Shown piece after piece: positions 1 through 64,000 of a stretch of 64,000 nt of DNA; position 1 is the first letter of the stretch, and the number at the start of each line of letters is the position of its first letter. The notes beneath the pieces were generated by a model that was not told the DNA's origin, did no database searches, and saw nothing but the letters and a program-made list of their open reading frames with translations. Source of the stretch: an uncultured Lachnospiraceae bacterium (GTDB lineage Bacteria; Bacillota; Clostridia; Lachnospirales; Lachnospiraceae); contig CAMWHJ010000003.1 in assembly GCA_947174015.1 (NCBI GenBank), positions 18,522 through 82,521 of the forward strand, given 5' to 3'. A program made the translations under genes and the position numbers.

Positions 1-26
1 TTATGTTTCTGACTGTCAAGCTGTAA

Positions 27-1514
27 TTAAATTCCTAAAAATTTCTTTACCACATCTTTCATTTTATCTACTTCACAAACAGTATCATGTACCACTTCTG
101 CAGAACGAATTTCCTTAATGGCATTGGGTTCCGGAACTTTTGAAAGCTTGGTCAATTCATCAATTAAATCAAAATCTTCCATTTCCTGATATTTTGCATC
201 AATGGCAGACATAACGGAACGTGCAAACTTATATGGACTTGCTGTGCTGGCAATCACCGTCTTCTTGGTATCACCTGTTTCTGCCTTATACTTCTTATAT
301 ACTTTGGCAGCCACAGCAGTATGCGTATCTAATACATATTCCGCAGCCTCATACACTTCCTTAATCACATCTGCTGTTTCCTGCTCTGTGGCATAATTTC
401 CATAAAAATCTGCCAACTGAACTTTCATTTCCTCAGACACCTCATACTTACCCTCGGACGCCAGAGATGCCATAAATTCCGCATTCTTTTTATCATCATT
501 TCCTGCAATACGATAAATCAATCTCTCAAGATTGCTGGAAATCAAAATATCCATAGATGGGGATGAGGTTAAAATAAAGTCACGGTTCTTGTCATAACAG
601 CCTGTCTGAAAGAAATCATACAATACCTTGTTGTCATTGGATGCACAAATAAGCTTACCAATGGGCACTCCCATATTCTTTGCATAAAATGCAGCCAAAA
701 TATTGCCAAAATTCCCCGTTGGCACTACCACATTAATTTCCTCACCATTGGAAATCACACCCTTTGCCACCATCTTGGCATATGCATATACATAGTAAAC
801 CACCTGAGGTACCAGACGTCCAATATTGATGGAGTTTGCGGATGAAAACTGAAAACCGGACTGCTCCATAACCGAAGCCAATTCTTTGTCTCCAAAAATT
901 GATTTCACACCGCTCTGAGCATCATCAAAGTTGCCCTGAATTCCCACTACAAAAGTATTATCACCCTTCTGAGTAACCATCTGCTTTTCCTGCACTGCAC
1001 TGACACCATTCTTTGGATAGAAGACAATGATTCTTGTACCCTTTACATCTGCAAAGCCAGCTAAAGCAGCCTTACCTGTATCTCCTGAGGTTGCTGTTAA
1101 GATTACAATCTCATTCTTCACACCATTTTTCTTTGCTGCAGTAGTCATTAAATGCGGCAGAATGGATAATGCCATATCCTTAAATGCAATGGTTGCACCA
1201 TGGAATAATTCTAAGTAATATGCATCCTCAGCCTGAACCAAAGGTGCAATTTCTGTTGTATCAAATTTTGCATCATATGCTTTGTTGATACAATCCTTTA
1301 ACTCTTCCTCTGTGAAATCTGTGAAAAACAGCTTCATTACTTCATATGCTGTCTGCTTATAATCCATCTTAGAAAGTTCTTCCATGCTTACATCAAGCTT
1401 TGGCAGTGACATTGGCACAAACAAACCTCCATCCTCTGCTAAGCCCTTTAAGATAGCCTTGGAAGCCGTAACAGGTTCTGAGTTACTTCTTGTACTCTTG
1501 TATAACAATTCCAT
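27..1514 (-). CDS. thrC: Threonine synthase
   Basis: ORF 27..1595. Motifs typical of PLP-dependent ThrC: LFHGATIAFKDMALS, TATSGDTGKAALAGF. Start moved to internal Met (MELLYKSTRSN), the usual N-terminus of the family; the longer start is possible. Confidence 0.93.
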   Translation of the reverse strand: MELLYKSTRSNSEPVTASKAILKGLAEDGGLFVPMSLPKLDVSMEELSKMDYKQTAYEVMKLFFTDFTEEELKDCINKAYDAKFDTTEIAPLVQAEDAYYLELFHGATIAFKDMALSILPHLMTTAAKKNGVKNEIVILTATSGDTGKAALAGFADVKGTRIIVFYPKNGVSAVQEKQMVTQKGDNTFVVGIQGNFDDAQSGVKSIFGDKELASVMEQSGFQFSSANSINIGRLVPQVVYYVYAYAKMVAKGVISNGEEINVVVPTGNFGNILAAFYAKNMGVPIGKLICASNDNKVLYDFFQTGCYDKNRDFILTSSPSMDILISSNLERLIYRIAGNDDKKNAEFMASLASEGKYEVSEEMKVQLADFYGNYATEQETADVIKEVYEAAEYVLDTHTAVAAKVYKKYKAETGDTKKTVIASTASPYKFARSVMSAIDAKYQEMEDFDLIDELTKLSKVPEPNAIKEIRSAEVVHDTVCEVDKMKDVVKKFLGI

Positions 1515-1622
1515 CTTCTCTTCATCCTTTTCTCTTATAAACTCTAGGCTCTGCCCGTTACGAGTTAGTATATCATAGATTATCTGATGAAACAAGAGAA
1601 AAGATTTCTTATTTTCATTTTC

Positions 1623-2618
1623 CTATGGAAGGGTATAGAATTCATGCCCTCCACAGGCAAAAAGCCATTTTAAATGGGTGTCAAACCAGCTCATGTTATT
1701 TGGATCCGCTTTGGAGCGGGCTGAGAAAAATAGTGCTCCCTGTGAGCTGTCCGCCCCACAAAGTACTGCTTCCACTGCGTCAATAGTATCCTGACTAATT
1801 GTAACACTGTCAAATCTGCCATCTGCTGTCGGTGAAAATTGTACTTTGCCGTTGCACCGTTCAAAGACCACCGCCTCTACGGAATCGGGGAACTTCTCAT
1901 GTGCTACCCTGTTCAAAATTACATTGGCAACCAGCATTTTTCCTTCCTGACTTTCGCCTCCTGCCTCTGCTTCCACAATGCGAAGCAGCACCTGATAATT
2001 TCTGTCATCTAAACAGATCACTCTGCCGGATGGCACAGGTGTGGGGGTTGGCATAGGTGTTGGTGTCGGTGTTGCCGTTGGTACCGGTGTCGCAGTCGGT
2101 GCCTGTGTTGCTGCCAGGCAGACCGTTGTTGTTTCCTGCTTTCCTGTAAAACTTCTTTGATTTTCCTCTTCCAGAATTTCCAGCATATTTTCGGAGGACA
2201 CAAGATTTCTCTGCTCTGCCTGCATGGCTGCCACCAGTTCTTCTGCCCCTTCTAATTCTGCCACTGTCACATCAAATTCATTGTTCCGACTGTTTGCTTT
2301 TGACTTTTCTGCTTCTTCTGTTTCTTTTAAATGATTAGAATTTTCTGTATCTCCTGCGGAAACACCTATGGTTTCCTCTATCTGCAACGTTTGTTCGTCC
2401 TCCGCACCTTCCTCTTCTTTCACTATCATTCCAGAATTGCTTATGGCAAGCATTGCGGTTTTATTCTTTCCGCCGCCTCCAAATTCCTTTGAATTAAATG
2501 ATATCAGGGCAACCACTGCTGCACCTGTTAGCAGCACTGCACAATTTCGATAGGCTTTCTTGGATATATTACCTATTACCCCGCAGAAGTTCTGAAAGAC
2601 TACATAAACATCCTGCAT
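1623..2618 (-). CDS. SleB/CwlJ-type cell wall hydrolase with N-terminal TM and Pro/Thr-rich linker
   Basis: C-terminal ...LLRIVEAEAGGESQEGKMLVANVILNRV...VVFERCNGKVQFSP is the Hydrolase_2 signature. ATPTPTPMPTPTPVP linker. Start chosen at MQDVY, preceded by GAGG at 7-nt spacing; ORF track start is 2678. Confidence 0.85.
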   Translation of the reverse strand: MQDVYVVFQNFCGVIGNISKKAYRNCAVLLTGAAVVALISFNSKEFGGGGKNKTAMLAISNSGMIVKEEEGAEDEQTLQIEETIGVSAGDTENSNHLKETEEAEKSKANSRNNEFDVTVAELEGAEELVAAMQAEQRNLVSSENMLEILEEENQRSFTGKQETTTVCLAATQAPTATPVPTATPTPTPMPTPTPVPSGRVICLDDRNYQVLLRIVEAEAGGESQEGKMLVANVILNRVAHEKFPDSVEAVVFERCNGKVQFSPTADGRFDSVTISQDTIDAVEAVLCGADSSQGALFFSARSKADPNNMSWFDTHLKWLFACGGHEFYTLP

Positions 2619-3056
2619 ATCTCTACCTCGCATTCCTTTCCGTCTCCAAAATCGCTGAGACCAATTTTTGTTCTGCAATGAAAATCCATCACAGCTTTTG
2701 CTTAGCGTACCTGAGATACTTGTATAACTATACGAATCCTTGCGGTGTCTGTCAATATGACTTGTTCAATTTTGGGAATTCTTCCCTGAAAAAAAAATTT
2801 TTCTAAAATATGCCTATGCATTTGTTATGATTTTTACCGGAAAAGTTTATTTATATTGCCGGTAATATTGTCCTTTCTTTCCAATATCTGTTTGGAAAAT
2901 TTATTACATATTTTTGTCCAGTTTTTGGAATTTTATTCAAGGGTTCTGCATAAGCACCACTTTTCTCCTTTCAAAATATGTCTGTTTTTGTAGAAAATTC
3001 TTCGGATTTATGATATGATAATTTGTAACAATTCAGTCATCAGAAAGGAAAACACT

Positions 3057-3839
3057 ATGCTGCCCGGAGTATTTAAAGCTGTCAAAAAGGACGGAACCAT
3101 TTATTATCGTTCTTCCTTCACCTGCAACAATAAACATATCAGTCTCGGAAGTTTTCCCTCTGAATGGGAGGCACATACTGCATACATGGAATCAGTAAAT
3201 ATTATGCGTTCTCACTGCCATGTGAAAGATTATTCCCCTGTATATGCCATCTCTTTTGAAAAATATGTAATTCTCATTAATCTCAGGGAAAACGGCATAT
3301 ATTTTAAAACTCCCATTTTTTTAAAGCAAACATATTTCTACTATTACTTTGCACCCAATGACTATCTGATTTTTGATACAGATGATTTGTTTTATTATTC
3401 CAGTCACAAAATCATGCGCCGGAAGGGACATCTTTTTGTGGCAGATTATGGAATGCAGGTAAATATTCTGTCCCGCTATGGTATCAAAAATCATGCAGTG
3501 GCAGGCAGGGATTATGTGTTTAAAAATGGGGACTTTAGTGATTTCCGATACGAAAATATAGAAGTGATCAACCCCTACTATGGGGTATCCCTGTTTTTTG
3601 AGGAGGGACGTGAGCTGTACAAGGCTAAGATACATGTAAATGGGGATTTTTCTATTGGTATTTATTCTTCGGATGTGGAGGCAGCCATTGCCTACAATAA
3701 GGCGGTGGATGTACTTCGGAAAAATGGCAGCCACAAAAATTATGCTACCAATTATATTGATGGAATTTCCCCTAGGAAATATGCTGAGATTTATTCAGAA
3801 ATCAAAATCCCCAAAAGTATTCAGGAATATGAATTGTAA
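3057..3839 (+). CDS. AP2-like domain protein with degenerate HNH-like centre
   Basis: N-terminal GVFKAVKKDGTIYYRSSFTCNNKHISLGSFPSEWEAHTAY and C-terminal YGVSLFFEEGRELYKAKIHVNGDFSIGIYSSDVEAAIAYNKAVD both look like AP2 domains. Middle NHAVAGRDYVFKNGDFSDFRYENIEVIN resembles an HNH_3 module. Start at MLPGVFK after AGAAAGGAA. Confidence 0.6.
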   Translation: MLPGVFKAVKKDGTIYYRSSFTCNNKHISLGSFPSEWEAHTAYMESVNIMRSHCHVKDYSPVYAISFEKYVILINLRENGIYFKTPIFLKQTYFYYYFAPNDYLIFDTDDLFYYSSHKIMRRKGHLFVADYGMQVNILSRYGIKNHAVAGRDYVFKNGDFSDFRYENIEVINPYYGVSLFFEEGRELYKAKIHVNGDFSIGIYSSDVEAAIAYNKAVDVLRKNGSHKNYATNYIDGISPRKYAEIYSEIKIPKSIQEYEL

Positions 3840-3955
3840 AACTGGTATATCTGCTGCTCTGTGGTATTTCAGCAGAAGCCTGCACTCCTAATGAGGGGCA
3901 AAGGATATTCGCAATCCGCTTCCCTGATGAGGTTAAATTAATAAGTCTTTTTTGT

Positions 3956-3999
3956 ATTCCCCCTGTATAGTGGCTCATCTGTCACCGCACAGGGGGAAT
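3956..3999 (+). terminator. Intrinsic terminator downstream of the AP2-like gene
   Basis: 11-bp perfect stem ATTCCCCCTGT ... ACAGGGGGAAT followed by ATTTTTCTTTT. Confidence 0.75.
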
Positions 4000-4012
4000 A
4001 TTTTTCTTTTTC

Positions 4013-4102
4013 ATAACTATTCAGTACCCTCATAGTTACAAGCAAAGAACCATTGCCTATGGCAATGGTTCTTTGCTTGTTATATCCATTTTTCTTACGG
4101 TC
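4013..4102 (+). repeat. MITE-like palindromic repeat, family 1, copy A (3' end degenerate)
   Basis: TAACTATTCAGTACC terminus. Perfect 20-bp stem ACAAGCAAAGAACCATTGCC-TAT-GGCAATGGTTCTTTGCTTGT (4038-4080). Shares sequence with copies at about 21955 and 47003. Confidence 0.75.
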
Positions 4103-4112
4103 TTTTCAATAA

Positions 4113-5066
4113 TTACCGTTCTTCCATAACCGGTTTTAAATCCTCAATTAACTGCTCTGTACGGATTTCGGCACCTTCCGTAGTTAAATGCAAAAAAGAG
4201 TTATAAAAATACTTATAATCAAAATAGTAATCTCGATAGTCGGAAATCATAGGACATTCCAATCTCTCTTTCAGTTCCTCCTGCACCTTCACAAAGTCTT
4301 CCTCTTTGGGGGTAAATTCTCCCTTACCGATAGGATAACCGGCTACCACCATCAGTGCACCTCGCTCTGTCAGATACTGATTCAGTTCATTTAAACGTTG
4401 GATACAAAGGTCATTAATTTCCGGCACCGACTGTTCCTGAAATACAAATGTTCCCTTCTCTCTGGGATATACCACATCTCCGTATTTGTTAAATGCATCT
4501 CTGCTGTAACAGGCATCCGTTTCTGCATTGTAATTTTTTGCCGTCTCCTGACTGAGCAATCCCAGCCCCCAGATGACACCTGCCTTTTTCATATAACTTG
4601 GCAATGCCATAGCCATGGAAGTTACATCTTCTTTTCCGATAAGTTTCCACAGATATGTGTGATTCTCCAGAGTAATCCATGCCAGCTCCGTATCGTCAAT
4701 CTTACCATCATCTGCAAAGGTGTGGTGGCAGATAACATAAATATCTCCCTCTGTCACATTCATTTTCGCCATCCTCTCATGAAAGGCATTGTCCAAGCCG
4801 CCATGAAGCCCCATATTCACCACGGGCATTCCATAAGCTTCCTCCAGTAAATCGGACTGAAATCCAAAGGATACATTGGAATTTCCAATCAACACTATTT
4901 TCGGTTCCTGAAGATTCATCAACCGTTCCGTCTTATCCAACAAAGATGCATTGTAGCCTTCCTCATATTGGGGTGCTATGAATTTGAAAAATAAAAATGC
5001 GGCTGAAAACAGCAGTACTGCCATAATACCAAAAAAAAGTAGCACATTTCCAATAAATTTTTTCAT
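4113..5066 (-). CDS. SGNH-hydrolase-like membrane-anchored protein
   Basis: N-terminal TM. IVLIGNSNVSFGFQSDLL (SGNH block I-like) and C-terminal FLHLTTEGAEIRT. Partner of the downstream-coordinate MBOAT gene. Confidence 0.65.
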   Translation of the reverse strand: MKKFIGNVLLFFGIMAVLLFSAAFLFFKFIAPQYEEGYNASLLDKTERLMNLQEPKIVLIGNSNVSFGFQSDLLEEAYGMPVVNMGLHGGLDNAFHERMAKMNVTEGDIYVICHHTFADDGKIDDTELAWITLENHTYLWKLIGKEDVTSMAMALPSYMKKAGVIWGLGLLSQETAKNYNAETDACYSRDAFNKYGDVVYPREKGTFVFQEQSVPEINDLCIQRLNELNQYLTERGALMVVAGYPIGKGEFTPKEEDFVKVQEELKERLECPMISDYRDYYFDYKYFYNSFLHLTTEGAEIRTEQLIEDLKPVMEER

Positions 5067-5081
5067 ACCCGACTGCCTTTC

Positions 5082-6521
5082 CTAAAATTGAAAATAAATA
5101 AATTCCTGCCCGGAAGTCACTGGAATATTGAATATCAAAAACAAAATAAACAGTACATAGATTATCCATCGAAAAACCTTTTTCTTCTTTGCCAATTCTC
5201 CCAGCACGTCACCGCTTAAGGAACAATAATCAAACCAAGCCAGCAAAGCTAAACTGGCTGCCATTCCCACAAAGGTCAGTTTATCCAAACCCAGCAGTAC
5301 AAAGATATTGCCAAAATAAGATGTCACATTACCAATTCCTGCAAACATATGAGTAATCACATAGAACGCATCCCCCAGATTCTCTGCCCGAAAAAATATC
5401 CATGCAAAGGTGGCAAACAGAAAGGTCATTGCCACTCTGCCCCACCACAAAGCCTTGCTTTGGTTTTCTTTCTGCCGAGGCAGGCAGAATTTTTCAAATA
5501 TCTGTGCCAGTCCATGGATTCCGCCCCAAATCACATACGTCCAGTTTGCCCCATGCCAAAGACCACTGACCAGAAAGGTAATCATTAGATTTCTGGCATT
5601 TTTCCCTTTGCTCACTCGGTTTCCACCCAGAGGTATGTATACATAATCCCGAAACCAACTGGACAGTGAAATATGCCATCTGCTCCAAAATTCCTTCACA
5701 GAAGCAGAGAAATAGGGGCTGTTAAAGTTCTGCATCAAATCCACACCAAAAAGCTTTGCCGTTCCGATGGCAATGTCTGAATAGCCTGCAAAGTCACAGT
5801 AAATCTGTACCGAAAACAGAAGTGACACCACCAATAAGGGAAAACCTGTATAACTATACAGATTATCATAGACGGTGTCAATATAAACTGCCAATGTATC
5901 TGCCACCACCATTTTCTTAAAAAACCCCCATGCCATCTGCCGCAAACCTGAGGATGCCTTGTAATAATCAAACTTATGTTCTCCTACAATCTGGGGCAGC
6001 AAATTTTTTGTCCGCTCAATAGGACCTGCCACTAACTGTGGAAAAAATGCAATAAAGGTAGCATATTTCCCAAAGTGGGGCTCTGCTTTCACATCTCCCC
6101 GGTATACATCAATTACATACCCTAAGGTCTGAAAGGTGTAAAAGGAAATTCCCACTGGCAGAAGCAGGTTCAGGGTTACCGGATGCACCTGGAGGGTACA
6201 CAAATTCAACAGCCCTGCAATGCTTTCACTGGCAAAATTGAAATATTTAAAGAAAAACAAGCAGCCTAAGCTTGCTGCCAAGGTTGCTGTTATTAAAATT
6301 TTCTTTTTTTGCTGCTGCTCTGCCCGCTCCAGCCCCAACGCACAGCCGTAGGAGATGACTGTAGTAAATAAAATCAAAGCCACATATTTTACATTCCAGC
6401 TCATATAAAAATAGTAGCTTGACACAAACAAAATCACCCAGCGGTATTTATCCGGAATCATCCAGTACAAAATAAATACAATAGGAAGAAAAATAGCAAA
6501 GGATAATGAATTGAAAAGCAT
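5082..6521 (-). CDS. MBOAT-family O-acyltransferase (AlgI/DltB/PatA-like)
   Basis: Multi-TM. FWSRWHISLSSWFRDYVYIPLGGNRVSKGK...FLVSGLWHGANWTYVIWGGIHG is the MBOAT signature. Confidence 0.92.
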   Translation of the reverse strand: MLFNSLSFAIFLPIVFILYWMIPDKYRWVILFVSSYYFYMSWNVKYVALILFTTVISYGCALGLERAEQQQKKKILITATLAASLGCLFFFKYFNFASESIAGLLNLCTLQVHPVTLNLLLPVGISFYTFQTLGYVIDVYRGDVKAEPHFGKYATFIAFFPQLVAGPIERTKNLLPQIVGEHKFDYYKASSGLRQMAWGFFKKMVVADTLAVYIDTVYDNLYSYTGFPLLVVSLLFSVQIYCDFAGYSDIAIGTAKLFGVDLMQNFNSPYFSASVKEFWSRWHISLSSWFRDYVYIPLGGNRVSKGKNARNLMITFLVSGLWHGANWTYVIWGGIHGLAQIFEKFCLPRQKENQSKALWWGRVAMTFLFATFAWIFFRAENLGDAFYVITHMFAGIGNVTSYFGNIFVLLGLDKLTFVGMAASLALLAWFDYCSLSGDVLGELAKKKKVFRWIIYVLFILFLIFNIPVTSGQEFIYFQF

Positions 6522-6619
6522 ACACGTCTCCTATCTGGTAAGTTATCATTTTTAAATCTGTGAAAGATTATACCACACCACCGGCTCACCCTGCAAGTAC
6601 AGATAAATCTATTTTCATA

Positions 6620-7612
6620 CTACTGCTCCCCATAGAGCAGTGACACATCAATTCCGCTGCTGGCAAGAACCTCGCCATCTCTGGTAATAAAAACTGCCTC
6701 CACATTCTCCATTTCTTCGATGAGTCTCATCCCCTGTTCACTGCCCATCAAAAGACAGCATGTGCTGAGTGCATCTGCCTCTGTCGAGGAGGTGCCAATA
6801 ATTGTTACGGATGATACATCACTGTCAGAGGGTTTTCCGGTGACAGGATCCATAATGTGATGATATATCATGTCCTCCAGTTTAAAATACCGCTGGTAAA
6901 TACCGGAAGTTACCATGGTCTTATCTTGAAGTTTCACACTTCCAATCACCTGTCCTGCCTCTGCAAAAGGCTCTTGAATGCCAATATTCCAAGCACTGCC
7001 GTCTTTCTTACTTCCAATCACCACAATATTCCCGCCCAAATCAATTTTGGCACTGGTAATCCCTCGCTTTAATAAAAATTCTTTTAATTTATCCCCTATA
7101 TACCCCTTGGCAATACCGCCCAAATCTATCTCAGCCTGAGGATTGGACAAACGCACCTTATCATTTTCCACCTGCACCATATGATAATCCACCAGCTTTA
7201 AGGCACGGTCAATTTCCTGAGCCTTTGGCACAATACCGTCATTGTCAGTTACATGCCACAGCTCACTGACAGGTGCTATGGTGATGTCAAATGCTCCTTG
7301 AGACAGCTCACTGTAATTCAATGCCTGTGTAATCAAAGCTGCCGTCTCCTCCGATACCTGCACCCACTGCCCTTTTGCATGATTAATTCGGTAAATATCA
7401 CTGTTGTCTATATTTTTACTCAGTTTCTTTTCGTACTCCTCACACAGGATAAGACAGTCGTTTACGACTGTCTTATCTGCTGTGTCATATACATGAATGG
7501 AAATGAGGGTATCGAAATAAATTCCCGATTGGCTGTAATCACTTTTTACCTGACAGCCTGTGAAAACAGCCGCCAAAAGCAGAAGAAACAGCACTCTCCA
7601 CGTTCTCTTCAT
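6620..7612 (-). CDS. apbE: FAD:protein FMN transferase (ApbE), lipoprotein
   Basis: Lipobox LLLLAAVFTGCQ; DLGGIAKGYIGDKL, DLGGNIVVIG, HHIMDPVTGKPSDS. Start taken at MKRTWRV; ORF track start is 7699. Confidence 0.9.
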   Translation of the reverse strand: MKRTWRVLFLLLLAAVFTGCQVKSDYSQSGIYFDTLISIHVYDTADKTVVNDCLILCEEYEKKLSKNIDNSDIYRINHAKGQWVQVSEETAALITQALNYSELSQGAFDITIAPVSELWHVTDNDGIVPKAQEIDRALKLVDYHMVQVENDKVRLSNPQAEIDLGGIAKGYIGDKLKEFLLKRGITSAKIDLGGNIVVIGSKKDGSAWNIGIQEPFAEAGQVIGSVKLQDKTMVTSGIYQRYFKLEDMIYHHIMDPVTGKPSDSDVSSVTIIGTSSTEADALSTCCLLMGSEQGMRLIEEMENVEAVFITRDGEVLASSGIDVSLLYGEQ

Positions 7613-7653
7613 CCAGTCATGTTCCTTTCTGATGATGCAAACACATGTCATGC

Positions 7654-8445
7654 CTACAAAATAATCTTTTTGGGACACTTCTCTGCACATTTTCCGCAAT
7701 TATTACATTTTTCCGGATCAATATGAGCCACATTATCAACCACGGTAATCGCACCTGTCTCACAGATCTTCTCACACAATTTGCAGCCAATACAGCCCAC
7801 AGAACAGCCCTTCATCACATCCACTCCTCTGTCTTTGGAACTGCACTGCACAAGATGGCTGCTGTCCTTCGGTACCAATTCAATCAGATTCTTTGGACAT
7901 TCTGCAATACATTTCTTACAAGCCTTACATCTGTCAGAATCCACCTTTGCCACACCATCTACAATGTGAATGGCATCAAAGGGACATACTTTTACACAGG
8001 AGCCAAATCCCAAACATCCATAATTGCAGGTTTTGGGACCTCCGTTTGGAACAAAGGAAAGCATTTTGCAGTCCTCTACCCCATAGTATTGATAATCCTG
8101 CTTTGTTTTATCACAGGTACCTGCACACTTCACAAAAGCAGTCATGGGCTTGCTTTCCTTGGCAGAAATTCCCATAATTTCACCAATTTTCTTGGCACAA
8201 GCGTCACCGCCCACCGGGCAGGCAGACACCTCCGCTTTTCCCTTGGCGATGGCTGCTGCCAGTCCATCACAGCCTGCATAGCCACAGCCGCCGCAGTTAT
8301 TGCCCGGCAGTTCTGCCCGCACTGCCACTTCTTTTTCATCAACCTCCACCTTGAACTTTTCTCCGGCAGCTCCAAGGAAGAGCCCCAGCAGCAAACCGAT
8401 GACTGCAATCACCAATGCCGCTATTATAATTCCAGTGATACTCAT
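7654..8445 (-). CDS. rnfB: Rnf electron transport complex subunit B
   Basis: Fe-S motif NNCGGCGYAGCDGLAAAIA, then ferredoxin clusters CKACKKCIAECP, CIGCKLCEKIC and CNNCGKCAEKCP. Confidence 0.95.
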   Translation of the reverse strand: MSITGIIIAALVIAVIGLLLGLFLGAAGEKFKVEVDEKEVAVRAELPGNNCGGCGYAGCDGLAAAIAKGKAEVSACPVGGDACAKKIGEIMGISAKESKPMTAFVKCAGTCDKTKQDYQYYGVEDCKMLSFVPNGGPKTCNYGCLGFGSCVKVCPFDAIHIVDGVAKVDSDRCKACKKCIAECPKNLIELVPKDSSHLVQCSSKDRGVDVMKGCSVGCIGCKLCEKICETGAITVVDNVAHIDPEKCNNCGKCAEKCPKKIIL

Positions 8446-8457
8446 AGCACTCTCCTC

Positions 8458-9033
8458 CTATATTAAGCCTGAAAATCCAAAGAATGCAATCGCCATCAAA
8501 CCTGCGGTAATCAGTACAATGGGCATTCCCTTAAAAGATTCCGGTACATCATTGTATTCCATCCGTTCTCTCAGACCTGCCAAAATTACGATGGAAATGG
8601 TAAAACCTAAGGCAGTGGCAAAGCCATTGACCACGCTCTGTAAAAGATTGTATTCCTTCTGTACATTGGTGATTGCCACACCCAGTACTGCACAGTTGGT
8701 GGTGATCAAGGGAAGAAACACACCAAGAGATTGGTACAGACCCGGCATGGATTTCTTTAAGAACATCTCCACAAACTGCACTAGGGCTGCGATCACCAGA
8801 ATAAATACAATGGTTCTCAGATAGGTTAAATTGGTCTTTTCCAAAATAAACGTATAAATCAGACTGGTGATCGCTGATGATAAGGTAATGACAAAGATAA
8901 TGGCCCCCCCCATACCCGCTGCTGTCTCAATCTTTTTGGATACACCTAAAAACGGACAAAGACCAAGAAACTGACTTAATACAACATTATTCACAAGAGC
9001 TGCACCAATGGCAATTATAATTAACTCCTTCAT
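8458..9033 (-). CDS. rnfA: Rnf complex subunit A
   Basis: MKELIIIAIGAALVNNVVLSQFLGLCPFLGVSKK... typical RnfA; position in rnf cluster. Confidence 0.95.
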   Translation of the reverse strand: MKELIIIAIGAALVNNVVLSQFLGLCPFLGVSKKIETAAGMGGAIIFVITLSSAITSLIYTFILEKTNLTYLRTIVFILVIAALVQFVEMFLKKSMPGLYQSLGVFLPLITTNCAVLGVAITNVQKEYNLLQSVVNGFATALGFTISIVILAGLRERMEYNDVPESFKGMPIVLITAGLMAIAFFGFSGLI

Positions 9034-9717
9034 TTACTTCGCCTCCTCCTGAATTTTTCCGCTGCATCCGGTGTTGGTGCAGCCCAAACATCCTTCTCCG
9101 CATCGGCTTACAATGGCAGCTTTTCCCTTTTTCTTTCTCATACGATTCTGCAATGCTGTCAAAAGTGCCAGCACAAAGAAGGCACCTGGTGCCAAAACAA
9201 AAATGGTAACACCTTCATAGGAGGACGGCAGTATTTGCAAACCAAAGAGCTGTCCTGCACCAAGGATCTCCCTCACCATACCGATACTGGTGAGTCCCAA
9301 GGTAAATCCCAGTCCCATACCGATTCCGTCAAATACCGATTCCGCTGGTTTATTCTTAGAAGCATAGGATTCCGCACGTCCTAAAATAATACAATTTACC
9401 ACAATCAGCGGAATATAAATGCCAAGTGCAGAATACAAGGATGGAAGAAAGCCCTCCAACAACAGCTCAACTACGGTTACAAAGCTGGCAATAATAACAA
9501 TATATGCAGGTATTCTCACCTTATCCGGAATTACCTTACGCAACAGTGAAATAATTAGGTTAGACATTACTAATACCACTGTGGTAGTCAATCCCATGCC
9601 CAAGCCATTCATGGCAGATGTGGTAACTGCCAAAGTGGGACACATACCAAGCATCAGAACAAAGGTAGGATTTTCTTTAATCAAACCGTTCCACAAACGT
9701 TCCATATACTTATTCAT
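9034..9717 (-). CDS. rnfE: Rnf complex subunit E
   Basis: WNGLIKENPTFVLMLGMCPTLAVTTSAMNGLGMG... typical RnfE, with a short Cys-rich C-terminal tail CGEGCLGCTNTGCSG. Confidence 0.94.
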   Translation of the reverse strand: MNKYMERLWNGLIKENPTFVLMLGMCPTLAVTTSAMNGLGMGLTTTVVLVMSNLIISLLRKVIPDKVRIPAYIVIIASFVTVVELLLEGFLPSLYSALGIYIPLIVVNCIILGRAESYASKNKPAESVFDGIGMGLGFTLGLTSIGMVREILGAGQLFGLQILPSSYEGVTIFVLAPGAFFVLALLTALQNRMRKKKGKAAIVSRCGEGCLGCTNTGCSGKIQEEAK

Positions 9718-10318
9718 TTGCCTTCCCTCCCTGTGCCTTAAAATATTCTAAGCCTGCATTGACACCATTCGTTACTGCATTGGTGGTAATGGTGGCACCG
9801 CTGATGGCATCAACCTCATTGTCCGCAGCAGCACCTGACTTGGTATACACAAACTGTTCTACCTTTTTGCCTGCATACTGGGACTTAAAGTCCTCCTCCG
9901 CTGCTTTCATTCCAAGTCCTGCCGTTTCACTGATGGACAACATCTCAATTCCCATCACTGTTCCGTCACTTGAAATTCCCATGGTAAAAGTAATATCTCC
10001 GCCATAACCTTCACCGGTAACAATGGTGTACACATATCCAACCTCATTGCCCGTTCCATCCAATCCCTTTGCAGCTCCAGTGATTTCCTGAGCACTGTAA
10101 CCCGCCTCCGCCGGAATATCCACACCATCACTTCCTGCTATGGAAAGTTCTTCAAAACTCTCTGCTTCCGGCAGAACCTCTTGATATGCCGCCTGTTTGG
10201 TCAGTTCCTGCTGTTTTGCAATGGGTTCTTTGGTAATCTCATAGACACTGCCCAGTACGGTTCCGGAAATGGCAGTAATGGCAGTTAAAATCAACGCATC
10301 TTTTACTATCTTATTCAT
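9710..10318 (-). CDS. rnfG: Rnf complex subunit G (FMN-binding)
   Basis: Flavinylation motif DAISGATITTNAV; N-terminal TM; position in cluster. Confidence 0.94.
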   Translation of the reverse strand: MNKIVKDALILTAITAISGTVLGSVYEITKEPIAKQQELTKQAAYQEVLPEAESFEELSIAGSDGVDIPAEAGYSAQEITGAAKGLDGTGNEVGYVYTIVTGEGYGGDITFTMGISSDGTVMGIEMLSISETAGLGMKAAEEDFKSQYAGKKVEQFVYTKSGAAADNEVDAISGATITTNAVTNGVNAGLEYFKAQGGKANE

Positions 10319-11264
10319 TTGCCTTTACCTCCTTTTTGTCCGGTCCAAAAGGTTTTGGCATGGTCACTCTCTCAATTAAAGGCACCAGCATATTACAGAA
10401 AATAATGGCATAGGACACACCCTCTGCACTGCCGCCAAAAAGCCGGAATATACCAGTAAGTATACCTAAGAGAATGCCAAAGACAATCTGTCCCTTTGCT
10501 GTAATTGGCGAGGTTACATAATCTGTTGCCATAAAGAATGCACCAAGCATCAGACCACCGCCTGCTAAATGTGACACAATATAAGTTATGTCAAAGCCAT
10601 GACCTCCAAAGATCGTGATAAAAGCCACAAAGCTCAGTATATAGCTGGCAGGAATTTTTAAATCTATCACTCCCATAATCAAAAGAAATGATGCTCCTGC
10701 CAATAAAGCGATGGCACTGGTTTCCCCAATGGTACCCGGGGTACAGCCGATGACCATATCCAAGATATTTACACTCTCGCCACTCTTTAACAATGCCAGC
10801 GGTGTGGCAGTAGAAACACCGTCATATGTAAAATTGGTCATTCTTCCTGTAAAAGAAATCAGCAAAAAGCATCTTGCTGCCAGGGCAGGGTTCATAAAAT
10901 TTTGTCCGAGACCTCCAAAAATCTGTTTCACCACAATAATAGCAAACACACTTCCAAGAGCACTCATCCACCATGTTGCACTTGGGGGCAGGTTCAATGC
11001 CAGCAAAAGTCCTGTGAGGGCAGCACTGCAATCATTGACGGTTACCTTTTTATGCATTAATTTCTCATAGATAAACTCTGAGCCCACCGATAAACCCACA
11101 CAAACCACAATATTCATCAACGCACTGACTCCAAAATTATATATTCCAAACATTGTGGCAGGCATCAGTGAAAAAATCACCATAAACATAATATGGGATG
11201 TGGTTGTCTTATGTCTGATATGGGGCGATGATGATACATGTTTTAAATCGCTCACAATTTTCAC
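10311..11264 (-). CDS. rnfD: Rnf complex subunit D
   Basis: SSPHIRHKTTTSHIMFMVIFSLMPA..., DGVSTATPLALLKSG flavinylation-type motif; multi-TM. Confidence 0.95.
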   Translation of the reverse strand: MKIVSDLKHVSSSPHIRHKTTTSHIMFMVIFSLMPATMFGIYNFGVSALMNIVVCVGLSVGSEFIYEKLMHKKVTVNDCSAALTGLLLALNLPPSATWWMSALGSVFAIIVVKQIFGGLGQNFMNPALAARCFLLISFTGRMTNFTYDGVSTATPLALLKSGESVNILDMVIGCTPGTIGETSAIALLAGASFLLIMGVIDLKIPASYILSFVAFITIFGGHGFDITYIVSHLAGGGLMLGAFFMATDYVTSPITAKGQIVFGILLGILTGIFRLFGGSAEGVSYAIIFCNMLVPLIERVTMPKPFGPDKKEVKANE

Positions 11265-11272
11265 CTCTTTCC

Positions 11273-12589
11273 TTATTTTTTACGGCTCGCAAGAACCATT
11301 TTTCTCATAGATTTAATAGACTGTGTCAGAGGACGCTTTGCGGGACAGATAAAACTGCAGCAGCCGCATTCACAGCATTCCATTCCATTGTTCTTTAAAA
11401 ATTTATCTCTATCAGAATGTTGTGCATAATCTGCCAATCGTGCAGGAACCACACGCCCCGGACATACCTCAACACACTTGCCGCAGTTGATGCAGGCAGT
11501 AGGCTCATACTTTGCCACTTCATCCTCTGTGAGACAAAGAAGTGCAGAAGAAGTCTTGGTAACTGGTATATGAAGATCAAAGATACCAAAGCCCATCATT
11601 GGACCACCGGAAATGATCTTTGCAGGCTCTTTTTTAAAGCCTCCTGCCTCCTCAATCAGCTCTGCATAGTCGGTGCCCACCCTTACAATGAAATTTCTTG
11701 GGTCTGCCACTGCATTGCCGGTAACTGTTACAATACGATGCATCAAAGGTTTCCCTTCGGTGACTGCATGATAGACAGCCACAACCGTATCCACATTATT
11801 TACCACACAGCCCGCATCCGCCGGAAGCATTTTCGAATTAATTTTTCTGCCTGTGGAGGCAAAAATAAGCTGACGTTCTGCACCTTGAGGATACTTGGTC
11901 TTTAATGCCTTCACCGTAATACGCTTTTCTTTCTCTGTCAGCTTTTCCAACAGCTCTATACAATCCCTTTTATTGTCCTCCACTGCCAAGATTCCCTGTG
12001 CGTTGTCAAAAAGCTGCAGAATAATTTTCAACCCCTCCACCAGCTTTTCCGGCTCCTCCAACATTCTCCGGTAATCGGAAGTAAGATAGGGTTCACATTC
12101 CGCACAGTTGGCAATGACATATTCAATCTTATTTGGCTCTTTGGGAGAAAGCTTCACATGAGTTGGAAATCCTGCACCACCCATACCTACAATACCAGCT
12201 TCTTTTATAATATCTCGAATTTCATCCTTGGTCAGTTCCGTATACGGTTTGTGTTTTAGATACGAGGCGGCTTCGTATAATCCGTCATTTTCAATGACGA
12301 TAGACATTACATTATCACCTACTGCCACTCTTCTGGGTTCGATTGCTTTTACCGTACCAGATACGCTGGCATAAATAGGTGCTGACACAAAACCAGCTGC
12401 CTCTGCAATCTTCTGTCCTTCCAGCACCCGCTGCCCTTTTTCTACCACAGGCACTGCTGGTACTCCAATATGCTGGGATAATGGATAGACTAAATCACCC
12501 TTGGGAAAAATTGCCTTCATAGGTTTATCCTTAGAGAGATTCTTTCCGTCATTTGGGTGAATACCACCTTTAAATGTTGACAATCCCAT
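11273..12589 (-). CDS. rnfC: Rnf complex subunit C
   Basis: GGIHPNDGK, GMGGAGFPTHVK, CINCGKCVEVCPGRVVP and CCECGCCSFICPAKRPL. Confidence 0.96.
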   Translation of the reverse strand: MGLSTFKGGIHPNDGKNLSKDKPMKAIFPKGDLVYPLSQHIGVPAVPVVEKGQRVLEGQKIAEAAGFVSAPIYASVSGTVKAIEPRRVAVGDNVMSIVIENDGLYEAASYLKHKPYTELTKDEIRDIIKEAGIVGMGGAGFPTHVKLSPKEPNKIEYVIANCAECEPYLTSDYRRMLEEPEKLVEGLKIILQLFDNAQGILAVEDNKRDCIELLEKLTEKEKRITVKALKTKYPQGAERQLIFASTGRKINSKMLPADAGCVVNNVDTVVAVYHAVTEGKPLMHRIVTVTGNAVADPRNFIVRVGTDYAELIEEAGGFKKEPAKIISGGPMMGFGIFDLHIPVTKTSSALLCLTEDEVAKYEPTACINCGKCVEVCPGRVVPARLADYAQHSDRDKFLKNNGMECCECGCCSFICPAKRPLTQSIKSMRKMVLASRKK

Positions 12590-12798
12590 ACTCTAACCTT
12601 CTTTCTCTGTTTTTCTCCTTCTATTTTCATAGGCATTCTCTATTTTACTATTTTTTTAAGAAAAATACCACATTTGTTGGCAAAAAAACTATAATTTTAT
12701 GCAAATTTGTTTTATACTAATACTTACAGCATATTTTTACATTTATATTACATTTTTTAACTTTTTTCTTTCATAGATTGATACAAGGAGGTTTTCTC

Positions 12799-13932
12799 GT
12801 GGAAGTGATTACCCAAAATTGTACTGCTACCATTCCCCATTCCCTGAAGGAGCATTTTCCCTTAGGGGAAACTTTAATTTTTGATATTGAAACCACAGGC
12901 TTTTCTGCCTGCAATTCCCAATTATACCTAATTGGCTGCATATACTTTGAAGAAGAATCTCCAAAGATACGTCAATGGTTTGCGGAAACTCCAGCGGATG
13001 AATCGTTGCTTATAACCGAATTTTTTCATTTTATAGAGAATTACCATTATCTGCTGCATTATAATGGCAGCGGCTTTGATATCCCCTACTTAACACAGAA
13101 GGCGGAATTTTTAGAGCTAAAGGGCTCCTTTTTACACATGCAAAGCATTGATTTATATAAAATCCTTTCTCCTTTTAGGACATTACTAAAATTAGAAAAT
13201 ATAAAGCAAAAAACGGTGGAAAACTATTTAGGAATTACTCGTGAGGATTTGTACCAGGGCGGTGAATTAATCCATATCTATCACCAGTATCTGAAATCCC
13301 CTAGTGAGGAAAATCACAACCTCCTGCTGCTCCATAACCATGATGATATTTGTGGACTCTTGCTGCTTACGCCCCTTCTCGCCTTTATAGATATCACCAA
13401 AGAGCAATTACAATTTATCGGTGTGGAGCTTTGCGACTATCCGTCCTTCGAAGGTATCACAAAAAAGGAGGCCTATCTTTCTTTTTCCCTTCCTTCCCCC
13501 CTTCCGAAACCAGTCAGTTTTGCCAGGGAAGGTTTTTATCTCTCCATGCAAGGCACTAGAGGCAGACTTCGAATTCCAGCCTATATGGGGGAATTGAAAT
13601 TTTTTTATGAAGATTACAAAAATTATTACTATCTTCCTTTGGAAGATACTGCTATTCATAAAAGTGTGGCAGAATATGTGGATAAGGATTATCGTCAAAG
13701 GGCGAAAGCAAATAATTGTTACAACCGTAAATCCAGTGTTTTTTTGCCCCAGTTCAGCAGGAAAATCTCCCCTTGCTTTCAAAAAGATTATAAAGATAAA
13801 AATTTCTATTTTGAAGCAAGTACTGAAAATTTAGAACATACTATGGTAATGAAGGAATATCTCTGGGATATTCTCTCCTTCCTTATGAAAAATAACATCC
13901 CCAAAAAACTCGGAAATAACTCACCAACGTAA
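12799..13932 (+). CDS. YprB/MrfB-like RNase H-fold 3'-5' exonuclease
   Basis: FDIETTGFSACNSQLYLIG (DxE), HYNGSGFDIPYL, HNHDDICGLLLL. GTG start at 12799 with AAGGAGG at 7-nt spacing; ORF track start 12778 is a TTG. Confidence 0.82.
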   Translation: MEVITQNCTATIPHSLKEHFPLGETLIFDIETTGFSACNSQLYLIGCIYFEEESPKIRQWFAETPADESLLITEFFHFIENYHYLLHYNGSGFDIPYLTQKAEFLELKGSFLHMQSIDLYKILSPFRTLLKLENIKQKTVENYLGITREDLYQGGELIHIYHQYLKSPSEENHNLLLLHNHDDICGLLLLTPLLAFIDITKEQLQFIGVELCDYPSFEGITKKEAYLSFSLPSPLPKPVSFAREGFYLSMQGTRGRLRIPAYMGELKFFYEDYKNYYYLPLEDTAIHKSVAEYVDKDYRQRAKANNCYNRKSSVFLPQFSRKISPCFQKDYKDKNFYFEASTENLEHTMVMKEYLWDILSFLMKNNIPKKLGNNSPT

Positions 13933-13962
13933 AAAACTGCCAACAAAATGCGGCAGTTTTTT
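13931..13962. terminator. Bidirectional intrinsic terminator between convergent genes
   Basis: AAAAAACTGCC-aacaaaatgc-GGCAGTTTTTT perfect 11-bp stem. Confidence 0.85.
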
Positions 13963-13981
13963 ACATTAAATTTTCCCAAAT

Positions 13982-14761
13982 CTAATTTGATTTCTGATAG
14001 AAAAATGACTTATATCTGTCAAAATTTAATTCCTTGTAATTCATAATCTGTTCGGTACTTCCGATAAACAACAAACCTCTACTGCATAAAGAATCATTGA
14101 ACTTCTTATAAATCATCTGCTTCGCCTCTTCCGTAAAGTATATGAGAACATTTCGGCATACAATCATGTGACAATCCGATAGATATTGCTCCTTTAACAG
14201 ATTATGCTGTCTAAATTCCACTCTGTTTTTTATCTCTTGAGAAATCTGATAAGACATTCCAATTTTTGTAAAATATTTTTCTTTTAAATCCCTGGGCACT
14301 GCAGAAATACTCTTCTCGTTATACAATCCCACCTTTGCCTTGGCAATCACCTGCTTGTCGATATCCGTAGCAATGATTTTGATATTGCTCAAAGGCAAAT
14401 GTTTCGACAATGCCATAACTAAGGAATAAGGCTCATCCCCCGTAGAACAAGCTGCACTCCAGATTTTCAGATTCTTACCATAGGCTTTGATCAATCCTGG
14501 AAACACATCTTTGTCTAAAATTTCCCACTGTTCCGGATTTCGATAAAACTCCGATACATTGATTGTCAAATAATTCACAAAACCTTCAAACAATTCCTTA
14601 TCCTTCTGAATTGCTTTCACATAGTCATCATAACCCACAATATTATTCTTCGCAATCAGTGTATCAATTCTACGCTTCATCTGCTTTTCCTTATATGCAT
14701 TCAAGTCGATTTTCGTAAGGTCATACACGCTTTTCTTGAAACCTTCGTAATCCATTGCCAT
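13982..14761 (-). CDS. CheR-type protein-glutamate O-methyltransferase
   Basis: NVSEFYRNPEQWEIL, IWSAACSTGDEPYSLVM, IIATDID, IVCRNVLIYF: CheR motifs. Confidence 0.9.
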   Translation of the reverse strand: MAMDYEGFKKSVYDLTKIDLNAYKEKQMKRRIDTLIAKNNIVGYDDYVKAIQKDKELFEGFVNYLTINVSEFYRNPEQWEILDKDVFPGLIKAYGKNLKIWSAACSTGDEPYSLVMALSKHLPLSNIKIIATDIDKQVIAKAKVGLYNEKSISAVPRDLKEKYFTKIGMSYQISQEIKNRVEFRQHNLLKEQYLSDCHMIVCRNVLIYFTEEAKQMIYKKFNDSLCSRGLLFIGSTEQIMNYKELNFDRYKSFFYQKSN

Positions 14762-14836
14762 ATAAAAATCCCCTTTACTTTGCCAAAATTTGAAAAAGCG
14801 AAACAGCTGCTGCCGCCTCGCTTTCTCCAGCAGTTA

Positions 14837-15922
14837 CTATTCTTCTGTGGTTTCCTCTGCTGGTGCTGCTTCCTGCTCAAGCACCTTCATGCTTAAGCTG
14901 ATTTTCTTATCTGCTTCGTTGAAGTCAACAACCTTAGCTTCCACTTCTTGTCCTATTTTCAAAATATCAGACGGTTTTTCCACATGAATTCTCGAAATCT
15001 GGGAAACATGCAGTAAAGCATCTACACCAGCCTCCAATTCAATAAAGGCACCAAAATCTGTCATTCTTGCAACTTTACCCTTTACCACTGTTCCGGCTGC
15101 ATATTTCTCTGCTGCATTGTTCCATGGGTTTGCATCTGCAAATTTCATGGAAAGTGCAATCTTATCACCGGCAATATCTTTGATTAATACCTTAACTTCT
15201 TCGCCAACCTTAAATACCTTCTTAGGATTCTCCACTCTTCCCCAAGACATTTCTGAAATGTGAAGTAATCCGTCTGCACCACCTAAATCAATAAAGGCAC
15301 CAAAGTCAGTGACATTTTTCACTACACCATTTACCGTATCGCCCACAGATATTCTTGCAAATAGCTCTTTCTGCTTTTCTGCCTTTTCCGCAACGATAAG
15401 CTGCTTACGGTCACCGATAATTCTTCTTCTCTTAGGATTGAACTCACTGATCACAAATTCAATCTCCTGATCCGCATACTTCTCTAAATTTTTTTCATAA
15501 GTATCTGAAACTAAGCTTGCAGGAATAAATACTCTTGCTTCATCTACAACAACACTTAAGCCGCCCTCTAATACCTGTGCAACCTTTGCTTTCAACACTT
15601 CCTTATTGTTAAAAGCTTCTTCCAGTCTTTCATTTGCCTTGTCAGCAGCAAGACGCTTGTAAGTTAAAAGCACCTGACCTTCTCCATCATTTACCTTTAA
15701 CACCTTAGCTTCCATCTTCTCGCCAACCTGTACCATTGTGGTTAAGTCAACGTTTGGTGCATTTGTGTACTCATTTCTTGTAATAATACCATCTGACTTG
15801 TAACCTATATTTAAGATGATTTCATCTTCCTTTACGCTTATTACAGTACCCTCCACCTTGTCGCCATTTTTAATTGTTTTTAATGACTCCTCTAACATTT
15901 CTTCAAAACTTAATTCTGACAT
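14837..15922 (-). CDS. rpsA: S1 RNA-binding domain protein / 30S ribosomal protein S1
   Basis: Several S1 domains, e.g. GDTVNGVVKNVTDFGAFIDLGGADGLLHISEMSW and GTVVKGKVARMTDFGAFIELEAGVDALLHVSQIS. Start overlaps ispH stop. Confidence 0.92.
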   Translation of the reverse strand: MSELSFEEMLEESLKTIKNGDKVEGTVISVKEDEIILNIGYKSDGIITRNEYTNAPNVDLTTMVQVGEKMEAKVLKVNDGEGQVLLTYKRLAADKANERLEEAFNNKEVLKAKVAQVLEGGLSVVVDEARVFIPASLVSDTYEKNLEKYADQEIEFVISEFNPKRRRIIGDRKQLIVAEKAEKQKELFARISVGDTVNGVVKNVTDFGAFIDLGGADGLLHISEMSWGRVENPKKVFKVGEEVKVLIKDIAGDKIALSMKFADANPWNNAAEKYAAGTVVKGKVARMTDFGAFIELEAGVDALLHVSQISRIHVEKPSDILKIGQEVEAKVVDFNEADKKISLSMKVLEQEAAPAEETTEE

Positions 15923-16752
15923 TTAAATTGAACCTCCTCAATAATATTCTTTGGGGTGGATGCCCCTGCGGTAATACCTACGCTGTGAACTGTCTTTAGT
16001 CTGTCAAAATCTAAATCAACAAGTGTCTGTATATAGTAAGTATTTTCACATTCTTTTTTACATATTTCAAATAGCTTTTGCGTATTGGAACTGTGTCTGC
16101 CGCCAATCACTATCATGGCATCCACCTCCTGCGCAATCTTCTGTGCCTCCTGCTGGCGTTCCTCTGTTGCGTTGCAAATAGTATTTAAAACAATTATATC
16201 ATAACCCTTTTTTGAAATAATTTCAACTAATTCTTGAAATTTATTGTAATTAAATGTCGTTTGGGATACGATACATAGCTTTTTTTCGATAAAAACATCG
16301 AAATTTTCCGCTTCTTCCACTGTATTGATCACATATGACTGTGTTTTGCACCAGCCACGGATTCCTTCCACCTCCGGATGCTTCTCATTTCCGATAATTA
16401 AAATTGTACTGCCCTTTTCACTTTCCTCTTCTACAATCTTATGAATTTTGTGTACAAAAGGGCAAGTGGTATCCACATGTTCTAAATTTTGCTGTTTCAA
16501 CAGCTCATAAACATCCTTGGACACACCATGAGAACGGATGATCACCGTTCCGTCCTCCACAGATTTTAAATCCTCCGGAGACTCCAAAACCGTAACACCT
16601 TTTTCTTCGAGATCCCGCACCACTTCTTCGTTGTGGATAATGGATCCCAGTGTATATATTTTTTTTCCGGTTTTTACCTGTTCATATGCCGTATCTACTG
16701 CTCTTTTCACACCAAAGCAAAAACCGGCACTTTTTGCAAGCTTTACCTCCAT
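15910..16752 (-). CDS. ispH: 4-hydroxy-3-methylbut-2-enyl diphosphate reductase
   Basis: AKSAGFCFGVKRAVD, IRSHGV, DTTCPFVHKIH, NTICNAT, SVGITAGASTP. Confidence 0.96.
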   Translation of the reverse strand: MEVKLAKSAGFCFGVKRAVDTAYEQVKTGKKIYTLGSIIHNEEVVRDLEEKGVTVLESPEDLKSVEDGTVIIRSHGVSKDVYELLKQQNLEHVDTTCPFVHKIHKIVEEESEKGSTILIIGNEKHPEVEGIRGWCKTQSYVINTVEEAENFDVFIEKKLCIVSQTTFNYNKFQELVEIISKKGYDIIVLNTICNATEERQQEAQKIAQEVDAMIVIGGRHSSNTQKLFEICKKECENTYYIQTLVDLDFDRLKTVHSVGITAGASTPKNIIEEVQFKCQN

Positions 16753-16755
16753 ATG

Positions 16756-17421
16756 TTATACCCTCTCTTGAAATAGATCTATGATGGTTTTCACTGCCTC
16801 ATCAATGCTCATATTGGAGGAATCCACCAAAATGGCATCCTCTGCCTGCATCAGCGGAGAATTTTCCCGGTGCATATCCCTGTAATCCCGATCCACAATA
16901 TCTTTTTCAATGGTTTTCAAATCACAGTCCACCTGTTTTTCCTGCAATTCTTTATAACGGCGCTCTGCTCTGATTCTGGAGCTGGCAGTCAGGTATATCT
17001 TTAAAACAGCATCTGGCAGTACTTTGGTGCCGATATCCCTGCCATCCATAATCACATCTGTGGTTTTTGCCAGCTGCTGCTGTAATTCCACCATTTTCAC
17101 ACGCACATTTTGATTCACAGAGGTGGCAGACGCCATATTGCCCACTTCTTCTGTACGGATAAATCCATTGACATTTTCACCGTTGAGCATCACCATCTGT
17201 TCGCCATCCTGGTATGAAATGGTAATATCTGCCTGCTGACATGCCTGATTAATTTTCTCGGTTTCCTCTGGACGGATCCCCTGACGGATAAAAAACAAAG
17301 CCATGGCACGATACATTGCCCCTGTATCCACATAAATGTAAGACAGCTCCTTGGCAATTTTTTTTGCAATGGTACTTTTTCCTGCACCGGCCGGACCATC
17401 GATTGCTATATTATATGACAT
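16756..17421 (-). CDS. cmk: Cytidylate kinase
   Basis: IAIDGPAGAGKSTIAKKIAKELSYIYVDTGAMYRAM; DVIMDGRDIGTKVLP. Confidence 0.97.
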   Translation of the reverse strand: MSYNIAIDGPAGAGKSTIAKKIAKELSYIYVDTGAMYRAMALFFIRQGIRPEETEKINQACQQADITISYQDGEQMVMLNGENVNGFIRTEEVGNMASATSVNQNVRVKMVELQQQLAKTTDVIMDGRDIGTKVLPDAVLKIYLTASSRIRAERRYKELQEKQVDCDLKTIEKDIVDRDYRDMHRENSPLMQAEDAILVDSSNMSIDEAVKTIIDLFQERV

Positions 17422-17433
17422 ATTCTCTTCTCC

Positions 17434-18672
17434 TTATTCTTCTTTGCTGGCGGCTCTGGCGGCTGCCATGGCAGTAGACCATGCAATCTGCAGATTAAAA
17501 CCGCCGGTTAAGGCATCCACATCCAATACCTCACCTGCAAAATATAAATTTTTCACTTTCTTAGACTCCATGGTAGAAGGATTGATTTCCTTCACATCCA
17601 CACCGCCTCTGGTTATGATTGCCTCCTCATACCCGCACACACCGTTGACGGTCATGGTTAAGGACTTCAGGGTATGTAACAGTGCTTTCCGCTCCTTTTT
17701 ATTGATTTCATTCACCTTTTTCTCCGGTGTGATTCCAGATAAAAGAATCACCACCGGTATCAGTTTTGCAGGAAGAAGACTGCCCAGCACATTTTTAAAC
17801 TGCTTATTTTTTGCCTGGCTGAAATCTCTCAAAATTCTATCATCCAACTGTTCTGGCAAAAGGGCTGGTTTCAAGTCAATGGATAACGTCAAATTCTCCT
17901 TTCTTAAATCCTCCAAAATTACACTGCTGGCACTTAAAATCAAAGGTCCGCTGACACCAAAATGAGTAAACAGCATTTCCCCAAATCCATCGTATATCAC
18001 CTTACTGCCCTTTTTCACCACTGCATTTATATTTTTCAGGGACAGCCCCTGCAGGGAACATACCCATGGTTCCGCACAAGTAAGGGGTACTAAGGCCGGG
18101 GATGTATCTGTGATTTTATGTCCCATGGCCTTAGCAAAAGAAAAACCATCTCCGGTGGAGCCTGTCAGTGGATAGGACAAACCTCCTGTTGCCACAATCA
18201 CTGCATCTGCCTCTTCTGTTTTTCCATTTTGCAATGTGATGCTGCTAACTTTTCCATTCTTTTGGTTCAACTTTGCCACTGGCTGCTTCCGGAACACCTT
18301 TACCTGAAGCCGTTCTAATTCCTGCTCCAAAGCTCCTATCACATCTGAGGAATGGTCAGAAACAGGAAAAACCCTGTTTCCTCTCTCTATCTTGGTCGCC
18401 ACTCCCAATTCTTCAAAAAAGCCCAGAGCCTCCCAGTTACTAAAATTCTGAAAACTGCTGTACATAAATTTGGGATTTCGCATCACACTCTTTTGCAGCT
18501 CCTCCATATCACAGGCATTGGTCAAATTGCATCTGCCTTTTCCTGTGATAAACAGCTTCTTTCCCAGCTTTTCATTTTTCTCATACAAAACGACAGCAGC
18601 ACCATTTCTGGCACATTCCACCGCTGCCATCATGCCAGCGGCACCACCGCCTATTATGATCACTTTTCTCAT
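17434..18672 (-). CDS. HI0933/YhiN-like NAD(P)/FAD-dependent oxidoreductase
   Basis: IIGGGAAGMMAAVECARNGAAVVLYEKNEKLGKKLFITGKGRCNLTN; C-terminal YFAGEVLDVDALTGGFNLQIAWSTA. Confidence 0.93.
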   Translation of the reverse strand: MRKVIIIGGGAAGMMAAVECARNGAAVVLYEKNEKLGKKLFITGKGRCNLTNACDMEELQKSVMRNPKFMYSSFQNFSNWEALGFFEELGVATKIERGNRVFPVSDHSSDVIGALEQELERLQVKVFRKQPVAKLNQKNGKVSSITLQNGKTEEADAVIVATGGLSYPLTGSTGDGFSFAKAMGHKITDTSPALVPLTCAEPWVCSLQGLSLKNINAVVKKGSKVIYDGFGEMLFTHFGVSGPLILSASSVILEDLRKENLTLSIDLKPALLPEQLDDRILRDFSQAKNKQFKNVLGSLLPAKLIPVVILLSGITPEKKVNEINKKERKALLHTLKSLTMTVNGVCGYEEAIITRGGVDVKEINPSTMESKKVKNLYFAGEVLDVDALTGGFNLQIAWSTAMAAARAASKEE

Positions 18673-19616
18673 ATGCCTTTCTCCAGATAGGAATTTTTTA
18701 TACTCATATTTTCTTCCGCAAAATTGATTTCATCATTGCTATACACTTGATATTCGTCCCAGATTTCTTCCAGCGTTTCCAGCGTATTTACCACCTGGTT
18801 CTGCTTTTTCATGCACAGAGCCACCACCATGGCATTGATAACGCTTAAGGGTGCCACCAGCGAATCCACAATGGATGCCATATCACTTCTGGCAATCAAA
18901 TTACAGGAAGAATACAGATTCATTGGAGAATGAATACTGTCTGTAAGAGTAATCACCTTGGCATTTCTGTTGTTGGCAAACTCCATTGCTTTCAAAGTGC
19001 GCACTGAGTATCTTGGAAAGCTGATGCCGATAATGGCATCCTCCTGACTGATTCGTATCATCTGTTCAAAGATCTCACTGGCACTGCTGGTCTGAATCAA
19101 ATGTACATTATCAAATATCATATTTAGATAAAAACTCAAAAAATTAGCCAACGGCATACAACTGCGAATGCCCAGCACATAGATATGCTTTGCATGTAAT
19201 AAAATATCTATGGCTGTATCAAAGGCTTTCTTGTCAATATGTTCCAAGGTCAGCTTAATCTTATCTGCATCCGACTGTAAGACAGTGGACAAAATTTCTG
19301 ACTGGCTGATGCGTCCATAAGCCACTTCCATCCGCTGAATGGAATTCAGCTTATTCCGCACCATCTCTTCCAAGGCTTTCTGAAAATCAGGATAGCCCTG
19401 ATAGTCCAAAGCAGCCGCAAACCGCACTACGGTAGATTCACTGACACCCACCACACTTCCCAGCTTTGCCGCCGTTAAAAAAGCCGCCTTATCATAATTT
19501 TCCCGTATATAATCTGCCAACAGTTTCTGCCCTTTGCTGAATTTCTCATAGCTTTCATTAATTTTTATGAATACTTCATTACTTTTATCAATTTTTTTCT
19601 CTGTTGCCATTTCCAA
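18669..19616 (-). CDS. MurR/RpiR-family transcriptional regulator (HTH + SIS)
   Basis: KLGSVVGVSESTVVRFAAALDYQGYPDFQKAL HTH_6 and SIS domain IYVLGIRSCMPLANFLSFYL. Confidence 0.92.
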   Translation of the reverse strand: MEMATEKKIDKSNEVFIKINESYEKFSKGQKLLADYIRENYDKAAFLTAAKLGSVVGVSESTVVRFAAALDYQGYPDFQKALEEMVRNKLNSIQRMEVAYGRISQSEILSTVLQSDADKIKLTLEHIDKKAFDTAIDILLHAKHIYVLGIRSCMPLANFLSFYLNMIFDNVHLIQTSSASEIFEQMIRISQEDAIIGISFPRYSVRTLKAMEFANNRNAKVITLTDSIHSPMNLYSSCNLIARSDMASIVDSLVAPLSVINAMVVALCMKKQNQVVNTLETLEEIWDEYQVYSNDEINFAEENMSIKNSYLEKGI

Positions 19617-19635
19617 TGCTACACCTTCTGTTTCA

Positions 19636-20886
19636 CTATCGATTTGCCAGTTCTTTGGTAATATCTTCCCAACTCACACCCTTTTCTACCATGAGAACCA
19701 TAACATGATACAGAAAATCAGAAATCTCATATTTGATTTCTTCCGAGTCAGTGTTCTTGGCAGCAATCACAATTTCTGTTGCCTCTTCTCCCACTTTTTT
19801 CAAAATCTTATCCATCCCCTGCTGAAACAGATAATTGGTGTAAGAGCCTTCCTTGGGATGCTCCTTTCTGTCCGCAATGACAGAATACACCTGATTTAAC
19901 ACACCCATGGGATTTTTCGCTGTTGCTGCCTTCTCTGTCAAATGATTGAAAAAGCAGCTGTAACTTCCAGTGTGGCAGGCAGCCCCCACCTGAGATACCT
20001 TCGCCAGAAGCGTGTCCAAATCACAATCCATGGTAAGGGATTTTACATACTGAAAATGACCCGAAGTCAGTCCTTTTACCCAAATTTCATTGCGGCTGCG
20101 GCTAAAGTAAGTCATTCTGCCTGTGGCAATCGTAAGCTTATATGCCTCTTCATTCATATAAGCTAACATTAGGACTTCATTGGTCATATAATCCTGTACA
20201 ACCACAGGAATCATGCCATCGGAATTCAGTTTAAATTCTGCCCACTCCATGGAACTCTCTAAGATTTCCACAGCAATTCCCTCTGCCTTGCATTTCTTCT
20301 TGATACCGGCAAAATCAGTGTCTTTTTGAGAAAGATCTAATGTACTGATTCCCCTTACATTTTTTATCGAAAGTATCTGACAGATATCTGCCTTTTGTTC
20401 TTTCCACACAGAAAGCACCGGAGTGGAAAGGTTTTGAGAAAGTTCCTGTAATTCCTCCGGCTTTCCCTGATGAAAATAGATAAGTTCCCCAGCAAATTCT
20501 TCTATTATTGCCTTATTATCTGCAATTACTGCCAGATTATCAGCAGATACCGCAATTTTTTCCTTGCCAAAGCGTTTTGACACTTCCTCTGTCAGTGCCT
20601 GATTGTCTGCTTTTTTTAAATTGAGGATGGCTTTTTCTGCCCCTGCATATAACAGTTTTTTGATATCCTCTGCACGTTTTACATTGCCGCCGGCAATTAC
20701 CGGGATCTCCACGGTTCTCACCACTTGTCGCAGCAAACCAATGGCTTTTTCATGGTCTTGGGCAGAATCCGATAAATCAAGTACCAGTAATTCATCCGCC
20801 CCGGCATCGGAATAGTATTTTGCCAGTTCCAGTGCATTTTCCCGCTGAAGAAAAATACAGGGAACTAATTTCTTCTTGTCTTTCAT
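19636..20886 (-). CDS. hisIE: HisIE bifunctional phosphoribosyl-AMP cyclohydrolase / phosphoribosyl-ATP pyrophosphatase with HisF/HisA-like N-terminal barrel
   Basis: HisI core [42 protein letters not shown]...[11 protein letters not shown]; HisE core [15 protein letters not shown]...EISDFLYH; N-terminal about 210 aa TIM-barrel-like. Confidence 0.9.
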
Positions 20887-20896
20887 TGTCTACTCC

Positions 20897-21877
20897 TTAC
20901 AGCATTCCTTTGGTGGAAGGGATATCTTTAATTCTGGCATCATAGGAAATCGCCTCATCCAATGCCTTGGCAAATGCCTTATAAGCAGCTTCGATAATGT
21001 GATGATTGTTGCTTCCATGAATCAGCTTCATGTGAATATTCATTCCTGCCGCATAGGAAATAGCATAGAAAAATTCCCGTACCATTTCTGTATCAAAATA
21101 GCCCACACGTTCTGCGGTAAAGTCCACATCAAACACGAGATATGGTCTGCCGGAAAGATCAATAGCACATAATAACAGCGTCTCATCCATTGGCAGATAT
21201 CTCTGCCCGAAACGCTTTATTCCTTTCTTATACCCCAATGCCTTTCGAATGGCAGTTCCCAAAGCGATTCCGGTATCCTCAATGGTATGATGGCAGTCCA
21301 CAATCAAATCACCTTTCACTCTGCAGGTCAAATCAAATAAACCATGCTTTGCAAAACCCTCCAGCATATGATCAAAAAAACCAATACCGGTTTCAATCTC
21401 TGCCTTTCCGCTGCCATCCAAATTCAATTCCAGGAAAATCTCTGTCTCATTGGTTTTCCGCACCACTCTGGTAGCTCTGTCTGTGTTTCTATCGTTTTGT
21501 CTGTTTCTGTAATCATTGTTGTATTCCCGGTTCTCCCGATTATAACCTCTGTTATTGTAATTATTACCATAATTATTGTTGTAATTGTTCTCTCGACTAT
21601 TGTAATTATTATAATTTCGGTTATAACTATAATTTCGGTTGTTATCCCGATTCATCTCCCTGTTTCCATATTCCCTTCCTATGTTTTGATTCTTCTCCTG
21701 ATTTGCCTCCTGAACTTCCATTACACTTTTTTCCAACATCTTTCTCCAATCCTGCTTATTATCTTCCATATCACTATTCATTTCTTTGCTGCTTTCCGTA
21801 TTCATCTCTTTTTCAATTTCCTTATTCTTTTCATCATTCATATCGTAGTTTAACTCCCTGCTGTTCTCTTCATTCAT
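20897..21877 (-). CDS. hisB: Imidazoleglycerol-phosphate dehydratase with Asn/Tyr/Arg-rich N-terminal extension
   Basis: Catalytic part from RATRVVRKTNETEI..., GIGFFDHMLEGFAKHG, CHHTIEDTGIALG, GSNNHHIIEAAYKAFAKAL. About 133-aa upstream in-frame extension; GGAGAAG RBS just upstream of the ATG at 21877. Confidence 0.92.
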   Translation of the reverse strand: MNEENSRELNYDMNDEKNKEIEKEMNTESSKEMNSDMEDNKQDWRKMLEKSVMEVQEANQEKNQNIGREYGNREMNRDNNRNYSYNRNYNNYNSRENNYNNNYGNNYNNRGYNRENREYNNDYRNRQNDRNTDRATRVVRKTNETEIFLELNLDGSGKAEIETGIGFFDHMLEGFAKHGLFDLTCRVKGDLIVDCHHTIEDTGIALGTAIRKALGYKKGIKRFGQRYLPMDETLLLCAIDLSGRPYLVFDVDFTAERVGYFDTEMVREFFYAISYAAGMNIHMKLIHGSNNHHIIEAAYKAFAKALDEAISYDARIKDIPSTKGML

Positions 21878-21954
21878 TTTTTCTTCTCCATATCTTTCTT
21901 ATTAATTATGAAACAAATCGTAACTGTTTGTACTTTCACAGTTATTCTTATTTT

Positions 21955-22086
21955 GTAACTATTCAGTACCTCATAGTTACAAGCAAAGAATCATGTAAAA
22001 TTGCCTATGGCAATGGTTCTCTGCCTGCTATATCCATTTTTTCTTACGGTCTGTGCAGTAAATGCACAGACCTACTGAACAGTTAC
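21955..22086 (+). repeat. MITE-like palindromic repeat, family 1, copy B, inside the his cluster
   Basis: GTAACTATTCAGTACC at left end; GTAACTGTTCAGTAGG (reverse complement) at right end; internal GGTCTGTGCA-GTAAA-TGCACAGACC stem. Confidence 0.8.
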
Positions 22087-22087
22087 C

Positions 22088-23380
22088 TTATTTTTCAAAT
22101 CGTATGCGAATTGAATTGGCATGTGCCGTCAACTGCTCGGCTTGTGCAAATTTAATGATATCTTCATGTACTTCTTCCAACGCCTCTCTGGAATAGGAAA
22201 TAATGCTGGATTTCTTGATAAAATCATCCACACTGAGGGGCGAGAAAAACTTGGCGGTTCCATTGGTGGGCAGTACATGGTTGGGTCCTGCAAAATAGTC
22301 TCCCAAGGGCTCTGAACTGTATTCTCCAATAAAAATAGCACCTGCATTGCGAATTTTTGTCATCACATCATAGGGATTCTTTGTCTGAATTTCCAAGTGT
22401 TCAGAGGCAATTTCATTGGCGGCTGCAATGGCATCTTCCATAGTATCTGCCACTAAAATATAACCATAATTATCCAAAGATTTCTGGATAATCTCCCTTC
22501 TGGAAAGCTCAGCGGTAAACTTCTCTGTTTCTTTAGAAACCTGCTCTGCCAGTTCTCTGCTGGTGGTAATCAGAATCGCTGATGCCATCTCGTCATGTTC
22601 TGCCTGAGACAGTAAGTCTGCCGCCACATATCTTGGATTGGCACTTTCATCTGCAATCACAAGAATTTCACTGGGACCTGCAATGGAATCAATACTCACA
22701 TGTCCATATACTGCCTTTTTTGCCAATGCCACATAAATATTTCCCGGTCCGACAATTTTATCCACCTTGGGCACGCTCTCGGTTCCATAAGCCAGCGCTG
22801 CAATGGCCTGAGCTCCTCCCACCTTATATACCTCTGTGGCTCCCGCCTCTGTGGCTGCCACCAAAGTGGTGGCACAGACTTTACCGTCTTTTCCGGGAGG
22901 AGTGGTCATGATAATTCTGTCAACGCCTGCCACCTTTGCCGGAACAATGTTCATCAATACAGAAGAAGGATACACTGCCTTTCCTCCAGGCACATACACG
23001 CCTGCCTTTTCCAAGGCAGTCACCTTCTGTCCTAAAATCGTTCCCTTGGGTGAAGAGTGAAACCAACTCTGCTGACGCTGCATTTCATGATATTCTTCAA
23101 TATTCTTTAAGGCTTTTCGAATAATAGCCAGCAGCTCATCACTAACCTGTTCATAAGCTTCCTGAATCTCCTCCTCAGTGACACGAATGGTGGCGGCATC
23201 CACCTTCACACCATCAAATTTTTCTGTGTATTCAAAAATAGCCTTATCACCATTTTCTTTTACATTCGCCACAATTTCATTGACCCTCTGTTCAAATTCT
23301 CCGTAGCTGTTTGGACTTCTCTTTAATAAATTCTCCAAAATGTTTTTCTTTGTTTCTTCTTCCAGCCTGATAATTTTCAT
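22088..23380 (-). CDS. hisD: Histidinol dehydrogenase
   Basis: [66 protein letters not shown]. Confidence 0.97.
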
Positions 23381-23389
23381 AACAACCTC

Positions 23390-24037
23390 CTATAAAATTG
23401 CTTTCAAATTATTGATAATTTTCGTAATTCGCTCATTCTCCATCTTCATGCTCACCTGATTCACCACCATTCTGGCAGACAGCGGACAAACCTCCTCTAA
23501 AACCGTAAGTCCGTTTTCCCGCAGGGTAGTTCCCGTCTCCACAATATCCACAATCACCTCAGACAGCCCCACTATGGGTGCAAGTTCAATGGAACCGTTC
23601 AGTTTAATAATCTCCACTGTCTGGTGCTTTTTATTGTAGAAATAATCTTTGGCAATGTTGGGATATTTGGTTGCCACGCGAATCAGCTCATGGTGCTGCA
23701 ATAATTTCTTTGCCTCCGCAGGTCCGCACACACACATGTTACACTTTCCAAAGCCCAGATCCAAAACCTCATACATCTTTCTGCCTTCTTCTAAAATGGT
23801 GTCTTTGCCCACAATACCGATATCCGCTGCACCATACTCCACATAGGTAGGTACATCCGGTCCCTTTGCCAAAAAGAATTTCAGTTTTAACTCCTCATTG
23901 ACAAAAATCAGCTTTCTGGAATCTTTGTCCTTCATTTCCTCACAGGTAATGCCTATTTTCTCAAACAGTTCCAGAGTAGTTTTTGCCAGACGCCCCTTTC
24001 CCAAGGCAAATGTTAAATATCTATCCTTATTTTCCAT
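23390..24037 (-). CDS. hisG: ATP phosphoribosyltransferase, short form
   Basis: [52 protein letters not shown]. About 215 aa, paired with hisZ. Confidence 0.97.
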
Positions 24038-24088
24038 GATTGCATATTCCCTTTCTACACAAATGCTGTTTTTCCCTGCCGTTCTCTG

Positions 24089-25297
24089 TTACTGCTCTGT
24101 CACCTTGCCCTCAGGGGCAACATGATAGATAGTTCCAAATCCATTCCGCTTTCCATAGGCTATGCAGTCCTCAAGGGTATGATTTTCTTTTCTCATCAGA
24201 AGAGCCGCTTTCCTGCCCTCTCCTCTCAATTCCTCTGCCTTTCTCACCGCCTCTTCTGCCCCATCTGCCTCATAGACCAAAAGAATGGCATCCTGTTCTG
24301 TATCGATGGCGATCTTTTGTCTGGAAAGTGCCGCTAATAGCTGGTTCACCATCAAGACACAGCCGATGGCAGCCGCATCTTTGCCAAAATGCTTCAGCAG
24401 ACCATCGTATCGTCCGCCGGTAATCAACGCCTCGCCCACTCCATAAGTGTATGCCTTAAAAATTACACCCGTATAATACTTATATTTGCTCACCATGCCC
24501 AAGTCAAAGGTCACATAATCCTCCACACCATAAACCTTTAACGCCGCATAGACTGCCTCCAAACGTTCCAATGCTGCCTTAGACCTTTCATTGCCTGCCA
24601 TTTCTTTTGCCTTGGCAAGCATGTCAATGGAACCGAAAAACTCCGGTGTCATCTTTAAGCATTCCTTAATATTCCGGGGAATATTATGCTCTGCCAAAAG
24701 TTCCTCCACCCCAAAAGGATTCTTATTGGAAATTAACTCTCTCAGTTCATATTCTGTATCTTCCTCCAACTGTGCTGCCTGTGTAAGCCCTTTGAAAAAG
24801 TCCATATGGCCAATGCTCACCTGAAATTCCTTTAAGCCTGCTGTCTTTAAACAGCGAATCATCAGGGCTATCATCTCCGCATCCCCATTGACACTGTCAT
24901 CTCCTATCAGCTCTGCCCCCAACTGGGTCGTCTCCTTCAGCCTGCCCTGAAGGCTCAGATGATTAATAAAGGTATTGCCCATATATCCAAAGCGGATTGG
25001 CATATCTTCGTCATGGTAATACTTTGCTGCGGAACGTGCAATGGACGGTGTAAAATCCGGGCGCATTACTAAAGTATTGCCTTCTCTGTCAAAAAATTTA
25101 AACAATTCCTTGGAGGCCGTGGTTCCCACCTCTCTGGAAAATACGTCAAAATATTCAAATGTAGGTGTCTCGATTGCCTGATAGCCATACTGTTTCAACA
25201 CGGAAAATAAACGGTTCTGTAATACCTGCTTTTTCTCACATTCTGTGTTGTAAATGTCTCTCACACCCTCCGGTGTATGTAATAATCTGTTTTCCAT
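24089..25297 (-). CDS. hisZ: ATP phosphoribosyltransferase regulatory subunit
   Basis: HisRS-like: LLHTPEGVRDIYNTECEKKQ, LVMRPDFTPSIARSAA, GGRYDGLLKHFGKD; adjacent to short hisG. Confidence 0.93.
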   Translation of the reverse strand: MENRLLHTPEGVRDIYNTECEKKQVLQNRLFSVLKQYGYQAIETPTFEYFDVFSREVGTTASKELFKFFDREGNTLVMRPDFTPSIARSAAKYYHDEDMPIRFGYMGNTFINHLSLQGRLKETTQLGAELIGDDSVNGDAEMIALMIRCLKTAGLKEFQVSIGHMDFFKGLTQAAQLEEDTEYELRELISNKNPFGVEELLAEHNIPRNIKECLKMTPEFFGSIDMLAKAKEMAGNERSKAALERLEAVYAALKVYGVEDYVTFDLGMVSKYKYYTGVIFKAYTYGVGEALITGGRYDGLLKHFGKDAAAIGCVLMVNQLLAALSRQKIAIDTEQDAILLVYEADGAEEAVRKAEELRGEGRKAALLMRKENHTLEDCIAYGKRNGFGTIYHVAPEGKVTEQ

Positions 25298-25454
25298 GGG
25301 TTACATCCTTTCCATCATCTATGTATCTGAGCACAATTCCGTCCAATACTTTAATACGATAAATCGCTAATTCATTAACTTATTATCAAAATAAACTCCC
25401 ATCATTATATTATGACAAAGCTGGTATGTCAAGGTTTTTCTTCTTATCTGTACC

Positions 25455-25988
25455 TTATTCACGCATATCCAAATCCCGCTGTATCCCTTCCAAATAAGGC
25501 ACCAGAATACCGTTTTTCCCCACAATATCATACTCCGGTTCCAATTCCTCCAAGCGAAAACTCTTTCTTCCTCCCTGCTCCATCCGTTCATAAAATTCCT
25601 TTAACTTTTGAAACCGCAGGTAATGAAGCTGGTTGATATTAGAATAATACAACAGCAAAAATGCAATTCCTTTCTGTGCTTCAAATTCTTTCATAAACTG
25701 ATACTGATGACTGTGAATGTTCTGCATGGGAAAGGTACCTGTGGTACATTCCTTAGCGTCAAAGCACACAGGAATCCCCTGTACCACACCAATATAATCT
25801 ACGGTACTTTTCTGTTCAAAATATGCCATAGTAATGTGCCTTGTATTTTTGTCAATGGAAATGGGGGTGATGGGGGTGGGAACCTTCTGTATCAATGCCA
25901 ATCCACTTTCCCGGTATTTTTCGTTGGTTCTGTTAATCATCTCTTCTAAGGTGGAGCCTCGCAAGCCCCTGGAACTCCATGTAGCCAT
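25455..25988 (-). CDS. recU: Holliday junction resolvase RecU
   Basis: MATWSSRGLRGSTLEEMINRTNEKYRESGLALIQKVPTPI...STVDYIGVVQGIPVCFDAKECT. Start corrected to the internal ATG at 25988; ORF track start 26096 lies inside the upstream gene. Confidence 0.93.
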   Translation of the reverse strand: MATWSSRGLRGSTLEEMINRTNEKYRESGLALIQKVPTPITPISIDKNTRHITMAYFEQKSTVDYIGVVQGIPVCFDAKECTTGTFPMQNIHSHQYQFMKEFEAQKGIAFLLLYYSNINQLHYLRFQKLKEFYERMEQGGRKSFRLEELEPEYDIVGKNGILVPYLEGIQRDLDMRE

Positions 25989-26968
25989 TATTTTCCCAAC
26001 CTTTCCATCCGTCGAAATTCCTCCGGCACCTGTGCCTGAAACTTCTTTCCCGAAAGATAGGACAGTTTTCCCAAAATCTGCGGAAATTCCAGACAATAGG
26101 CATGCAGTAGCTGAGATTTGATCCCATGTTGCCTTCGAAAACTCTCATTGACCTTTTCATCTCCATACTTTTGATCACCGATAATAGGATGGGTAATGGA
26201 AGCAAGATGTGCTCTGATTTGATGGGTTCGTCCAGTGATCAAAGTTACCTCCAGCAGAGTATAATCCTCTCCCACAAAAATAGGGCAATACTTGGTTTCA
26301 ATAGGTCTTGCTTCCTTATCTGTGGACCGGGCAAGAATTTTTACCTGATTGTTCTTTTCATCCTTCACTAAAAAGCCTTTCATATGTTCCGGTTTTTCCA
26401 CCCGTCCAGTCACATAGCATCTGTAATATTTATGTATGGTTCTGTCTTGAAACATTTTCGACAATTCCTGCAAACCTGCCAGAGACTTACCTGCTGCCAC
26501 CAGACCACTGGTATTTCTGTCAATACGGTTACAGATGGATGGCTTAAAGGTTCGCAATGTGTTCTCGGTCACCTGCCCCTGCTCCATGAGATATTCTAAA
26601 ATGGCATCATTTAAGGAATAATCCTTCGGCTCTGCCTTTTGCACCAGCATACCGCTTTTTTTGTTTACCAGGAGAATATTTTCATCCTCATAGACTATCT
26701 CCAGTGGCTCTCTCTTTTTCTGAGGCTTGACAGCCCCTACTATGGGCTGTTCGTGGAACTTGTCAAAGGTTTCGTCGGATAAATATATTTTTATCACATC
26801 TCCCAACCGGGTTTTTTCATTGCCCTCTGCCTTTTTGTCATTTAATGTGATATTTTTTTTCCGCAGCATCTTGTAGAGAAAACTTTTGGGTGCCCTATTC
26901 AGATATTTTCCCAAAAGCTTATCTAATCTTTGCCCGGCTTCATTTTCCTTCACATCTATCTGTTTCAT
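25988..26968 (-). CDS. RluA-family (RluC/D-type) pseudouridine synthase
   Basis: N-terminal S4-like; INRIDRNTSGLVAAGKSL (catalytic Asp), TGRTHQIRAHLASITHPIIGDQKYG. Confidence 0.93.
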   Translation of the reverse strand: MKQIDVKENEAGQRLDKLLGKYLNRAPKSFLYKMLRKKNITLNDKKAEGNEKTRLGDVIKIYLSDETFDKFHEQPIVGAVKPQKKREPLEIVYEDENILLVNKKSGMLVQKAEPKDYSLNDAILEYLMEQGQVTENTLRTFKPSICNRIDRNTSGLVAAGKSLAGLQELSKMFQDRTIHKYYRCYVTGRVEKPEHMKGFLVKDEKNNQVKILARSTDKEARPIETKYCPIFVGEDYTLLEVTLITGRTHQIRAHLASITHPIIGDQKYGDEKVNESFRRQHGIKSQLLHAYCLEFPQILGKLSYLSGKKFQAQVPEEFRRMERLGK

Positions 26969-27033
26969 CTGCTCTCAATCCTATCCTTTATGATATCTTG
27001 ACTGTTTTTTACTTTTCTAATATTACAATACTT

Positions 27034-27606
27034 TTAGATGGAAATTGCCTTGATAACAGCCGCCAGTTCTTGTTCATAGACTTCTTTTCTCTCGCCTGCC
27101 AGATTTTTCTGCATTTCCTGAATTCTGTTTATGTATGCCTTTTCCTCTTTATAAATTTTCACTGACACTCCATGAAATCCGTTTTTTTCCAGGGCAGTCT
27201 TGATAAATTCTGCCGCATGTTTTTCATCGGTTTTGGTCTTTTCACTGAATCCTACCACCGTCTTGCCTATAATGGTGATATGCAGCAGTTCATGAATTTT
27301 ATCATAGGCAGTAATTACAATGTCCGACAGACAGGTGGCATTTTCAACCGAAGCCTGAATTTTTTCATAGGTTTCCTCACTTCCCGATGGATAGTGGTAA
27401 TACAAAATAGCTGTGGTCAACTGTTTTGCTGCTGGAAGAACCGACACTACTGCCACCACAGTAAGCAGATTCCTGCGGGTGCCGGTTGTGGCATAGCCCA
27501 CAAAGAAAATTGCAAAAGAAAGGGCAAACAGCAGAAGTGTTTTTATGGTCTCCCTTCTTTTCTGGTATACCAGGTAACCATAAGTTCCCTTTTGTATCTT
27601 TTTCAT
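27034..27606 (-). CDS. Conserved hypothetical membrane protein
   Basis: ORF with two N-terminal hydrophobic segments; no recognised family. Confidence 0.7.
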   Translation of the reverse strand: MKKIQKGTYGYLVYQKRRETIKTLLLFALSFAIFFVGYATTGTRRNLLTVVAVVSVLPAAKQLTTAILYYHYPSGSEETYEKIQASVENATCLSDIVITAYDKIHELLHITIIGKTVVGFSEKTKTDEKHAAEFIKTALEKNGFHGVSVKIYKEEKAYINRIQEMQKNLAGERKEVYEQELAAVIKAISI

Positions 27607-27735
27607 TTTACTCTATATCCTTTCCCTTTTTATTCTCGCAAGTAATAAGGAAAATAGCCATGCTTACATGGATATTTGACGAATACCGCAAGGGTCTGAT
27701 ACCTCGCTGCTCCATCCCCATTGCTTGCAGCTGGG

Positions 27736-28500
27736 TTATTGACTTTTTGAAAACATTTTTAACAGCAAGGAGTTTGGCAGCAATTTTGCTGCCAGACAAA
27801 TTGCCTGCATAGACAAACCATACACTGAAACTTCCCGTCCCCTTTTTAAGTCCCTGATTGCCTTTTTCACTACTCTTTTGGGGTCAGCCAAAAAGAACTT
27901 TTTATAAGCAGCCATAGTTTCAAATTCTTCTGCCACCTGAAAAAACTCTGTTTTCACCGGTCCCGGACACACTGCCATTACATGGATGTTTTGTTGCTTT
28001 AATTCCCAATACAAAGCCCTTGAAAAACTCAACACATAGGATTTGCTTGCCGCATACACTCCAAAACCTGCCTGCGGCAAGAAAGCAGCGGAGGATGCCA
28101 GATTAACAATTTTACTTTTTGATTTCATATAAGGCAGGGTATCATAGGTAATTTTTGTCAACACATGACAATTTAGCTGAATCATTGAGAGATTTCCTTC
28201 TCTGCTGATTTTTGAAAAATTTCCGATTTTCCCCAATCCTGCACCATTGACCAGAATTCCCACTTTTGGTTTTTCTTTCTGCAAGGCATCAAGATAGCTC
28301 TGGTATTCCTGAGGTTTTTGCAGGTCTATGGAAAAAATGCGAAGGGGCACACTGCTTTCTGACTGCAGCTTTTCCAGCCGTTGTCTCCGTCGGGCAAGCA
28401 CCCAGATTTCTTCCAGTTGATCTCTGTATTCTTTTTCAAGTGCAAGGACAAATTCTCTTCCCATACCGGAGGATGCACCCGTTACCACCGCTATTCGCAT
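27736..28500 (-). CDS. Short-chain dehydrogenase/reductase
   Basis: VVTGASSGMGREFVLAL, LVNGAGLGKIG, YAASKSYVLSFSRAL (YxxxK). Confidence 0.94.
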   Translation of the reverse strand: MRIAVVTGASSGMGREFVLALEKEYRDQLEEIWVLARRRQRLEKLQSESSVPLRIFSIDLQKPQEYQSYLDALQKEKPKVGILVNGAGLGKIGNFSKISREGNLSMIQLNCHVLTKITYDTLPYMKSKSKIVNLASSAAFLPQAGFGVYAASKSYVLSFSRALYWELKQQNIHVMAVCPGPVKTEFFQVAEEFETMAAYKKFFLADPKRVVKKAIRDLKRGREVSVYGLSMQAICLAAKLLPNSLLLKMFSKSQ

Positions 28501-28637
28501 TTTCTTACCTGCCTTTCTTCTCTACGCTTACTATGCTGACACTTCTTCGTATCGGACAATACTGTCTCTTTATCATATTTGCTTTTCTACTGACTTTGAA
28601 ACAATTATTTTAACTGCTCCATTCCTTCACCGTTACA

Positions 28638-30563
28638 TTACTTCTTCTTTTTATGAACATTTCGAATTGTTTTCTTGGACTTTCGATTTTTCTGTTTTTC
28701 ACTTCCCTCTGTCATGACTTGGCTCTTCTTTCCCTTGTTTTGGCTGAAGAATTTCCCATCTGCCGTATTTCTTGGACGTATCAGGCAGTGTTTGTCAAAA
28801 CCAATCAAATCCGTTCTGCCCGCCAAAGTCAGTGCTTCCTTTACCAATTCATAATTCTTGGGATTTCTATACTGTATCAACGCCCTTTGCATTGCCTTTT
28901 CATGGGGATTCTTGGGAGTATATACCTTTTCCATGGTTCGAGGATCATAACCGGTATAATACATGCAGGTGGACAAGGTGGAGGGGGTGGGATAAAAGTC
29001 CTGTACCTGTTCCGGCATATAGCCTAAATCCCTGAGATACTCTGCCAGCTCCACAGCTTCCTGAATGGTGGAACCCGGATGGGATGACATGAGATACGGC
29101 ACCAAATACTGTTTTTTATTTATTTGTTCGTTGATTTTCTTATACTTTTTTTGGAAGGCTTCATATACCGCATTTTCCGGTTTTCCCATATACTTTAGCA
29201 CATTATCGGAAATATGCTCCGGTGCCACTTTTAACTGACCGCTTACATGGTGGCTGCAAAGTTCATAGAAAAATTCTTCATTTTTATCTGCCATCAGATA
29301 ATCAAAGCGGATTCCCGACCGCACAAAAACTTTTTTTACGTTGGGCAATGCCCGCAGCTTACGAAGCAGCTTTAGATAATCACTATGATCTACTTTTAAA
29401 TTCCTGCATGGCTTTGGAAACAGACACTGTTTGTTGGGACAGGCTCCATGCTCTGCCTGCTTACTACATGCCATATGGCGAAAGTTGGCAGTGGGTCCGC
29501 CCACATCATGGATATATCCCTTGAAATCTTTATCCCAGATGATTTTCTCTGCCTCTGCCAGCAAGGATTCATGACTTCTGGTCTGAATAATTCTTCCCTG
29601 ATGAAAGGTCAAAGCACAAAAACTACAACCGCCAAAACAGCCCCGGTTGCTTACCAGACTGAATTTCACTTCTGCAATGGCAGGTACCCCGCCTGCCTCC
29701 TCATAAGAGGGATGATAATTTCTCATATAAGGCAGGGCATACACCTGATCCATCTCGCTTTGGCTTAAAGGCTTTGCCGGGGGATTCTGCACCACAAACT
29801 GCTTTTCCTTATAAGGCTCCACCAACCGTTTTGCCACAAAAGGATCCGTATTGCAATACTGGGTATAAAAACTCCCTGCATAGCTTTTCTTATTCTCTTT
29901 CAGCTCTGTATAGCTTGGCAGAACAAGGTAATCATAAACACTTTCCAAAGAATTGGTCTTGTACACCGTACCGTCAATAAAGGTAATATCTTTGATATCA
30001 ATACCGCTGTTCAGTGCATCTGCAATCTCCACAATGGGCTTCTCTCCCATGCCATAAATTAGTAAATCTGCTCCAGAATCCAACAACAGGGAACGTTTCA
30101 TAGAATTTGACCAATAGTCATAATGTGCCAATCGTCGCAGGGATGCCTCAATTCCACCGATAATAATTGGTGTCTTCTTATATGTCTGACGTATGAGATT
30201 AGAATACACTGTGGTGGCATAGTCCGGTCTTTTTCCCATAACTCCTCCCGGTGTAAAAGCATCGGTATTTCTGCGTTTTTTCGATACAGAGTAGTGGTTT
30301 ACCATGGAGTCCATATTACCAGCGGTGACAATAAAAGCAAGTCTGGGTTCCCCAAACTCTGCAATGCTTTCCTTTTTCTTCCAGTCGGGCTGTGATATGA
30401 TTCCTATGGTATAGCCATTGGTTTCCAAAACACGGCTGATAATAGCATGTCCAAAAGAAGGATGATCCACATAGGCATCCCCGATAATGTACACAAAATC
30501 CAGTTGTTCTATACCTTGCTGCTTCATTTCCTCTCTGCTGATTGGTAAAAATCCTTTTTCCAT
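28638..30563 (-). CDS. YgiQ-family radical SAM protein
   Basis: [21 protein letters not shown] (CxxxCxxC), N-terminal YgiQ domain [25 protein letters not shown]. Confidence 0.95.
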
Positions 30564-30574
30564 AATGCCTCCTG

Positions 30575-31297
30575 CTATTTCTCTCTCAGCAATGCCAGTT
30601 CTTCTTTCGTCAAATGACGATATTCTCCAGGCTGCAATTTTTCATCCAGTGTCAGCTTTCCCATGGAGATACGTTTCAGATAAATAACCTCTTTGGAAAC
30701 CGCCTGAAACATTCTCTTAATCTGATGAAATTTCCCCTCCCGGATCACCACTTCCACCTCTGAGATTTCTCCAGACTTCAAAATGCGAAGGTCTGCAGGC
30801 ATTGTGAGTTTCTTCTCCCCAATGTCCAAACCTTCGCAAAATTCTGACACATCCTGTTCTGTAACAAAACCTCGAACTAATGCATAATAAGTCTTATCCA
30901 CATGCTTTTTGGGGGACAGCAGACTGTGAGCCAGTGCACCGTCATTGGTTAATATTAACAAACCTTCTGTATCCTTGTCCAGCCTGCCCACCGGGAAAAG
31001 TTCATCCCTATACTTATCTTCTATCAGAGATATCACCGTCTCACTTACATTGTCAGTGGTGGCACTCACCACTCCTTTCGGTTTATTCATCATATAATAC
31101 ACAAATCCTTTTTTGTAAACCTGTGTACCGTCAAAGAAAACCTGTGTTATCTCCGGATCAATTTTCACCTCTCCCCTTTGGGCGGTTTCCTCATTGAGCT
31201 GAATGCGGCCCTTTTTGATGTATTCCTTTACTTCACTTCGGCTTCCCACCTTGGCATCTGCCAAGAATTTGTCCAGTCGAATTAGCATGTCTTTCAT
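30575..31297 (-). CDS. RsuA/RluB-family pseudouridine synthase
   Basis: S4 domain [58 protein letters not shown]. Confidence 0.94.
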
Positions 31298-31318
31298 CCT
31301 TTCTGCTGCTTTCTTGTA

Positions 31319-32134
31319 TTAATTGAGGGCATGCTTAATTCCTTGTACTTTGTAACCCTCTGCAATCAGATCAATTTCCTGTTGAAATTTAGAAAGCTGT
31401 TCTAAATCATCCTGCTCATAAATACGATAAAATTCATCCTGAATCTTTACCAGTTCCCGCTTATTTGCCACCTTATACAGATTCTGCATAGTATTCAATA
31501 TGGAAGCCACCACATTGGCTTTGATGCGGAATGAATTCTGTGCATCCATAATCTCACTGCGCACCGCAGACATTTCCTTGTCCAGCACAATCACTGCCGT
31601 TGCGGCACCACTTAGGCTGTCCTTAATGTAATCCGGCATATTCTGACTATATTTGTATTGCAGGGAATGCTCAATCGTAGCCCAGAAGTTCATAGCAAGG
31701 GTGCGAATCTGGATCTCCACCGGAATGTTCTTAGATCCATTCAAAGTCTGAATCTTGTACATCACTATCATATGATAACTCTGATAGCCGCTGGGCTTGC
31801 GGTGTGCAATATAGTCCTTAATACTCTTAACCTCCATGTCTTCTCTGTTTTTAATCATTTCTGCGATTGCATAGATATCTTCCACGAACTGACATATAAT
31901 ACGGATACCTGCAATATCCTCAATTTCCTCCTCAATACGATTGATTGGTATATGTTTCTTATTTGCTTTTTCAATAATACTTGTCACAGATTTTACACGT
32001 CCTAACACTTGCTCAATAGGAGAATACAAGCCCTTTTCCCTGTGTTCTCTGATATTATGGTTGAACTTCACTTGTAGCTCTTCTACTGCAAGTTCATAAG
32101 GATTTAAAATCTCTCTCCATAACTGTATTTCCAT
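31319..32134 (-). CDS. Small alarmone synthetase (RelQ/YjbM-like)
   Basis: IEDIAGIRIICQFVEDIYAIAEMI, KDYIAHRKPSGYQSYHMIV, VEIQIRTLAMNFWATIEHSLQYK. Start MEIQLW with GGAGTG RBS; ORF track start 32161. Confidence 0.92.
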   Translation of the reverse strand: MEIQLWREILNPYELAVEELQVKFNHNIREHREKGLYSPIEQVLGRVKSVTSIIEKANKKHIPINRIEEEIEDIAGIRIICQFVEDIYAIAEMIKNREDMEVKSIKDYIAHRKPSGYQSYHMIVMYKIQTLNGSKNIPVEIQIRTLAMNFWATIEHSLQYKYSQNMPDYIKDSLSGAATAVIVLDKEMSAVRSEIMDAQNSFRIKANVVASILNTMQNLYKVANKRELVKIQDEFYRIYEQDDLEQLSKFQQEIDLIAEGYKVQGIKHALN

Positions 32135-32275
32135 AGTGATCACTCCATACATGATATTCACGAAATTGATAATAAAATTATATCACATTTCACTGATTGT
32201 GCCTATTCCTTTTCAAAATTTTTCAAAAATTTACAAATATATACACCAAGTATATATCACCGAATATATGAAAAG

Positions 32276-33166
32276 CTATGGCTTCCCATAGTCCATCCTG
32301 ATTTTTTTATCCTCCAAGTAACGCATCACTGGATAAGGATTAATGCTCTGTTCTTGATTGTGTTCTGTAACTATGTAAATTCCCATATGCAGATGCACTG
32401 CGAATTTTCCTGTGGTTCCCTCACTGCCATAACCGCTGTCTCCCATAAAACCCAGCAGTTCTCCTGCCCGCACCGTATCACCCACCTGCAAGTCCCCATA
32501 AGAATAAAGGTGAGCATAATAAAAGTAAGCACCATGGCTGCTGCGGATTCCAAGTCGGTAGCCGCCTTTTTCCAACCACCCCTTCTGTTCCACCACACCA
32601 TCTGTAATACTCACCACCGGATACAAGCCTCGCTGATTGATATCTGCCATAATATCACAGCCTTCGTGAGTTCGCTTTCCTCCATAGGTTCGTTCAAATC
32701 TCCAAGAATCCCCAAAGGTTACACTGCAGCTCTCATCCCATGAGGAAGCTGCCACCGGAAAATACTCTATGTCCGCCCAGATTGCCTCATTGCTGGCAAG
32801 GAGGCTCTGGTATTCCCTGGGAAAGTCATTTTTGAGAAAAGCAATCTTTTTTTGTTGATTCTCGCTACCTGTGAATTCTTGATGATATACTCCTTCATAA
32901 AAATACATATCTGTCAAAAGTTTTGGCAGTCCCTGTTCCCTGCCCCCCTCTGACTTTAGATAAGAAAACAAAGGTTCATTTATCGGTGTTGCACGAAATT
33001 CCTCCTGTTCATTGATATTTTCATGAATCCAGGAACAGGATGCCCGTTTTCGCAGATCCGACTGAAAAAAGGTAATTATTATGCTCAAAAGCAGCACCAT
33101 CACAAAACCTGCACCATAAATACAGCTCACACTGCCACGAGAATTTCTCCGGTATCTTCTTTTCAA
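32276..33166 (-). CDS. M23-family metallopeptidase, membrane anchored
   Basis: RTHEGCDIMADI (HxxxD) and VHLHMGIYI (HxH); N-terminal TM. Confidence 0.9.
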   Translation of the reverse strand: MKRRYRRNSRGSVSCIYGAGFVMVLLLSIIITFFQSDLRKRASCSWIHENINEQEEFRATPINEPLFSYLKSEGGREQGLPKLLTDMYFYEGVYHQEFTGSENQQKKIAFLKNDFPREYQSLLASNEAIWADIEYFPVAASSWDESCSVTFGDSWRFERTYGGKRTHEGCDIMADINQRGLYPVVSITDGVVEQKGWLEKGGYRLGIRSSHGAYFYYAHLYSYGDLQVGDTVRAGELLGFMGDSGYGSEGTTGKFAVHLHMGIYIVTEHNQEQSINPYPVMRYLEDKKIRMDYGKP

Positions 33167-33297
33167 TACCTTCTCCTCCCCTTTTCAGAGACATCTTTAT
33201 ATTCTATGAATGAATTTTCAAAATTATTCCCATATTTTTCATTCATAACCCCTTTCTTTCACTCATAAACTATACTAAAACCTTGGAGGTGGTACTG

Positions 33298-34242
33298 GTG
33301 GCAAAGACCTTCCGTTTTCTTATTCCACTTCTTATCTGTGCTATTTTCCTCTTTCTTTTACTATTTCCCACACATGCGGTAACTTCTGCCCGCTCCGGAT
33401 TGATGCTCTGGTTTCAGGTGATTCTGCCCACATTGCTGCCATTTATGATACTTTCCAGACTGTTAGTGGAAACTAACGCCATATCCGGTCTGACTTTCCT
33501 CTTTGCCGGTCCCTTCAAAAAACTGCTGGGTTTAAGCAAATCCGGTACTTTTGTAGTTATGACAGGATTTCTCTGCGGTTATCCCATGGGGGCCAAACTC
33601 ACTGCTGATTTATATCTCCATGGACAGTTGACAAAAACAGAAGCCGGCTATCTTCTATCCTTCTGCAACAACTTAAGTCCTATGTTCATCAGCAGTTTTC
33701 TGAACCTTTCCTGTTTGGAAGCTCCTGCTCTGCTGTCCTTATTGTTTTTGCTTATTTACGGTGTACCTATTTTCTTTGCTCTAATTACCCAGCCTTTATA
33801 TCGGCGGACAGTATCAAGCAAAAGAACCGCAGTTTCTCCTGACGCCAGTACCTCTGTCCTGAATTTCAATATAGTGGACACTGCCATCATGGACGGTTTT
33901 ACCCAGATTACCAAACTGGGAGGATATATTATACTATTTTCCATTATATCCGGCATGTTTTTAACACTGTCTCTGCCCAATCGGCTTTTAGCACTGATTA
34001 CCGGACTGGTGGAAGTCACTACTGGCATAAATTACATATCAGCCCAGCAATTTTCTTTGGAACTGAGACTACTCTATTGTATTCCTATTTGTGTATTTGG
34101 TGGATGTTCCGGTCTAATGCAGACTTATAGCATGATAAAAGAAACCGGACTGCCCTTTTCTCTGTATTTTTACTCAAAGGCAGCCCAGACAATACTTTCT
34201 TTCATTGTGACATGGATGTTTATATCTATATGTATCAATTAA
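33298..34242 (+). CDS. YlbJ-like (SpoIIM/nucleoside-recognition) integral membrane protein
   Basis: Multi-TM; LPFMILSRLL, GFLCGYPMGAKL, LSFCNNLSPMFISSF. GTG start with GGAGGT at 7 nt. Next to coaD/rsmD as in the B. subtilis ylbH-ylbI-ylbJ region. Confidence 0.85.
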   Translation: MAKTFRFLIPLLICAIFLFLLLFPTHAVTSARSGLMLWFQVILPTLLPFMILSRLLVETNAISGLTFLFAGPFKKLLGLSKSGTFVVMTGFLCGYPMGAKLTADLYLHGQLTKTEAGYLLSFCNNLSPMFISSFLNLSCLEAPALLSLLFLLIYGVPIFFALITQPLYRRTVSSKRTAVSPDASTSVLNFNIVDTAIMDGFTQITKLGGYIILFSIISGMFLTLSLPNRLLALITGLVEVTTGINYISAQQFSLELRLLYCIPICVFGGCSGLMQTYSMIKETGLPFSLYFYSKAAQTILSFIVTWMFISICIN

Positions 34243-34271
34243 GTTTTGGCATTTGTGCAGGGACTTAAGTT

Positions 34272-34874
34272 CTATTCCTGTACATTTTTTTCTGAAACTG
34301 CATCCTCTTCTTCTGACAACGATTCCTCTTCTAAATAAGAGGGATCTAAGGATGCCTTATTGGTATCAATGATCTCACAGGCACGCTTTAACTCATAGAT
34401 CAAATTATCATACTTGGCACTGGCAGAATCAATGGCATGGCTAACAATATTGTGGAGGCTGCCAAGCATTTCATCGGTGTACTGAATGGCACCGCCCCGA
34501 ATGGCATTGGCATCATTGGTAGCCGAGTCTAAAATCATCTGGGCTTTTTCCGTTGCCTGCTGGACGATCTCATTCGCCTGAGCATATGCCTGCTGCATAA
34601 TCTCATGCTCACTGACTAATTCATTGGTTTGAACAGCCGCCTCCTTAAGCATTGCCTCTGCCTTTACCTTGGCATCCTCAATAATAGCATCCCGATTACT
34701 GATAATCTTCTGATACCGTTTAATTTCCTCCGGTGTCTTCATCCGCAGTTCTCTTAACAGTTCATCAATTTCATCCTTGGAAACCACAATTTTGGTGTTG
34801 GATAAGGTGGCATATTTACAACTGTCTATGTAATCCTGTATTTCATCAATAATCTGTTCTATTTTACTATTCAT
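34272..34874 (-). CDS. Coiled-coil, DivIVA/ATPase-like conserved protein
   Basis: Long alpha-helical coiled coil (EEIKRYQKIISNRDAIIEDAKVKAEAMLKEA...); clustered with coaD. Confidence 0.7.
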   Translation of the reverse strand: MNSKIEQIIDEIQDYIDSCKYATLSNTKIVVSKDEIDELLRELRMKTPEEIKRYQKIISNRDAIIEDAKVKAEAMLKEAAVQTNELVSEHEIMQQAYAQANEIVQQATEKAQMILDSATNDANAIRGGAIQYTDEMLGSLHNIVSHAIDSASAKYDNLIYELKRACEIIDTNKASLDPSYLEEESLSEEEDAVSEKNVQE

Positions 34875-34898
34875 TCAAAGACATCTCCTTTTTATTTT

Positions 34899-35390
34899 CT
34901 ACTGTTCCCGCAGACTTCGATACTTTTCATGAATCTTCTTTTCTATATATTCAGACACAAAATGGGACACGTCCCCCTGATAGGATGCAACCTCCTTCAC
35001 AATGGTGGAGCTTACATAAGAATATAATATGTTGGTGGTTAAAAACATGGTATCCACCTCCGGCAGCAATTCATGATTTGTCTGTGCCATCTGCAGTTCA
35101 TATTCAAAATCTGTAATTGCACGAAGCCCACGGACAATTACATTAATATTCTCTTTTCTTGCAAAATCCACCAAAAGCCCCTGAAAGGAAGTAATTCTCA
35201 CATTTGGCAGGTCTTTGGTAGTTTCTTCTAACATATTAACACGTTCTTGTACAGAAAACAATGGATTTTTCGCCTGATTGTTCAAAACAGCCACCACCAC
35301 CTCATCAAACACATTGGCAGCTCTCTTAATAATATCCAAATGTCCCAGTGTTACCGGATCAAAACTTCCAGAATACAAGGCTCGCACCAT
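34899..35390 (-). CDS. coaD: Phosphopantetheine adenylyltransferase
   Basis: [61 protein letters not shown]. Start at internal Met. Confidence 0.96.
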
Positions 35391-35391
35391 A

Positions 35392-35955
35392 CTATCCCTC
35401 TTTTCTCTCAACAAATACATGCATATTTGTCTTGTATTTTTTATATCTTACCACTTCAAAAGGCAGATTTTCCTGTTCCAAAAAGGAAAAAGACGTTTCT
35501 AAGGATGACTCGATTATTATCAGGGTATCCTGATCTGCCAGCGAAGAATCTTTCAGATATCTTAGAACCTGCTGTTCCAGTTCCTGACCATATGGGGGAT
35601 CCATGAAAATCATATCCATTGCCTTCTGTCCCTCTAAGCGCCTGAGTGCTGACAGGGCATCTGTCATAAGAAGTTCTGCCTTATCCATCAGTCTGGTAAA
35701 TTTCAAATTATCTTTGATACATTCCATAGCCTTGGAATTTTGTTCCACAAAATAAGCTCTCCTGGCACCTCTGCTCAGTGCCTCAATGCCGATTCCGCCG
35801 CTGCCGCTGAACAGATCCAAAAAAGTGCAGTCCAGCAATTCCGGCTGAAGTATATTAAATAGTGTTTCCTTGATACGGTCTGTGGTAGGTCTGGTGTCCT
35901 TCCCCTCTATGGTCTTTAATTGCAGCCTCCTGGCTGTCCCGGCAATTACCCGCAT
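35392..35955 (-). CDS. rsmD: 16S rRNA (guanine966-N2)-methyltransferase
   Basis: [63 protein letters not shown]. Confidence 0.96.
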
Positions 35956-35964
35956 GATGCCTCC

Positions 35965-38247
35965 TTATCTCCGGTATTTATTTCCTTTTGTATCCCTGCT
36001 TGCCTTTTTCAGTCTGGACAAGGCAATTTCTTTTTGGTCATACTCTATGGTTACCGGCTCATTTTCATTAAATATATATACATTTTCTATGGTGTCCTCT
36101 TCCACTAATTTTATGCCTCGCACACCTACTGCACCCCGTTTTTTCTCTGGTACTTCTTCTGAGGCAAAACGCAGAAAAATGCCTTTCGCAGTCTGCAATA
36201 CGATATTGTTATTGTTCTTGGGAATCTCCGCTACACTCATGCCTTCCTGTATAAGAATCATATCCTCCGTGAGCACACTGCATACCTCATCTCCCTCATT
36301 TAACTTTGTAGCTGCAATGGTTCTCTTTGCCACATTAAATTCTGTGCCCATTACCTTTTTCATCATACCATATTTTGTGGTAAACACAAGATATTTCTTG
36401 TCCAAATCCTGCAAAGGTGATACAAAGACAATTTCTTCCTCCGCACTGTTGTAATTGCTGACATTATCAATGGGCGTTCCCTTATCTCTCAATTTTCCTG
36501 CTGGTAAGTCCAGCACCTTTACTGTATGCAGGGTTCCTGTGTTGGTAAAAAGACATATTTTATCGGTGTTCATACAGGTAAAGACATATTTGTTTTCCCC
36601 GTCTGCCACCTCTTTGTTCCGCTCATACAAGGAAAGATCGATGGTTTTGGCATAATCGAACCGATCCATCAAAAATACCACCGGCTGCTCCTCTATCTTC
36701 TTTTCTTCATAAACTGCCTCTACCCCATTTTCAATCACAGTCTTTCTTGGTACGGCATATGCCTTCTTAATGTCATCCAATTCCTTGCGGATCACCTTGG
36801 TCATGGTACTGTGATTGCTTAAAATATCTTGGTACTTTGCAATATTGGCAAGGGTCTGCTCATGCTCCTTCATCAATCCTTCTATCTCTAAACCGATTAA
36901 TTTGTAAAGGCGCATTTCTAAAATGGCAGTTGCCTGCCGCTCCGTAAACCGGAGTTTGGATGCCTGCTTTTTGGATGCCTGAGACTTGAATTTAATATTG
37001 GCAGTCTCTCCCTCCACCAGACATGCTTTTGCCTCTTTGATATTCTTGCTGCCCCTGAGAATCTCAATAATCAAGTCAATCACATCACAGGCCTTGATCA
37101 GACCCTCCTGTACTTCCTGCTTGTCCAGTTCTTTTGTCAGCAATGTCTTATACTTTCTGGTGGTAATTTCATACTGAAAGTCCAAGTGGTACTCTAAAAC
37201 CTCCCGCAGTCCCATGGTTTCCGGTTTTTGGTCTGCCACAGCCAGCATATTCATGCCAAAGGTATCCTCCAGCTTTGTCTTCTTATAAAGCATATTGATG
37301 ATCTGATCCGCATCTGCATTTTTCTTCAATTCCAGCACAATGCGTATCCCTTCTTTGGAGGATTGATTGGAAATATCCACAATATCAGGAGCTTTTCTGG
37401 ATTCCACCAGACTGCCCACATCATTTAAGAATTTTCCAATATTGGCACCCACCATGGTGTAAGGAATTTCGGTGATGACAATTCTGTCCTTCCCGCCCTT
37501 TCCATGCTCCACTTCTACCTTTCCCCGAATCTTAATCTTTCCCATACCGGTTTTGTAGATTTCCAGCAAATCATCCTTATTTACCACAATACCGCCAGTG
37601 GGAAAATCCGGTCCCTGAACATACTGCATCAGTTCCTCGGTGGTAATGTTGGGATTTTTTAAAAATGCCTTTTCCGCCTCTATAAGTTCTCCCAGATTGT
37701 GGGGCGGCACATTGGTTGCCATACCTACGGCAATACCCTCAGCTCCATTTAACAAAAGATTTGGCACCTTCACCGGCAATACCAACGGCTCCTTCTCTGT
37801 CTCATCAAAGTTCGGTCCAAAATCCACCACATTCTTATCTAAATCTGCCAAAAACACTTCCTGGGTGATTTTCTGCAAACGTGCTTCTGTATAACGCATT
37901 GCCGCTGCACCGTCACCTTCAATGGAGCCAAAATTACCATGTCCGTCCACCAGGGGCTGTCCCTTTTTAAAATCCTGTGCCATAACCACCAGGGCATCAT
38001 AGATGGAACTGTCACCATGGGGATGGTATTTACCCATGGTATCACCCACGATACGGGCACACTTTCTGTACGGCTTGTCGTAGCGAATTCCCAACTCATG
38101 CATATCATACAAGGTTCGTCTCTGTACCGGCTTTAACCCGTCGCGCACATCCGGCAGGGCTCTTGCAATAATGACACTCATGGCATAGTCAATGTAAGAC
38201 TTCTGCATAATGTCAGAGTATTCTGTTTTTATAATCTGTTCTTCCAT
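35965..38247 (-). CDS. Type IIA topoisomerase subunit A (topo IV ParC/GyrA-like)
   Basis: YIDYAMSVIIARALPDVRDGLKPVQRRTLYDMHELG...YHPHGDSSIYDALVVMAQDF...RYTEARL; C-terminal beta-pinwheel. Confidence 0.93.
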   Translation of the reverse strand: MEEQIIKTEYSDIMQKSYIDYAMSVIIARALPDVRDGLKPVQRRTLYDMHELGIRYDKPYRKCARIVGDTMGKYHPHGDSSIYDALVVMAQDFKKGQPLVDGHGNFGSIEGDGAAAMRYTEARLQKITQEVFLADLDKNVVDFGPNFDETEKEPLVLPVKVPNLLLNGAEGIAVGMATNVPPHNLGELIEAEKAFLKNPNITTEELMQYVQGPDFPTGGIVVNKDDLLEIYKTGMGKIKIRGKVEVEHGKGGKDRIVITEIPYTMVGANIGKFLNDVGSLVESRKAPDIVDISNQSSKEGIRIVLELKKNADADQIINMLYKKTKLEDTFGMNMLAVADQKPETMGLREVLEYHLDFQYEITTRKYKTLLTKELDKQEVQEGLIKACDVIDLIIEILRGSKNIKEAKACLVEGETANIKFKSQASKKQASKLRFTERQATAILEMRLYKLIGLEIEGLMKEHEQTLANIAKYQDILSNHSTMTKVIRKELDDIKKAYAVPRKTVIENGVEAVYEEKKIEEQPVVFLMDRFDYAKTIDLSLYERNKEVADGENKYVFTCMNTDKICLFTNTGTLHTVKVLDLPAGKLRDKGTPIDNVSNYNSAEEEIVFVSPLQDLDKKYLVFTTKYGMMKKVMGTEFNVAKRTIAATKLNEGDEVCSVLTEDMILIQEGMSVAEIPKNNNNIVLQTAKGIFLRFASEEVPEKKRGAVGVRGIKLVEEDTIENVYIFNENEPVTIEYDQKEIALSRLKKASRDTKGNKYRR

Positions 38248-38257
38248 GGTACACCTC

Positions 38258-40180
38258 CTATATGTCTAATTCTGCATCTTGTGCATGCCGGTAGATAAAT
38301 GCTTTCCGCGGCGGCACCTCAGTACCCATCAGCATTTCTGTCACATCCGATGCCATGCGGGCATCCTCAATCTCTACCTGCTTTAGCATCCTGGTTTCCG
38401 GATTTAAGGTAGTCTCCCACAGTTGGTCTGCATCCATTTCTCCCAGACCTTTGTATCTTTGGAGGGTAAAGCTGCCTTTATGTTTTTTTCTGTATTTTTC
38501 CAATGCCTTATCATCATAGAGGTACTCTTCTGGTCCCTTAGAAGGCATCGCCTTATAAAGAGGCGGCATTGCAATATACACATGCCCCTCATAAATCAAT
38601 TCCGGCATAAAGCGGTAGAATAAGGTCAAAAGCAGGGTACAAATATGAGCACCATCCACGTCCGCATCTGCCATAATAATAATCTTATTGTATCTTAATT
38701 TGCTGATATCAAAATCATTGCCGTAACCTTCCGAAAAACCGCAGCCAAAGGCATTTATCATGGTCTTGATCTCCGCATTTGCCAACACCTTGTCCATACT
38801 TGCCTTTTCCACATTTAAGATCTTTCCTCTGATGGGCAGAATTGCCTGATATTCCCGATTTCTGGCTGTCTTGGCAGAACCTCCGGCAGAATCTCCCTCC
38901 ACAATAAAAATTTCACACATCTGGGCATCCCGGCTGCCGCAGTTTGCCAGTTTTCCATTGGAATCAAAGGAAAACTTTGGTTTGGAAAGCATGTTTGTCT
39001 TGGCTTTCTCCTCGCTTTTCCTAATCTTAGCTGCCTTTTCCGCACAGCCGATCACATTCTTTAAAGTCTCTAAATTGCGGTCAAAATATCTTATAATTTC
39101 ATCCCCGGTTACCTTGCTGACTGCTTTGGCAGCATCCTGATTGTCCAGCTTTGTCTTTGTCTGCCCCTCAAATCTGGGATCCGGGTGCTTGATGGAGATT
39201 ACCGCAGTCATACCGTTTCTGATATCTGCACCAGTAAAATTGGCATCCTTTTCCTTCAAAATTCCCAATTCTCTTGCATAAGAGTTAATCACCGTAGTAA
39301 ATACAGTCTTAAAGCCTGTCAGATGGGCACCACCCTCTGCATTGTAAATATTATTGCAAAAGCCCAGCACATTTTCGTGGAATTCGTTGACAAACTGAAA
39401 GGCAGCCTCCACGGTAATACCCTCACTTTCCCCCTTAAAATAAATGGGCTCGTGCACTGCCTGACTTTTATGATTTAGCTCCTTCACAAAGCCCACAATG
39501 CCCTCCGGTTCATGAAACTCTACCGTTTCCGCCTCTGCCTGCCGCTTATCCTGAAAAATAATGGTCAGTTCCGGATTCAGATAGGCCGTTTCGTGAAGTC
39601 TGGATTTGATTTCCTCCTCCTTGAATCTGGTCTTTTCAAAAATGGTATCATCGGGCAGGAAATTGATGGTGGTCCCTGTCTCTTTTGTCTTTCCAAGGGT
39701 TGGCAGTAAGCCATCCTCCAATTCAACCACCGGATTCCCCTTTTCGTAACGGTCATGATGAATAAACCCATCCCTTTTCACTTTGATATCCAAAAAGTTA
39801 GACAGAGCATTTACCACAGAAGAACCGACTCCATGAAGACCACCACTGGTCTTGTATACAGAGTCATCAAATTTCCCCCCTGCATGAAGCGTGGTAAATA
39901 CCAGACGTTCCGCACTGATTCCCTTTTCATGCATATCCACCGGAATACCTCGTCCGTTATCACTGATGGTTGCTGAACCATCCTTTTCCAAAGTTACCTC
40001 TATACGGCTGCAAAAACCTGCCAAGTGTTCATCCACAGAGTTATCTACTATTTCATAGATCAAGTGATTCAAGCCCTTGGTGGTTACACTTCCTATGTAC
40101 ATTCCCGGCCGCTTTCGCACTGCCTCTAAACCTTCCAAAACGGAAATATTCTGTGCATCGTAAGATGTCTGTTTTGCCAT
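38258..40180 (-). CDS. Type IIA topoisomerase subunit B (topo IV ParE/GyrB-like)
   Basis: EAVRKRPGMYIGSVTTKGLNHLIYEIVDNSVDE, GGLHGVGSSVVNALS, FIVEGDSAGGSAKTARNREYQAILPIRGKILNVEKA. Confidence 0.94.
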   Translation of the reverse strand: MAKQTSYDAQNISVLEGLEAVRKRPGMYIGSVTTKGLNHLIYEIVDNSVDEHLAGFCSRIEVTLEKDGSATISDNGRGIPVDMHEKGISAERLVFTTLHAGGKFDDSVYKTSGGLHGVGSSVVNALSNFLDIKVKRDGFIHHDRYEKGNPVVELEDGLLPTLGKTKETGTTINFLPDDTIFEKTRFKEEEIKSRLHETAYLNPELTIIFQDKRQAEAETVEFHEPEGIVGFVKELNHKSQAVHEPIYFKGESEGITVEAAFQFVNEFHENVLGFCNNIYNAEGGAHLTGFKTVFTTVINSYARELGILKEKDANFTGADIRNGMTAVISIKHPDPRFEGQTKTKLDNQDAAKAVSKVTGDEIIRYFDRNLETLKNVIGCAEKAAKIRKSEEKAKTNMLSKPKFSFDSNGKLANCGSRDAQMCEIFIVEGDSAGGSAKTARNREYQAILPIRGKILNVEKASMDKVLANAEIKTMINAFGCGFSEGYGNDFDISKLRYNKIIIMADADVDGAHICTLLLTLFYRFMPELIYEGHVYIAMPPLYKAMPSKGPEEYLYDDKALEKYRKKHKGSFTLQRYKGLGEMDADQLWETTLNPETRMLKQVEIEDARMASDVTEMLMGTEVPPRKAFIYRHAQDAELDI

Positions 40181-40416
40181 TTTATCGTCCCTTCCCTAAT
40201 TATTTGGTGCCTAAAACCACTAATGATTTATATTAGCACATGTGTTTGGTATTCGTCAAATGTACTTTTCACTTTTTTGCTCTAACCGATGTTACAGAAC
40301 AACAGTTCGATGAGTCAAACTGCTATGCCACAGAAAAACAAGCAGTGTACTTATCTGAATTTGTACACCGCCTGAATCCAAAAAACATTTTATACTTTTT
40401 TAATATTTTTTATGGT

Positions 40417-42909
40417 TTATTTATACATTTTTCTTATTCTCCGAACTTCCAGCTTTCGCCAGACGAGCTCTTCCTTGGGAATACACCTGTCGGAGTAAGA
40501 CAGCTCTTCCAAACTGTCTGCCAATTTCTCTGCCTCTTCTATGCTCATTTTATTCAGCTTTTCCTGTATCCACAACATTTGTTCTCTGTGTGTGATACAG
40601 CGGTTAAACTCCTTATCCCGCTTTCTGGCTCGTCTGCACAATAGCTTGTATTCCTCCAACAGATTATTTTTCTCATCCTTACCATGCGTTTTGCAATAAT
40701 CCGCCACCATAGGCATACCAATTCTCGCTGCCAATAACAGAAGTACCACACCCACAAATACCAGCAGCGTATTTTTCGGCATTTGGAAATAAAAGGCTCC
40801 CATATTATCCTGCTGTTCTGCATTGTTCTCCTGACTGCTGTTGGAAAATAAATTGCCGAAAATGCTCCAGAAATCTCCGTACTCTTCCTCTCCGTTCGAG
40901 GATGGTGTCACATCCACCGGCACCCAGCCAAAGCCCTCTAAATAGATTTCCACCCATGCATGTGCCATGGCATCAGTAACTTCTACCTGTACCACCGCTG
41001 TTTCTCCCAGCTCAGAATATCCTTGATAATAGTCACTGTATTCCTTATCAGTTAAAATATCTCCTTCTGCCACATGGGCATAATCCACGGCATAGCCTTC
41101 CACATATCTGGCAGAGATCCCAAGATGTCGGAATATCAACGTGGCTGCCGATGCAAAATAGGCACAGTATCCCTTTCGGCTTTTTGTGAGAAAATAGTTA
41201 ATGGCATCTTCGTCTCTGGGCACCGCCCCGGGCCGCATGGTATAGGGAATGTTCTCCTGAAAATATTGGATCACCTGTGTGAGCTGGCTCATTTTATCTC
41301 CCCGTAAATTCATCTCTTCACAAAAGGCAGCCACTGCCTCTTGATTTTTCTCCGGTACATTCAGATACATGTTTTCCTCTGATCCTATCACTTTCTTCTC
41401 TTGAGAGATAAGATAATAAGCAAAATTGGCATTCAGCTTATCCTCTCCGTATTTTCCCGGAACTGCATTCTCTATGGTGTATAAACGAGGAAAATATACA
41501 TAGGTATTTTCGAATCCCTCCTGCAGATGTATCCGGTTTTGAACATTGTTGAAATCCACCTGCGTATAGTAGGGGGTGTACATATATTTTCCCACTGCCC
41601 CTACATTTTTCACTTTCATCATGCCTCTGCTGCCCTTTTCTTCCCCTTTTACCTGATAATTGGACGCTAAAATCCCTGCTTCTTCGCTTAGGGAATCTTT
41701 CATTACCTGTTCTTCCATTTCTTCAGGAGTAATCAGGGAATCTTCTCCAGAAGCCAGCTTCATTTGTTCTTCGTCCAGCCAGCAGTTGTCATCATAAATA
41801 ATACCCGTATATGCCTTTAAATAAATGGGATCTCGACTATACGGAGCAAATTCAATGATCATGTCCGTCTCATAATCCGGCCGCACCGAAGAATTCCGTC
41901 CCAGCACACCGCCGCCAACACCTCCACTGGCACTGCGGTTGCCCAACAGCCCCTCCAGACCAAACTGATACAAATCCAGAATTTGGGCATCCAAGGTTTT
42001 CTTAAAATTACTCTCTTTTCCGTTCTGAGTTATCAGATTCTGGGGCACAAAGGTGTCTATCAACAAAACGGCAAAAATACTAAGCACTGCACCGATACAT
42101 AACATCTGAAAACTATACCGGAAAGAATGATCATAACTTAAAATCTTCTGTTTTTTTTCATTCCACTGTCCAATTCTGCCCAGCACATTAACACGATATT
42201 TCTTCTCTTTCCACTTCTTCTGTCGGCTTTTATAATGCTTCCCCTGCTTTAAAGCAAGAATGCTCACAAAGGCTAAAATCACAAAGTTCTGATAACTGCC
42301 AGAGGGCTTTAAGTCAAAGAAATAGCAGAGTCCATAAAGAAGCACACACTGCAATGCCACACTGAAAATCCGTATTCTTGACAGCATGGAAATATTCAGC
42401 AGCAGGGCATCCACCACACCCAAAAAACAGATGGCCGCTGTCACTGTCACATAACGTTCTGCCATGGTCTCTGTATATTCATTAGCACCCGGCAAATCAT
42501 AGTAATTTACAAACTTCTGTGTCAATTCGTTGACAATGGCATAGAAACCGCTGTTAATGTACCTGCGGTATTGAATTGCCAACGATATAAATCCCCCAAA
42601 AAACACCACATAAGCAATATCTCTTACCATTGGGTTCACATAGATCACACTGAACACCACGGATAAAACTCCCAGCATTAGAAAAAACAGCAGACTATTA
42701 TATTCCCGCTCCAAGGCAGACAAAAAACCGCCCATGACACCATAAACCAGAAAGAAAACCATCAGACCCTTGGCAATCAAAAACAGCAGTGCTTGGTTCT
42801 TCTCTTTCTTCTGCTCATAAAAATAAATTCCCCGTGCCAGTTTTGCATTCACCTCCGGCACCAGTCTTTCTTTTTTCTTTCTCTCTAATTTCAAAGCTGC
42901 ACCCTCCAT
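40417..42909 (-). CDS. Transglutaminase-like domain membrane protein
   Basis: Multiple TMs; RKGYCAYFASAATLIFRHLGISARYVEGYAV...AHAWVEIYLEGFGWVPVDVTPS (Cys-His-Asp triad). Confidence 0.93.
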   Translation of the reverse strand: MEGAALKLERKKKERLVPEVNAKLARGIYFYEQKKEKNQALLFLIAKGLMVFFLVYGVMGGFLSALEREYNSLLFFLMLGVLSVVFSVIYVNPMVRDIAYVVFFGGFISLAIQYRRYINSGFYAIVNELTQKFVNYYDLPGANEYTETMAERYVTVTAAICFLGVVDALLLNISMLSRIRIFSVALQCVLLYGLCYFFDLKPSGSYQNFVILAFVSILALKQGKHYKSRQKKWKEKKYRVNVLGRIGQWNEKKQKILSYDHSFRYSFQMLCIGAVLSIFAVLLIDTFVPQNLITQNGKESNFKKTLDAQILDLYQFGLEGLLGNRSASGGVGGGVLGRNSSVRPDYETDMIIEFAPYSRDPIYLKAYTGIIYDDNCWLDEEQMKLASGEDSLITPEEMEEQVMKDSLSEEAGILASNYQVKGEEKGSRGMMKVKNVGAVGKYMYTPYYTQVDFNNVQNRIHLQEGFENTYVYFPRLYTIENAVPGKYGEDKLNANFAYYLISQEKKVIGSEENMYLNVPEKNQEAVAAFCEEMNLRGDKMSQLTQVIQYFQENIPYTMRPGAVPRDEDAINYFLTKSRKGYCAYFASAATLIFRHLGISARYVEGYAVDYAHVAEGDILTDKEYSDYYQGYSELGETAVVQVEVTDAMAHAWVEIYLEGFGWVPVDVTPSSNGEEEYGDFWSIFGNLFSNSSQENNAEQQDNMGAFYFQMPKNTLLVFVGVVLLLLAARIGMPMVADYCKTHGKDEKNNLLEEYKLLCRRARKRDKEFNRCITHREQMLWIQEKLNKMSIEEAEKLADSLEELSYSDRCIPKEELVWRKLEVRRIRKMYK

Positions 42910-44093
42910 TGTATCACTGCATCAAGCTTTCCTCTTGCCACAATCTCACCCTTTTGCTGCTCTCCAAGCTTTCCTGCCCACAAATAACTTCCTGCTTTCA
43001 GTTCTCTGGCTGCCTTCTGCTCCACCAAATGTTCTTCCTGATAGGCACTGGAATCCAGCAAAAGCTCCAGTGCCTTCTGTATATGGCTTTCCTCCCAAAT
43101 TTCTGTCTGTACCAACTGATTCTTTCTCTGATTCCAGCACACCAGTTCCAACTTCTGATTCTTCTCTGCAATTTTGCGGAGATAAATAACCAAAAGATTG
43201 AAAAGGGCATCCAACATTCTGCCATCCTCCTGCTGCCAGTTTATGGGTTGTTTTCGCAATTTCATGGGATTATAGCGGGATGCAAACAGCAAATTGTTTG
43301 GAAAAGCAGTTTCATTTTTGTATGTTTTTTCATCAAAAAGTTCCACCAAAAGCCGAATACCCTTGTCAGACTGGGTTACGTGTTCCTTGATAAAAAGCTT
43401 GTCATTGTCTGATTTTGCAGACAATTTCCAGTGAATATCCCGAATCCTATCTCCCGGTACATATTCCCGAATACCGCTGATCTCCATGGCATCCTCCCCC
43501 TTTTGTTCACTTTCATTGCGGGGATATTGCTCACGATTGGAGGTACTGTCGTATTTTCCATCCTGTACAGAAATATCCAGTTTTTCCGGAAAAATATAAA
43601 ACACCTTGGATTCTGCATCACATGGGATACTGCTGGTGAAAATCCCCAGAATCCCTGTTGTTTTCACGCTTTCAATACTTACCCGAATTTTACCGCAGTT
43701 CTCAAACAACAAGGGCAGGTAAAGCTGTCGGTTCTCTCCCATATGCAGCGGCAGATTAAAGGTCTGCACCGATTTCCGGTTATAAAACTCGTTGGCAATG
43801 CACAGAGTCAGGAATACATTGGAGCTTAATGCCACAGACGGATTATTCACCTGTATTCCCAGAGAAATTCTCTGATTCTGGTAACAATCTCCAAGGGGAG
43901 CTGCCAGAGAAAACTGTACCTGTTTTTTGCTAATATAAACATTAAAGAGATCAAAAATTCCCAATAAAATTAGTGTCACATCTATTACCACAAAAAATGC
44001 CCCATGCAGCAAAAGATAACAGGCGGCAAACAATACCAGCACCAACACATAGACGATCATATTTCCTATTCGTTTTCCTATTCCCATGGGCAT
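42891..44093 (-). CDS. DUF58 domain protein
   Basis: GDAMEISGIREYVPGDRIRDIHWKLSAKSDNDKLFIKE is the DUF58 signature; between MoxR and transglutaminase genes. Confidence 0.93.
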   Translation of the reverse strand: MPMGIGKRIGNMIVYVLVLVLFAACYLLLHGAFFVVIDVTLILLGIFDLFNVYISKKQVQFSLAAPLGDCYQNQRISLGIQVNNPSVALSSNVFLTLCIANEFYNRKSVQTFNLPLHMGENRQLYLPLLFENCGKIRVSIESVKTTGILGIFTSSIPCDAESKVFYIFPEKLDISVQDGKYDSTSNREQYPRNESEQKGEDAMEISGIREYVPGDRIRDIHWKLSAKSDNDKLFIKEHVTQSDKGIRLLVELFDEKTYKNETAFPNNLLFASRYNPMKLRKQPINWQQEDGRMLDALFNLLVIYLRKIAEKNQKLELVCWNQRKNQLVQTEIWEESHIQKALELLLDSSAYQEEHLVEQKAARELKAGSYLWAGKLGEQQKGEIVARGKLDAVIQWRVQL

Positions 44094-44098
44094 GCCTC

Positions 44099-45025
44099 CT
44101 AGGTTCTTGGCACCGGAATCTCTGTGAGCAATTCAAACAGTGCAGTCTCCGTCGTCAATCCCTTGGCTCTGGCACTGGAACTTAAGGAAACCCTGTGCCC
44201 CAGCACGTCCACCAGTACTTCTTTGATATCCTGAGGAGAAACAAAGGTTCTCTCCCGCAGATAAGCATATGCTTTTGCCATTCTAAGCAATGCAATACTA
44301 CCACGGGGACTTGCTCCTGCATAAAAATATTCACTGGTTCTGGTTCTCTCCACAATAGTTACAATATAATCGTAAATGGCATCATCCACATAGATTTCCT
44401 CCACCTGCTTTCTGGCTGCCAGCAATTCCTCTCTGTCTATTTTCTTCTGAAGCTGTGCCAAAGGCACATTTTTATTATTCTTTAGAATATCAATGGCTGC
44501 CCCATGACTGGGATACCCCATGGAAATGCATATCATAAATCGATCCAACTGGGATTCCGGCAAAAGTTGGGTTCCGGAAGAACCCACCGGATTTTCTGTG
44601 GCTATTACCACGAAAGGCTCCGGTACGTTTCTGGTAACACCATCCACTGTCACGCTGCCCTCCTCCATAACCTCCAACAAGGCAGACTGTGTCTTGGGCG
44701 AGGTTCGGTTAATCTCATCTGCTAAGAATAGGTTACACATAATAGCTCCCTGCCGATACTCCAATTCCCCGGAATTTTTGTTGTACACAGAAAAGCCTAA
44801 AATATCGCCTGGCAATACATCCGGCGTAAACTGCACTCTTTTGTAGGCAAGCTCCATAGATTTAGAAATACTTACCGCCAGTGTGGTTTTCCCCACTCCC
44901 GGAATGTCCTCCAGCATAATGTGTCCCCCTGCCAGAATTGCTGCCAGCACCTTGGTGATAACCTCATCTTTTCCCTTCACTGCTTTCTTAATTTCCTCTT
45001 TTACCCCTGCTATATTTGATTCCAT
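44099..45025 (-). CDS. MoxR-family AAA+ ATPase
   Basis: GGHIMLEDIPGVGKTTLAVSIS, LFLADEINRTSPKTQSALLEVMEE, VIATENPVGSSGTQLLPESQLDRF. Confidence 0.95.
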   Translation of the reverse strand: MESNIAGVKEEIKKAVKGKDEVITKVLAAILAGGHIMLEDIPGVGKTTLAVSISKSMELAYKRVQFTPDVLPGDILGFSVYNKNSGELEYRQGAIMCNLFLADEINRTSPKTQSALLEVMEEGSVTVDGVTRNVPEPFVVIATENPVGSSGTQLLPESQLDRFMICISMGYPSHGAAIDILKNNKNVPLAQLQKKIDREELLAARKQVEEIYVDDAIYDYIVTIVERTRTSEYFYAGASPRGSIALLRMAKAYAYLRERTFVSPQDIKEVLVDVLGHRVSLSSSARAKGLTTETALFELLTEIPVPRT

Positions 45026-45190
45026 TGTTCCTCTCCTTTTTTCGACTTCTATTTTAATATTTTACCATAATATAGCACTATTGCTCAAGGGTATAAATAT
45101 GTGAAAACTCACACTTTTCACATTTTTTTCTTGTAATTAAAACTTGAAAGAGATATAATTAAGTGATTAAAAAAGCGGGAGCGTGGCAAA

Positions 45191-46084
45191 ATGAAAATAT
45201 TATCTTACATGAACAGGACGGATGACTACCCAAAACTTGGCATTTTGCACAGAGAGAGAAATGCAATTATACCATTTTCTATTTTGGATATTGATTACCC
45301 AGATATGATGTCTGTCATCGAACAAATGACTCATGCTGAATTTGAACGGCTCAATCTGGCTCAGACAGCAGCGGAAATTCCTACCATACCATTAAACAGC
45401 GTAAAGCTTTGTGCCCCCATAAAAAAACCGGCTCAGGACATTATCTGTCTAGGCATCAATTATGCAGAGCACCAAGCGGAAGCTGTCTCATATGAAAAGG
45501 GAAATCTCTCCCCAAAAGCATCATACCCCATATACTTTTCCAAACGGGTAAACGAAACCACCGATTACGGTGACACAATCCCTTCCTATCCGGATTTAGT
45601 GGATTCTCTGGATTATGAGGCAGAGTTAGCCATTATTATAGGAAAAAATGCGAAAAATATTTCCGTGGAAGATGCCCATAAATATATTTTCGGTTATACG
45701 ATATTAAATGATATTACTGCCAGAAATCTCCAATCCAGACATCATCAGTGGTATTTCGGAAAAAGTCTGGATGGTTTTACACCTTTCGGTCCCTACATTA
45801 CCACTGCCGATGAACTTCCATTACCTCTAAGCCTTTCCATTCGAAGCTATGTAAATGGAGAATTGCGTCAGGACAGCAATACTGACCAAATGCTCTATTC
45901 CATTCCCCATATTATCAGTGAGCTTTCTTATGGGTTCACCCTGCAGGCAGGTACCATTATCTCCACCGGAACACCGGCAGGCACAGGCATGGGCATGAAC
46001 CCACCCCGGTTCTTAAAGGCAGGGGATGAAGTCTGCTGTGAAATCGAAGGCATCGGAACATTAGTAAATACCATAGGTGAATAA
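45191..46084 (+). CDS. Fumarylacetoacetate hydrolase family protein
   Basis: IICLGINYAEHQAEA, DYEAELAIIIGKNAKN, GYTILNDITARNLQ, TGTPAGTGMGMNPPRFLKAGD. Confidence 0.93.
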   Translation: MKILSYMNRTDDYPKLGILHRERNAIIPFSILDIDYPDMMSVIEQMTHAEFERLNLAQTAAEIPTIPLNSVKLCAPIKKPAQDIICLGINYAEHQAEAVSYEKGNLSPKASYPIYFSKRVNETTDYGDTIPSYPDLVDSLDYEAELAIIIGKNAKNISVEDAHKYIFGYTILNDITARNLQSRHHQWYFGKSLDGFTPFGPYITTADELPLPLSLSIRSYVNGELRQDSNTDQMLYSIPHIISELSYGFTLQAGTIISTGTPAGTGMGMNPPRFLKAGDEVCCEIEGIGTLVNTIGE

Positions 46085-46086
46085 AT

Positions 46087-46989
46087 ATGAATCGCAATTT
46101 TACATACCATATAGATATTGAGCATAACAACAAAGCCATTGACTTATTTTTAAAGTCACATGGCTTTTCTCGTCATATTCTTTCTGGTTTAAAAGCAAAT
46201 CCACAGGGAATCCTGTTAAACGGTGTCCATGCCACCACAAGACAACTTTTGAGCACAGGTGATGTTCTGTCTATCCAGATTTTAGAGGAAAAACCTTCCC
46301 AAAACATTCTGCCGATGGCCGCACCCCTGTCCGTCTGTTATGAAGATGAAGATATATTAGTGGTAAATAAACCAGCAGACACTCCCATTCACCCCTCCAT
46401 GAACAACTATGACAATTCTCTTGCCAACACAGTTGCCTACTACTATCGGAAAGAAGATTCTCCCTTTGTGTTCCGCTGCATCAATCGTCTGGATCGGGAT
46501 ACCACCGGTCTTACCATCATTGCCAAAAATGCCCTAAGCTCTGCTATCCTGTCTTCAATGGTGAGCCGTCGGAAAATTCATCGGGAATACCTTGCCATCT
46601 GCTCCGGAATCCCTCCCCGGCAGGGAACCGTAAATGCCCCCATCGCCAGAAAATCGGATTCCTGCGTGGAACGGATCGTAGATTATGAACAAGGTGAGCA
46701 AGCCATAACTCATTATACAAGGCTTACCCACACGGATACCCTCTCTCTGCTTGCTTTAAAACTAGAGACGGGACGCACCCACCAGATTCGAGTTCATATG
46801 AAGTATTTGGGGTACCCCTTAATCGGTGACTACCTATACCATCCGGATACCAGCAGAATCAACCGTCAGGCACTCCATTCTTTTCGCCTGACCTTCTGCC
46901 ATCCCATCACCGGAGAAAAGCTGTGCTTTACAGCACCTCTTCCGGAAGATATGGCTGCCATTCTTCCTTTACCCTCATATATGAAGTAA
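46087..46989 (+). CDS. RluA-family pseudouridine synthase
   Basis: RCINRLDRDTTGLTIIAKNA; LETGRTHQIRVHMKYLGYPLIGDYLY. Confidence 0.95.
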   Translation: MNRNFTYHIDIEHNNKAIDLFLKSHGFSRHILSGLKANPQGILLNGVHATTRQLLSTGDVLSIQILEEKPSQNILPMAAPLSVCYEDEDILVVNKPADTPIHPSMNNYDNSLANTVAYYYRKEDSPFVFRCINRLDRDTTGLTIIAKNALSSAILSSMVSRRKIHREYLAICSGIPPRQGTVNAPIARKSDSCVERIVDYEQGEQAITHYTRLTHTDTLSLLALKLETGRTHQIRVHMKYLGYPLIGDYLYHPDTSRINRQALHSFRLTFCHPITGEKLCFTAPLPEDMAAILPLPSYMK

Positions 46990-47002
46990 CATAGAAAAAT
47001 TT

Positions 47003-47129
47003 GCAACTGTTCCGTAGGTCTGTGCATTTACTGCACAGACCTACGGAACAAGCAGCTCTAACAGGCAAAGAACCATTGCCATATGCATGGTTCTTTGCTG
47101 ATAACTATGAAGGTACTGAATAGTTACAA
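47003..47129 (-). repeat. MITE-like palindromic repeat, family 1, copy C (opposite orientation)
   Basis: GGTCTGTGCA-TTTAC-TGCACAGACC stem, CAAAGAACCAT...ATGGTTCTTTG stem; ends ...GGTACTGAATAGTTAC, the reverse complement of copy B left terminus. Confidence 0.8.
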
Positions 47130-47133
47130 AAAT

Positions 47134-49788
47134 TTATCCATTTTCCCGCAGCCGTTCCACAATGGACTTTTTTGATACAAAGTGGTACACTGCCAATGGC
47201 AATACCATACCCAAAAGAAGGAATGCCGGAGCAACCAATAGGATGGGCAGTATGGTAAATTTATAACGAAAGAACCAGAACATATTTTCCATCAAATGTC
47301 CTGCCAATGGTTCCATCACCAGAGACAAAATCAAGGAAAACAGAATGGCTGCCACACTATAGAATACCCCTTCATACACAAGCATGGTCTTTAGCTGCTT
47401 TCCTGTCATGCCCACTGACTGAAGCATGGCAAATTCTCGTCTGCGGCTGAGAATCCCTGTGAGAATTCCATTAAAGAAATTCAATATTCCAATCACTCCC
47501 ACCACAAAACTCAGCACGCCCCCCAGTAACAGAAACATATCACGAAACCCCTCAAAATCCTCACGCACCAGTGCTTTACTCTCATACATGATCTCAGAAG
47601 ACTCTCCCTTGGTATACTCTGCCAAAAACGCTTCTGCCTGCTTTTCTGCCTCCTCATTAGGTGTATCAAACACATATACAAGTGGATATATGTCCTCCCC
47701 GCTATCTTTTCGCAAAGCTTCACCTGTCAATACGGCTTCCAATCCTCCTATGCTGAAACGATATCCCATATCATACGGAACATTCACCACTGCACAAACC
47801 GTATATTCCACATCATGGAACTTAACAATACGATACTCCACAAATTCAGCCGGTGTTTCCTCGGTGCATAATTCTCCTGTACGACTGTCATAAAAGTGTC
47901 CTTCCTCCACATACGTCACGGTAAATTTGGAACCAACCTCAGGGGAACTGCCATAGCGATTTCCGTAGTCATCCACAGGAGCAGCAATGGCAATGGCATG
48001 ATTGTCTGGATCGAACAGCGGAGTAATGTCCCCCTCAAAGACAGTTAATTTTTCCAACAAAGCTTCATCCAGTCCTTCCAACATAATATCCGCTTCATAC
48101 ATAGAATCACGTTGTGGTATACTAGACATTCTCATTTGAATCTCTTCCTCTGAGTAAAAATCAGAATAGAGTTTCTTATATTGCTCTTCTGGCATCCAAC
48201 ATTGAGCATCGATATTTTCAAAACCGGAATAAGCGGCACCAGCTATGGTCTGCTGAGTGTTTTCCTGAATCTCTTTTATCACATCCTCCGACAGTGCTGC
48301 ATTTGTGCTGCCCCCGTTATAGCGAAAATACTCTGTGGTTCCCAGCACAAAATCTGAACTCAATTGTTTGCTCAAATATTTTTCCATATCAAAGCCGCCG
48401 GTAAAAGAATATACACAGTTCAGCAAAATGACTGCCAAAGAAAGAGAGACCACCACAAGAACCAACTTTGTCCTGCTGCGATCTAAATTTGCAATTGCCA
48501 TCTGAAACACCGTGGCTCCCTTTGTGGTATGCCTTTTCTTTCTCTTGATAGTTGTCTCTGTGTAACGGACTGCCTCCACAGGTGATATTTTTGCTGCCAT
48601 TCTTCCCGGACGGCTACAGGAAAACAGCACTGTTATCAGTGAGAATAAAGTAGCACCTAAAAAGATAAGCGGCGAAACACTAAGTTTCACAACAGAGCCA
48701 AGTGTGGTAGACGACATTACTGCTGGAAGCAGCAGTGCACCCACACCATATCCGCCCAAAAGCCCAAAGGGGATACCAAGTATCGAAAGGCAGCATGCCT
48801 GCCAACGAATTATTTTCTCTATCTGCTTTGGTGTGGTGCCTATGGTTTTTAACAGCCCATAAAACCGGACATCATTGCTGACAGAAATTCGAAAAATGTT
48901 GTATATAATCAAATAACCAGTAAAAACCACCAGCAGAAGAAATGCCACAATGGATGCCACAAGACCCAGATCCAGATTAGCCCCTGCTTCCGATGCCGTA
49001 TATCCCCAGTTTACACCGATACGGACACAGTTCTCTGCATCTCTTTCCTCCCACTGATAGCCCAAATCTGTGTCTATATTCTCCATCACACCTTGAATAT
49101 TAATACTGGAAGCCAACATCACATTCATATCCTTGCGAAAAGAGCTGCCGCCTGCCGCAATATGCTCTGCTTCCACCTGCTGTGCATAGAATTCTGAGAT
49201 ATTAATATAATGCACCGGAGACAGAGTATCATAGTTCCAAAAACCCACCAGCGTAAATACATCTGTGCGTTCCTCCGTGGTTCCTGTTCCCTGCTTATCT
49301 TCCTGTTGATAAGTCAAAATGATCTGCTCTCCTAATTTTGCCGGAACTCCAAGTTTTTCCAGTGCTTTGGTGTCCATGGCAATTTCATTTCTTTCTTCCG
49401 GCATCCGTCCTGTGGTGGGCACGGCATAAGACCATTTGGTACAATTTGCATCCATCCAGCTAATCTCTGCGGGAATTTTTGCAAAGGGTTCCTCTGTACA
49501 AAAGCCGATTGTCTGACGAAGTCCATATTCCTTTATTTTAGAATGGGAAGAAAGTGCTGTTATCTTTTCCTCATCTACATCCTTAAAGGTACCATGGCAA
49601 TATCCCCCTGTCTGCCGGAAACTGTATTCCTCATAGCTGGAATTTAAAGACATTGCAATGGTAAACAGTGCGGTAAATAAAAGTGTAGTCAATGCAATGG
49701 CAAACACTGCAATCAAATTGCGCATCTGTGATGCTTTTAACTGCCTTAAGCTCAAATGGCGGATACAGCTTTGATTCTTTACTTTCAT
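47134..49788 (-). CDS. ABC transporter permease, FtsX-like
   Basis: 884 aa; N-terminal TM, large extracytoplasmic regions, C-terminal FVVGVIGILNFFNGILTGILSRRREFAMLQSVGMTGKQLKTMLVYEG. Confidence 0.93.
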   Translation of the reverse strand: MKVKNQSCIRHLSLRQLKASQMRNLIAVFAIALTTLLFTALFTIAMSLNSSYEEYSFRQTGGYCHGTFKDVDEEKITALSSHSKIKEYGLRQTIGFCTEEPFAKIPAEISWMDANCTKWSYAVPTTGRMPEERNEIAMDTKALEKLGVPAKLGEQIILTYQQEDKQGTGTTEERTDVFTLVGFWNYDTLSPVHYINISEFYAQQVEAEHIAAGGSSFRKDMNVMLASSINIQGVMENIDTDLGYQWEERDAENCVRIGVNWGYTASEAGANLDLGLVASIVAFLLLVVFTGYLIIYNIFRISVSNDVRFYGLLKTIGTTPKQIEKIIRWQACCLSILGIPFGLLGGYGVGALLLPAVMSSTTLGSVVKLSVSPLIFLGATLFSLITVLFSCSRPGRMAAKISPVEAVRYTETTIKRKKRHTTKGATVFQMAIANLDRSRTKLVLVVVSLSLAVILLNCVYSFTGGFDMEKYLSKQLSSDFVLGTTEYFRYNGGSTNAALSEDVIKEIQENTQQTIAGAAYSGFENIDAQCWMPEEQYKKLYSDFYSEEEIQMRMSSIPQRDSMYEADIMLEGLDEALLEKLTVFEGDITPLFDPDNHAIAIAAPVDDYGNRYGSSPEVGSKFTVTYVEEGHFYDSRTGELCTEETPAEFVEYRIVKFHDVEYTVCAVVNVPYDMGYRFSIGGLEAVLTGEALRKDSGEDIYPLVYVFDTPNEEAEKQAEAFLAEYTKGESSEIMYESKALVREDFEGFRDMFLLLGGVLSFVVGVIGILNFFNGILTGILSRRREFAMLQSVGMTGKQLKTMLVYEGVFYSVAAILFSLILSLVMEPLAGHLMENMFWFFRYKFTILPILLVAPAFLLLGMVLPLAVYHFVSKKSIVERLRENG

Positions 49789-49800
49789 GGCTGCACCTCC

Positions 49801-50472
49801 CTAATTCCGCTTTATGATTCTGCCGTCTTCAATGCGAATAATGCGGTCAGCAAGCTGGGCAATTTCCTCATTATGCGTAATCATGACAATGGTCTGGAAA
49901 AATTTCTCACTGGTAACCTTCAAAAGCCCCAGTACATCCTGACTGGTCTTGCTGTCCAGATTTCCTGTGGGTTCATCTGCAAGAATAATGGCAGGCTTGG
50001 ATGCCAACGCTCTTGCAATGGCAACACGCTGCTGCTGACCACCGGACAGATTATTTGGCAGATTGTCAAGCTTGCCGGCAAGTCCCAGCGTTTCGATAAT
50101 ACTGTCAATATATGATTTATCCGGCTTCATGCCATCTAACTGTACCGGAAGCAAAATATTTTCATATACGTTCAACACTGGCACAAGATTGTAGTTTTGA
50201 AACACAAAACCGATTTTTCTCCGCCGAAAAATGGTTAATTCTTCATCCTTCAAAGAAAAAATCTCTTTTCCGTCTACGGTTACGGTACCGGAAGTGGGGC
50301 GATCCAATCCTCCCAGCATATGTAGTAAGGTGGATTTTCCGCTTCCCGAAGTTCCTACAATAGCAATAAATTCCCCCTTTTCCACAGAAAGCTCTACTCC
50401 GTCCAGCGCATGTACTGCTGTCTCGCCTTCTCCGTAAATCTTTTTCAGTTGCACTGTGGTTAATATTGACAC
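49801..50472 (-). CDS. ABC transporter ATP-binding protein (LolD/MacB type)
   Basis: IVGTSGSGKSTLLHMLGGLDRPTSGTV, NLSGGQQQRVAIARALASKPAIILADEPTGNLDSKT. GTG start preceded by GGAGG at 7 nt; ORF track start 50490. Confidence 0.95.
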   Translation of the reverse strand: MSILTTVQLKKIYGEGETAVHALDGVELSVEKGEFIAIVGTSGSGKSTLLHMLGGLDRPTSGTVTVDGKEIFSLKDEELTIFRRRKIGFVFQNYNLVPVLNVYENILLPVQLDGMKPDKSYIDSIIETLGLAGKLDNLPNNLSGGQQQRVAIARALASKPAIILADEPTGNLDSKTSQDVLGLLKVTSEKFFQTIVMITHNEEIAQLADRIIRIEDGRIIKRN

Positions 50473-50494
50473 AATAATTCCTCCAATCAAAAAA

Positions 50495-50608
50495 ATGTAT
50501 TGTAAAGTAAGCCTTGATGACAGGCTTGGTAGTCTGCTGAATTTGCCTATATCTGAATAAATTCGATATAGGCAAATTCAGCGACCACTTTATTCTTTTA
50601 CAATACAT
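50495..50608. repeat. MITE-like palindromic element, family 2, upstream of ABC transporter
   Basis: 12-bp terminal inverted repeats ATGTATTGTAAA / TTTACAATACAT; internal 18-bp perfect palindrome GCTGAATTTGCCTATATC...GATATAGGCAAATTCAGC (50536-50582). Confidence 0.65.
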
Positions 50609-50758
50609 ATTATTGCACACAAATCTTTCCAAAATCTTTCCAAAGAAAAATAAATTGTGACAGTTTTGTAAGAATGGGGGAGAGTTTTGTAGATTTTGTT
50701 TCTTTTCAGAATTTGTTGTATGTTTTTAGATTCCCTTCTTTTAGGGCTTTAGAAGGAG

Positions 50759-50773
50759 TTGAGGATACTATTT
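50759..50773 (+). repeat. 15-bp direct repeat, left copy (possible att remnant)
   Basis: TTGAGGATACTATTT, identical to 51866-51880; the pair flanks the xis/int remnant. Confidence 0.5.
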
Positions 50774-50985
50774 GAAAACGATATGTTTTCAAATGGTTTT
50801 GTATTTTTCGGTGAATCTGTGTAAAAGCTGTGTAAAATGGGGCTGTGTTCTGTGTACGATTCTGTGTAAAAAGCGAAGTATTTTCAGAGAATTGTTCCCT
50901 TGTTTCGTCTTACTCTACTATCTTATCATCAGCCTTCGCAAATAGAACACAGATAACAGATACAAACCATTTGAAGTTGGAAATC

Positions 50986-51812
50986 TCAAGAAACCTTGAA
51001 CATATTGCCGTTGTTGTCATTTTCTATGTCTTTGCTTACATTCCGCACAGCATCCAGCTTGTCCATCTCATCACGCATACGTTTTTCGTCCACATGGTTA
51101 TAAACTTTCATGGTAAGTGCCAGATTTTGGTGTCCCATAATCTCCTGTAAGGTTCTCTGATCCATACCCTTTTCTGCCATACGGGTGCAAGCAGTGTGCC
51201 GGAGTATGTGGGTAGAAATGTTCGGCAATAGTTCCGGTTCGGTATCTGTCTTAATGGCATTTGCAATCTTTCTAGCATTGCACTCATACACAATACGATG
51301 AATCAGCAAATCCAATCTCCCAGCATTTAGTAGCTGTCCATCCTCTCTCAGAAATACAAAACCACTATGACCATCTACGGTATGGTTTTCCAATAAGCCA
51401 GCTTTTTGCATCTGTTTTTTCTGCATTTTCAATGCCTGCAATACTCGCATACTTAACGGAACCTTTCGGATGCTTTTGATGGTCTTTGGATCTGTTACCT
51501 GAAAACGCCTCTCATCATTTTCATCCAACTCATAGATAAGCTGATGGTCAATCTTAATGAAGCGCTTATGAAAATCCACATCTGACCAAGTCAAACCAAT
51601 ACTCTCTCCGCAGCGGCACCCCGTCTCAAAAAAGAATACGAACAGATTATAATACCAATTTAATTCCTGACTGTGTTCTACAAGTATCTCGCCGCTTCTT
51701 CTACGGATAGGGTGTATTTTTGCCAGAGGGGAATTTCTTCTGGAGCAGTTTTTCTTCCACTGCTTGTATCTGCTTTGTTTGTTAATGGAATTATTTTGTC
51801 TTCTTTGCTCAT
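50986..51812 (-). pseudogene. Deletion-fused Tn916-type excisionase N-terminus and tyrosine integrase C-terminus
   Basis: RBS GAGGAGAG then MSKEDKIIPLTNKADTSSGRKTAPEEIPLWQKYTLSVEEAARYL-stop (51678..51812, Xis-like N-terminus). Then in a shifted frame VEHSQELNWYYNLFVFFFETGCRCGESIGLTWSDVDF...HILRHTACTRMAEKGMDQRTLQEIMGHQNLALTMKVYNHV (integrase catalytic core, to 50986). Confidence 0.8.
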
Positions 51813-51865
51813 GGTGTATCTCTCCTCAAACTTGATTTTCTTGTTGTTACGATATCTTGGCTGAT

Positions 51866-51880
51866 TTGAGGATACTATTT
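51866..51880 (+). repeat. 15-bp direct repeat, right copy (possible att remnant)
   Basis: TTGAGGATACTATTT, identical to 50759-50773. Confidence 0.5.
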
Positions 51881-51973
51881 TTGATGGGGTTTGAACAGTG
51901 CGTGAGATGGTGGTTTTGAGGAAGAAAATACCATGGGATGGTGGTTTTATACATTGCTACACCTATTACTACT

Positions 51974-52012
51974 AAAAGACAGGATAACCTCATTTTGAGG
52001 TCCCTGTCTTTT
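51974..52012 (-). terminator. Intrinsic terminator downstream of the Rpn-type gene
   Basis: AAAAGACAGG...CCTGTCTTTT stem with inner ACCTC/GAGGT pairing. Confidence 0.75.
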
Positions 52013-52045
52013 CTGTTTAATTAATATATCTTTTAATAATTCTTC

Positions 52046-52852
52046 TCAAACTGGTTGCAAAACCTTAACTGCTTTCACTTCCTCTACCGTCAAGCCTGAA
52101 CATTGTGCAATCTCTTCCAATGTTAATTTACCATTGTTTAATAGATTTTTTGCAATCTCTATTCGCTCTTCTCTCATTTCTTTTGCTACAATATCTTCTA
52201 CAATCTTACACATAAATCTTTGTCCCTCCTTGTCTGTCTTGAAATATCTGGCACGGTCTGCCAATTCTTTATAATTCATATCTTCCGGATTCGTACAACT
52301 GAAGTCATGCATCAGTTTTCCTAGTGGTGTGTTATCTTTAATTTGTCCATTCACATATATAATATGTGCATCATCTCCAAAAAGCTCCCCTGTTTCTTCA
52401 ATTCTTCTATCTATATGGTATATCGGCAAATTCCCTTTCAAAACATCACTTTCCGTAATAAAAATCACATAAATTTCCGGCAAATACTCTGTATCATCTC
52501 CTGGAAGAATGGCGTTAGCATCCATAATACTGCTATTATATCTTGCCCTCTTTGGTTTTGCCCCAGAAGATGCACGCTGTGTTTCCACATCATACTGTTT
52601 AGCTGCACGGTCAACTGCTGTCACATCCATTCGTATAGAACGCCCTTGTAAATTCTTTATACCTATCTGTGTGCGTGCTTTTTCTACCACCAGTTCATTA
52701 TCATTCATAATAATACGCAAAACCAGTTCAATGCCTTCCTTATAATCCTCAAAACACTTAGTCATGAAGTCATCATCAAAATAGCACATTTCTTGAATCC
52801 GATCTAAAATATATTGTCTTTTCTGTTCGCTGCTTTGTTTTTTATCTGCCAA
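52046..52852 (-). CDS. Rpn / PD-(D/E)XK nuclease family transposase-like protein
   Basis: DDDFMTKCFEDYKEGIELVLRIIMNDNELVVEKARTQIGIKNLQGRSIRMDVTAVD (D...DV core), C-terminal AKNLLNNGKLTLEEIAQCSGLTVEEVKAV. Confidence 0.85.
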   Translation of the reverse strand: MADKKQSSEQKRQYILDRIQEMCYFDDDFMTKCFEDYKEGIELVLRIIMNDNELVVEKARTQIGIKNLQGRSIRMDVTAVDRAAKQYDVETQRASSGAKPKRARYNSSIMDANAILPGDDTEYLPEIYVIFITESDVLKGNLPIYHIDRRIEETGELFGDDAHIIYVNGQIKDNTPLGKLMHDFSCTNPEDMNYKELADRARYFKTDKEGQRFMCKIVEDIVAKEMREERIEIAKNLLNNGKLTLEEIAQCSGLTVEEVKAVKVLQPV

Positions 52853-52945
52853 CTAATGCACCTACCTTTGTCCGTTTTCATTATCTTACCATGCAATGCC
52901 CAATAAGACAATGGAATTTTAAAATAAATGGAATCCACATTTTAA

Positions 52946-54085
52946 TCAAACACTTGTCACATAATCCAAAACCCCTATTGTATGTTCTCCGATATTTAGC
53001 ACGCCTTTTTTCCATTTATCATTTTCTGCTGGTAATTTATCCAAAACAAATGCAATGCTGTATTTTGCCCTTGTTGCTGCTACATAATATTTTTGTGGAC
53101 TTTTTAACACTTTTCCCTTAAGTAAAAAATCTTTAAAAGGTCCATTCGGAAATATTATTACTCGCTCAAATGTCATTCCTTTGCATTCACCAAAATTATA
53201 AGACAAATATATTCCTGTATCTGTCTTCTTATCATATCTCAATACAGTTGGTAAAAAATAATTATAATATTCTGACAAATCATCTTTTGCAATTAAAATC
53301 ACACCATCATGTTCTGTTAGATCTAACATTGAAGTAGACATATTATTTTCATTAGAATAAACTTCATTTGCAAAACTACATATTTTACCATTAAACCTTC
53401 TACTTACGAGGTTCTTCTTTATTTCAGCAATACCCTCACTAACCATCTTTTCAAAAAACATCCATATATTCGTTCCTGTCATTTTTTTATTTTTTGTAGA
53501 ATTATTTGTTTTAAAAGTTGCTTGCTTATTATCACCAACACAAGTTACCGAAACATCCGATTTCATTAAAATTTCAATAATATTCAAATCATAGCCCGCC
53601 ATATCTTGCACCTCATCAATAAAGATATGACTATATATTTCTTGAAGTCGATTTATGACTCTAGAATTGCTAATACTGTCTAAATATACTATTAACTCAC
53701 TTGCAAAATTCGAACGAATATCTCCATGTGAATTTATATATCTTCCTTTGGTCCCTTTCTTTCCATAATTAATTTTTCCATACATCTCACTAAAATCCAA
53801 AGATTTAATCTCGTTGATATCAAATAGAAAAGATTGATACGGCTTTATCAATTCTCCTAATAAAAAAGTATACCAACTCATAACATCAATTTTATTACTT
53901 AAAACACCCATATTTTGTTTCTTAATCTCAGTTTTAATCGCATCAATGCCCCTGTTTGTATAACTGAGTATGAGAACTCGCTTTATTTTCGTTTCCTTCT
54001 CTGTAACCTTCAAGGCACTTTCACATAAACTGTATGTCTTTCCTGCTCCTGCTGCTTCAATTTTAATTATATTGTTTGATTGCAT
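52946..54085 (-). CDS. UvrD/Rep-like superfamily 1 helicase, GajB-like
   Basis: IEAAGAGKTYSLCESAL (Walker A), HIFIDEVQDMAGYD (Walker B), VTCVGDNKQATF, GECKGMTFERVIIF, YYVAATRAKYSIAFV. Overlaps the OLD gene by 23 bp. Confidence 0.85.
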   Translation of the reverse strand: MQSNNIIKIEAAGAGKTYSLCESALKVTEKETKIKRVLILSYTNRGIDAIKTEIKKQNMGVLSNKIDVMSWYTFLLGELIKPYQSFLFDINEIKSLDFSEMYGKINYGKKGTKGRYINSHGDIRSNFASELIVYLDSISNSRVINRLQEIYSHIFIDEVQDMAGYDLNIIEILMKSDVSVTCVGDNKQATFKTNNSTKNKKMTGTNIWMFFEKMVSEGIAEIKKNLVSRRFNGKICSFANEVYSNENNMSTSMLDLTEHDGVILIAKDDLSEYYNYFLPTVLRYDKKTDTGIYLSYNFGECKGMTFERVIIFPNGPFKDFLLKGKVLKSPQKYYVAATRAKYSIAFVLDKLPAENDKWKKGVLNIGEHTIGVLDYVTSV

Positions 54086-55685
54086 TTTTAATATACTCCG
54101 GATAATTTATTTTTTCTGTACTATCAAAAACTCGTAATGCCCATTCAGCCTTATTATTTTTCATAAAATCCAAAACTGCCTGTTTCCCTTTAGATTTCAT
54201 GGAACCATTTTTAGATATTGCCTTCTTAAAAGTTTCTGTTGGCTCTCCATTTTCACAATTCACTGATAAAACACTTGGCTCAATTGTATTTAATGTCTCA
54301 TCTTCCTCATAGATAAACAGCAGATTGTCTTTGGTAAGATAATCGTTATATTTCTTTTTTATATGTTCATCTATATTTCCATCATTATCTGTCACAATAA
54401 CCACCTTTTTATTTAACATCGAAACAATATCACAATATCTTTTGAAAGCAAGCGAATCAACGACTATAATATCAATACCATCACTAATAGGAAGTTTTCC
54501 ATATTCATCCAAATATGCTCTTTGCATTATAAGCTCATCTGTCGGTCCTTCAACTAATATAACTTTTTCAGCTAATATAACTCTCAAAGTGTCATAACCA
54601 GGTAATTTCATGAAATACTTTTTTGTTTCTTCATTCAAATTTGACATTGGAAAAATCTCACCGCTGTTCATCAAATAAATTTTCCCTAAGTCTAATTTAT
54701 TCGCAACATAACTGCTATGTGTAGAAATAAAAACTTGTTTTCCTTCACTCTTAATCACATTTTTGATCAACTTAACCATATTAGTGAAAGATAAATTATT
54801 TTCTGGTTCTTCCATTAAAACAACATTTACCTGTTCTTTAGAATTTTTGATTGCCAATTCAATCTTAATAAAATTCTGCGTTCCAAATCCAACATTTTCA
54901 AACGGTATATCCTCCACCACAACCGACATCTGACGTTTCCATTCATCTACTCCATCTTCACGTAAATCAATCGTAATTCCCTTGTTATTCATTTGCACAT
55001 TTTCACGTACTGATTCATTTAATTGCTTAACAGCTCCATTTTCACGAAAAGAATGCCTACTTTTTCTATATGCAGTACTTAAATCCGTCTGCTCTTGTGA
55101 AGTCAAATAAGTAGTAATATTATCAGTCACAAAATGATCCATAACATATGAATAATCTTTTCTCGTTGTATCAATAACGCTTGCTTTTACTGGTGCAAAT
55201 CTAAAAGCTACCATGTCACCTTTGAAATATCGAAATGAAACAGAATACAGTTCAACTGGAATATCGTATACTTCCCCTGCTTTAAGCATTTGCTTATACG
55301 CATCCGCATATTCTTGATTAAGCGATAATTCCATTCTAATACCTGAACAATCTTCTCTTAATTCATTGTTTGTTCCTGCATACTTCTTATCGTCTAAATC
55401 CAGATATGCCTCTATGATAATTCGGGGTGGCTCCATAGGTTTACTTACAGTTTTTAATGATTCAATATACTGTTCTCTTTCTTTACAATTAAATATATTA
55501 GCTTTAATCTGTCTTTCAAATGCATAGCCATTTACTTTTCCTGTTGTCACAATAGATAAAGCCTCTAAAATTGTGCTTTTCCCAGAATCATTTTCCCCAA
55601 CAAAAATATTAATATCTTCATTCAAATTTATAACTGTATTTTCAATTGATTTATAATTTCTTATTAGCAATTTCCTTATTGTCAT
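54063..55685 (-). CDS. OLD-family ATPase-TOPRIM endonuclease, GajA-like
   Basis: LLIRNYKSIENTVINLNEDINIFVGENDSGKSTILEAL; VVLMEEPENNLS; VFISTHSSYVANKL; TOPRIM VILVEGPTDELIMQRAYLDEYG and IVTDNDGNID. Confidence 0.88.
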   Translation of the reverse strand: MTIRKLLIRNYKSIENTVINLNEDINIFVGENDSGKSTILEALSIVTTGKVNGYAFERQIKANIFNCKEREQYIESLKTVSKPMEPPRIIIEAYLDLDDKKYAGTNNELREDCSGIRMELSLNQEYADAYKQMLKAGEVYDIPVELYSVSFRYFKGDMVAFRFAPVKASVIDTTRKDYSYVMDHFVTDNITTYLTSQEQTDLSTAYRKSRHSFRENGAVKQLNESVRENVQMNNKGITIDLREDGVDEWKRQMSVVVEDIPFENVGFGTQNFIKIELAIKNSKEQVNVVLMEEPENNLSFTNMVKLIKNVIKSEGKQVFISTHSSYVANKLDLGKIYLMNSGEIFPMSNLNEETKKYFMKLPGYDTLRVILAEKVILVEGPTDELIMQRAYLDEYGKLPISDGIDIIVVDSLAFKRYCDIVSMLNKKVVIVTDNDGNIDEHIKKKYNDYLTKDNLLFIYEEDETLNTIEPSVLSVNCENGEPTETFKKAISKNGSMKSKGKQAVLDFMKNNKAEWALRVFDSTEKINYPEYIKNAIKQYN

Positions 55686-55762
55686 TTTAAACCCTTACCT
55701 TTCCTCGACTAAATTAAACCAGTAAACAATACTCTTAGCTGGTAAAATCTCAAAAATTTCTA

Positions 55763-58700
55763 TTATAACTCCCTCTTGGTCCCATATGATGCATTCTCTG
55801 CCACCATTGACAACTCCTCTGGAACATCATAAACATAAGCATTTGTTACCTTCTCTCCCTCTCTCAAACACTTATACACTTCTTCTGTAAAAATTCCCAA
55901 CACTTCTTTCTTAATCTCATCATTGGATAGCAACAGCGAGAAAAAGTCCTTATTCTGCTCCAATCCTTCTATCAGTGCATCATCAATATTATCAAAATAA
56001 GCAAATTCAAAATCCTTTACAGTATTATTTTTTGCACTGGTCTTTAGCTTGTCGGACTTCATCATAATATCTTTAAGCTGTAGCATTGCCTTGACTGTAA
56101 AATCTTCATCATATTCTTTCCCTGTCTTGCTATTTATCTCTGCAATAATCTGAGAAAGACGTTCCATCTTTTCATCACTAAGTACAAATTTATCGGCAGT
56201 TGGCAATTTAACAAAAGGATTAGAAACCAAATCGGAGGTATTATGTTCTTCGCTCTTTCTCTGTACAAATTTGGTTGCCCGAATTTTCCCATCCAAATTG
56301 TAACCACCACCAGGATGTTTAATATTGATATACGACAACAAGCAATTGATAAAATTATATTTCTTATGTAATTCCGTATCTTCAAAACAGGAAACCTGCA
56401 ACAAAAACTCATAAAACCGCACAAAATTACGAAATAGTAATACAATATTTCTTTGTTCTTCTTCACTGTACTGCTCTATCATTTTCTTTGCTTTTTTGAA
56501 ATAGAATGTCATCTTCTGCTTGTCTTTGCCATTCTGCTCTGGCTTGTAGAATAAATCATTCATTGCATCCACATCAAATGGTTCAATGACCATATATGCA
56601 TCAATTCTGGTTTCCAAATCATATACAGATGTTGGGGTAACAGAATTTGCCAGCAAAGTTGTTGTGTAATATGGAGCAAATGCCTCCTCTATATCTTCAT
56701 AAGAATTGACAAAATCAAGGATAAACGTCTTTTTGTCATAAGGCGGACAAATTCTGTTTAATCTCGATAAAGTCTGAACCGCTGAAACCTTTCTAAGTTT
56801 TTTCAGTACATACATGGCACAGAGTTTCGGCTGGTCAAAACCTGTCTGATATTTGTTTGCCACCAACAATACCTGATAATCATCCCTGTCAAATTCTCTT
56901 GTAAGCTTATCTTCGGAAAATCCATTCATATTACTTTCCGTATAAACCTTTTCTTCATTATCTTCCTTTATCTCCACTTTTCCGGAAAATGCTACTAAAG
57001 CGTGGATATTTGTGTACCCTTTCCTCTGAACATATTCATCAAATGCCAGCCTGTATCTGACCGCCTCCTCTCTCGAACTTGTAACTACCATCGCTTTTGC
57101 CATTCCGTTTAATTCCTGCATAACAGTTGTTCTAAAATGCTCTATGATAATTTCCACACGCTGTCCAATATTTACTTCATGTAGAGTTACAAACCGTGCA
57201 ATCTGCTTTTTTGCATCCGATGTTTTACATTTCGGATCTTCCTCTATTTCTTTATTAATTTGATAATATGTCTCATATCTTGTGAAATTCTGCAATACAT
57301 CTAATATGAATCCTTCTTCTATCGCCTGTTTCATAGAATAAATGTGAAATGCCTCACGCTGCCCCTTTTTATTAATCCTGCCAAACAACTGTAAAGTTGT
57401 TGGTTTTGGAGTCGCTGTAAATGCGAACATAGAAACATTGCTCTGTTTCCCATGCCTGACAATCTCATCTACAATCATTTCCTCAGAATCCATATATTCC
57501 TGTTCCCCTGCACCAAGTGACTTTGTAACTGCAGCCATATCCTTTCCAGCAGTGGAAGAATGAGCCTCGTCAATAATGACGGCAAACTTCTTTTCCTTTA
57601 ATCCTGCCACACTGTCTACAATATAAGGAAATTTCTGAATAGTAGTAGCAATGATTTTGGTATTTCCATTTAAAGCATGTTCTAAATCAACAGAATTGCA
57701 TTTTTCATCCATTACACGAATTAATCCCGCTTTATGTTCCATTCCCATAATGGCTGCCTGTAGCTGCCTATCCACTACAACTCGGTCTGTAACAATAATC
57801 ACATTGTCATAAATTATTTTGTTGTTTGTATCATGTAAAGAGGATAATCTATAAGCAAGCCATGCAATGGAGTTTGTCTTTCCCGAACCTGCACTATGCT
57901 GTATCAAATAATTCTGTGATGTTTTATTAATCAACACATCCTCTATCAACTGACGAATAACATCAAGCTGATGATATCGAGGGAAAATCAAAGTCTCCTT
58001 CTGTTTTTTCTTTCCACTATCTTCGTCCTTCTCCTCTTTTATTTCTAAGAAAACAAATCTCCCCAGCAAATCTAATAATGTCTCTTTTGTCAAAATATCT
58101 TCCCATATATAGGAAACACTAAATTTATCCTCATAAATTGGGTTTCCTGCTCCGGAATTTACGCCTTCTCCATTTCCCATATTAAAAGGCAGAAAATTTG
58201 TTGTATCCCTTGTCAATCTGGTAGTCATATAGACCTCTTCTAAATCCATCGCAAAATTCACAAGACATCCAGCTTTAAAAAGAAATAATCTCGTCTTTGG
58301 ACTTCTTTCTTTCCGATACTGATATATAGCATCTTCATAGGATTGTCCAGCCGCATTACACTTTAACTCAAAAGACATAATAGCAAGACCATTGAGGAAA
58401 ACAACAAGGTCAACTCGCTCTTTATCACTCGCCCATACCTCCTCCATCACTGAAAAAATATTTTTCTGACATTTATCCACCAAATCCTGATTAAATGTAG
58501 TAGCAGGTATCGTATACATCAATTCCAATTTTTGATTAGAAATTTCAATACCATGTTTTAATACAGAAATCAGACAACTTCCCTTTTTTGTCATCTCTGA
58601 ATTAATATAATTAACAAGAGTCTCCTCTAAATCATCTTTATACACTTTCCGCAAAGCATCCATTGCATCAGGCTGTGTATTATTTAAAAATTCAAATAAC

Positions 58701-58825
58701 ATCTCCCTGTCCATGGCAAAAAGGCGATCATACCTTTTAGCACTTCGTACCACATAACCGTTATCCTTTTCCAAACGTTCTATTATGTATTTCTGGTATT
58801 CTTTTTCGGATAATATGTTGTTCAT
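55763..58825 (-). CDS. hsdR: Type I restriction endonuclease subunit R
   Basis: N-terminal nuclease region DLVVFLNGLAIMSFELKCNAAG; YLIQHSAGSGKTNSIAWLAYRL, AVIIDEAHSSTAGK, MFAFTATPKPTTL, VLLVANKYQTGFDQPKLCAMYVLKKL. Confidence 0.95.
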   Translation of the reverse strand: MNNILSEKEYQKYIIERLEKDNGYVVRSAKRYDRLFAMDREMLFEFLNNTQPDAMDALRKVYKDDLEETLVNYINSEMTKKGSCLISVLKHGIEISNQKLELMYTIPATTFNQDLVDKCQKNIFSVMEEVWASDKERVDLVVFLNGLAIMSFELKCNAAGQSYEDAIYQYRKERSPKTRLFLFKAGCLVNFAMDLEEVYMTTRLTRDTTNFLPFNMGNGEGVNSGAGNPIYEDKFSVSYIWEDILTKETLLDLLGRFVFLEIKEEKDEDSGKKKQKETLIFPRYHQLDVIRQLIEDVLINKTSQNYLIQHSAGSGKTNSIAWLAYRLSSLHDTNNKIIYDNVIIVTDRVVVDRQLQAAIMGMEHKAGLIRVMDEKCNSVDLEHALNGNTKIIATTIQKFPYIVDSVAGLKEKKFAVIIDEAHSSTAGKDMAAVTKSLGAGEQEYMDSEEMIVDEIVRHGKQSNVSMFAFTATPKPTTLQLFGRINKKGQREAFHIYSMKQAIEEGFILDVLQNFTRYETYYQINKEIEEDPKCKTSDAKKQIARFVTLHEVNIGQRVEIIIEHFRTTVMQELNGMAKAMVVTSSREEAVRYRLAFDEYVQRKGYTNIHALVAFSGKVEIKEDNEEKVYTESNMNGFSEDKLTREFDRDDYQVLLVANKYQTGFDQPKLCAMYVLKKLRKVSAVQTLSRLNRICPPYDKKTFILDFVNSYEDIEEAFAPYYTTTLLANSVTPTSVYDLETRIDAYMVIEPFDVDAMNDLFYKPEQNGKDKQKMTFYFKKAKKMIEQYSEEEQRNIVLLFRNFVRFYEFLLQVSCFEDTELHKKYNFINCLLSYINIKHPGGGYNLDGKIRATKFVQRKSEEHNTSDLVSNPFVKLPTADKFVLSDEKMERLSQIIAEINSKTGKEYDEDFTVKAMLQLKDIMMKSDKLKTSAKNNTVKDFEFAYFDNIDDALIEGLEQNKDFFSLLLSNDEIKKEVLGIFTEEVYKCLREGEKVTNAYVYDVPEELSMVAENASYGTKREL

Positions 58826-58838
58826 TACTGAGCTCCTT

Positions 58839-59594
58839 TTATAGATTCTTAAGTCTTTTTATAAGTTGTCCCGCAAATAGTAATGCAATATGATCACATG
58901 TATACTTCTTTGAATCAATAGCCTGTATGTTTGCAACAGATGGATATTTTTCTTGTAATTGTTCAAGAGATATATTGTGTAAAATAGGAAGAATTAATTT
59001 CTGCCCATTTCTATTTTGCCTATTTAAAAACTCTACCAGTTCTCTCTCTGTCCACTCTCTATCAAAAAAATTCTCTGATATAACAATAATTGCAAATTCA
59101 GCTCTTTTTGTTCCATTTAAAATTTTTTCCTTCCAATTATCACCCCATTCAAGAGATTCCTTATCATAAAAAATATGTATTCCAAGTTTACTCAGTGATT
59201 GATAAAGTTTCTCCACCAACTCTTCCTTATCCTTACTTGCATGAGAAATAAAAAGATCATATTCTGGCAATTGCTTTGCCTGATATGCTGGAACACTTAC
59301 TTCTTTAATTCCATTCATTTTATCTAAAAACTTTCTATCATTTTGTATGCTAATCAAACATGCTACAATTTCATCATATGCATTTAATCCGCGTTGGAAC
59401 AATAATACTCTAATTCTTTCTCCTAAAGCATGCTTTTTAAGATAATTATTGTAAAATATTTCCACATCATTCATCCAAATCTCACTAGGAAGATTATACT
59501 CTGCCAAGCTCATACCTGATGGTGCAACATTGACTGGCGATTTTACATTTTTAGTTCTTTCTAAAAGTATCTTCAATTCTTCCTCAAAATTCAT
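58839..59594 (-). CDS. TIR-domain protein embedded in the type I R-M operon
   Basis: YDLFISHASKDKEELVEKLYQSLSKLGIHIFYDKESLEWGDNWKEKILNGTKRAEFAIIVISENFFDREWTERELVEFLNRQ is a TIR fold with the Glu-containing WTxxEL motif; about 110-aa N-terminal helical region. Confidence 0.88.
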   Translation of the reverse strand: MNFEEELKILLERTKNVKSPVNVAPSGMSLAEYNLPSEIWMNDVEIFYNNYLKKHALGERIRVLLFQRGLNAYDEIVACLISIQNDRKFLDKMNGIKEVSVPAYQAKQLPEYDLFISHASKDKEELVEKLYQSLSKLGIHIFYDKESLEWGDNWKEKILNGTKRAEFAIIVISENFFDREWTERELVEFLNRQNRNGQKLILPILHNISLEQLQEKYPSVANIQAIDSKKYTCDHIALLFAGQLIKRLKNL

Positions 59595-60914
59595 TTACTT
59601 TACCTCCTTTTTTCCTGTAACATATTCAAAAATAAAATTTTTTTTGTACTTTTCTATTATTGTTAATTGCTCTTTCTTTGAATCAATAAGTACATCTATT
59701 TCTCTGATTTTCTCATCAAGGTAATCAGAAATCAAAACCTGTTCTTTATATGATGGCTCAAAAACCATTAATCGAGAAAATCCAGAAAAGTTCAATCCCT
59801 GTCTCACTCCATTTCCCATATTATAAAATACTTTCATTATATCATAAGAATGTAACAAGTAGTGAAAATAACGTGTATCTATGTGACGAATTGGCATTAA
59901 ATCAATATATGCAGATGTTATTATTCCATGCTCTTTTACTAAGCCTGTACGTAAACTTCTTTTATCATTTTGTAAATCAGTAGGTCTGATAATAATATCG
60001 CCATCTTCCACAATATTGTATGTATTGAAGTTTTCTGGCAAAAGCCCCCCATTTGCATTTATATCTTTTCTTATTACCCGTCCATAGCTCAATGACAAAA
60101 GATTATTTTCTTTTCCTCGTGTATTCCTATTTTTACGTTCTACAAAATAAAAATAAAGAGGGTGTAGTTTCCAATGAGCAGGTATTTGTCCAATCCACTC
60201 AATCCCGCTATCTTTCATTTTGACATTAGTATTTAATCCCTTTGTTACCACTTCAGTAATAACAGATTGTTTGTATTGTTCAAGGATATCAATTTGAGAC
60301 TTTATATTCAAATATATGGCATCTATCTGAACACATTTCTTTTCAAGAAACTGAGCTAAACCCAATTGCTTAACTGTTGTTGGAACAGGTATGTATATAT
60401 TTTTCAATGTTTCACTATATATAACTTCTATCGTTGTAGCATTACTTTTATACAAAATCTGCTTTTCAACAAAATCAGAATAATTAAAAAGCAATTGTAG
60501 CAAAGAATAGCATATCTTTTTTTCATCAATCCTAAACTTAATGATACATGGATGAATAATTCCCTCCTTATGCTTTAGTGGAACTCTGCTAATTTTTCCA
60601 ATAGTACCTCTTGTTGTAATTAATATATCATCCGTCTGCACTTGAAACCCACGCATCAATTGATATTTATCTTCTGAAATATTGGTATTATTTGTTTTGT
60701 AATTATTGTCTATTACACTTCTTTGATTATATACCCAATAGCCATCCTCAACAAAATCATTTCCCGTCAATTGACTTCCAAATGGTCCCACTTTAATATT
60801 ATCTTCCTCTGAAGACAACAAATATTTTAGTGGAACCAATTTAATATTTTTTCCAATTTCCCCAATCCATTCAATCCCACTATCTTTCATCTCTCGCACA
60901 TCAAACACCCCCAA
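59595..60914 (-). CDS. hsdS: Type I restriction specificity subunit S
   Basis: Two half-repeats each opening with MKDSGIEWIG; KYLLSSEEDNIKVGPFGSQLTGNDF, GDIIIRPTDLQNDKRSLRTGLV; conserved helices ILEQYKQSVITEVVTKGL. Confidence 0.94.
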   Translation of the reverse strand: MGVFDVREMKDSGIEWIGEIGKNIKLVPLKYLLSSEEDNIKVGPFGSQLTGNDFVEDGYWVYNQRSVIDNNYKTNNTNISEDKYQLMRGFQVQTDDILITTRGTIGKISRVPLKHKEGIIHPCIIKFRIDEKKICYSLLQLLFNYSDFVEKQILYKSNATTIEVIYSETLKNIYIPVPTTVKQLGLAQFLEKKCVQIDAIYLNIKSQIDILEQYKQSVITEVVTKGLNTNVKMKDSGIEWIGQIPAHWKLHPLYFYFVERKNRNTRGKENNLLSLSYGRVIRKDINANGGLLPENFNTYNIVEDGDIIIRPTDLQNDKRSLRTGLVKEHGIITSAYIDLMPIRHIDTRYFHYLLHSYDIMKVFYNMGNGVRQGLNFSGFSRLMVFEPSYKEQVLISDYLDEKIREIDVLIDSKKEQLTIIEKYKKNFIFEYVTGKKEVK

Positions 60915-62994
60915 ACAGCTCTTTTATCTGCTCACTTACACTCTTTTCAAGCTCCAAAAACTGCTTTTCCAATTCTTCACTCGGTATTGGTGCCTGATAT
61001 TTATAAAAATACCGTGTAAAAGGAATCTCTGCACCAGTTTTTATTACTGGTTTTTTCTTTCCTAAATCCTCCTCGAAGAAAGCAACCGCATCCGGAACAT
61101 GAGGCAACACTTCCCGTTCCATATATGTATTTATATCCTCCTCATATTTCACAATCTCTGTATCCTTCGTTTCCTTATCATAGATTATATTGCCCTTTTT
61201 ATCTTTTTGAATTTCTGCATTTTTATCCATAACAGACAATCCATCTGCAATCTTGCCCATCCACTTACTATCTAAATCAAGACCGAATAACACCTCTGTC
61301 AAAACTGGCATAAAATCCTCCAGTGACATATATATTTCATAATTTATATTAGTCCGCAATGTATCTATAATCGCATCAAAAAATAGCTTGTTTTCATAAT
61401 AATTTTCTAATTTCTTCTGTTCCTTCCCAGTGAGTTCTACCGCATTTTCCAAAGCATACACCTTCCCCTCATCATATAAATTATTAAGCGTTCCTTTGGA
61501 AATCATTCGCTCTATTCGTTCTTCTGTTATCGCATAACTCCTCTGTAATGGCTGCATCACAGTATACTCTCTATACATAAATTCCTCATTACTGCAAATT
61601 TTACATAAATCATTTTTCTTAAACTCACTATAAAGTTTTGTAATCTGCACCCTGTCTTCTGGTGTTAATTCATTTTTCTTATTCCCTAATGCCTTGCGCA
61701 ACTTATGATAAATGCCTGATGCATCAATCAATTGCACTTTTCCCTTACGTTCTTTTCGCTTATTTTTTGATAAAACCCAAATATAAGTGGATATGCCTGT
61801 GTTGTAAAATAAATCTATTGGCAATGCAATAATTGCCTCTATCAAATCATTCTCCAACATATAACGCCGAATCTGACTTTCCCCTGATGAAGTTCCACCG
61901 GAAAATAATGGACTTCCATTTTCAATAATAGCCGCCCTTCCAAAATCATCATCCATTTTATCAATGGCGGACTGCATAAATAAAAGCTGCATATCGCCAG
62001 AACCCGGCAATCCGGCTCCCCATCGTCCAGCAAATCCCTTTTTATGTTCCTCTTTTACAGCCTGTTCCACACCCTCAGCAGCATCTTTGCCTCCCCATGC
62101 CGTCCCAAATGGTGGATTTTCAATCACAAACCTCATCGCTGTATCGGCAAAACAATCTTTCTTCATCGTATCCTGATAACGGATGTTCTCTGCATTCTGT
62201 CCTTTTATCAACATCTCTGCCAGACAGATTGCATAAGATTCTGGATTAACTTCCTGCCCAAATAATCTTATATTGGCAGATGGATTATGTCTTTTGATAT
62301 AGTTCCAACTGGTTGATAACATACCACCTGTGCCACATGCCTGATCCAAGATAGTGATAACTTTTCCATCATCAAAAATATCATCGCATCCCTCTGACAA
62401 CAATATGCTAACCATTGTTTTAATAACATCTCTACCTGTATAGTGGTCACCCGCCTCTGCATTTTCAGAAAACTTTCGGATAAGTTCCTCAAATATATAT
62501 CCCATTTTTACATTATCAATCGTTTTCGGATTTAAGTCAATTTCTGAAAATGCCTTTACAACACTGAGTAAACGATTGTTTTTATCCATTTTATCAATCT
62601 GCTTTTCAAAATCCAAACTACGGATAATATCCTGAACATTTGCAGAAAATTTTAATATATACTGTTTAAAATTAGCTGCCAAATGTTCTGAATCATTTAC
62701 CAGCTCGGCAAGGTCATACTCACTTGTATTGTAAAATTGATACCCGGAAATACGATACATTGCTTTTGCCGGATATGCCGGATTTTCTTTATCCTTCTTT
62801 ATTACGTCTGCCTTTGTGTCAGCCAATGCACACTCAAACCGACGTATAATAGTCATAGGAATAATAACATCTTTATATTTATCACTCTGATATGGTCCTC
62901 TTAACTTATTTGCAATAGACCAGATAAAATTTACCTCTGTAGACACATCAACAGGTGTATCATCCCACATTGCATCAATCTGTTTTTTATCCAT
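60901..62994 (-). CDS. hsdM: Type I restriction-modification DNA methyltransferase subunit M
   Basis: ILDQACGTGGMLSTSWNYI (SAM motif I), FVIENPPFGTAWGG (NPPF), N-terminal HsdM_N IWSIANKLRGPYQSDKYKDVIIPMTIIRRFECAL. Confidence 0.96.
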   Translation of the reverse strand: MDKKQIDAMWDDTPVDVSTEVNFIWSIANKLRGPYQSDKYKDVIIPMTIIRRFECALADTKADVIKKDKENPAYPAKAMYRISGYQFYNTSEYDLAELVNDSEHLAANFKQYILKFSANVQDIIRSLDFEKQIDKMDKNNRLLSVVKAFSEIDLNPKTIDNVKMGYIFEELIRKFSENAEAGDHYTGRDVIKTMVSILLSEGCDDIFDDGKVITILDQACGTGGMLSTSWNYIKRHNPSANIRLFGQEVNPESYAICLAEMLIKGQNAENIRYQDTMKKDCFADTAMRFVIENPPFGTAWGGKDAAEGVEQAVKEEHKKGFAGRWGAGLPGSGDMQLLFMQSAIDKMDDDFGRAAIIENGSPLFSGGTSSGESQIRRYMLENDLIEAIIALPIDLFYNTGISTYIWVLSKNKRKERKGKVQLIDASGIYHKLRKALGNKKNELTPEDRVQITKLYSEFKKNDLCKICSNEEFMYREYTVMQPLQRSYAITEERIERMISKGTLNNLYDEGKVYALENAVELTGKEQKKLENYYENKLFFDAIIDTLRTNINYEIYMSLEDFMPVLTEVLFGLDLDSKWMGKIADGLSVMDKNAEIQKDKKGNIIYDKETKDTEIVKYEEDINTYMEREVLPHVPDAVAFFEEDLGKKKPVIKTGAEIPFTRYFYKYQAPIPSEELEKQFLELEKSVSEQIKELFGGV

Positions 62995-63550
62995 TGTAAC
63001 CCTCCGTACTTAAATATTGTATCATTCAACCTTGCATTATTTGCTTACTAATAAAACAAATGTATATTATTTATTTCCACTGATTGTGCTAAAACGTCTA
63101 CGCCAATAGTGTAAACAAAAATATGTGATGGTAGTTTCCTAGGTACTATATCAAATGATACCGTAACTTCTTTTATCTTGTCATATATCATATTCATATT
63201 TTCTTCTTCAAATTTTACCATTTCATCCTATGCCTTTGTCTAACACAATTCCACATACAAAATATTATATCATATCCTTCGCTTTATCAAAAGAAAAAAT
63301 GTATGTTCAAAATTTTTATACCCAGACATCAAAAAAAATTTTCCCTGCTCTGTCACACATTCATCCATGACTTTAACAATATTAAATCTGTTTCTTGTAC
63401 TACAACAATTCTTCTGCCTGCTCCAATATCTTTGCCTTCCCAACACATTCAGCTTAAGATCATTTTCGCCAGATACGCATTTTGTATCACAAAATGCTGC
63501 TGGTTAGGGAAAATCCCCCTAAAAACCTCATATGCCTGTCAAAGAAGTAT

Positions 63551-63598
63551 AAAAAGCACTATATTTACGCCAGTGATAGCGTAGATATAGTGCTTTTT
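63551..63598. terminator. Long hairpin, probable bidirectional terminator downstream of the repeat protein
   Basis: AAAAAGCACTATATTTACGC-cagtgata-GCGTAGATATAGTGCTTTTT: 20-bp inverted repeat with one mismatch and a T-run on either strand. Confidence 0.65.
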
Positions 63599-63735
63599 GC
63601 CATTTTGATATACCCTGATATATAGCTTTTATGGAAAGTGATATAACTATGATATAGCTTTTTCCTTTGATGCAAGGGAAGATATATTACTATGATAGTG
63701 CTGTTCCATATCTGAATATATAACTTTTCGCAAAA

Positions 63736-63758
63736 GTGATATAGCTGTTCTATATCAC
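63736..63758. repeat. Short inverted repeat just 3' of the tandem-repeat CDS
   Basis: GTGATATAG-CTGTT-CTATATCAC, 9-bp perfect stem. Confidence 0.6.
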
Positions 63759-63770
63759 ACACAATATTAT

Positions 63771-64000
63771 TTAGTCTATTCTGTACCAGGGTGCCGCCTG
63801 TATTCCTTTTGGGTGACCAAATGCCGGATATACATCATTCCCTCTTATTTCATACCAAGGTGCTGCCTGTATCCCCTTTGGGTGACCAAATGCTGGATAT
63901 ATACTATTTCCTCTTACTTCGTACCAAGGTGCTGCCTGTATCCCCTTTGGGTGACCAAATGCCGGATATACATCATTCCCTCTTATTTCATACCAAGGTG
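63771..64000 (-). CDS. Partial CDS (C-terminus) made of 23-aa tandem repeats; continues beyond the window
   Basis: Open minus frame ending ...EIRGNDVYPAFGHPKGIQAAPWYRID-stop (TAA at 63771-63773). Not in the supplied ORF track because it lacks a start inside the window. Confidence 0.8.
   Translation of the reverse strand, partial: PWYEIRGNDVYPAFGHPKGIQAAPWYEVRGNSIYPAFGHPKGIQAAPWYEIRGNDVYPAFGHPKGIQAAPWYRID
63784..64000 (-). repeat. 69-bp in-frame tandem repeat, three full units plus a partial one
   Basis: Unit boundaries at tacc 63784, 63853, 63922, 63991, exactly 69 bp apart; consensus WYE(I/V)RGN(D/S)(V/I)YPAFGHPKGIQAAP. Confidence 0.92.

Follow-up and report, generated by a model that had tools for sequence, protein, structure and literature searches.

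A TIR-domain gene between hsdS and hsdR of a type I restriction–modification operon as a candidate portable abortive-infection effector

The stretch of Lachnospiraceae DNA analysed here (the window, 64,000 nucleotides in full) carries on its minus strand a type I restriction–modification (R-M) operon in which a TIR-domain gene occupies the slot between hsdS and hsdR (Table 1). HsdM, HsdS and HsdR are all full-length, are recognised by Pfam and retain the motifs of their families, and the type I operon is apparently intact. The stop codon of hsdS (TAA, 59595–59597) abuts the start codon of the TIR gene, giving TAAATG, and a gap of 13 bp separates the TIR stop codon from the start of hsdR; the open reading frame coordinates and the sequence confirm this placement, which had been described in an earlier note on the same DNA. 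The abutting start and a Shine-Dalgarno sequence inside the last hsdS codons also support the view taken there that the gene is built into the operon. By its sequence context, the TIR gene is read from the hsd operon, with its Shine-Dalgarno sequence supplied by the end of hsdS.

Table 1. Genes and sequence elements of the operon, with positions counted from the first letter of the window
Feature	Position	Strand	Evidence
hsdM, type I DNA methyltransferase, 697 aa	60901..62994	-	PF02384 1.1e-58, PF12161 1.9e-22; PADLOC MTase_I 4.5e-239; motifs DQACGTG and NPPF
hsdS, specificity subunit, 439 aa, C-terminus ...FEYVTGKKEVK*	59595..60914	-	PF01420 6e-10; PADLOC Specificity_I 7.8e-86
Shine-Dalgarno sequence AAGGAGG of the TIR gene, inside the last hsdS codons (conserved HsdS C-terminal GKKEV)	59603..59609	-	sequence
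TIR effector gene (candidate), 251 aa, ATG start, in the hsdS–hsdR slot	58839..59594	-	ORF, domain matches and model
N2, N-terminal helical domain, residues 1–95	59310..59594	-	model pLDDT about 87–95; 15 invariant positions in 15 homologues
TIR domain, residues 112–250	58845..59261	-	phmmer AbTir 1.9e-25; Foldseek BtpA/TcpB/AbTir/PdTIR 1e-8 to 1e-7; residue mapping
hsdR, restriction/translocase subunit, 1020 aa	55763..58825	-	PF04313, PF18766, PF04851, PF22679; FELK and DEAH motifs
gajA-like gene (AAA and OLD TOPRIM), 78 bp after hsdR	54063..55685	-	PADLOC GajA 3.6e-168; PF13175, PF20469
gajB-like gene (UvrD-type helicase), overlaps gajA	52946..54085	-	PADLOC GajB 3.9e-95

Downstream of hsdR, a gajA gene (AAA and TOPRIM) is followed by a UvrD-like gajB gene, the arrangement of a Gabija system; this pair is absent from the earlier note. 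The order hsdM–hsdS–TIR–hsdR–gajA–gajB probably represents one defence operon, in which 52946–55685 (-) holds a complete gajAB. Scans for internal promoters and terminators gave a signal no higher than that of shuffled sequence. Beside the island lie an ORF for the C-terminal part of a tyrosine integrase (50986–51594, -; PF00589 1.7e-22) and an Rpn/PD-(D/E)XK-like ORF (52046–52852, -), both possibly mobile-element remnants. At the end of the window (63771–63998), the peptide PWYEIRGNDVYPAFGHPKGIQAA is repeated in frame.

The C-terminal part of the slot protein is a TIR domain by Pfam (PF13676 TIR_2, 1.4e-21, residues 115–230). AbTir, BtpA/TcpB, BtTir and PdTIR are its nearest solved relatives, and the predicted model agrees with the sequence, with Foldseek matches to BtpA/TcpB, AbTir and PdTIR. 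By residue mapping, S117, D144, W181, E185 and R192, which include the glutamate of the WxxxE motif, correspond to AbTir S140, D167, W204, E208 and R215, and all five are invariant across 15 homologues. AbTir R151 is not conserved, the aligned residue in the window protein being E128. In AbTir, mutation of S140, D167, W204, E208 or R215 abolishes or reduces NADase activity, and W204 is also needed for production of 2′cADPR (PMC11374754). Because five NADase residues of AbTir are conserved, the window protein is likely to be an NAD+-consuming abortive effector, in agreement with the earlier note, which had pointed to bacterial TIRs that cleave NAD+ or make signalling nucleotides in abortive defence. 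Since the W204 equivalent is kept, a cyclic product (2′cADPR) is possible. The TIR half of the model is of moderate confidence (pLDDT about 60–85), and the active-site geometry was judged from the sequence.

The N-terminal part forms a separate helical domain, termed N2, with predicted helices at residues 3–13, 30–52, 58–67, 72–84 and 87–93 and a pLDDT of about 87–95 over residues 1–90. The protein had previously been described as a helical region of about 110 aa followed by a C-terminal TIR domain; the helices and the TIR match bear out this two-part layout, and the helical part proper is shorter, about 95 aa, with a low-confidence linker of ~15 aa behind it. N2 has no Pfam match, and no solved relative was found by sequence (best E-value in the PDB, 0.36). 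A second copy of the TIR gene in the same genome (L044) encodes a protein that is 72% identical over the shared part and carries an additional N-terminal, winged-helix-like domain, N1, modelled with helices at residues 9–20, 27–33 and 37–52 and strands at residues 56–61 and 64–70. The Foldseek lists for the window-type and long-form models were headed by TIR matches only, with no named relatives for N2 or for the winged-helix N1. Both forms, short (N2-TIR) and long (N1-N2-TIR), are found in the hsd slot. In L034, L035, L036 and L041 a closely similar TIR domain (64–81% identical) is joined to different N-terminal domains, and no Hsd gene adjoins it, a pattern that suggests exchangeable sensor domains on one effector.

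The earlier note had proposed a survey of genomes for the hsdMS–TIR–hsdR order, and the arrangement recurs. A scan of the genome collection yielded 22 TIR relatives, to which whole-genome searches added the second copy in the own genome and G341; relatives were annotated by ORF calling and phmmer comparison with the window Hsd proteins, on contigs of which some are short or frameshifted (HsdR and HsdM of L022, HsdM of L025). Full-length N2-TIR proteins number 15; flanks could be read for 14 of them, and in 11 cases the gene sits in the hsdS–hsdR slot (the window, L022, L025, L028, L044, L045, L024, L029, L030, L032 and L033); the fifteenth protein, in L023, lies at a contig edge. The second copy in the own genome (G000:C10, 7739–18701) belongs to a further hsdM–hsdS–TIR–hsdR operon, with the long form of TIR and with Hachiman behind it. 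Outside the slot, the N2-TIR of L031 follows a type III Mod–Res pair, and those of L026 and L027 are free-standing, in that the Hsd queries recognised no R-M gene beside them; reading of the proteins places L027 in a group of mobilisation genes and puts a cytosine-methylase-like ORF about 1.6 kb upstream of it. Of about 22 relatives in which a similar TIR follows another N-terminus, L039 alone occupies the slot, with hsdS on its upstream side and, by tblastn, hsdR downstream at 1811. The difference between the two groups gives p of about 6e-6 by Fisher's exact test, a value that serves as a guide only, because the relatives are not independent, and for which several of the N2-less loci had flanks of only 1.5 kb. 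An alignment-based search of 391 class-level genomes returned only two further TIR loci, both without N2. Viral contigs scanned with the family alignment held no relative, and tblastn against phages and plasmids gave only TIR-domain matches of <60% identity, none with full coverage, so that no phage- or plasmid-borne copy was seen. Together, these results establish hsdMS–TIR–hsdR as a real, repeated arrangement; because homologues fill the same slot in 10 further operons, its occurrence in the window is not a matter of chance.

Comparison of the operons shows the hsdS–hsdR slot to be a recurrent cargo site, in which the resident gene is acquired, lost and exchanged. The TIR subfamily is found with three HsdR lineages, namely the window type, that of L028 and L042, and that of L039. 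The HsdR proteins of L028 and L042 are 84% identical to each other and both about 25% identical to that of the window, and L042 retains only a broken TIR remnant; the HsdR of L039 is 54% identical to that of L087 and 39% to that of the window. The TIR of L028 is 65–67% identical, yet its HsdM and HsdR are only 25–30% identical to the Hsd proteins compared. Conversely, L022 with TIR and L080 without it share 88% identity in HsdR, and L025 and L032 share 89% in HsdR, yet their TIR proteins differ in form and reach only 56% identity. L044, with TIR in the slot, groups with L081, in which a 208-aa unrelated gene occupies that position. TIR and HsdR distances are only weakly correlated (Spearman 0.29); the deep branches of the TIR and Hsd trees are poorly resolved, and only close pairs were interpreted. 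Close relatives have either nothing in the slot or an FRG, HEPN, DUF4238 or YhcG gene there, and across the same bacterial family or TIR-bearing operons its other cargo comprises FRG (PDC-S15), HEPN, DUF4238, YhcG/DUF1016 (PDC-S02) and small membrane proteins.

Two operons with stacked slot genes (HEPN or FRG plus TIR) hold pieces of hsdR between them: a truncated hsdR start of 74 codons in L024 (1649–1873) and an hsdR-like start of 15 codons, 11 of them matching, in L030 (3126–3170). These 5′-end fragments look like scars left where genes were inserted one after another at the hsdS/hsdR junction. Since AAGAAGGAGGT encodes the HsdS C-terminus ...YVTGKKEV, the end of hsdS supplies a ribosome-binding site to any gene that follows. 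In most relatives this A/G-rich stretch coding for GKKEV precedes the slot gene, whichever it is (for example in L022, L025, L044, L045 and L080), and the hsdS stop and the slot-gene start, which abut in the window, overlap in L022, L025, L029 and L044. A second variable position lies 3′ of hsdR. It is taken by Gabija in the window and, in relatives, by different complete defence systems: Hachiman (HamAB) in L044 (15220–18701), McrBC in L022 (13853–17214) and L025 (13733–17184), and a SIR2-domain gene in L028 (13927–17376).

On these grounds we lean, with modest confidence, towards the reading that the TIR gene encodes a portable effector of abortive infection and has its docking site at the hsdS–hsdR junction of type I R-M operons. 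The TIR protein would be made along with the R-M enzyme and held inactive. When a phage evades restriction, N2 (plus the winged-helix N1 in the long form) would receive an infection cue, upon which the TIR domains would assemble and consume NAD+, possibly with release of 2′cADPR, and the loss of NAD+ would halt the cell before phage release. The cue is more likely to be read by the TIR protein itself, or to be common to many R-M systems, than to be a specific contact with HsdM, HsdS or HsdR of the window; according to PMC11312562, TIR-only sensors can read phage capsids directly. The strong preference of N2 for the hsd slot would also fit a sensor that contacts Hsd proteins. A PrrC-type guard of this kind, in which the TIR protein binds HsdM, HsdS and HsdR, is silenced by them and is released or activated when an Ocr-, ArdA- or Stp-like anti-restriction protein blocks the enzyme, is a possibility that we take seriously while leaning against it; the R-M-monitoring mechanism put forward in the earlier note is essentially that of PrrC. 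The gene lies exactly where prrC lies in hsdM–hsdS–prrC–hsdR, for which silencing and release were shown (PMC3014915; PMC2610378), N2-bearing TIRs are concentrated in the slot, and translational coupling suggests matched synthesis of TIR and Hsd proteins. Against such a guard, N2-TIR also accompanies the distant Hsd proteins of L028 and a type III system and is found where no R-M neighbour was recognised, the close Hsd relative L080 has no TIR, TIR and HsdR distances are poorly correlated, and the related ACNase RloC of A. baylyi needs no R-M system for silencing or activation (PMC3874168). Because of this spread across unrelated Hsd proteins and the free-standing copies, the portable effector is favoured over a dedicated Hsd-bound guard.

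The kept W204 equivalent and the match of PADLOC ThsB profiles to the TIR domain (1.7e-26) would also suit a Thoeris-like division of labour, in which the product of the TIR protein, a cyclic ADP-ribose isomer, would act on a separate receptor encoded at another place in the genome and the TIR protein itself would not kill. The earlier note had seen no ThsA-like partner, and this extends to the whole own genome (97.8% complete), where, as in the operon, no match to PF18185 (STALD) was found; because the own genome holds no STALD gene, a Thoeris-type signal to a remote receptor is less likely. STALD/ThsA-like genes were likewise missing from six of eight other genomes or records searched, some of which may be incomplete, and no receptor gene is conserved beside TIR. 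We consider this explanation unlikely. It is more improbable still that the TIR gene is a mere passenger, present because the slot is a recombination hot spot that tolerates insertions, and sharing only transcription with restriction. The cargo is indeed highly diverse, empty slots are frequent, hsdR 5′ ends are duplicated in L024 and L030, and a hot-spot view has been proposed for DarTG2 (PMC12255303), but one TIR subfamily has been recruited into at least three HsdR lineages with its catalytic residues intact, a pattern that is difficult to account for unless the combination is under selection.

N2 might be a sensor of restriction failure that serves R-M systems of different kinds, which would make it a generic R-M-guard module wired to NAD+ destruction. 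We regard this generalisation as doubtful. It draws on the fusion of N2 to TIR-type effectors in at least two distinct type I lineages, with the type III Mod–Res pair (one locus, L031) and with an MmeI-like type IIL enzyme (one locus, L108). In L108 (1442–6277, -), a 350-aa protein joins an N2-like domain (2e-11) to a PF10137 (PDC-S35) TIR-like domain and adjoins a DUF5677 gene and an R-M enzyme with MmeI domains. The evidence is anecdotal, because the N2–PF10137 combination was seen once among 397 genomes; a search for N2 in the family of G498 found nothing.

The textbook case of a suicide enzyme coupled to type I restriction has been PrrC. If a TIR NADase family indeed fills the same slot in several restriction systems, the hsdS–hsdR junction would be a general docking site for backup effectors, and TIR immunity would be linked to restriction. 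Related operons that differ in the presence of TIR or in their cargo would then form ready natural pairs for asking whether embedded effectors sense restriction failure or only share its expression.

AbTir, BtpA (TcpB) and PdTIR are the best matches in sequence and fold and have the NADase residues in common with the window protein, which differs in its N-terminal domain (N2) and its R-M operon context. The TIR domain is also what Retron-TIR (RT type XII) and Thoeris ThsB have in common with the window protein (RT-TIR_XII 1.4e-16, NF042941 3.5e-29 and the ThsB match given above), whereas the window locus has neither a reverse transcriptase nor a ThsA partner. The PADLOC candidate PDC-S66 (TIR) matches the TIR half (4.3e-44; residues 90–237, profile positions 126–273 of 282) and leaves its own N-terminal half unmatched, which rules out full-length membership of N2-TIR; PDC-S35 (PF10137, TIR-like) was the other single-gene candidate compared. 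As cited in PMC12988326, PDCs are single-gene candidates catalogued by guilt-by-embedding, and that catalogue may already list TIRs in type I operons. In the full text of open-licence papers we found no description of a TIR gene between hsdS and hsdR.

The layout hsdM–hsdS–X–hsdR is itself already known, and the earlier statement that no characterised system has it was incorrect. In EPEC, DarTG2 sits between hsdS and hsdR, at a junction that has been called a potential recombination hot spot (PMC12255303). A toxic defence module fills the slot in both cases; the RRDM island of EPEC has an ADP-ribosylating toxin–antitoxin pair and an upstream RptR repressor, whereas the window has a single TIR gene and no RptR-like gene was identified there. 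In E. coli, prrABCD has the order hsdM–hsdS–prrC–hsdR (PMC3014915). EcoprrI keeps PrrC silent until T4 Stp releases it, and type Ic R-M is the invariable partner described for PrrC orthologues (PMC2610378); PrrC and PARIS have been reviewed as R-M guardians (PMC12707154). The window protein is not a PrrC, as its 251 aa give only TIR matches and contain no ATPase domain: it is a candidate TIR NADase, whereas PrrC is an ABC-ATPase tRNA-Lys anticodon nuclease. Nor is N2-TIR invariably linked to one kind of type I R-M, since it also occurs away from type I loci (L026/L027, L031) and beside the divergent Hsd proteins of L028. Hsd-dependent silencing belongs to PrrC and is proposed for the window TIR by analogy. 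The two loci agree in having an effector gene placed after hsdS and before hsdR in a complete type I operon, and the window effector is predicted to act behind restriction as a second line that arrests the cell.
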